Shown here piece by piece: positions 1 through 64,000 of a DNA stretch of 64,000 bases (its first letter is position 1; every line of letters starts with the position of its first letter). A program made the position numbers and the translations under genes. The notes under the pieces were generated by a model. The model searched no databases and was not told the origin of the DNA. It saw only the letters and a program-made list of their open reading frames with translations. Source of the stretch: Phocoena phocoena (lineage: Eukaryota > Chordata > Mammalia > Artiodactyla > Phocoenidae); the NCBI RefSeq assembly GCF_963924675.1, contig NC_089230.1, positions 62,001-126,000 on the forward strand. The letters are read 5' to 3'.

Positions 1-3000
1 CCTAGCTGTAACCCTTACCAGAAGCCTTGCCATGACCCGTTCCTTAATCCTAACCCATACACTAATACTGACCTGTACCTTAACATGTACGCTAACTCTA
101 GAGTGTTGAAGTACCCTTACCTGTACCCTAAACCGTACCAATTCCCTATCCCTAACTCTAACCCTAACCCTAACCCTTACCCGAAGACTTACCCTAACCC
201 GTACATTAATCTAACCCGTACATTAACACTACCCCGTACTCTGATACGTACGCTAACCCTAGAGCATTGTCATACACTAACCTTAAGGCGTACCTGTTCC
301 CACCCTAACCCTAAACCTAACCGTAACCGTAACCCTTACCTGAAGCCTTACCCTATCCTGTACATTGATTCTAACCTGTACACTAACACTAACCCATCAC
401 CTCATACATATGCTAACCCTAGAGCGTTGTCATACCCTAACCTATACCCGAAACCGTACAGGTTTCCTAAACCTAATCCTAACCGTAATCTTAATCATAA
501 CCATATCCCTTACCTGAAGCCTTACCTTAACCTGTACCTTAATCCTAACCCATACAATAACACTAACCCATACCCTAACACGTACAGTAATGTTACAGTG
601 TTGTCATACACTAACTTGTACCCTAAACCGTACCCATTCCCTAACTCTAACCCTAACACAAATTGTAACCGTAAACCTTACCCAAAGCCTTACCTTAACC
701 CGTACCTTAATCCTAAACCGTACACTACCACTAACCCATACCCTAATACGTACACTAACCCTAGAGTGTTGAAGTACCCTAACCTGTACCCTAAACCGTC
801 CCTGTCCCCTAACCCTAACTCTAACCCTAACCCTAACCCTTACCGTAACTGTAACCCTTACCCAAAGCCTAACCCTAACCCGTCCCCTAATCCTAACACG
901 TACACTAACACTAACCCATGCCCTAACACATACACTAACCCTAAACCACTGTTTTACCCTAACATGTACCCTAAACCATACTCATTCCCTAACCCTAACC
1001 CTAACCCTAACACTTACCCGAAGCCTTACCCTATCCCGTACCCTAAACCTAACCCGTACAATAACACTAACCTGTACCCTAACACATACGCTGACCCTAA
1101 AGCGTTGTTGTACCCTAACCCGTACCCTAAACCGTATCTGTTCCCTAATCCTAACCCTAAACCTAAGTCTTACCCAAAGCCTTACCCTAACCCATACCCT
1201 AATCCTAACCCACACACTAACACTAACCCATACCCTAACACGTACGCTAACCCTAAACCGTTGTCATACCCAAACCTGTACCCTAAACCGTCCCCATTCC
1301 CTAACCCTAACCCAAAACCTAACCCTAAACCTAACCCTTACCCAAAGCCTTACCCTAACATGTACCTTAATCCTAACCCATACACTAACACTAACCCATA
1401 CCCTAACATGTACACTAACCCTAAACTGTTGTCGTACCCTGACCTGAACACTAAACCATACCCGTTCCCTAACTCCGACCCTAACATTAACCGTAACTGT
1501 AACCCTTATCTGAAGCCTTACCCTAACCCGTACCTTGATGCTAACCCTTACACTAACACTAACCCATACCCTAACACATACGCTAACCTTAGAGCTTGAT
1601 CGTACCAAAACATGTACCCTAAACAGTACCTCAGACCTAACCCTAACCCTAACCCTAACCGTAACCGTAACCCTTACACAAAGCCTTACCCAAACACGTA
1701 CCTTAATCCTAACCCATACACTAACAGTAACCATTACCCTAACACGTACGCTAACCCTAGAGCGTTGTCGTACCCTAAACTGTACCGTAAAACATACCTG
1801 TTCTCTAACCCTAACCCTATCCGTAACCGTAACTCTTACCCGAAGCCTTACCCTAACCCGTACCTTAATCCTTACCCATACACTAACACTTACCCGTACC
1901 CTAACATGTACACTAACCTTAGAGCATTGTCATACCCTAACCTGTACCCTAAACCGTACGCGTTACCTAACCCTAAACCTAAGCTTAATTGTAACCCTTA
2001 TCCGAATCCTTACCCTAAACCGTACCTTAATCCTAACCCATATTCTAATACTTACACGTATGCTAACCATAGAGCGGCGTTGTACACTAACCTGTACCCT
2101 AAACCGTACCAGTACCCTAACGCTAACCCTAAGCCTAACCATAACTGTAATCCTTACCGGAAGGCTTACCTTAACCCGTAACTTAATCCTAGCCCGTACA
2201 CTAACTCTACCCTATACCCTAACAGGTATACTAACCCTAGAGCATTGTCATGCACTGACCTGTACCCTAAACCGTACCCTTTCCCTAACCCTAACACTAA
2301 CACTAACCCTAGCCGTAACCCTTACCAGAAGCCTTGCCATGACCCGTTCCTTAATCCTAACCCATACACTAATACTGACCTGTACCTTAACATGTACGCT
2401 AACTCTAGAGTGTTGAAGTACCCTTACCTGTACCCTAAACCGTACCAATTCCCTATCCCTAACTCTAACCCTAACCCTAACCCTTACCTGAAGATTTACC
2501 CTAACCCGTACATTAGTCCTAACCCGTACACTAACACTAACCCATACTCTGACACGTACGCTAACCCTAGAGCATTGTCATACACTAACCTTAAGGCGTA
2601 CCTGTTCCCACCCTAACCCTAAACCTAACCGTAACCGTAAACCTTACCCAAAGCATTACCCTAACCCGAACCTTGATCCTAACCGGTACACTAACACTAA
2701 CCCATACCGTAACACATACACTAACACTAGAGCGTTATCGTACACTCAACTGTACCCTAAATTGTACCCGTTCCCTAACCCTAACCCAAACCCTAACCAT
2801 AACAGTAACCCTTATCCGAAGCCTTACCCTAACCCTAACCTTAATCCTACCCCGTACACTAACACTAAACCTTACCCTAACACATATGCTAACACTAGAG
2901 CGTTGTCGTACAATAACCTGTACCCTAAAGCGTACCTATTCCCACATTTTAATCCTAAACCTAACCGAAACTGTAAACCTTACTCAAAGCCTTACCCTAA

Positions 3001-6000
3001 CCTGTACCTTGATCCTAACCTGTACACTAACACTAACCCATACGCTAACACATACACTAACACTAGAGCGTTGTCAAACAATCACCTGTACCCTAAATCG
3101 TACCCATTCTGTAAACCTAACCCTAACCCTAACCGTAACCGTGACCCTTACCCGAAGCCTTACCCTAACCCATAGCTTAATCCTAACCTGTACACTAACA
3201 CTAAACCATACCCTAACACATACACTACCCCTAGAGCATTGTAATACCCTAACCGGTACACTAAACCGTACCTGTTCCCTGACCCTAACCCTAATTGTAA
3301 CCCTTACCCGAAGCCTTACCCAAACGCGCACCTTAATCCTAAACCATACATCCTAACCCATACACTAACACTAACTCATACCCTAACATGTACGCTAACC
3401 CTAGAGCGTTGTCATACACTTACCTGTACCCTCAACCGTACCCGTTCTCTAACCCTAACCCTAACCGTAACCGTAACCCTTACCCGAAGCCCTACTCTAA
3501 CCCGTACCTTAATCCTAGCCCGTACACTGACACTAACATGTACCCTAACACGTATGCTAAACCAAGAGCGTTGTCGCACACTAACTGGTACCCTAAACCG
3601 TATCCATTCCCTAACCCTAAGTATAACCATAACCATAACCGTAAATTTACCCGAAGCCTTACCCTAACCCGTACCTGAATCCTGAAACATACACTAACCC
3701 TAACCCATACCCTAACACATACGCTAATCCTACAGCATTGTCATACCCTAACCTGTACCCTAAATCATACCCCTTACCTAACCCTAACCCTAACAGTAAT
3801 TGGAACCCTTACCCGCAGCCTTGCCCTAACCCGTACCTTAATCCTAACCCGTACACTAACACTAACCCATACCCTAACACATACGCTAACCCTAGACCGT
3901 TGTCGTACACTAACCTGTATTCTAAAGTGTACCCGTTCCCTAACACTAACCCTAACCCTAACAATACCGTAACCCTTACCTGAAGCCTTACCCTAACCGG
4001 TACCTTCATCCTAAAATGTACACTAACACTAACGCATCACCGAACACATATGCTAACCCTAGAGCATTGTCATACCCTAACCTGTACTCGAAAACGTACA
4101 GGTTCCCTAACCCTAACCATAACCGTAACTGTAACACTTACCCGAAGCCTTACCCTAACCCGTAACATAATCCTAACCCGTACCCTGACACTAACCCATA
4201 CCCTAACATGTGCACTAAACCTAGAGCGTTGTCGTAACCTAACCTGTACCCTAAATCACACCCGTTCCCTAACACTAACCACAACCATAACCGTAACCTT
4301 TATCCAAAGACTTACCCTAACCCGTACCATAATCCTAAAACGTACACTAACACTAATCCATACCCTAAAACATATGCTAACCCTAGAGCATTGTCGTACC
4401 CTAACCTATACCCTAAAACGTACCCGTTCCCTAACCCTAATCCTAACCCTAAACATATCCCTTACCTGAAGGCTTACCCTAACCCTTACCTCAATCCTAA
4501 CCCATACACTAACACTAACCTGTACCCTAAAAGGTAGGCTAACCCTAGAGCGTTGTCGTACACTCACCTGTACCCTAAACCGTACCCGTTCCCTAACCCT
4601 AATCCTAACCCTAAGCGTTACCGTAACACTTACCTGAAGCCTTACCCTAATCCGTAACTGAATCCTAAACCATACTCTGACACTAACCCGTACCCTAACA
4701 CGTACGCTAACCCTAGAGTGTTGTCGTAAACTAACCTGTACCCTAAATCATACCCATTCCCTAACCCTAACCCTAACCATAACCGTAACCTTTACCTGAA
4801 GACTTACCCTAACCAGTACCTTAATCGTAAAACGTACACTAACGCTAACCCATACCCTAAAACATACGGTAACCCTAGAGCATTGTCATACTCTAACCTA
4901 TACCCTAAAATGTACCCGTTCCCTAACCCTAACCCTAATTTTAACCGTAACCATATCCCTTACCTGAAGCCTTACCCTAACCCATACCTTAATCCTAAGC
5001 TGTACACTAACACTAAACCATACCCTAAAACATATGCTAACCCTAGAGCGTTGTCATACACTCACCTGTACCCTAAACCGTACACGTTCCCTAACCCTAA
5101 CCCTAACCCTGTTACCGTAACACTTACCCAAAGCCTAACCCTAACCCGTAACTTAATCCTAACCCGTACGCTGTCAATAACCCATACCCTAACATGTACC
5201 CGAACCCTAGAGCATTGACGTAACCTAACCTGTACCCTAAATCATACCCGTTCCCTAACCCTAATCCTAACCCTAACCGTAACCCTTACCAGAAGCCTTA
5301 CTCTAACCCGTACCTTAATCCTAACCCGTACACTAACACTAACTCGTACCCTAACACGTACGCTAACCCTAGAGTGTTGTCGTACACTAACCTGTACCCT
5401 AAACCGTACCCGTTCCGTAACACTAACCCTAACCCTAACCATAACCATAACCCTTACCTGAAGCCTTTCCGTAACCCATACCTTAGTCCTAACCAGTATA
5501 CTAACATTAACCCGTACCCTATCACGTACGCTAACCCTAGAGCGTTGTCATACACTAACCTGTACCCTAAACCGTACCCGTTCCCTAACCCTAACCCTAA
5601 ACCTAACCATAGCCATAACCCTTACCGGAAGCCTTACACTAACCCGTACATTAATCCTAACCTGTACACTAACAATAACCCGTCATCTAACACATATGCT
5701 AACTCTAAAGCGTTGTCATACCCTAACCTATACCCGAAACCGTACAGGTTCCCTAAACCTAACCCTAACCCTAATCTTAACTGTATCCAAATCCCTTACC
5801 CGAAGCCTTACCCTAACCTGTACCTTAATCCTAACCTGTACACTAACACTAACCCATACCCTAACACATACAGTAACGTTACAGTGTTGTCGTACTCTAA
5901 CTTGTACCCTAAACCGTACCCGTTCCCTAACTCTAACCCTAACACAAACCGTAACCATAAACCTTACCCAAATCCTTACCCTAACCCGTACCTTAATCCT

Positions 6001-6130
6001 AAACCTTACACTAACAATAACCCATACCATAATACGTACACTAACCCTAGAGTGTTGAAGTACCCTAACCTGTACCCTAAACCGTACTCGTTCCCTAACC
6101 CTAACTGTAACGGCAACCCTTACCCGAAGC
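1..6130. repeat. Subtelomeric satellite of diverged CCCTAA hexamers, nested period about 165 bp
   Basis: The stretch is built almost wholly of CCCTAA and variants such as CCGTAC, CCCATA, CCTTAA and CCGTAA. A recurring landmark (ctaaccctagagcgttgtc, then taccctaacctgtaccc) marks a longer unit. I placed the landmark at 112, 273, 433, 607, 775, 955, 1111, 1267, 1435, 1603, 1771, 1933, 2093, 2251 and 2419. The intervals are 156-180, mostly multiples of six, and average about 165. Internal duplications are visible: 1-335 recurs at 2308-2640, and about 390-790 recurs at about 5676-6076. The C-rich strand reads 5' to 3' from the left edge, as at a left chromosome end. Long open frames here (for example 85-1599 on +) arise because a hexamer repeat without an in-frame TAA never stops; I do not call them genes. 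Confidence 0.93.
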
Positions 6131-7410
6131 CTTAACCTAACCCGTACCCTAATCCTAACCCGTACACTAACACTAACCCGTACCCTAACCCTAGAGCGTT
6201 GTCATACACTAACCTACACCCTACACCGTCCCCGTTCCCTAACCCTAACCCTTACCATATGCCTTACTCTAACCCGTACCCTAATCCTAACATGTACACT
6301 AACACTTACCCTTACCCTAACACATACCCTAACCCTAACCCGTTGTCATACTCTAACCTGTACCCTAAGCTTTACCCGTTCACTAACCATAACCCTAACC
6401 CTAATCATAACCCTTACCCGAAGCCTTGCCCCAACACGTACCCTAATCCTAACCTGTACACTAACACTAACCCATACCCTAACACGTACCCTAAGCCTAA
6501 CCCGTTGTCATACCCTTACCAGTACCCTAAACCGTACCCGTTCCCTAACCCTAACCCTAACCCTAACCCTTACCCTAGGCCTTACCCTAACCCGTTCCAT
6601 AATCGTAACCCGTACACTAACACTAACCCATACCTTGACCCTAACCCTAACACTAACACTAAACCTTTGTCAAACCCTAAGCTGTACCCTAAACCATAAC
6701 TGTTCCGTAACCCTAACCATAACCCTAAACCTAACCCTAACCCTTACCCTAAGCCTTACACTAAACCGTACCCTAATCCTAACCCATTGTCTTACCCTAA
6801 CCTGAACCCTAAACCATACCCGTTCCTTAACCCTAACCCTAACCATAACCCTTACCCTAATCCGTACCCTAATCCTAAACCGTACACTAACCCTTACCCT
6901 AACACATTCCCTAACCCTAAGCCATTGTCGTACTCTCACCTGTTCCTGAAACCGTACCCGTTCCCTAACCCTAACCCTAACCCTTACCCTAAGCCTTACC
7001 CTAAACCGTACCCTAATCCTAACCCCTACACTAACACTAACACATACCCTAATCCTAACCTGTTGTCGTACCCTAACCTGTATCCTAAACCGTACCCGTT
7101 CCCTAAGCCTAAGCCTAAGCCTAAGCCTAAGCCTAACCCTTACCCTAAGCCTTCCTCTAAGCCGTACCCTAATTCTAACCCGTACACTAACACTAACCCA
7201 TACCCTAACATGTACTCTAACCCTAACCCATTGTCGTACCCTAACCTGTACCATGAACCGTACCCGTTCCCTAACCCTAACCCTAACCGTAACCCTAACC
7301 CTTACCCTAACCCTTACCCTAAACCGTACCGTAATCCTAACACGTACACTAACACTAACCCATACCCTAACCCGTACCCTTTCCCGTACCCGTACCCTAA
7401 CCCTAACCCT
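6131..7410. repeat. Inner part of the subtelomeric array, shorter units and closer to canonical CCCTAA
   Basis: From about 6130 the motif acgctaaccctagagcg gives way to aaccctaacccgttgtc, and runs of intact CCCTAA become more common. Landmarks at 6061, 6205, 6349, 6511, 6673, 6793, 6931, 7069 and 7237 are 120-168 apart, every interval a multiple of six. The array stops sharply near 7410, about 75 bp upstream of the IGHV leader. This block is probably a different age class or conversion tract of the same satellite. Confidence 0.85.
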
Positions 7411-7486
7411 TGCATAGCGGGAGCTCAAAGCTCTCTCCTCAGGCACGGCTGTGGTCTCTGGGGGAGGCAGAACTGTGGTCTAGGAG

Positions 7487-7913
7487 ATGCAGCTGTGGGG
7501 TCTTTTCCTCTGCCTGATGACGGATCCCCAAGGTGAGTGTCTCAGGTTCAGGGCCGGTCTATGGGGATGATTGTGGCTTCAGGTGGCTAAGAGGGACTGA
7601 TTCTCCTTGTTCTCAGGTGTCCTGTCTGATCTGACACTGCAGAGTCTGGCCCAGGACTGGTGAAACCCTCACAGACCCTGTCCCTCACCTGTGCTGTCTC
7701 TGGGGGCTCTGTAACCAGCAGTTACTACTGGAATTGGATCTGCCCATGCCCTGGGGAAGGGTTGGAGTGGATGGGGTACTGGACAGGGAGTACAAGCTAC
7801 AACCTGCTTTCCAAGGCCGAATCTCCATCACTGATGACACGTCCAAGAACCAGTTCTCCCTGCAGCTGAGTTCTGTGACCACCGAGGACACAGCCGTGTA
7901 TTACTGTGCAAGG
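7487..7913 (+). pseudogene. Immunoglobulin heavy-chain variable segment, frameshifted (IGHV orphon or distal pseudogene)
   Basis: The layout is that of a germline V gene. A 46-nt first leader exon (7487-7532, start MQLWGLFLC) ends at a gtgagt donor. A short intron of about 84 nt ends at ttctcag (7616), followed by the second leader part and a V exon to 7913. Framework 1 ([19 protein letters not shown]), [14 protein letters not shown] and framework 3 ending DTAVYYCAR are all readable. They resemble the clan II (human IGHV4/6-like, ruminant IGHV1-like) type. Two one-base losses break it: one at the start of framework 1, after which the spliced frame meets TGA near 7661, and one at about 7806, before AFQGRISI. 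The normally invariant R-Q after W-I is C-P. It cannot encode a V domain. I see no octamer promoter in the 75 bp between it and the satellite. Confidence 0.9.
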
Positions 7914-7952
7914 GACAGTGAGAGGAAGTCAGTGTGAGCCCAGACACAAACC
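7914..7952 (+). promoter_or_regulatory. V-segment recombination signal sequence, 23-bp spacer
   Basis: Directly after the terminal TGTGCAAGG lies a heptamer gacagtg (7914-7920, one change from CACAGTG). A spacer of exactly 23 bases follows, then the nonamer acacaaacc (7944-7952, against ACAAAAACC). This is the arrangement expected 3' of an IGHV gene. The first heptamer base is altered from C to G, a position known to matter for RAG cleavage, so the signal is probably weak or dead. Confidence 0.85.
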
Positions 7953-8587
7953 TCTCTGCAGGGAGACAGGAGAGGCTGGGCTGTAGGGGGAGCTCAGAGA
8001 CTAGTCCCAGGAGCCGGTGCAGCGGGTGGCAGGGAAGGTGGTTTCGGTTGGGATTGAGAATTACCTCTCCACGACGTTCAGCTGCCCCAAGGGACATTTC
8101 AAGTTTTTTTCTGTCTCTGAATTCTCATATTCTCAGTGCAGCCAACAAATGAGAAAGTTATATTGTCTATTTGCAGATGGGATATCATCAGTCACTAGGG
8201 ATGTGTCCATCAAGTTCCTATATCTTATTTATTTTTCTTGACAAAGAGAACATCCAGAAGACTCTCAGCTTCCCTGTGATTCGAAAACATTTCCACAAAG
8301 GGAGGTACCAGCACATTTCATCAACTCTGTGTCCAAACCCAACTTCGACCCCCTCACGCACAGGTGGCCCACATATAGGACCTCCTGTCAGACAGGCACA
8401 TATGACCTCAGGGGGTTATGATCAGTGCATCCCCAGGACCTCTGTTCACAGGGTCTCTCTCCCCCCAGGATATGTTAACCTCCTGCTTCTGATTTACTGG
8501 GGTGGATGTTGAACCCACCCCAACATAACGCTCTGCCTTCTACCTTTTAAATTCTCCCTCTACCTGTCCTAGACCCTGAGCACCGTG
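7953..8587. other. 3' flank carried with the IGHV segment, no gene seen
   Basis: This unique sequence lies between the recombination signal and the TTAGGG tract. I find no exon, SINE or second V segment in it. It most likely moved or was duplicated together with the V gene. A match to IGHV downstream DNA would confirm that. Confidence 0.4.
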
Positions 8588-8646
8588 GGGTTAGGGTTAG
8601 GGTTAGGGTTAGGGTAGGGTTAGGGTCAGGGTTAGGGTTAGGGTTA
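8588..8646 (+). repeat. Interstitial telomeric repeat (TTAGGG)n, inverted relative to the chromosome end
   Basis: About nine and a half near-perfect GGGTTA units with one shortened (gggtag) and one variant (gggtca) unit. The G-rich strand is on +, opposite to the C-rich orientation of the array at 1-7410. It is far less diverged than that array. Confidence 0.95.
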
Positions 8647-9304
8647 AAAAGAAGCACACAAGAGCTCAGAAAACCAAGTAGTGTTTCCCTCTGTAAGGGG
8701 AATTTATGAGGTAAATCTCCATTTGAAAGGGTGTCTCCCTCTCTGTACCAGGAATAGGGTAACTGAAGCTCAAGAAACTTTTACCTATGGCGAAGGTCTG
8801 GACTTAAATCTACATAACAAACATACCCTTGTTTACTATGCACTGCCTGATGACCTCCTTTAACTGGCTTCCCTCCTCTCCCAACACCTTTTGTTTTTTA
8901 ACTGAAGATGGTATATAAGGGAGATTAGGTCATTTCCTGAGTTAGTTTTCCTGGTGTTGACCTGAAACAAACAGCCAGATATTTCTCCAGCAAATATGGG
9001 TTTATTCTCAGGATCGGGAGAAAATCACAACTTGGAGGTCTGCAACCACAGCAAGGCACATGAGCATCCCCATGAGTCAAGGGAAGGAAACACCTCTGCA
9101 GAAAGGAAGAGGACCCTGGACAGGCTATAGCAAACAGTACACAACTTTTTATTGGCTGAGTCCTTGAGTCCTGGCTCAGTCCTTTCCTGAGGCCAGGAAA
9201 TGAGAGTCTTTCTTCTCACTGTGGGTCTCCGCAATTGCGGTAACGCATGAGAGCTCTCCGTTCTGGTCTCTCCGTCCTACTTGAGGTTTCTGCTTATTAA
9301 TTTT
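8647..9304. other. Unclassified stretch, possibly a retroviral LTR fragment
   Basis: No coding exon is visible. The + strand has a TATA-like tatataagg at 8912-8920. The - strand has AATAAA (tttatt at 9001-9006) and a second aataaa-like site near 9150. Short regulatory signals at this spacing suggest a solo LTR remnant, but I cannot name a family and do not see the terminal tg...ca ends or a target duplication. Confidence 0.25.
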
Positions 9305-9440
9305 TACAACACTAACCCCCAACTCTTAGCCCTTGGCCCAATCTCTAAACCCAAACCTAACTCCTAACCCTTAACTCTAGGCCCTAACCCCTAAGCTTAT
9401 CCCTTCCCCACCATCCTAAACCCTCTCCCTAACTGCACCC
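9305..9440. repeat. Degenerate TAACCC-type block next to the PDCD2 promoter
   Basis: Loosely spaced ctaaccc, ctaaacc and ctaactc units in the same C-rich orientation as the main array but much more decayed. It lies between the LTR-like stretch and the PDCD2 CpG island. It probably marks an older edge of the subtelomere. Confidence 0.65.
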
Positions 9441-9559
9441 TTCACGCCACCCTCCGTCCCTTTCCTGGATCAACTGGGCGAATGACATTTCTGAATCTTT
9501 CAGCATCTCCACCCTGCCTCTCCCCGCCACCCTACAGCCCCGCCTCCAGGGCTCAGGAG

Positions 9560-9923
9560 GCGACTGGGGTCATCCGCCCCTAGGTGAGCGGATATGTGCT
9601 CCCAGACCTAGAGCGTTCAACAGCGTCTGCAGGACGCGCCCAGGCCGTCAGGAAGTCAGAGAGCCCACGCTCCGACTTAGCTCACCTAAACGCCCTCCAA
9701 AACCTCCACGTGACCCCCGGGGACTCAACCGGCTTTGCGCCCCTGCCCCAGCAACCAATCGTAAGTCAGGGACAACGAAGCCGGCCCACGCCAGGCCTCC
9801 CCATGGCCCCGCCCCCTCTACACTGCCGTCCAATTGCTTCTGGCCGGCCGTCCTCCGCGCTTCCACGCCGACTTCCGCTGTCGGCGGCGGGGCGGCAGTT
9901 CGAGGGGCCTGATTCCTGCACCC
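9560..9923 (+). promoter_or_regulatory. PDCD2: PDCD2 CpG-island promoter and 5' leader
   Basis: GC- and CpG-rich DNA that continues through exon 1 into intron 1 (to about 10340). It has a CCAAT box at 9755-9759, GC-rich boxes around 9805-9815, and an ETS-type site on the opposite strand (acttccgctg, 9871-9880) about 45 bp before the start codon. No TATA box is seen. This fits a broadly expressed housekeeping gene. The transcription start is probably within 9850-9910 but cannot be fixed from sequence. Confidence 0.75.
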
Positions 9924-10206
9924 ATGGCATCCGGGAGCGTCGGGCTGGCTGAGCTGGGTTTTGTGGAGGCGGCGCCGGCGTGGCGGCTGCGCAGCGATCA
10001 GTTCCCCAGTAAGGTGGGCGGCCGGCCGGCGTGGCTCGGCGCAGCCGGACTGCCGGGGCCCGCGGGGCTGGCCTGCGCGCTGTGCGGCCGCCCACTGGCC
10101 TTCCTGCTGCAGGTGTACGCACCGCTTCCGGGCCGCGCCGACGCCTTCCACCGCGGCCTCTTCCTTTTCTGCTGCCGAACGCCACCGTGCTGCGCCGGCC
10201 TACGCG
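9924..10206 (+). CDS. PDCD2: PDCD2 coding exon 1
   Basis: Residues 1-94 plus the first base of codon 95, ending at a gtgagc donor. It starts [13 protein letters not shown] and lies wholly inside the CpG island. Confidence 0.95.
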
Positions 10207-13200
10207 GTGAGCGGCCCGGGGCCCGGGTAGCGCGTGCGCGGTGAGTGGCCTGCGGCCCCGGTCGCGCGTGCGCTGCCTTGCTCGTGGTCAGGGCCCAGGG
10301 ACCGTGCAGCCTCCTCTGCGACCCCGCCGCGGGCCTCTCCCCTGTACCCCGCGAGCGTTTCCGGGGGTGGGGGTTAGTTTCAAGGGCTCGCGCCTTCTTC
10401 GACCCCAGCTTTTTGTTAATCAGTCGGTAGTGGGTGTTCAGATAATAGAACCTGTAATTTTTCGGAAACCTGGGTTCCAACACGTTGCTCATATGTATGT
10501 AGTCTGACTTAATGTTACTTTTGTTACTAATTTGAACAAGCTCAAAGAGCCTACTTAGTTGTATGGACTTTAAAAAGTTTCTCGTTTTCACTCTTATTTT
10601 TTCTTCCTTTCCAGCAAATAAGCTTTTTGAAAGCAAAAACTTTCTATTCTTTTTAAAAAATGACTGTCTTTTCAGTCCTGTGTGAAGGCTCAAGTATTTG
10701 AATTGCTATGTTGTTTTATTTAAACATGTGTAACGTTTCTCCTCCTCTCTCCTTAGTTTTTAGAAATCAGTTGCCTAGGAGAAATGACTTCTACGCCTAT
10801 GAGCCACCTTCTGACGATCCTCCGCCGGAGACAGGAGAATCCGTGTGCCTCCAGCTCGAGTCCGGTGCTCATCTGTGCAGAGTTTGCGGCTGTTTAGGCC
10901 CCAAAACATGCTCCCGATGTCACAAGGCACATTACTGCAGCAAGGAGCATCAGACTCTGGACTGGAGATTGGGACATAAGCAGGCTTGTACACAAGAAGG
11001 TCAGTCAGTTCTGTTTTTATTTTTAAATCTGAGCTCAGTTTCATAGTGTCTGTCAGGCCAAATCTTTCATTTTGAGGATAAACGTTAACATTACAAAAGG
11101 TGTAATACTTTTCAAAGCTTTGGTTAACTAGTGACATAAACACCTTTATGAAGAAGGAACTGTGAGGTTTTCCCACTCACGTCCCAGCCTAGCTTTAGTA
11201 TAGTCATTTAATTTATGAGCCATAATCTAAAATGCTGGAGCTACGTATGTTAATTACTAGGGAAAACTGTTATGACATGGAATACACTTCAGATATAGGA
11301 AATTATTTGACCTTCCAAACTAAATGATTACTAATGATGCTAGTTACCTTACTTTGTTTCAGGTGATTTGGACAGTACAGTTCCAGACCACAGCTTCCTT
11401 TTTCCAGAATTTGAAATTGTAATAGAAACAGAAGATGAGATTATGCCTGAAGTTGTGGGAAAAGATGATGAATCAGAGATTATAGGTAGCATGGGTAAGG
11501 AATCAGTTTCAAAACTCATTCATTAAATATACACTACTATGTATAAAATAGATAACTAATGAGAACCTACTGTATAGCATAGGGAACTCTACTCAGTGCT
11601 CTGTGGTGAACTAAATAGGAAGGAAATCTATAAAAGGGGATATATGTATAAGAAAAAAAAGGAAAAGGGTGGGGGGAAGAATAGTGAATCTAGTTGAAGC
11701 AGAGAGAAAGTAGAGGGTCAAGTGTCCCAACATTCCAGCCTCAAGGGACATGTTGTCACCCATTTCAGGGGACACTGACGACCTGCCATGGAGACCTAGG
11801 GATTAGAGAACCAGTTTGGAGACACCCGTCTTAGATCATTGCTAAGACAAAAAACGTTTTTCTGTTTAACTAACATATGAGGAGATTCAGTGCCAGATGT
11901 TTAAAAGCACCTAGGGAGAGGGATGCTATGTTTGTTGGTGGGTAGTAGTGTTAGAGAGTGTGCTTTGGGGAAGAATTCACTGATGAAGGAGTCTGATAGA
12001 AAATTTCCAATAACAGGTGAGAGAGAACTCCCTGTATTGAGTGTCCAGTGAAATGAAACCATGCTGTATCTAAACTGGACAGTGCATGCCATTGATCCAC
12101 ACTGTCTCTACTCCCTCAGACATGGGGCCAATAAAGTAATAAGCAATAGAAATGTAAAAAAAAAAAAAGAATAAAAAACTCTTTCATTAAGTGATTAAAT
12201 ATAATGCTTGAAAGGAAGGGCTCAAGATGCCAAGAAAAGAAGCACTGATAGGAAAAGGCAACTCACTTGGGAGGCTGCAACCTATACTTTTCAAATACTG
12301 CCTCATTTGAAGATATCCTTTCTGTACTTCCCTCCTTGGCATATACAGGAGCGTTCTGGGTCCTGTAAAGGTGTCAGAGGAGGTATCCAGGTGGTCAGCG
12401 GGGTGGGGCTGCACAGGATGCTGGAAACTTGGGAAGTTTATCTGGCTCCAGGGTTTGTTTCTCTGATTGAGATGGTGGACATGAGAGTGCCTAGCAGCGT
12501 TTGGTGGGCAGCAGGGGGCCCTTTTATCTGGCAAGTTTCAGATACTTGATTTCATCAGTCGCCTCATGGTTATCAGACTCTGGAGCAGTGCCTGTGCTGA
12601 GACTGAGCCGTAGCCAGAGTTTATCCAACACTCACTCTGTACCACGGGCCTTTGGTGCACGATCTTACTAAAGTCTTGACATCAGAACAGTATGTTAGAA
12701 ACTCTGCCCCATTTTGCAGTGAGGAATTTGAGGTTCTGGGTATAACTTGCTTGGTCGTGTAACTGACTAAAGTTGTTAAGTTCTAGAGCTGAAGTTTGAG
12801 CTCACGCCTTACTGACTCCAAAACTTGAGCTCAAAATTTAGATTTCAGAATCTAAATTAAATTTTGGATTAGAATGTCACCTTACTGGCTTACAGTTCAC
12901 TTTCAGGGTATCAGAAATATCTTCTGAGTTACAAAGACTTGATCCTGTTGGGGATGGCGGTGTTTCAGGTAGCTGAGATTCCAGAGGTGAGTGTGAAGGA
13001 GTGAGCTGGTAGGGTTAGGGCATGTGATGACTGAATGAGTGTAAGGGAAAGGAGAGATGAAACATGAAGAGATTGGAAGTAAGAGTCCAGATGGGTGAAG
13101 GACACTAGTGATAAGCAGGGCTCATATTTTTTGGGTGCCATTTTGTGTGCTGGGCACAGCAGTCCTCAGACTGGGACTTGGGGTCTGTTCTTTTAATTTG

Positions 13201-16200
13201 GAGTTTTAAAGAGAAGCTCTTACTAGGAGCCGGCATAGTAATAATGCTTCATGGAGTACCTGCAAAGTCAGATGGTCTTAAAGCACAAACATTAATGAAT
13301 TAAAATAGGAAAGCCTGTGGAAACATCTGGCCTTCACTGTCTGATTTAACACTAAGTTGGTTGTTTAAAACTGGCTTCCCTCAGCATGTGTTTATTGTCC
13401 AGACATGGAGATTATTCCTGTTGCATAATAGTTATGTTGATAATCTTTTAGGTGAAGCACCTGAGGAAGAACTGGATTCCATGGCAAAACATGAATCTAG
13501 GGAAGATAGAATTTTCCAGAAGTTTAAAACCAAAATATCCTTTGAACCAGAACAGGTAAAATAGAATTCATATACAGCTCCTTCTGTTCTTTTCAGGTGG
13601 TGGTTTAGGGGTATAAACCCTGAGTAGGGAATTCCCTGGCAGTCCAGTGGTTACGACTCTGCACTTCCATCGCTGGGGGCCCAGGTTTGATCCCTGGTTG
13701 GGGAACTAAGAAACCAACCTGCAACTTTAGCACAAAGACCACTGTGGTTTTGTGAAAAGAATAATGGGTTTTGCTGTTATGAAGAATTCTGGCTTCTTGA
13801 ATTACATATTGACCTTCTGATGTAATTGTATCTACAGTGTGGGGAAAAAAAAAAAAAGAGTGGTTTTGAGGATTAAGGTAGATTGTAGACTCACGGTAAG
13901 TATTCAGCAAATGTTTTCCTTTGCCTCTTTTCTTCCATTAACTTTATTCCCCTTAACTTCCCTTAACATAAACATAAATCACTAAAGAAGACAGCTAAAT
14001 TCCCATAAGTCAGTCGCTAGAGCAAATAAACATCCAGGGGCTTACAGGAAGAGTAGGTCTAGGTCCTAAACACTGAGAAGGTAGTTTTTAGCAACGCATA
14101 TGCTTTTAACAAGAAATATTGAGGAAGGTCACTCATTTGTTATAAGATGTTATAACAAAATTTACTTCTGTTTTATTTAAACACTGTGGCTCACTTGGTA
14201 TTTGTTCCTTTAAAAATTGTTAACTAAGTTTCCTTATATCTGTGTGAAGGTAAGCACAGACCCTGGGCTGCATGTTAGGTTGACAACCTGGTGATGGGGA
14301 AACAGGATTATTGTTAGTCTCTTCACAAAACAGTCATAGGATTCAGATTCTAACCATATTGACATCTAAGAAAAATAATTTGGATATCCTGAATCAGATA
14401 AGCTGAAACAGTCCCTTTGATCGGGGGCCCCAAACCCTGGGCCAAGGACCGGTACCGTGAAGCTTCAGCTGCCACTCCCCGTCGCTCGCATTCACGCCAG
14501 AACCACCCCCTTCCCCCTCCCTGTCCGTGCAAAAATTGTCTTCCACGAGACAAAACCAGTCCCTGGTGCCAAAAAGGTTGGGCACCGCTGCCTTTGATGA
14601 CACTGAGAACGGTATTAATTGTGCCCAGTGGAGGGGCGCAGGGGGACAGACAATAAAGTGGTTTTCAGATGAGCGTTTCATCAATCGTAAGAGTATGTAC
14701 AAAGCTTCTCTAGATGATCCTCAGATCACATGAGATGTTGCTGATTTAAACTGATCCTTATTGATTTTAGATTCTCAGATACGGCAGAGGGATTGCCCCC
14801 ATCTGGATCTCTGGTGAAAATATCCCTCAAGAAAAGGATATTCCAGATTGCCCCTGTGGTGCCAAGAGAATATTTGAATTCCAGGTATGACCTTAAATAA
14901 GTACTATTTTAGTATGTAATTACCCTGATTTATAATTTTAAGCATTAAAAAACTTTGCCAAAGTAACATATGTATATGGGTCCCTATGGTGTTACGGAAG
15001 GTTCCCTATAATGAAAATCAGTAGTTTCCTACCCCACCTTAGGGCTTGTTACAAGGAGGGAATTATCTTTTACTGGTTATCTGGTAGTTATTTCTATCTT
15101 TAAATAGCATGCTTTTTCTGAGATTTATCAGTTTACTAGTTTTTTAGACATCTGTTGACTGACTTCTGCAGTAGTGAGGATTTAAATGTAGTCACTCACA
15201 CCATCTAGACCATCGCCCACTTCCCAGTGTGGTTAGGGTCAATATTATTTTAGTGCCTCTATTGTTACTTTTATAATTTAAAATAATATACCTTTTTTAC
15301 AATATTTGACTCTCTCCTTTGTGAGAGTGTTTCAGAACGCTTACTCTGTTTAGTCTTGGTTTGTAGATTTGTTAGGAGAACAAATTAATGTAATCATTAA
15401 GGTAACTGCCCCCCCCCACCCCCCCCGCCAGAAGTTGTTAGCATCAAAATCTGTTTGAGTTGGGCGGAAATGCTCCTGAATTGTGTATTCACTAACCTTA
15501 TAAAGTGATATTTGTCTCTTAGGATAAAAAAAGGATTTTTGTGGACTGATCCAAAACTAATTGGTTCTTACTGCCAGAGCTCTGACTGACGCCCAAGATG
15601 AGCTGACGGTGGTTATATAAAGCAACTTGATAACAGTAGTGGCAGTGCTGGCTCTTACTCTTTCCCATGAGACCACTGACTCCTAAGACCCATTTCTAGT
15701 CTATACAAATACATCAATAGATTTCCTTTCTGTATTCTACTAGGTTAGTGTTTCTTCAGAGTCATAGGAACAGCATCTGCTATTCAGGTTGTAAATAACC
15801 CAAAATAAGAGTTGCCCAAAGAGAAGCCTCATCCCTATTTTGTGGCATATTATTAATAAAAAAATAATTAGGTTAACAGCCAGGTCACATAGATCAGCTG
15901 ATCTTATTATACTTAGGAACTTCTTTCTTAAACGAAAAAGAAAGACACCAAATAGAGAGGGACTTTAAAGAAACATAGTTGCAAAGTATTTTTAGATTGT
16001 TAAGTATGTTAACACCATTAATGTCTGTAATCTTGCTGTGGAGATGGAGAGACCAGGATCCCCAGGAAGGTCTGGTCTGTTGAAAGCAGACTGTGCTCAT
16101 CACCGCCAAGGAGCGCTCTGACTGTGCTATCCTTTTCCCAGGTCATGCCTCAACTGCTCAACTACCTGAAGGCCGACAGACTGGGCAGGAGTGTCGACTG

Positions 16201-16300
16201 GGGCGTCCTGGCCGTCTTCACCTGTGCTGAAAGCTGTGGCCTGGGCACTGGCTACACAGAGGAATTTGTTTGGAAGCAAGATATAACAGATACCGCCTAA
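9924..16300 (+). CDS. PDCD2: Programmed cell death protein 2, complete, six coding exons, 344 aa
   Basis: PDCD2 is a conserved cytoplasmic and nuclear protein. It acts as a dedicated chaperone of the small ribosomal subunit protein uS5 (RPS2) and is needed for cell proliferation. Coding exons are 9924-10206, 10757-10999, 11363-11494, 13452-13555, 14771-14884 and 16142-16300. All introns are GT-AG. The sum is 1035 nt including TAA, giving 344 residues, the human length. The N-terminal part ([19 protein letters not shown], then paired cysteines) is followed by a MYND zinc finger at about residues 135-172 (C-x2-C-x7-C-x2-C, then Y-C, H and C). The PDCD2 C-terminal domain occupies about 190-340, with CPCGAKR and a [12 protein letters not shown] end. 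The start is the first ATG after the CpG-island leader. I see no disabling change. It is the gene nearest the telomere in this window. Confidence 0.97.
10757..10999 (+). CDS. PDCD2: PDCD2 coding exon 2 (MYND zinc finger)
   Basis: Preceded by a pyrimidine-rich tract and ttag, followed by gtcagt. It carries all zinc ligands of the MYND finger (LCRVCGC ... [10 protein letters not shown] ... GHKQAC). 243 nt, phase 1 at both ends. Confidence 0.96.
11363..11494 (+). CDS. PDCD2: PDCD2 coding exon 3
   Basis: Acceptor tttcag, donor gtaagg. It encodes the acidic linker with [17 protein letters not shown]. 132 nt, phase 1 at both ends, so skipping it would keep the frame. Confidence 0.95.
11526..11660. 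mobile_element. LINE-1 3'-end fragment in PDCD2 intron 3
   Basis: The run with aaaatagataactaatgag, then aacctactgtatagcatagg, then ggatatatgtata matches the 3' tail of cetartiodactyl LINE-1 elements as I remember it. The polyA end is not clear. Confidence 0.55.
12600..12790. mobile_element. MIR fragment in PDCD2 intron 3
   Basis: An old tRNA-SINE signature: an actctgtacc... core, then ccccattttgcagtgagga, then ggtcgtgtaactgac. It is strongly diverged, as expected for MIR. Confidence 0.5.
13452..13555 (+). CDS. PDCD2: PDCD2 coding exon 4
   Basis: Acceptor cttttag, donor gtaaaa. It encodes [15 protein letters not shown] and ends in phase 0. Confidence 0.94.
13627..13730 (+). mobile_element. 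Short tRNA-derived SINE (CHR/Bov-tA type) in PDCD2 intron 4
   Basis: Head attccctggcagtccagtgg, then a gggggcccaggtttgatccc box-B-like region and a ggggaactaagaaacc tail. Only the tRNA-related part remains. It is more diverged than the CHR copies elsewhere. Confidence 0.8.
14422..14590. mobile_element. Non-autonomous hAT-type DNA transposon, 169 bp
   Basis: The ends cgggggccccaaac and gttgggcaccgctg are imperfect inverted repeats of the kind seen in an old mammalian hAT family. The middle has accggtaccg, then attgtcttccacgaga. An 8-bp direct repeat, cctttgat, flanks it exactly (14414-14421 and 14591-14598), which is the hAT target-duplication length. I am unsure of the family name. It lies in PDCD2 intron 4. 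Confidence 0.8.
14771..14884 (+). CDS. PDCD2: PDCD2 coding exon 5
   Basis: Acceptor gattttag, donor gtatga. It encodes [14 protein letters not shown] and the CPCGAKR cysteine pair. 114 nt, phase 0 at both ends. Confidence 0.95.
16142..16300 (+). CDS. PDCD2: PDCD2 coding exon 6 with stop
   Basis: Acceptor ttcccag. It encodes [17 protein letters not shown] through WKQDITDTA and ends in TAA at 16298-16300. The last residue differs from the human proline. Confidence 0.95.
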
Positions 16301-16667
16301 AGACAACTGTGTGAAGCCTCAAAATATTCATCATCTCTTAGACCTTCCAATTCCATTTCTAGGACTTTATCCTAAGGAAATAATTATACCAGAGATACAC
16401 AAAGATGTTGTTTTAGGTGTTGTGTATCTGTCCAGCAGGAGGCTACACAGTCTTAATGATACAGACTTATATGCACATCAAGTAAGATAAAGATGCCAAG
16501 GTACCATTGTAGATGGTATTCATAGTATGCTATTTTTGTAAAAATATTTATACACATGTATGTACACCAAAAATATCTGGAATGAAATGCACTAGGTGTG
16601 AACTGGTTAACTGAACAGTGGGACTAAGTGACATGATCTTTTTACTTATATGTATATTTCTTTCTAT

Positions 16668-16673
16668 AATAAA
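16668..16673 (+). promoter_or_regulatory. PDCD2: PDCD2 polyadenylation signal AATAAA
   Basis: This canonical hexamer lies 368 bases after the stop codon. The 3' UTR therefore probably ends near 16690. Confidence 0.75.
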
Positions 16674-18739
16674 AATGGGTTATGTGCCTAATTAAGTCAA
16701 ACCATCACTCAGAGCATTTCTCCCCTAAAATTTGCAAAGTTAAAACAAGGAGAAAAATATTTGGGTAAAACCCCAAGAGACTTCCTGAGTTCAAAGAGAA
16801 GCTCTACTTCAAAACTGACTTTGGTCAGCCAGTGGCACTGCTTATAGACCAGAGACTGAAAGGTCTTCTCTTTCCATCTCCCCATCTCACAGCACTGTCC
16901 ACATGGCAAGTAAACCCAAATAAGGACAGGGAATCAGCCACTGGAATTTCCCTGGGTCAGCCTAAGGGAAGGCTCTGAGGTAGCTTTCAAGTGAGGGATA
17001 TTGTTTCCTATGCCTCTGTTTACACAAGCGGTTCCTAAATCAATGCCATCAACCATGCTAAGGCTCCTTCCAGCCCCAGGTGATTTATACTTGTGATAAT
17101 TCCCAATTCTCTTACTGCTGGGCAGGCTTCACTGCTGCTAAGGCAAACTTAGAGACATTGCTGTCGATCACTGCGTGAAGACCAGCAGCTAGTTCCGGTA
17201 ACATCCCTGCTAACCCTGAAATGCACTGCCACCATAAACACATCTTTTTGGAGGTAATATCACTTGCTAATATCACTGACTTGGCTATTTCACTATAGTT
17301 TTTTATCAGGAAAACCTGGCCTTTTAGTCCATATCACGTGTGTGTGGATATGTATGTAATTTATATAAAGATACATAAAATACTGGACTAGTGGGGCCTT
17401 CATAGCCCAAACTATAAATCAGAAGTTTGCCCCAGTAGGACAGCATCCTGACTGCGAAGGACTTTTTAAGCAAATTGTTTAGGGTCTGTCTATTTGGAGA
17501 GATCCCCAGATTATGTAGACATTCTTGCAGGCATGTTGGTAACCCACCAAGCTATCCTTTAGGTGTGTATCCCTGCCAAGGTCTGGAGATGACAGCAAGT
17601 TCACCGGGCATTTCCATTTGGAGACAGACTTCCAGCACTGACTTGGCAACCATGTCCAAAAAAAGCAACTAGTTGAAAATAACTAAAACAAAAATAAGAA
17701 AATTTAGATAAATAAAAAAAGCAACTCAGTTGCCTCTAGATATGTCAAGACATTTAAAAACCTTCATGCCAACCATGAAATGACCGACACATCACACCCA
17801 GCAGCTGCTCCTGCGGAGGACATCAATCACTACTGCCAACCCATGCATGCTGTCCCCCAAACCTCTGCTTGGCCCAGATACTGCCTGACCAGGCAGCTCA
17901 CCCTACTGTAGAGAGCAGTGCATTCACCTGTCCTTTTCTGATACATTGTATGCTGGTCTCATCATCCTTTGACAATTCAGAGATCACAGCAAAGAAAAAA
18001 TGTTTCAGTGCTTTTGATATTCATATTAGTGGTAGTGTTCTGTTATTCTAACTAACTCATCATCCCACGTGTCTTTAAAAATTAAGGGTTCTCAGCGTAA
18101 AATAATATAGAACTGATCAAATAAAAACCCCGTAGTCTGAATCTGGATTGGATATATTAGTACGAAATCATGAGGTATTTTATCTTGAAAACTTTTAAAG
18201 GGAACGAAGCAAGCAATTATCCTGCTATGTGAAAGAAGTATATAACTATATAAAAAAGTATTCTAACAAATCATGAAAAAAATAATTAGAATTTTATCTT
18301 TTGCAACCCACTAATGAATTAGTGGATCAATCAGAAGACGCCAATCAGACATTAAATCCCTAACAAACACTACTTACAGTCTTTACAAAGGGATCAAGCC
18401 TTTAGATGCAGTCACCTACCAGCAGGAAATGCAGAAAACAGAGGGACATGCTGGCTGCACCATCCTGAGTTTGCAAATAGCAAGACAGACTGTAAGAAAC
18501 TACTAGCCAAACAGCCTATAAATTTCCTTAAATGAGATGGCAGGGGAACTTAAGGAATAAAGCAGACATAAAAACATCAATTTATTAAAATGGAAGACTA
18601 ACCTATATTGGTGTTTAGGTAATTACTGTAAAAGGATAATAATGGTTATTTGGGTGGGTGGTGTGGCTGGACTGGTGCATAAGGAGTAAGAAGAATTCAG
18701 TAAAGTGGAAATAAATATCAGCAATAATTTTAAAGTCTT

Positions 18740-19230
18740 ATGAAAAATGCCGTTAATAACGAACTAAAATACTTAGGAATTAACTTTTATGTAATGTAAA
18801 GCCCTATATGAAAAAAATTACGAAACTGTACTGAAGAACCTAAAGGAAGACTCACACGTGGGGAAACAATTCTTTCTTGAATAGAAGGAGATTATACTGG
18901 ACTGATGTCTTTCCAATTCATCCATACATTACTGACATCACTGATGACTGGAAAATGCAAGAAGAGGGCACCTCACACACCATGTCCTCTCTGGACTGTA
19001 ACCTGGTATGGATCTATCAAACCTAGAATCAAACCTAGAATCAATGCATAAATGCTCTTAATACAGTGACTCCTCTTCTAGGCATGTTACTACAGAAATG
19101 CCTGTACTTACCCACAAGTGCACATAAAAGGATGTTCCCTGCAGCACCTGTTTATAATAGTAAAACACTACAGGTAACGTAAATGACCATGATTACGGAA
19201 ATGGTTAAATATATAAGCTTGTGTAACCAT
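18740..19230 (+). mobile_element. Old LINE-1 ORF2 fragments
   Basis: The sequence aaatacttaggaattaac (K-Y-L-G-I-N) is a LINE-1 ORF2 landmark. Further on, the ctcttctaggcatgttact to caggtaacgtaaatgacc stretch resembles the end of ORF2 in old L1M elements. The reading frame is decayed. Confidence 0.55.
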
Positions 19231-19328
19231 CAGATTCCATCATGTGGCACCATCAGATTCCATTTCCTGGCAGTATGTTTGTCATGGAAAAATGTGTATG
19301 ATATAGTGACTAAAAAAAGGAAGCTATA

Positions 19329-19523
19329 GGGGCTTCCCTGGTGGCGCAGTGGTTGGGGGTCCGCCTGCTGATGCAGGGGACACGGGTTCGTGCCCCGGTC
19401 CGGGAAGATGCCACATGCTGCGGAGCGGCTGGGCCCGTGAGCCATGGCCGCTGAGCCTGCGCGTCCGGAGCCTGTGCTCCGCAACGGGAGAGGCCACAAC
19501 AGGGAGAGGCCCGCGTACCGCAA
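19329..19523 (+). mobile_element. CHR SINE with perfect target duplication
   Basis: Full-length cetacean CHR element: gggcttccctggtggcgcag head, gacacgggttcgtgcccc box B, then an aggcccgcgtaccgc end and A-tail. The 17-bp repeat aaaaaaaggaagctata occurs at 19312-19328 and 19524-19540 without mismatch, so this is a fairly young insertion. Confidence 0.95.
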
Positions 19524-20228
19524 AAAAAAAGGAAGCTATAAAATCAAACATATGCTTTACTATTTTTTCAATATGATAACAAAAGCACCCCCAAAAGAAA
19601 AAAACCTGAACAGAAGAGGGCTGGGGAGGTACCCACCAATCTGGTAGTTAACCTGGGGAAGCAGACAGAAGGAGAGGAAGGAAGAAACTTTCTGGTTTCT
19701 GAAAAAATATTTTTACAATTAAAAAGAAAAACACACACCCGAACAATGAACCCCAAGAACTTACACGTGCTCACCTGATATTCATGAGAAAAACACACCT
19801 CACCAGTCAGTGGACGACCCCAGCTCTAACACTGAAGGCCTTTGGCTTAGAGCCGGTGTTTGCCACTTAACGGGCTCTGTAACCTTGGGCAGACCCTCAG
19901 CTGGGGCCTACCTTACCCTACTTGTGAAAGAGGAACAAAACCTAACTGCAGCTTTTGTGAGAAGGCAACATATCTGGGAAAGGGGAGGTGCTCAACGTAT
20001 GGGATGTAATAAACATGTTTTTGAGCAACTTAAAATTTTCAGACAATTCTTCCATTTTCACTGCAACATACAATGAAATGTTGATTGAAACAAACAACAA
20101 GCAAGCAAGCAAACACACTGAAATGGTTTCAGGCATTATATCTAAAATACGACTTTTTAAACAGTATGATCACATGAATCTTACAAAGTTTCATTTATAA
20201 CATCAATCTAACACTTTTATAAACAGCA

Positions 20229-20234
20229 TTTATT
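20229..20234 (-). promoter_or_regulatory. TBP: TBP polyadenylation signal
   Basis: AATAAA on the - strand (tttatt on +), 572 bases beyond the TBP stop, followed by tgctgtttataaaagtg, which I recall from the end of the human TBP 3' UTR. The mRNA end is probably near 20210. Confidence 0.8.
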
Positions 20235-20805
20235 GTACAGAGTACTCTGAAGGAAGAAAAATATGTACAGCCATTTGTTTTCATTAATACATTTCTATTC
20301 TGTCCTGCAATACTGGAAAGGCGGAATGTGGCACAAAAATAACCCATAGGAGTTACAAATTAGAAAACAACACTTTTTAAAAAGATTTTTACTTTTCTGG
20401 TAGAAATATAAAAACTGTGGTTTATGGGGAAGAAATTAAACAAAATAAAGTCCAATCGATTGTTGAGGTGGCTTTAACACTAAAGTTTTGTCCCTTAAAC
20501 CAACTTGTCAACAGCAGTAAGTGTTTAAAATCTAAATATAAATAAACGGGCAGCGCTGCCCAAATAGCAGCACAGTTCGAGCAACTTACAGTAACACTTC
20601 GGTGTTCTCTGTGCAGAAATAACGCCCCCTTCCTGGCATCCCTATGGGGTACACATGCAGGGGAGCTTCACCTCGTGCTGCAACCTAAAACCAGACATCC
20701 ATCCTCTCATCACATGGGGCCGTCCACAACACCACTAAATGTACCAGAACTGATTTGTTTTAAAAAAAACAAGTGGGTGGGGGAGGCAGGAGTACATGAC
20801 AGCCA
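20235..20805 (-). other. TBP: TBP 3' untranslated region
   Basis: The region is AT-rich and repeat-free, and runs from the TAA at 20806-20808 to the AATAAA at 20229-20234. No other exon is seen inside it. Confidence 0.75.
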
Positions 20806-20885
20806 TTACGTTGTCTTCCTGAAACCCTTTAGAATAGGGTAGATGTTCTCAAAGGCTTCATAAATTTCTGCTCTGACTTTAGCAC
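20806..20885 (-). CDS. TBP: TBP last coding exon
   Basis: Acceptor cttcatag. It encodes [20 protein letters not shown] and ends FRKTT plus TAA (20808-20806). Confidence 0.97.
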
Positions 20886-23800
20886 CTATGAAGACAAGTT
20901 GGAGTAGAGAAGAGTGTGAAACGTCATTTCTTAACATAAAACCACAAGCACAATTCTCTGCACACCTAGTAAGACAGATGCATTAAAACATTAACGATGG
21001 ACCCTTGTCATAATCCTATTTTTGTTTTTAAGGTGGTATTTTTTTAAGTTGGCTTTTTAAAAAAATTACAAAAGCAGCGCCCCAGGTGACTCCAGCCTCC
21101 TTCCCCACAGTCTGCCCATGTGACTGGTGTTGGTCTCTAGACTGTGTCAGAACCCAGCAGGGCAGCAGTGAGAGTGGCTGAATCTTATTCTCCCAATCGC
21201 TGCCTTCAAACAAGCTCTTTTGAATCTTCCTTTGTTGTCACAAAATGATAATGGTGATGAACCCCAAAGTTTTAGACAATGGTACCCAACTTAAAACGCC
21301 ATCTGTTATGCTGTAATGCCCACCTCCCCCTTCCCCACCAAGGTCATGCTTCAGCTGAAGAACCAGCAGGGCTCTGCTCTGACTTCCCTCGGCTCACTCC
21401 CTCTGGTGGGTGTGTTTCCCATCAGAGTGTTAGGGTCAGGGGAAGACAAAAAAGGGGCAAAGCTTCTTTACAAGTCACTAGTCAACTGTCCCGACACTGT
21501 GATATTACTTCTTAGCACTGAGAAAATGCCATTCTTCACACTTTCCAAACTTCGAACACTACTTCCTGTTGCAACTTACCTGTTAATACAACTTTTCCAG
21601 AAACAAAAATAAGGAGAACAATTCTCGGTTTGATCATTCTGTAGATTAAACCAGGAAATAACTCTGGCTCATAACTAGAAGGAAAATGGCAAAAACAGTT
21701 TAGAAATTAACAGCTGCTCATGCCTTTAGAAAAAATGGGGACCTGAACAAGGGAAAATACTGGGTAAGCAGCAAACTAATGAGGAGGTGAAGCCCAATTC
21801 TTGAGGAGCGTCACAGGAGAGAGTGCTCAAGTGAGGCCGGCTTTGTAACTGGCACTTGAAGACCAACTAACTCTATTTCTAATGAATCTGGATTTCCTGA
21901 CATAAGAACAAGAGCTTTATAAATATGTTCTATAGTCTCTGACCTTTATCAAGTTTCATTCTGGACAAGCTTACACCGACTTACAAGAGCCCAATAATCA
22001 TTCATTTATAAGATCTGACAGTCACAGTTTACCTTGTAATCATTCACATCTCATCTCCTTAAACTGAAATATCTCTAGCTGTTAACTCTGTTCAGGCAAT
22101 TTAACCAAAGTGATAGAAAAGATACTAGTTGGAGACTGAATCTTTCCCTGACTATGTTGTCTGACTAAATGCACTATTGGTATGTTTTATTCTAATCCTA
22201 GTAATCTCATTTTCTTAGTTAGAGAGATTGAAAACAGTTAGGATGTGTGACTCTGTTTAACCTAGTGGAAAATTCAAGATAGTCCTCTCTGAGGAAGAGA
22301 TGCTAGGGTGGATATGTGAAATGCCAGTGGGACTCTCCTAGGTGAAAAGTGAAATAAGAGTGTGCCAGGTATAAAAGTGGGATGTGCAAGGGCCCTGGTG
22401 CAATAAGGGCATGATAAGCCTTGGGGGTGCTACAAGCAGAGAGGCTGGAGAGGTGGGCAGGGACCACCTGCCTTGTAAGTCTTCATCAGGAAGTAGCAGG
22501 GAAAATAAATGTTGACTAGCACAAAAGATTCAAACAACTGGGGAAAAAACTGATACAAGAGGTTGTGGACTTTGTTCATGTATTTAAAATGTATTTAGTG
22601 AGCAATAAAATGATAAAACATACAGAAGGGGAATCAATTTCATCCCAGTAAAGGGGACTTTTGGGTGTCGTTAAGTGAAATGACAGGGAAGTAGGAGGCT
22701 GGTGAGAATAATAGGTGTTACCAAAGACATCAGGAAGAAACTTCAACATTAAATATACCTATAAGTATATCATTTGTTCTTACATACTAATTAGTTGGCA
22801 CATGTTTTATCATGAACAATGTTTAAATAGATTATAAATTAATTGTTGCCAAAAGCAATCACAATCCATTTCAGACTCACCTACTGAACTGTTGGTGGGT
22901 AAGCACAAGGCCTTCTAACCTTATAGGGAACTTCACATCGCAGCTCCCCACCATATTCTGAATCTTGAAGTCCAAGAACTTAGCTGGAAAACCCAACTTC
23001 TGTACAACCCTGGCATATTTTCTTGCTGCTAGTCTGGACTGTTCTTCACTAGGGAAAGAAAAAGTGAAATATTCATACTCAAAGACAGCTAAAATAATTA
23101 TTTAGATGAAAAACTTATAAAAAGTCCAAATTAGGAAAGATATTTTATAAAGTGTAAACTGATCACCCCTTCCAATAAAGAAAAGCTCAACAGACATTAA
23201 CAGTTTTATGTACAAAGTATTCCTGTGTCCTTGACAGAAAACGTAGGCCTACCAAAATGAATCCCTCTTCAATTCACCAAATTACTGATAGCCCTAGATT
23301 TTTTTTAAAAAAATAGTTATTTATTTATTTGGCTGTGCCGGGTCTTAGTTGCAGCACACGGAATCTTCATTGCGGCACACGGGATCTTTAGTTGCGGCAT
23401 GTGGAATCTTTAGTTGTGGCAGGCAAACTCTTAGTTGCCACGTATGGGACTTAATTCCCTGACCAGGGATCGAACCCAGGCCGCCTGCATTGGGAGCACA
23501 GAGTCTTAAGCCACTGGGCTACCAGAGAAGTCCCAACAGCCCTAGATTTTATACGTGTGAAACATAATATCATCATCACCATTATCATTAATATTATTGT
23601 ATTTTAGCTCACAAATTTCTACTGAGATGAAAACTAACAAGCTTCATTTGGATAGGAAAATAATGATGAGACTTATACTCAAAGAATGCACACACTAATT
23701 CCTCTTTTATGTCAAGTCTTTATCCATTCCTAGAAGTCATCTCTTGGACAAAACTATGACTTAGCAGGGCAGGGCTCATGTAACAAAAGCATAATGATAG

Positions 23801-26800
23801 CAGTATCATCGTCGACAAAAGGCTCTCAAGTGCAGGGTCATGAATGACAAAAATGAGGCATGCATACATGCTGAATTGTATGGAAATAAGGTGATAGTAT
23901 ACACCCTAAACTAATGCCTGGTTTTAAGAAAATGAAGTTACTGCTGTCTAAAAGTGATGAGAATCAACTATTTTAATAAGAAAGCAACAATAACATTTTA
24001 TTAAAGTATTAGCCTAACACCTAGAAACCATGACACAGCCATTTCTTTCACAACATACAGACCAGGACAATGAACTCCTTTAAACCCACCTCTTGGCTCC
24101 TGTGCACACCATCTTCCCAGAACTGAATATCAGTGCAGTGGTCCGGGGCTCTCTTATCCTCATGATTACAGCAGCAAACCGCTAAAACAGCCAGAGACAA
24201 TAGTTAATGATGTCATGCCAGACTGCTGACTTCTGTCAGGAGAACTAGACAATGAGAAAAAACACCCCAAATAGTAAGAAGGACCTGGTACTTAGACAGT
24301 TATCAAGATATCTGTCATGTGTTTCCATACAGGGCTCCCTTACATCACCATGTGCCACACGTCTTTTGCATATGGAGCAAGCACACAAGTTGTGACTCTA
24401 AGGCGGCTGGACCAAGATCTCTGTGTTCTGTCATACATATCCCAACACCTGAAGACAAGGAATATTTGCAAAAATATCTTTAACTATAAATTTTGTTTTA
24501 TTAATTTTTTTAGGCAAATCTACTGATAAACCTTTTCCACCTCCAGAAGGAATTAATAAATCAGATTACAAGCATATCAACGCATAGTGACGTTACCTCC
24601 CATTTCCAATAGACTTTTAGAAACTGAATTGGTGGATTGGCATTTATATAAATGTAATGGCCTCAGTGACTAGGTTACATGATATAAAGCAAAAAATTAG
24701 TTTCAAATTTTAATATCTGCTATCTAATTACACATGAAAAAATTCGTATTATTTCTAATCAAGATCACTCTTTGACAAATTAGATTGCTTTTACAATTTT
24801 AGTTTAAAAACTACTATATGTCTTCTCTCTGATTTTACCACCATGTAAAAATGCTAGCATTATATTCTAGTTTATACAAGTCCCAGGAGATGCCTAATTA
24901 TTTTGTATTTCCTAAATTCCCTCTACTGGTTTTATTGCTTGGATAACTAATATCATTTCATTAGAAAAAATTATGTAAAATCATGTATTCAACTTAATAA
25001 AATTATGACAAAAGATTAATTCTTATAATGCTACATTCATATGGACTTTCCATATGCATTAGGCTGTTTTTTAAAAATAAATTTATTTATTTATTTTTGG
25101 CTGCGTTGGGTCTTCATTGCTGTGCACGGGCCTTCTCTAGTTGTGGCGAGCGGGGGCTACTGTTCATTGCGGTGCGCGGGCTTCTCTTTTCGGTGGCTTC
25201 TCTTGTTGCAGAGCACGGGCTCTAGGCATGCGGGCCTCAGTAGTTGTGGCTCACGGGCTCTAGAGCACAGGCTCAGTAGCTGTGGTGCACGGGCTTAGTT
25301 GCTCCGCGGCATGTGGGATCTTCCCAGAGCAGGGATCGAACCCATGGCCCCCGCACGGGCATGGGGATGCTTAACCACTGCGCCACCAGGGAAGCCCTAG
25401 GCTGTTATCTTAAAATCAGAAAACTTGTAGGTATTTTTCCCTTAATCTTTTTATTATAAAAAAATCGGCAGTTATACAAAGGTAGAAAATATAATAAACT
25501 TCTTGTACTTATTATCCAACTTTAACAATTATTAACTTTTGGCTAATCTTGTTTCATCCATATGTCCCTTTCCCACTTCTCCAACTGGACTATTCTTAAG
25601 TAAATTCCAGGTAGCATGGCATTCTATTCTATATAGTTTTCAAAACATAAATGGGATCATACTATATATTTTGTTCTGTAACTTCACATGATCCCCTCAC
25701 AATGGATATGTCAAACTTTATCTTGTGGACTGCTGTATTCCTAGAGTCTCTTACTTGGCAGCTATTCAATAAAAATGCTGCATATTTTGCTTTAAATCCT
25801 TGTTTTGCTGGTGTCAACAAACTTAAACACAACATATTCTTTTTGATCTAGAGACCTTTGGAAGAAAATTCTGTATTATTATAGTCTGAAATACATTAAA
25901 ATTGTTCTGACCTTGGGATTATATTCAGCATTCCGGGCACGAAGTGCAATGGTCTTCAGGTCAAGTTTACAACCAAGATTCACTGTGGATACAATATTTC
26001 TGTAAGAAATTAGAAAAGAAAACATGATTATTTACTGTTAGTGTTAGATGATTACTTAGAAATTGTATTCTTTCATTAGAACTAATTTAATGAAATTTAA
26101 TGAGATTAAATTAGTTTAATTTAAACTATCTTAATTTTTTTAATTAAAATTTTAAAAAATTGCTGACATTTATTAAGTGTTTAAACAAGTACCAAACACC
26201 ATGCCAACATTTTACAAAGATAATCTCACTTAATACTTACAATGCACTATGAAGTAATAACTATTAGTACTGCCATTTTCAGATGAAGAAGCTGAGGCTT
26301 AAGTGGGGGTAACTTGCTCTGTATACACATGGCTCCTAAGTGAGGCATGACTTTCTCACTTCTCTCAAAATAAGTATCTTTTGGAAGAACAAAAGTTCAA
26401 TTATCTTTGACAAAGGAAGAAAACCAGCTTTTTCCTCTGATTAACCCTCAGTAAGTCAAGAAAAACAAACATCACCATTTATTATCTGGGTCCAATGAAC
26501 ACTTTTCATTTTTTAATATTCTTATATAATTTTATAAATAACTTATAAATGAGTTGTAACATCACTCTCTCGTGAATACTGATCCCAGATTGCGAAAACA
26601 TCTCCAACTGTTCCAGCTCATGGCTGCTTCTGGGTCTTTTTTTGGCACTGTCAAAATGCAATACCTTTGAAAACTTGATGGCTCATAATTAGGTTGAAAA
26701 GAGGTTGGGTGTCTTCTTTAATACACAATTGTAATGCCAGTTAGGTTGATCAACTCAATGTTCTCATTTCTACATCACCTATTTCCTTCCAATCAATTTT

Positions 26801-29105
26801 ACATACACAAGTTCACAGAACTTTCTTATAATCTACTTTATTTGTGTAGAATTGGTAGTAACATCCCTACCTCCTTTTCTGATTTTAGTAATTTGAGTCT
26901 TCCCTTTTTTTGTTAGTCTAACTAAACGTTTGTTGATTTTTTTCAAAGAACCAACCTTTTGCTTCATTGATTTTCTCTACTGTTTTTCTTTTCTGTATTT
27001 CATTTATCTCTGCCCTAATCTTTATTATTTCCTTCCTTCTGCTAGCTTTGGGGTTAGTTTGTTCGTTTTTCAGTTGTAACATTAAGTTATTGATTTGAAA
27101 TATTTCTGTTTGTTTATTTGTTTTTTGGCTGTGTTGGGTCTTCGTTTCTGTGTGTGGGCTTTCTCTTGTTGCGGCGAGCGGGGGCCACTCTTCATCGCGG
27201 TGCGCGGGCCGCTCACTGTCGCGGCCTCTCTTGTTGTGTAGCACAAGCTCCAGACGCGCAGGCTCAGTAATTGTGGCTCACGGGCCTAGCTGCTCCGCGG
27301 CATGTGGGATCTTCCCAGACCAGGGCTCAAACCCGTGTCCCCTGCATTGGCAGGCAGATTCTCAACCACTGTGCCACCAGGGAAGCCCTCTTGTTTTTTA
27401 ATGTGATCATTTGTAGGTATAAATTTCACCCATAGCACCACATCTGCTGCATCCCATATGTTTTAGTATGTTGTATTTTTGTTTTCATTTGTCTCTAAGT
27501 ATTTTCTAACTGCCCCTATGATCTTCAATCCATTGGCTGTTTAAAAGTGTGTTATTTGGACTTCCCTGGTGGCGCAGCAGTTAAGAATCCACCTGCCAAG
27601 GCAGGGGACACGGGTTTGAGCCCTGGTTCAGGAAGATCCCACATGCCATGGAGCAGCTAAGCCCATGCACCACAACTACTGAGCCTGCACTCTAGAGCCC
27701 ACGAGCCACAACTACTGAGCCCGTGCACCACAACGAAGAGTAGCCCCCGCTCGCCGCAACTAGAGAAAGCGTGCGCATGCAGCGACAAACACCCAACGCA
27801 GCCAAAAATAAATAAGTTCGTAACAAAAATAAATTAAGAAAATACAAGTATGTTATTTAATTTCTACAATCTTGTGAATTTTCTGGGACGCTTTGTGGAA
27901 TACCAGAAATATTACGGTGTTGGCGAGAAACAAACACCCCATCTGAACTAGGTAGAATTTATGATTTAAACCAAAGGTACAAACTTAAATGCACATAGGA
28001 GTCAGCTAAGTGTTAAAAGACAATAGGGTGTGGTGTTTATAGAGGTGAACTAACAAGTGCTTATCTTTCTAAAACCATTAAGATTAAAATTATTTTGTTT
28101 TTAAAATTGTTTCAGATCAAACAAACACCCAAGCAAGATTTAGGCCACTGGATAAGAGTCAGGATCCATGGCTAAACATTACTTAGTTCTAAAAATGATC
28201 AGGAATGACTTACAAGAAAACTGGGTAACATAGTTGTTACAAATAACCCCTGATATGGCCATAAACTTCCTAAAGGCAAAAGCTATATACTTCTCGGTGA
28301 CAAATATTTAAGAATATTTGTTTGTTTTTCAGGAAGGAGAAATTTTCCCTACCCGTCCCCTACCCCCCAGTTCTGTTACATACAGGCCCTAATGCAATTA
28401 GATAGAAAAATACATTTCAGACAAGAACAGCCATCCTCAGCTTGTGGGAAGGGCACAGTTCTTCAAAAATTTACATGCAGCCCTTACAATGACCAATGAA
28501 GGAAAACAAGGGCCACTATGAACTATAATGATTCTGTGACTAAGTAATTAATCTTCCCAAAAACTAAAAATATCACACGGGAAGGAGACTACATAAAGCT
28601 TCATTTGGTAAATCAGCTACAGCGAAATGTCTACAATAACAATAATGCAATCTAAATTGGACTTCATTGGCCCAAACATATAAGCACAGCTACTAAATTT
28701 CTGAAGATGTTATGAGAGCCTTTTACTGGGGGCACTGACTCACTAAGACAGCTTCCCTTTTCTTTTTAAAGCGAGTTTTGATGCATGATCGCTATTAGTG
28801 CCACACAAATAACTCAATCCATCTGAGAACAAAGAACAGCAGCACAGTTCCAGGGGACCCCTCCAGGGCAGGGAAAGGACGTACAACGAGTACTCACTGC
28901 AGCTGCGGCACAATCCCAGAGCTCTCCGAGGCTGGCGTGGCAGGGGTGATGGGGGTCATGGGAGTCATGGGGGAGGGATACAGGGGAGTGGTGCCCGGCA
29001 AGGGTGCGGTCGTAAGAGTCTGTGAGTGGAAAAGCTGTGGTGTCTGGCCGGAGGCCCCCTGGGTCGCCTGCTGGGAGGTCGACTGCTGAACGGCTGCCAC
29101 TGCCG

Positions 29106-29143
<38 letters not shown>

Positions 29144-31533
29144 TGCTGCTGCCTTTGCTGTTCTTCCAAAATAGACAGACTGCTGGTGCTCTGAATAGGC
29201 TGTGGAGTCAGTCCTGTGCCATACGGCATCATCGGACTAAAGATAGGGATTCCAGGAGTCATGGCCCCCTGTGAGAAGTTAGGAGAACAATGGGTTAGGC
29301 TGGCTGGTGTTTGTGTCTGTAGGACTTGGCTGGTAGAACAGCAGGTGAGATTTGCAAAGACAGGCACCTTCCGAGTACAAAGGGGGTTATATAGCAGTAA
29401 TGGGGAGGAACTTGCTGTTCTTACACACATCACTTTCTTCTTCAGCATAACACAGTAGGTAAGAGCTTAGGATGTGGAAGCAGACCTGGGTGTGAAATCC
29501 AACTCTGCTACTTACAACACGTGAGAATTTAAGGAAGCTCCTTAACCCTTCAGGCTCTAGAGGATAACAATGCTTTAAGACTTAGAAAAAATCGAGAACT
29601 TCTACTCTTTGAAAGATACCATTAAGAAAATTAAAACTTGGGACTTCCCTGGTGGTCCAGTGGTTAAGAGTTAAGAACCTGGCGTGCAATACAGGAGACG
29701 CCGGTTCGAGCCCTGGTCAGGGAACTAAGATCCCACAGGCTGCGGGGCAACTAAGCCCATGTGCCACAACTGGAGAGCCCGAGTGCCACAACTACAGAGC
29801 CCATGCGCTCTGGATCCTGTGCACCACAATTAGAGAGAAGTCCGTGCGCCACAACTAGAGAGAAGCCCACGTGCTGCAACGAAAGATCCCATGTGGCACA
29901 ACTAAGACCCTACGCAGACAAAAAAATAAAATATTTTTTTTAAAAAAAGAAAATTAAGCCACAGACTACGAGAAAACATCTACCATACATATATCTGAGA
30001 AAGAACTCGTATCCAGACTACATAAAGAACAATCAAAATTCAATAAAAGATGAAAAAACAGACCAATAAAGAATGGGCAAAAGATGTGAAGGACATTTTA
30101 CAAATGAAGATCTATAAATAGCTAATAAGCACTTGACAAGATGTTCAAGATCATAAGTCAGAGGAAAATGCTTGTACTTCTAGAACGGCTGAAGTAAAAA
30201 CCCAAGGGCCGGTGAGCACGTGGAGCAACTAGAACTCTCACGTGTCGCTGGCAGAGCCTCAGAACATGCTTTCTTATAGAGTTAAATATGCACGTACACA
30301 ATGACCCAGCAATCCCACTCCTGAGTACTCACCCAAGAGAAACAAAAACACAGCCAACACGGAGAAATGTACACAAACGCAAAGCACCTTTATTCACAAT
30401 GGCCCCAACCTGGAAACAACCCTAATGTCAGCAACTGGAAAATGGACAAACTGTCGGACACCCATACAACAGAGGGCTACTTGGTGATAAAAAGGAACTT
30501 GCTGATACACAAAGAAGACAGACACAAAAAAAGCATACACTGGTATGGTGCCATTTCCATGATATTCTAGAGTAGGCAAAACTATCTCTAACTCTGGAAA
30601 GCAGATCATTAGTTGCCTGGAGCTAGGGGAGTGACTGCAAAGGGGCAGGAAGGGACTTTTAGGGTGACTGAAATGTTCTATAACCTTCACAGGTGCATAC
30701 ACTTATCAAAACACATACTTAAAATGGGTGTTTTTTGACTTCCTGGTGGCACAGTGGATAAGAATCCACCTGCCAATGCAGGGGAAACGGGTTCGATCCC
30801 TGGTCTGGGAAGATCCTACACGCCGCGGAGTAGCAAAGCCCATGCGCCCCAACTACTGAACCTGCGCTCTAGGGCCCACGTGCCACAACTACTGAAGCCC
30901 ACACACCTAGAGCCCATGCTCTGCAACAAGAGAAGCCACCACAAGAAGAAGCCCACGCACCACAACGAAGAGTAGCCCCCACTCGCTGCAACTAGAGAAA
31001 GCCTGCGCGCAGCAACGAAGACCCAATGCAGCCAAAAATAAATAAAATTAAATCTTAAAAATAATAGAGTGTTTTTATTTAAGTATGTAAACTACACTTC
31101 AACAGAAGTTACTTAAAAATTTAAAAGTAGCTACATTATTTGGAACCTTAAACATAAAAATGAAAAGAAAACTAGAAGATAATTTGGTTAGAGTTATCTC
31201 CAAAATCAAACACCCTATAATCACTCAGACCACTTTCATAAGTGCTTTTCAAAAGATTAAGTTTTACAAATACACATTTTAGCTTCCAAACAAACTCCCC
31301 AAATCAAACACTATCATGTTTATTCAAAGCCTAATAGAACTTCTCAATGAAATAAAGGAGGCTTAAAAAATATAAATCCATTTTCAACAACAGATGGTTA
31401 AATTCCCTTGCTTCCCTTTTACACTGTCTCTAACAATGCAGATTCTGTCCTAAGTGTACCCTCCCTCCAGTTGTATTACCTGAGGGGAGGCCAGGCCCTG
31501 GGCATAAGGTGGGAGGCTGTTGTTCTGATCCAT
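20806..31533 (-). CDS. TBP: TATA-box-binding protein, complete, seven coding exons, 315 aa
   Basis: TBP is the DNA-binding core of TFIID, SL1 and TFIIIB. It recognises and bends promoter DNA for all three nuclear RNA polymerases. In transcription order the coding exons are 31533-31480, 29268-28898, 25999-25912, 24181-24090, 23048-22881, 21674-21580 and 20885-20806. They sum to 948 nt including TAA. The N-terminal arm begins [18 protein letters not shown] and holds a polyglutamine run at residues 58-72, then a Pro/Thr-rich MTPMTP segment. The conserved saddle core of about 180 residues starts near residue 135 (GIVPQLQNIVST). It contains both pseudo-repeats, with [12 protein letters not shown] in the first and GKVVLTGAKVRAE in the second, and ends KGFRKTT. 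No core residue looks damaged. It is shorter than the human protein (339 aa) mainly through the polyQ. It converges with PDCD2 and diverges from PSMB1. Confidence 0.98.
21580..21674 (-). CDS. TBP: TBP coding exon 6
   Basis: Acceptor cttctag, donor gtaagt. It encodes [19 protein letters not shown] and FVSGKVVLT. 95 nt. Confidence 0.96.
22881..23048 (-). CDS. TBP: TBP coding exon 5 (link of the two core repeats)
   Basis: Acceptor ccctag, donor gtgagt. It encodes [33 protein letters not shown] and LTHQQFS. 168 nt. Confidence 0.96.
23303..23537 (-). mobile_element. Older tRNA-SINE (CHR/Bov-tA type) in a TBP intron
   Basis: Reverse copy: an A/T-rich tail at the left, ggctgtgccgggtcttag, and the tRNA head at the right (accagagaagtccc). 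The direct repeat agccctagatttt at 23290-23302 and 23538-23550 is a perfect 13-bp target duplication. Confidence 0.9.
24090..24181 (-). CDS. TBP: TBP coding exon 4
   Basis: Acceptor gttttag, donor gtgggt. It encodes [16 protein letters not shown] and [10 protein letters not shown] of the first saddle repeat. 92 nt. Confidence 0.96.
25069..25397 (-). mobile_element. CHR SINE (long form) in a TBP intron
   Basis: Reverse copy running from an AT-rich tail (aaataaatttatttattt) through ggctgcgttgggtcttc to the head gcgccaccagggaagccc. Target repeat taggctgtt at 25060-25068 and 25398-25406. Confidence 0.92.
25440..25850. mobile_element. Probable old LINE-1 3' fragment in a TBP intron
   Basis: The motifs ctattcttaagtaaattcc and aaacataaatgggatcatac resemble old L1M 3' sequence. 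Family and limits are uncertain. Confidence 0.4.
25912..25999 (-). CDS. TBP: TBP coding exon 3 (start of core repeat 1)
   Basis: Acceptor ttacag, donor gtcaga. It encodes [18 protein letters not shown] to ARNAEYNPK. 88 nt. Confidence 0.96.
26160..26340. mobile_element. MIR element in a TBP intron
   Basis: A typical MIR: ttattaagtgtttaaacaag, ccattttcagatgaagaagc, then tgaggcttaag and aacttgctc. Diverged but easily recognised. Confidence 0.75.
27107..27388 (-). mobile_element. CHR SINE inside the LINE-1 relic
   Basis: ggctgtgttgggtcttcg at the left through gcggcatgtgggatcttccc to the head gtgccaccagggaagccc. It is inserted in L1 ORF2 sequence, so it is younger than the L1. Confidence 0.92.
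27558..27845 (+). mobile_element. CHR SINE, opposite orientation, in the same LINE-1 relic
   Basis: Head ggacttccctggtggcgcag, tail gcagccaaaaataaataag. The flanking repeat aagtgtgttattt (27545-27557) and aagtatgttattt (27846-27858) is a near-perfect target duplication. Confidence 0.92.
28898..29268 (-). CDS. TBP: TBP coding exon with polyglutamine tract
   Basis: Acceptor ctcacag, donor gtgagt. 371 nt covering residues 19 to about 142: [12 protein letters not shown], the E-E-Q-Q-R-Q15 run, then QLFHSQTL, the [13 protein letters not shown] repeats and SGIVPQLQ. Confidence 0.97.
29107..29151 (-). repeat. TBP: CAG/CAA polyglutamine repeat of TBP, 15 codons
   Basis: Read on the - strand this is 3 CAG, 1 CAA, then 11 CAG, directly after a Q-Q-R lead and before A-A-V. 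Human alleles are usually in the mid-twenties to about 40. Only one CAA interrupts the run. Confidence 0.95.
29465..29580. mobile_element. MIR fragment in a TBP intron
   Basis: The sequence gaagcagacctgggtgtgaa, then actctgctacttac and ccttaacccttcaggctc, is the MIR core and tail. Confidence 0.6.
29640..29946 (+). mobile_element. CHR SINE in a TBP intron
   Basis: Head gggacttccctggtggtcc, ggttcgagccctggtcaggg, then gccacaact units and an A/T tail. Flanking repeat aagaaaattaa at 29624-29634 and 29947-29957. Confidence 0.9.
29960..30710 (+). mobile_element. LINE-1 (L1M-type) 3' ORF2 fragment in a TBP intron
   Basis: Landmarks in order: agaatgggcaaaagatgtg, then acacaatgacccagcaatcc, then tattcacaatggcccc and aacctggaaacaaccc. 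All belong to the 3' part of LINE-1 ORF2. It is on the opposite strand to TBP transcription. Confidence 0.8.
30737..31067 (+). mobile_element. CHR SINE in a TBP intron
   Basis: Head gacttcctggtggcacag, then repeated ccacaactactga units and an agccaaaaataaataaa tail. A flanking gtgttttt repeat is probably its target duplication. Confidence 0.88.
31480..31533 (-). CDS. TBP: TBP first coding exon (residues 1-18)
   Basis: ATG at 31533-31531; donor gtaata just below 31480. The exon extends upstream as 5' leader to about 31680, where ...caaagcag precedes CATCACTG. The leader before ATG (ttgccaagaagaaagtgaac) matches the human TBP leader as I recall it. Confidence 0.96.
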
Positions 31534-31602
31534 GAGGTTCACTTTCTTCTTGGCAAATCAAAAACCTTTGGACTGGGAATCACCTCAGCATTCAGTCTTT
31601 TC

Positions 31603-31659
31603 CTAGAGCATCCCCAGCACACTCTTAGCGACTTCCTCAACTCTCTGGGTTATCTTCAT
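31603..31659 (-). promoter_or_regulatory. TBP: Upstream ORF in the TBP 5' leader, 18 codons
   Basis: On the - strand an ATG at 31659-31657 opens MKITQRVEEVAKSVLGML and ends at TAG (31605-31603), 69 bases before the TBP ATG. A second minimal uORF (ATG CTG AGG TGA) follows. The main start context has C at -3 and G at +4. The human leader as I remember it reads gtgtgaagataac here, with no ATG. A translational effect is an inference. Confidence 0.6.
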
Positions 31660-31699
31660 GCACACGAAGAAACAGTGATGCTGCTTTGAAAAAAGTTTG

Positions 31700-34376
31700 A
31701 AGTTTAATGTAAGAATACAGGTAAGCTATACAGTCTTATAAACCAGTTTCATGGTTAAACAAAAAACAAACAAAGAATAAAAAAAACCAACAAAACTATT
31801 TTGGAATATATATTTTTTTACCTTACAAAGCTGAAATCTTATTCCTTCCACATTTCCTGTGACTGCATGCAAAATTGCCAACAGAACAAAAATTGTTTTT
31901 TTATGTGTTTAATTTATAATCTTATAAAGTTAAAAATTAAAGTACATAATCAGCATTAAAAACTTTTGGGAAAAAACACCCAGGGAAAACAAATTCCTAA
32001 GGAACCTGTCATATCTGAGTAGAAATATTTATTATGCATTGTATACACAGTGCTATTAGGCTAAATTCAAGTTTTAAAATATTCTATTCAGCATTCTATC
32101 CTCTACAATGTCTTGGGCAATAAGTTTAATAAATTTTGAATTGGATCCAATACACTTTAGTGTGCTCATTTACTGAGCAACTACTTTAAATAAAACACTG
32201 TGATAGAAGCCGTACAGACATAAAAATAAACATCATGTTTTTATATATGTAATAACTTTAATTCTTCAGAACACATAAATACAAACCATGCCTGCATCTG
32301 GCTTTCCTTAAATCATGTCTTTACTGGCTACACGTCTGAAATTTCTTTTAGTCAAAAGAACCGAGTGACTGATGAACTACCTTTTATTGTTTAGTTCAGA
32401 TGGACTCCTACCGTGCTCTGGGTTGCTGTGAGAACTGACCGATTCAAACAGGACTGATTAACACCTCAAGAACAGCATCTAATTATCACACAGTAAGCAC
32501 AGGATAAATGTTAGCTATTATTATTAGATTTCAGTTTAAACATTACCATCTAATAAGATATTCTCACACAGAACTTACAGATCTTAAAGTTACAAGTTAT
32601 ATGTCAAAGACACACGTGTAACTCAAGCATGTTCTGGTACAAAATAAGCACTCAGAAAGAATCTGATAATGACTTTGAAAGGACAAAGGACCCCAAAGAC
32701 TATATATCCTACATATTCATCAATGGAAAACAGACCAAAAAAAAAGAGAAAACTCTGCTTCAGAAAACATCAGACATATAAGAAAATTATGCTCTTTCAG
32801 ACATTGTTATCCTCTTACAACAACAGAAGTGCTGCAAATATAAAAATGAAGAGGCATTTGATCCCTGGCATCAAAGAGTTCAATTTGAAGGATTTGTAAA
32901 TAATCACTGCAAAACTTAAGTGCTGTAATAGCAGATATACACTATGCTAAGCCCCTTGAGTGAAGAAATCAGCAATATATGTCTTTGTAATCTCTGTACT
33001 TAGTACAGGGCCTGGCATATAGTATGTGATCATGAATGAAAGCATACATGCTACACAAAAGAAGACAATATAACTGCCAAGTGTTTTGAAGAGTATATTC
33101 ATAAAGCAGGGACCATATGACTTGGGTCTAGCAAGGTGAGAAGGAATTTACATTCAGCATTTCAGGCAGAAGAAAGATGAAGCAGAAAGAGACAAACACT
33201 GAAAGAGCACGCAGTATGCAAGCAACAAATTTAGCATGACTGCATGGAACGTTCCTGCAGGGGATGAGACAGCAAATATAAGTGAGGTCACATTATCAGG
33301 ATTCTAAGTCATTATTACATAAGCAATATGAGCAGTGACAAGATTCTGAAGTGCACCATGAGTAGATCTACTTTGGCAAGAGTGTGGATGAATTTCAATA
33401 GATAAAACTGGAGGCTGGAAGTTCGGTTTAAAACTCACTGCTGTGGTTCAGGCAAGAGCTAATGAGGGCAGGATTTAAACCACTCATTAATATGACTACA
33501 GATTATCCAGAAACTGGTGGCTCCAGACCCCTTTTTACAAACTAAGTCTAGAGAAGAATCTGTGGAACTATGTTGAGGCCTCACGTAACCATTTTCAGAG
33601 CTCATCTCTCACTCCCAGTGATGGAACTGACCATCTTTCCTCCCCTGTGTCCTTAAAACCGCACAACTATTACCGCACTACTGTATCCTCACAAAAGAGA
33701 GTTGTTTGCAGAATCTCATGTTTTGATCAAATTCGATATTTTTTGGAAATAATCACTGATAAGGGAAAAGACTCAATTAATTCTGCATAGCCTTCTAGTG
33801 ACTGCATATGTAAATCAAGCATAATCTTTTCAGAGACGCCTACCTGGAGTTTTAAACGAGAAAACCACACAGTCCAGGGCCTAGGGAGGGAGACCTCGTA
33901 AGGAAAGTGGTGTGTATTTGTATCTTAACGCTCTAGCGTGCCTGAACTCTCCGGCCTCTGACAAAACGTTAAAAAGTCTCAAGCGCAACTTTATTATAAA
34001 ACCACCACTGCTGGTAGCAAAACAGGTGGGCACAGGCCAGGATGAATCTCCCTTTCAATATCGAGAGGAATTAACGGATGGCAGGACATAAAGACTCCGC
34101 GTCTTGGATGCGCGGGACTGTCCTGTCTCAGGCCCCGCCCAGCACCCTGCACCACACGCTCGTACAATGGGAAGCCGCTTTCGAACTACGGCAGAGGAAG
34201 GCACTCGGTGGGATAGGCAGCCGGTACAGGCCGAAGCTGCGGCAGCACGAGCGGGAGGAACAGCCCCCGCGCGGTGTCCCCGTCCATTCCGCGCCTCCTC
34301 CCACCATCACCCCAGGGCCCCGCTGCAGCGGTCACCTCTACACGAAACCTCAGAGAAAAGCTCAACGGGCTGTTAC
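31700..34376 (-). other. TBP: TBP intron 1
   Basis: It lies between a likely donor at 34376-34375 (CCAG then gtaaca on the - strand) and the acceptor next to 31680. Joined, the ends read ...GTGACTCCAG/CATCACTG, close to the human leader junction as I recall it. It is mostly unique and AT-rich. A diverged ancient repeat may occupy 33110-33480. I see no exon. Confidence 0.55.
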
Positions 34377-34690
34377 CTGGAGTCACTGCAGTGACAACTA
34401 ACAGTCGGCGAAAACGACGTTAAGCCGCAAACGGCCCAGGCGCCCGCTACGGCGACCGTTCCCGACCCTACAGAACTCCTGGCGCGCGTTGTTAACGTCA
34501 CTTCCGCCAGTTCCGCCCTCGGCTTCGGACGGCTGCCCACCGTGGAGCGCGGGCCTTGGAAAGTGTGGGTGTTGCATCACTTCCTGTGATTTGCGGGGTA
34601 TTCGGCTTAAGGGAAACAAGGGGCGGGGCGGAGCTCTTCTGCCTTCCGGCGAGGCCACCCTGTCAGAGTATTTTACGATTGGTTGTTGCT
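34377..34690 (-). promoter_or_regulatory. TBP: TBP CpG-island promoter and non-coding exon 1
   Basis: GC-rich from about 34080 to 34670. Reading toward TBP, the - strand has a CCAAT box (attgg on +, 34678-34682), a GC box (gggcggggcgg, 34621-34631), and ETS-type sites (cacttcctgt at 34578-34587 and cttccgcc at 34501-34508). The non-coding exon 1 ends at 34377. The start site is probably between 34450 and 34500. No TATA box is seen. Confidence 0.65.
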
Positions 34691-34749
34691 GAATGTAGTA
34701 GGCAAGACTGATTTTTAAATGTTGACTGTTTAAACCGACTAGCGGTGTG

Positions 34750-34890
34750 ACATTTAGCAAGTTACCAGACCTCTCCGCCTCAGTTTCTTCGTCTGTAGGA
34801 TGGAGTAATAATAGCACGTGTCCTCTAAGGACTGTGAGATGGATTAAGGAAATGCATGAACAGTGCCTGGCACATGGTAAGCATGTTAGC
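34750..34890. mobile_element. MIR fragment between the TBP and PSMB1 promoters
   Basis: The sequence cctcagtttcttcgtctgta, then ggatggagtaataatagcac and agtgcctggcacatggtaag, is a classic MIR stretch. Confidence 0.75.
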
Positions 34891-35329
34891 TATTCTCAAA
34901 CATGTAGAATGATAAAACAAACAAAAAAAAAACACACCTGGTTTACAAATTCGATTATATTTTAATTCTGCTGCTACCATCTTATGCAGTATTTTCACAT
35001 TGGTCACAAAGAGACTATAGGTAGTTGGACCCCAAAGTACCTCTCCTATGGCTCATTTAGGCATAATTACATGTTGTAATGCTTGTTAATTTGCTTCCTT
35101 TGTACTTCATATAATCAATGAGGTTGTGAGCTCCTTAAGGATAGGAAATGTTTTACAGAATTTTTGTATCCAGGCCAGTACCTGAATAAGTACAATACTT
35201 CTCTGTCCATAACCATCAAAGGAAATCCTTTGTTTAAGTAAAGTATGGGGAAAGTTTTAACTAAAAAAGTACTTTTCAAAAATCTTCTCTGCTTCCAGAA
35301 TTGCATGTATATATCAGACAGTCCATTCT

Positions 35330-35890
35330 ATATTAGCCAGCTGCTTGTCTGCTTTTTTACATAACATTTTTAAATTGTAAAATATAATATTCATATACAG
35401 AAGTACATAAACCCATGTACAGATTAACAGACGGTATTAAATCAAGTAAAGACAACCAGTACTGCCAGCACCACGACCCGGCCCCAGCCACACAGGCCCT
35501 TCCTACTCACTGTGTACTCCTGAAGTATATAGTATGTATTCTTTTGCTCAACGTTAGAAGACTCATCCATGTTGACGTGCCTTCGCTCTAGCTGAAGTAG
35601 GTTAATTTTTTTGCTGTGGCACATCCCTCAGTTGCTTTATCCATCCTGCAGTTTATGGACATTTAGCTCATTTCTACTTTGGGGCCATTAAGAACAATGT
35701 TTTATGAACATTCTTACACGTCTTTCTGGCCAGGGTACATACCTCGGCGTGACACTGCTGGGTCATGATGCGTGTGTATTTTCAACTATGCCGAGTAATG
35801 CCAATCCCTGTTCGAAATATGGCTGTACCAATTTACGCTCCAGTAGAGTCTTCGAGCTTCCGTTGCTCTATAGTTTTGCCAATTTCTTTG
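35330..35890. mobile_element. Old LINE-1 3'-region fragment between TBP and PSMB1
   Basis: The run from tttatgaacattcttacac through gacactgctgggtcatgatg to ggctgtaccaatttacgctc follows the known order of old L1M 3' sequence. It is strongly diverged. Confidence 0.6.
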
Positions 35891-35969
35891 TAAGGTCACA
35901 CCTTAAAACTTTTATCCATCAAGAGTGATTTCGAGTGTTTCCTTGGGAGAGAAAGCCTTTACCTCGCTG

Positions 35970-36147
35970 TCAGCTCTCTTGGAAGAGCGGGCGCCGGCTG
36001 CTCACCGGAAGGTTACGGCGCTTGCCTCTAGGACCAATGACCGGCGTGAGACTGAGCGGCCGGAGGCAGCGCCGCGAAGCCGGAAGTGGCGCCATTTCCG
36101 GTGGGGGCCGCCATCTCGCCGTGAGACAGCAGAAGCGGAGCAGCGGG
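35970..36147 (+). promoter_or_regulatory. PSMB1: PSMB1 CpG-island promoter and 5' leader
   Basis: CpG-rich, no TATA. It has a CCAAT box at 36034-36038, a consensus ETS/GABP site CCGGAAGTG at 36080-36088, an opposed ttccggt just after, and a YY1-like GCCGCCATC at 36107-36115. ETS plus YY1 close to the start site is common in proteasome and ribosomal housekeeping genes. Transcription probably starts between 36080 and 36130. Confidence 0.75.
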
Positions 36148-54078
<17,931 letters not shown>

Positions 54079-54160
54079 GTTCTGTGCCGTTGTCCTTGAT
54101 TAGTTCAAAATTGGTTAAGTTTGTACCTTGGAACTGTTGGACTGATCTGTTTTATTAAAG

Positions 54161-54166
54161 AATAAA
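54161..54166 (+). promoter_or_regulatory. PSMB1: PSMB1 polyadenylation signal AATAAA
   Basis: The hexamer lies 83 bases after the stop codon, giving a very short 3' UTR that probably ends near 54185. A short 3' UTR is usual for proteasome subunit mRNAs. Confidence 0.85.
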
Positions 54167-55035
54167 ACCCCAAACACTTATTTTGTTATGACTTGTTTTC
54201 TTCCAGGACAGAACTAGGAAGTAGAGTTTCTTTTTCCTTTCGTTTTCTTCATTCTTCCTGTATTTTTCTGTCATCCAGAGCTATTTTTGTATTTTAAGGA
54301 TACAAAATCTTTTAGCTTTCATCTATCTGGGAAAGTTCACTGTTTTGATCAGCTTATCGTCTTATGGTAGGTCAGCCCATCTTATGAAGAGAGGGTTTGG
54401 AATTTATTTAGTCCACCCAGCTTGCCTTGAAGGGCAGATTACCTTTAAACCACCTCAGTTTTGTTAAGGCATTAATGGATATAAGTAGAATATGTTAAGA
54501 TTTATCATCCCTGGGATTGTTAAACAGTCTGGAATGGCTGTTTTGGAGGAAAATCTTTAAATCAACCAGAATAGAAGAAAACTGTAAAAGCAAATAGCCC
54601 TTTAAACGGGCTTTAGCCAGAAATCTGGAATAATTTGTATAAACACTTTGGAAATGTTAAAATTGATACCTAAATTTCGATAGAGTGTTTGCTTTAGAGC
54701 TAATGTTAAGTGCACTTTGGCTCCATCAAATGGGATGGAGTCAACATTGGATGTGGGAGTAATTTTCTTGATGTCGAACAAGTCAAATTCTGTGCTACGT
54801 AGGGGTGTGATTTGCCTCGCGGCCAATTTTACCGTTGGCCTTCCATGAGGAATTTAAATGATCAAAACCCCGTAGAGGATACATATTTTAAAATTTGCTC
54901 GAGAGGTATTTGTTGAATACTCTGTCACAGGCACCAAGGATGCAGTGGTGGCATCTCATTCATTTCTCTTAAAACATCACAACTGGAAACTAGACTATCC
55001 CATTCAAAGTACACATTTGTCGTCTTTATTATACC

Positions 55036-55420
55036 AGTTATCCAGAGACACAGAATCAGTAGGATACAGACGGAGATTTATTATTGGTAACTGGCTCACA
55101 TGGTTATGGAGGCTGAGGCGTCCCATTTCCTGTGGTCTGCAGCCTTGAGACCCAGGAGGCGGGGGGGCATGGGTTCCAGTTCGAGTCTGAAGGCCTGAGA
55201 CCAGGAGAGCCGACGGGGTGAGATCCTGTCCCCAAGGACGAGGGAAGGCGGCAGTCCTAGCTCAACAGGGAGCGAGAATGATTGGGTGATGCCCACCCAA
55301 ACCGGGGAGGGCAACAACCTCCTCACCCAGAAACCCTCACAGACGCCCAGAAATAATATTTAGCCAAATATCTCGGTACCCTGTCATCCAGTCAAGTCGA
55401 CGTTAAATTAACCATTATAT
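55036..55420. mobile_element. Interspersed repeat fragment, family not certain
   Basis: The sequence ggctcacatggttatggagg, then cctgagaccaggagagccga, tgggtgatgcccacccaaac and gtcaagtcgacgttaaatta, is the order of a common mammalian repeat that I remember as LINE-1 3'-end related. Confidence 0.55.
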
Positions 55421-56364
55421 AAGCTACAGGTGTATTTTACTTTTCATTTCAAAGGATTTTCTGTTGATTTGGGGTTCAGTTTTTCACTGCTTAAAGTTAT
55501 GTATATTGTGCCTAAAATGTTTCTATAAGGTCCTCACCTCCTGAGGTTTCTAGGACCATTTTTTCCCCCACCCTCAGGTGCAAATTATTTTAGCATAATA
55601 TTCCTCTAGACCGTGAACGTGGTCTCATTTGAAGGCCTTGTCCAGAATGTGCTAGATATGGACCCTTCTGGAGCTCCCTCTGACTGCAGTTGCTTGAGTG
55701 GCTTTTATAGGTCATTCAATCACAAGTGCTCACCTTAAAAAGGCAGCCTTTTAGCACTTTGATAGATCGGAGGTGCCGGCCTTTAAGGTCCTGATTAGAA
55801 AGCTGCCGTTACGTTGTGACTTTGCTTTACAGATGAGTTACATTCCCGCCTGTAGCACAGAATTGAAAGAATCTGATAATATTGGAAATTGTTGGGGGAA
55901 AGGAGTACTTACTCTTTGGAGGTATTGTATTAGCCATGGCTTTGATTTACACACACACTGAATTGGGATGCTGTGTAGATGTTTGGTTTTTCTTTAATTA
56001 TCAGAGCAGAAATGCTTTTTTGCAGTCTGCTCGACAGGGCTGCCCAGTTGGGGTAGCGCTGGCTCAGAGTTGAGCCTGTGACGGGCAGGGGCTACTCTTG
56101 TGCCTCTGAGTTTCACACGCAGCCACGTTGCCTGCTCTAACTGCAAAGACAAATCAGGCTGTGAGACAGTGACTTTGCAAGCCTACTTGAGAAGAACATG
56201 AACCACTTAGTAGGAAAATCGTCTTTATTACTAAAATATCTCAGTGATTACCCTGATGGGTTTTCCCACTGCTTTTCTGTACCTGTTACCTAGGAGAGCC
56301 CTTCAGTAATGTTTTCTGACTCCAGGGTCTACCATTCCCTCTGTTAGTGACTTTCAGGGTGTGA

Positions 56365-56490
56365 CTAGTAGGTCCCCTCTATCAGAATTATGTAGAGCGC
56401 TTGTTAAAAATGAATTCCTGGGCCCACCCCGGACGTATTGTCCTGGTTTCTGGACTAGGCCGTGAAAATTTGCATTAGGAAACAAATAAC
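56365..56490. mobile_element. MER5-like hAT DNA transposon fragment
   Basis: The sequence cagaattatgtagagcgctt, then gttaaaaatgaattcctggg, cccaccccgg and gaaaatttgcattagg, matches the MER5 order. Confidence 0.6.
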
Positions 56491-59400
56491 CCAATTTGAA
56501 AACTCCCTTAACTCTTCAGGCAGGCCCAATCAGAGGAACAACCCTTAGGAGACATATAATGAAGGCTTGATTACAGGTTTGACCTTGTGCCGTTAAGAGG
56601 GGCCGGTTAGATGTGTGTGTGCTTGGTGCCAGAGCCTAGTCTGCAGTGCAGCCTAGGCTGTTGGGAAGGGACAGTGGGTGTGAAGGGAACAGATGGCCAG
56701 TCTGGAAACTATGAACTGGGGCCTGAGGACATTCTCAGCAGCCCCACTACCCGCAGAGATGGCTACAAGGGGCTGAGCTAAACTCTCACCCGGCACAGCA
56801 GTCGGGAGAAGCTAGAGGGACGCTGGCAGGAGCTGAAGGCACCACCATGCCCACCAGATGGGCACGAAAGGAAGACGGATGCTGCCTCACCTCGCCGGCC
56901 AGCCCTCCTCCTGAGTCGGCAGCAGCAGGCCACGCCTAAACGTGGGAAGTACATTCAGGTTCCCACCCCGCAGAGGAGGCAGCAGCTATGTCCATGGGCA
57001 ATTTGGACTATGGGCGGCCTGAGGGCATGGAGAGCAGGGTGGCAAGAACCTCCTCCTACCGTTCTGCTGGTTAGGCCAGAGGGTATGAGAGCTGTCTGTC
57101 AACATCCGGGCCGGCTTACTCTCTTGGACGGGGAGGGGCTCACGGTGTGTCTGTAGTGACTCTGGGCACGTCCGGACAGGAGGAGGCCCTGACCACCACG
57201 GCCACCATTACCCTCTCTGAGCCAGTGCCCGGCGTCTCTGTCCTGAAGGCATCTGTTCTCCTCTCTCCTCTAGCATGAGATTAGCTGCCCATGTGGCTCT
57301 CCCTGGTCTGAGTGCCTCCTTGGAGTGTGTAATCATCTTTGAAACATGTTTTTTCTGTAATAGGAAAATCTTTTCAAAAAACAGCCGGGGAAAACAAAAA
57401 GCAACAAAAAACCACCATGGGGTATGAATTGATATCCACAGGGCTGACTTAGAAAGTACCGGTGACCTGGAGTGTGGTCTCACACACTGTCCTCAGGCAG
57501 ACCCACAACCTGTGCCTCTTCTGCAGCGAGATGCTGCTGGAGGGGCCCAGCTAGAAGCTGTGGGTTTGGAGGAGGAGTTGGCTGCGCTCCAGGGAGGCCA
57601 TCGGACCCTCACTCTTAACGGACGTCAGATCTGTGGGCCACTCTCCCCGAGGCCACTTGATGGCAGTGTTGTCTCATTCGGCTGCCCATCCTGCAGCTGG
57701 GGACCTGGTGTTCGGTAAGGAAGCATGTTGCTGGCCCAAGTTCTGCCAGTGCAGACTGCTGGGCTCCTGTGAGAGCCCTGAGCCTGGTGGTAGGTCCTGT
57801 TTGGTGACCTGGAAGGAGGGTTGCGTTGCTATGCGCTAAATCCCCTCATCTTCATATCAAAGTGGAAAGGACAGGAGATAAACGCAGAAAAATTGGTAGT
57901 AATCGATACCGGTAGAGATCAACCGAAAAGTTGGTAGGTAGTTATCTATACTGGAGGTCCTGTGTATGTGTATGGGTGGGAGGGGAGAGAGGGAGAAAGA
58001 GAAAGGAGGGGGGAAAAACATCAGAACACAGTATTTCTGTGGAAATGGGGAAATTGACGGGGTTTGCTCAGGTAGCTGACTGGTGGTAGGACTGAAATTA
58101 AGACAGTATTTGTTTTATGCTACTGCACTCTCTCTCTGGGTTTTCTTTGTTTTCTGCTACCAGTAAATCCTTTTACTTCTTGAATTTCAGTATGTTCCTT
58201 TCAAATGAAATGTGATGTTATGATGCTCTAAGGACCCAAGGCTACAAATGCCGCTGAGATTCGTGGGTGAAGATTTTGTGTAGGCGCTCATGGTAGAAAT
58301 TAGCCACAAAGTCATGAGCACAATGTCCATTTAATGAAGTTCTAAATCCCAGTGAGTGGGCTGCTTACTTCAAGTAGTAACTACACCCCCAAGAAAATGC
58401 AAGAAAAGACTTGCTTTTCTTGCATTTAACTTAATGCCTTTTGATTTAATAGGAGTTGGCTTCTACTGATTTCCTGTGCCACTGGCAAGGGGTACATGTG
58501 TTTTCCTTATATATCACAGGTAATTTTGCCTTTCTTCTCTTTTGCTCAGAAGAGAGATCTGGTAACCCCGAGGCTGACCTGCCCTAACTGGAAAAAGTTT
58601 AAAAAGGAAAAAGGAAAGCTTGCCATTATAATGACCACATTTTCTAAGCCAAAGGTTGAAACATGCTGTAATATACGGTCTGACCAAACATTTCAAGTCA
58701 AGGCTGTCTTTCAAATATTAACACTTGTAATGGACTTGTTAAGAGTACCTGTTTAGTTTTGGGTTTCTTTCCTAACATTTATTTTTAACTATTTCAAAAC
58801 CTGCACCTGGATTCTCTTTTCTTCCCGTTTTGATAATCTCATTTACTTTTTGAATTGATTGTTCAGAGCCACGAGGCTGGCCTAGAGGGTGAAGACGCTG
58901 CTGGTCCGTTTGTGACGACGTTGCTGTTTTTCCTCTTCATTTAGGATGCTAAGAACATCCACCTACAAACCCTGAAATGTTGGCTAGCGTCTCAGGAGGT
59001 CATCTCGGACTGTACGAACTCTGTTATCAGAGTTCCTTCCTGGGAGGGGTGCAGTGCACGGATCTCTGGAAGCTTGTAGGCTTGGGGAAGGCCTCCTGGA
59101 GAACTGCCAACCATCCCGCTCCCGGGCTCCGAGGCTCTGGAAGCCTTAAGTGTCATAGAACATTCCCCATTTGTAGGATCCTTGTGAAACTTCTCAGAGG
59201 GAAGGGGAAGGTGTGAACAGGGAGAAAGACACAGGGTCAGGGACAGGAGACCCCTGGGTAATGTCAAGGAGCCAGGGTGGTTGGTCATATTCCTTTCTGC
59301 AGGCTCTGAAAAGAGTATGAACCATGTGAGCTGGGACTTGAGAACAAAGAAAAGCCAGGGGTTTGAGGATCTTGGGGATGAGTTTGCAAGGCTCATTTGT

Positions 59401-60915
59401 TCACCCAAATACCAGCTGAGCACCATCTCCGTGCCAGGCCTGAACAGACACCAGTCCTCTGGAGAAGCTCATCTTATGTTGGGGGAAGGGAGACAGTCAA
59501 CACAGAGGAATATAGGTTCTAGAGGGAGCAGAGCAGAAGGGAGACTGTGCTGGTGATTCTTCCTGAGAAAGAAGCCAGGCACTTAGTGGCTCCTGTGTTG
59601 TGCCTCAGAGGGAAGCTGGGATCCTAACACGAAGGTCATGTGTTGAAGCCTCAGCTTCTTCTTGTGCGGTGTACGGTTCCCTTTGAGAAAAGCACTGGGA
59701 CTCGGCCCATGTGGGCTGTTGCTAGTGGGGGTCCTGACATGAAGCACATCTAGATAAATAAAAACCTCGTCCAGACGGTGTTTCTGTTTTAAGTTCCTTA
59801 AAAACTAACAATTGGGAATGATTGAGCAATTTATGAAATACTACCTAGGAACTCTGCAGCCCTTAAAAGTAGTGCCCGTGAAGCCCTTGTGGTAACACTG
59901 CAGAATATTAGGGCAGAACATTACATGAAATCCACAGAGTGAAAATTGTCTGTGCGCCATGACCAAAGGTATGTGAAAACATGAATATAATAATGCAGAA
60001 GAAAAGACATCCAAATTAATACAGTGGAGTGGCCCAGTATGGGTGGTTTTCCTTATTTTATAGACCTCCATAATGATATTTTGTCATTAAAAAAAAAGTT
60101 TTAGGTAAAGTTTTGTAAATTTAGAATTCTACATTTAATAACTCCTCTTCCATTTTTGCCAACCTCCTCACAATATTTATTTTGAGTGTGGATGCAATCT
60201 AGTAATCAGCTAACTTAATGAGAAAAATACAACTGGTAATTTGGTTTGAGTTGGTAAAAAATTAGGTTGTTTGACAGAGTATCTCACTTTTAACCAGCCA
60301 TGCTGACATCAAGAGATATACCTGATCATTTCCTAATTATTAACTAATAAAAACTATTGTTTTCATGGTGCTATTTTCATAAGCCACAAATATTTCGGGG
60401 GTGGGTAGGTGGGGCAAGGATGGGGCTAACTGCAGAGCGCATGCCTGCTGTATTTCAGGACTGTTGGGCAGTTAGGCAATGGCATGGCCAGAACACTAGT
60501 CTTGCTTATCTGTCGAATTATGAAACCGAAACCCTAGCCTTTTCAGAAAGAGGTGTACAAAGTCTGTGGGTCGTCTGGAGAAAATCACAGAGAATTCTGA
60601 CTTCCCTCAGGCTTCATGAAGGTGAAAGGAGTTTTAACCTTTAGCAAACATTACAAAATTCTAACAAAGAAAATGATATTGATGGGTGTAGAGTTTCCCT
60701 CAAAAAGACACGCTAATAAATGCTTAGAGCCAATATGTCCCCCACAAAACAATTAAAGAAAAACTCCAGGGAAAATCACCAATGCCTTTTTTATTCCATT
60801 GGAAGTTGGGAGTAATGTCAAATATCAACACTTCAAAAACAAGAAAAAAACACATTCCTTCTTACAGTTTTCACAGATTGGAGGGAAACAAATTACTGGT
60901 CAAAACTTATCAGGA

Positions 60916-61102
60916 GGGCTTCCCTGGTGGCGCAGTGGTTGAGAGTCCGCCTGCCGATGCAGGGCACACGGGTTTGTGCCCCGGTCCGGGAGGGTCCCAC
61001 ATGCCGCGGAGCACCTGGGCCCGTGAGCCATGGCCGCTGAGCCTGCGCGTCCGGAGGCTGTGCTCCGCAACGGGAGAGGCCACAACAGTGAGAGGCCCGC
61101 AA
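60916..61102 (+). mobile_element. CHR SINE with perfect target duplication
   Basis: Head gggcttccctggtggcgcag, end agaggcccgc with almost no tail. The 14-bp repeat aaaacttatcagga at 60902-60915 and 61103-61116 is perfect. The shortened 3' end suggests an early stop in reverse transcription or later loss. Confidence 0.95.
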
Positions 61103-64000
61103 AAAACTTATCAGGAAGTTTGGTGTAGTTTTGGGGGGCATTTTAACTTTCTCTTCTCCCCTTAATAACTTTGTATTGTCCTGTATCCCTCGTAATTCTA
61201 TGAGAAAAATACATATGTGATTTTACACTGGAGAAAACTTTAATATGAGATCTTCATTTGCTCAAAATTTACAGCCAGTTTTGAGCCCTCCTGATACTTC
61301 AGTGCCTCCTGTTCTGTATCTTCTATTAAATAGAAGAAAGAAATCTTCTGTTTGATTCTAAAGAATCTATTTGATGTGAAGAAATCAGATGAAATCCTAT
61401 AACATCATCTGTAAATATTTCAACCCTCTAAAAGATAATGATCATATTTTAAAATATAATCAGAATTTCATAATCATACTTTAAAAGATTAACTCTAATT
61501 TCTCAACGAAATATCCAGTCTATGTTCAAATTTTCTCGATTGTCTCACAAATGTCTATTTACAGTTCATTCAAACCTGGAGCCAAATAAATCAATCTCTC
61601 TCTTCAGTCTCCCTCTCTCTCGCCAATCTCTCTCTCTCTGTATTAATCTCTTTCAATCTCTTGAAACTCAAAGGTCAAAGAAGCCAGGTGCTTTGTACTG
61701 CAGAGTTTCCCACTTTCTGGATATTACTGATTATATTCCTGTAGCTTCTGTACTTGTCTTTTCCTATAAATTGGTGGTTAGATTTAGAAGCTTGATCAGA
61801 TTCAGTTCAATTTTTCATCAACAGAGCAATCTAAGTTTATATCTTACCATTGCTTAGATCGGCAAATTTGACCTGTTTCTATTAGTCAAACAATAATCTA
61901 CTGTGATGTGACACATATCTAAGTACGATTGATTGTTTTAGTTTATGCCGTTGTAAGATAAACTTCAGTTTCTAAAAAAGCCACAATGTTCTTTCAATCA
62001 TAGGTTCCAAACTCAGACAGGGCAGGGCTTCAAGCTTCCCGCTTGTGCAGGTCAGATGTTCCTTTCCCCCTGCCCTGGGGTGGGGGCACCTGGCCTCTGC
62101 ATGAGCATCTCCAGGGATGGGGGCTCGTCCACTCAGCCCATCCCCGGGCCACGTAGGAAGCTCCCTCACAAGGTCACAGCTTCTCCTCCAGGGCAGTGCA
62201 TTTTCTTCCAAGGTTTTTGGTTTTTTGTTTTTAAACGGGGTTTCTATCATGTTACCCTGCTCTGTGTTAATAATGTAAATATCACTTGCTTTCTCAAATA
62301 ACACACTTTCCAGACTATCTGGCCCACTAACTGAGGGAGTTTGGCTTGCTCTTGTGAATCTTCTTAGTTTAGCCCCTGTATTCAACACTCTATCTCCTAT
62401 GCCTGCTTGTGGTCAACACCTTTGTTCATATTTTATTCTAGGGATCATAGTAAGAATGCGTTGCTATTAGTTTCGTTGTCACCTCTGCCTTTATCTTTAT
62501 TGCTCCTGTTGGGACTGTTTCTGGGAGAGGGACTCAGGGAACCTACCAGCCAAGGGTCTGTTCCAGCTCAGCTCAGCTCCAGATGGCTCCTCTGGGCACC
62601 GGGGCAGAGGGTCTGTGTGACCGGTGCCTCTTCTGCGAGGCCCAGGCTGTCAGGCTCCCTTTTAGACACTTCAGAGTCAAGCTATTCGCAGGCATCCAGC
62701 TGCCCTGCCTGCTCCCTGCCTGCCGGGCTCAGATCCCTGATGGCCTTAAAAGGAGAGTCAGAGGGTGGGCTGCACAGGCACAGCTTCTCTCTGAAAGCGC
62801 CCAGGGAACAGTTTGTGGGAGCGAGAGGGTGCCTCCCAGAGCTTGGCCTCAAAACAGCCCGGTCGTCTTGAGCTACCCTTAACAGCCGGCCATGAATCAA
62901 TCACCCACAATCTACGTAAAGCCTCTGTAAACCTATTTATATTTTATGTTTGTGCCACTCTGAAGGAGAATTGAATCCAAACGATTATTCCTGAGCATAT
63001 TCTTTCCTATTTTCCTTAAACTAAAGCTATCTTTAAGTTTCAAAGGTGTCCTCTTGCCTGTATGACCTGGAATTGGGTGGCGTGTGACATGTCACATCCA
63101 CTTGTGAATGTGCCGTGGCGAGGTCCAGCTGCGTCTATGATACCAATTCATTGTCACTGTCACTTTCAGATGGAATACTGTTGCCCAAGTGACATCAGTT
63201 TCTGGGCGGAAACTAAGTGCCTTGCCTTTTGGAGTAGATTCCATCTCAAGGAATTGTCCAGAAAAGGAGACACTTATTTATCTCAGCTTCCTCCATGACT
63301 CCGTTCCAAAATCAGCTTCTATAGGGACAGTATTCCTTGCAAATGTGGCAGATGGTCAGGGCAAGATCACAGCTCTTCTCCTTCCTTTACAGCTGTGACA
63401 AGTGTATGTGACAGGAGGTTGAATTAAGGAAAGTTACAGATAGGAAGCAAATCTACGTGGATTTCCACCCAGAAAGAGTCAGAGCTGGGCTCATTCAGCA
63501 GCCGAGACAGACTTGGATGCCAAGAGGAAGCCAGGGTGTGCCATGAGCCCCTGGGTGTTCACAAGATGCCAGCTTAGAGGGGGCATCCAGGGACAACATT
63601 TTGGAAAATCTAACATGAATTGGACATTACTGTGAAATAAGGCCCAGGAAGAGGCTCCGCTTTCTCTGTGTTTGCAGGGTGACTGTGCAGCGGTGCAGTG
63701 CATGGCTCTGTGCTCGCGTCTGCACTACACGCTGCCCGCTCCCCGCCGGCACTGGAGCAGCTCTGCAGACCAACGTGGCGCAGCCGAGCCGCACCAGCAC
63801 CCTCAGGTCCTGGCCTGTCTTCCCACTGTCCCTTTCCAGTGACGACAAGCTGCTTGCTGTGGGCCAAAAACACTTGCAGAGTCGGTGGCTGTCGGCCCTG
63901 GGGCCCAATTCCCTCACTTCCCAGCCACGCGGCCTCAGACATCCTCACCTGTGAAATGTGTGCAACGTTAGGAGGAGCAGATGAAGTGACACGTGTGAGT
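61103..64000. other. Intergenic DNA, second part, nothing assignable
   Basis: A TC-rich low-complexity patch lies at 61593-61650. The remainder, including the GC-richer 62400-63950, shows only short open frames without splice or domain support. The nearest gene beyond is expected to be FAM120B by human order, but none of it is visible here. Confidence 0.5.

Follow-up and report, generated by a model that had tools for sequence, protein, structure and literature searches.

How does a heavy-chain V gene segment (IGHV) come to lie within 2 kb of PDCD2, at the satellite-covered end of a porpoise chromosome? The window, that is the whole stretch of 64,000 bp of Phocoena phocoena DNA analysed here, corresponds to positions 62001-126000 of a 90.8-Mb contig (C12). 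The original prediction, made from this stretch, left two explanations: an orphon moved by exchange between chromosome ends, or a heavy-chain (IGH) locus that adjoins this block in this lineage. Our analysis, with own-genome searches of the 2.51-Gb assembly (439 contigs), indicates that the segment is very probably an IGHV orphon pseudogene, an IGHV4-like DNA copy which moved to the PDCD2 subtelomere of a non-IGH chromosome, probably before the split of toothed and baleen whales. The features of the window that bear on this are as follows.

1..7410, + strand: telomere-like satellite with a 168-bp unit, CCCTAA strand (TRF, CCCTAA counts per kb)
7411..8587, + strand: orphon block, comprising the V gene with its flanking DNA and bounded by telomere-like arrays that run on opposite strands
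7487..7532, + strand: leader exon, MQLWGLFLCLMTDPQ
7533..7616, + strand: leader intron of 84 bp, GT..AG
7617..7913, + strand: V exon, IGHV4-like, in three successive frames
7914..7952, + strand: RSS, with heptamer GACAGTG, 23-bp spacer and nonamer ACACAAACC
8588..8646, + strand: (GGGTTA)n of 59 bp, on the opposite strand to the satellite and forming the right edge of the block (TRF)
9308..9433, + strand: short satellite-like stretch on the PDCD2 side (blastn)
9924..16300, + strand: PDCD2 coding exons, 5' end toward the chromosome end

Structure and defects of the V segment

The region from 7487 to 7952 has the architecture of an IGHV gene segment, since leader exon, short intron, V exon and 3' RSS with its 23-bp spacer follow one another in order, as had been predicted. 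The predicted distances also hold: 76 bp separate the end of the satellite (7410) from the ATG of the V gene (about 75 bp had been given), and the ATG of PDCD2 at 9924 lies 1,971 bp past the nonamer. Homology to heavy-chain V exons emerged from own-genome, PDB and protein searches and from a tree. In the own-genome DNA search other IGHV were found at E values of 2.5e-68 (C19) and 6.0e-44 (C154). The 3' piece of the V exon matched the Pfam V-set; the 5' piece gave no match when searched alone against Pfam, and matched 6,965 distinct PDB sequences, the matches listed being antibody chains in 60 of 60 cases. The RSS agrees with the consensus at 14 of 16 positions. At the same spacing none of the 53,900 start positions between 10001 and 63900 of the window reached 14/16, and two reached 13/16.

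The V exon reads as ...STSYN and then PAFQG...YYCAR over three successive frames because of two frameshifts, and the single open frame from leader to CDR3 that marks a functional IGHV is thus absent. Both frameshifts are losses of single bases in short runs and could be sequencing errors. The heptamer (7914-7920) is GACAGTG instead of the consensus CACAGTG and is therefore not the intact heptamer of a functional IGHV; the first three bases are described as crucial in a bovine study (PMC3661452). We had taken this for a single base change and dropped the idea, since an alignment with the V genes of C154 and C19, which have GACACAG here, looks like a loss of two bases; the result is unaffected, and the spacer is still 23 bp long despite the change. 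A supposed 6-bp deletion in CDR2 was likewise dropped because members of this subgroup normally have a short CDR2. Two V genes of C154 carry the core of the promoter octamer at -116 and -126 relative to the leader ATG. The exact core motif is absent from 7201-7490 of the window, where satellite takes over from -76.

The window V segment is a pseudogene, as had been proposed, with two frameshifts, an altered heptamer and a 5' flank that stops short of the octamer position; the two frame breaks and the heptamer defect go beyond the original prediction. It is expected to have no function in antibody formation, because it is on a different chromosome from the constant genes that were located, lacks the consensus first base in its heptamer, has two breaks in its reading frame and meets satellite before the octamer position is reached.

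Relatives, the IGH locus and age

The closest DNA relative in the genome is a pseudogene on C19 (71% over 612 columns), followed by the C154 V genes (about 70%). These values of 70-71% apply to most of the length; identities of 74-84% occur only in pieces of about 80-185 bases, some of them at 74-76%, and the 3' pieces of 80-118 columns at 81-84% lie mostly next to clan III-like V genes. An origin as a recent duplicate of an IGH V found in the assembly was rejected on account of the identity of about 70%, and a retroposed origin because the intron is kept.

A protein search gave 525 matches; among the best 120, which were listed, the top one was blue whale (Balaenoptera musculus) A0A8C0CZZ1, at 89% to the two-piece query, and the next were an ENA protein (87%) and proteins of meerkat, horseshoe bat and Myotis. 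The tree was built over 100 columns from 24 rows, namely the window V, two C154 types and 21 sequences picked by hand from the 120 listed, with the cat and panda rows having odd 3' ends. Of the 21 inner branches, 12 are weakly supported (drawn open). The window V falls within a group of 15 rows (100/98) marked by a short YW.G...YNPAFQG-like CDR2, among whose members are meerkat, cat, panda, bats, Fukomys, elephant and Tasmanian devil. Outside this group are the C154 V types and the primate VH4, horse, donkey, musk deer and rat rows. The dog gene IGHV4-1 presumably belongs to the same subgroup, as both have the marks SSYYWNWI and YWTGST.YNPAFQG. By its sequence the window V is a member of an IGHV4-like subgroup apart from other clan II V genes, a sharper placement, from protein search and tree, than the correct original call of clan II-like. 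Judged in the same way, the subgroup is distinct from the V genes found at the IGH of this assembly.

The original prediction had called for the IGH locus of this species to be mapped, and the locus was traced to the start of C2 and to C107 and C154. A search of the assembly with the C1-set gave 54 matches, none of them on C12. Three of the places were read: C107:87.5-89.5 kb, C2:17-19 kb and C2:32.5-34 kb, which from their conserved sequence we take to be IGHM, IGHE and IGHA, respectively. IGHE and IGHA are on the + strand of C2 and are transcribed away from its end. With a clan II V as query there were 41 matches, of which 32 are on C154, two on C107, two in the window V and one on C19, with four weak ones on C13/C2. 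C107 and C154 are separate contigs of 170 and 190 kb that bear parts of IGH. Three types of V gene are intermixed on C154: clan II, clan III-like (read in one copy) and pseudogene. This contig appears as an IGHV array of tandem units of about 14.5 kb; each of the first units has one clan II V, one clan III-like V and one pseudogene V, and four of the clan II copies have identical translations.

Since IGHE and IGHA are on C2, IGHM and V genes on C107 and the V array on C154, the window V is an orphon off the main locus, C107 and C154 having no chromosome placement. What had suggested a heavy-chain locus adjacent to PDCD2 in this lineage was the V segment next to that gene; with the constant genes where they are, and C1-set matches lacking on C12, that explanation has practically no probability left. 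As IGH is in pieces in this assembly, the parent gene of the orphon may be missing from the assembly rather than lost.

A second and more decayed IGHV orphon is located at C19:59879739-59880336 (-), 0.6 Mb from the end of C19. At 3.3 kb from it, toward the C19 end, are the ORFs of a broken ADAM-family gene (C19:59883648-59885500, +), with reprolysin and disintegrin matches on one of the two ORFs tested. This order of V orphon and ADAM relic, a candidate ADAM6, recalls the human neighbours ADAM6 and IGHV, which PMC8945572 gives as ADAM6, IGHV(II)-1-1, IGHV6-1, IGHD. Dog has two ADAM6 candidates, one between IGHV3-4 and IGHV3-5 and one upstream of the whole locus (PMC5871656), so that an ADAM neighbour need not mean a D-proximal position.

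The age of the orphon is suggested by the blue whale match. Read in pieces, the window V is identical to A0A8C0CZZ1 in 114 of 122 residues; the leaders differ in two, and both have ICP in FR2 and a DSERKSV end encoded through the changed heptamer. The tree pairs the two (86/91). They differ in that A0A8C0CZZ1, a copy known from the protein alone, is an open reading frame. From the shared protein marks we infer that the two genes are orthologous, and the oddities ICP and DSERKSV argue for a common source copy that could no longer recombine. The gene was thus probably unusable before toothed and baleen whales separated, some 35 My ago. An open frame in the blue whale is no evidence for selection, because on a rough neutral estimate the probability that no lesion arises in 35 My is 0.04-0.35. 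A further scenario, which we regard as very improbable, would have the cetacean ancestor fix the orphon at the PDCD2 end, with loss of recombination and later selection in baleen whales to keep its open frame as a germline-encoded protein with a single V domain, while the porpoise copy decayed. As the blue whale entry suggests, annotation may take such a relic for a gene.

The chromosome end and the route of the copy

PDCD2 is apparently intact, being free of stops in the six exon pieces checked. The order beyond the block is PDCD2(+), TBP(-) and a PSMB1-like exon (+); the same order, PDCD2, TBP, PSMB1, is found at human 6q27. A (CTG)15 on the plus strand at 29107-29152, within a minus-strand TBP exon, presumably encodes the glutamine tract of this gene. 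The conceptual PDCD2 protein is identical to that of the finless porpoise (Neophocaena) in 296 of 300 aligned residues, with narwhal in 295, and with seven of the eight other cetaceans compared in 284-294 of 300; Kogia, with a differing end, agrees in 254 of 288. Four PDCD2 residues are common to the window and Neophocaena and different in the other cetaceans compared (in Kogia three of the four were seen), so that PDCD2 most likely points to a porpoise.

On the other side of the block, C12:1-69410 consists throughout of the 168-bp telomere-like satellite except for one island of 4.7 kb. A 31-base form of the unit has 280 copies in the genome (129 forward, 151 reverse), and its reversed control none in either direction. 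Placement was judged by contig starts: of 100 places listed, 21 are within 0.5 Mb of a contig start, all on the + strand, and belong to seven contigs (C5, C8, C10, C12, C14, C17, C20). Others are internal, e.g. at C2:149.6-150.2 Mb of 177.8 Mb. In titles and abstract starts we found no publication on this repeat as a cetacean subtelomeric satellite. The island (C12:52670-57350), which by eye holds L1 and retrovirus-like remains, has copies elsewhere that are about 86-93% similar over the longer matches (32 of 11,800 candidates scored). Seven other copies were inspected for their flanks; three (two on C10, one on C5) lie in like satellite with closely similar junctions and four do not, which suggests exchange among satellite blocks. 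The satellite-like patch at 9308-9433, absent from the original prediction, had a best match of 73.8% over 126 columns (E 8e-12) among the blastn matches to C12 satellite listed; 8647-9307 is the stretch between it and the inverted telomere repeat. DNA matches of the block to other loci of the genome extend to 7997, and no match at other loci was found for 7998-8587.

The kept intron points to a copy made at the DNA level. Such a copy of an IGHV4-like V gene would have landed in the subtelomere of the PDCD2-bearing end, probably before toothed and baleen whales parted. It would have been transferred or inserted from one chromosome end to another, and telomere repeats may have sealed the join. 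We lean, without strong confidence, toward insertion of a copied segment over terminal exchange. In particular, a copy of a D-proximal IGH segment may have been inserted at a subtelomeric break that telomere repeats partly sealed, a plausible course which seems to us somewhat short of probable. The inverted 59-bp (GGGTTA)n at one edge is in its favour, and the subgroup, with the ADAM neighbour on C19, hints at the D-proximal region if the human order (PMC8945572) is the guide. Against it, neither an empty site nor a source copy was seen, the edges of the copied segment are undefined where the block has no match elsewhere, and the ADAM relic is only possibly ADAM6, for which one dog candidate is upstream of the whole locus (PMC5871656).

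The original prediction of movement by exchange stands as regards the orphon, IGH being elsewhere; exchange itself is only compatible with the data. In its simple form, the end of the IGH chromosome, satellite and outermost V together, would have replaced that of the PDCD2 chromosome. The constant genes are at a contig end here, and the telomeric place and orientation of IGH are general in mammals except monotremes and marsupials, according to PMC5871656; on C12 and C19 alike the V segment has retained the orientation to the nearest end that IGH has, the satellite recurs at seven contig starts among the places listed, and the island has its similar junctions on C12, C10 and C5. One clean swap would, however, not be expected to leave an inverted (GGGTTA)n on the right or the patch at 9308-9433, and an inner V is hinted at as the source both by the related C19 orphon near an ADAM relic and by dog IGHV4-1, the most C-proximal V according to PMC9269486. 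A simple exchange is rather unlikely in our judgement. It is improbable that assembly wrongly attached a stray piece of IGH to the PDCD2 end: bovine IGH pieces on BTA7, BTA8 and BTA20 are suspected assembly faults in PMC3661452, and parts of the porpoise IGH do lie on the small contigs C107 and C154, but C12:1-126000 is free of N, the identity of the window V to IGH V genes of the assembly is only about 70%, and satellite-like sequence flanks the block on both sides.

Comparison with known orphons

A limited check of the literature (titles, abstract starts and passages) found no published report of this orphon at the PDCD2 end. It is a datable relic of an IGHV subgroup found, in this assembly, only outside the main locus; understanding of antibody formation is unchanged by it. 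For cetaceans, exceptionally compact immunoglobulin loci have been reported (PMC13320880), and IGHV pieces occur here on two further chromosomes (C12, C19). As a kind, IGHV orphons are well known, and those at human 15q11.2 and 16p11.2 lie off IGH and are unable to contribute to antibody chains (PMC7555362). Like them, the window V is on a non-IGH chromosome. Unlike them, it stands alone within subtelomeric satellite next to PDCD2, where the human sets comprise 9 and 16 IGHV, and its subgroup was not seen among the IGH V matches of the same genome. Dog IGHV4-1, among the two most used V genes of that species according to PMC9269486, is in use at IGH, whereas its porpoise relative is dead and on a non-IGH chromosome.
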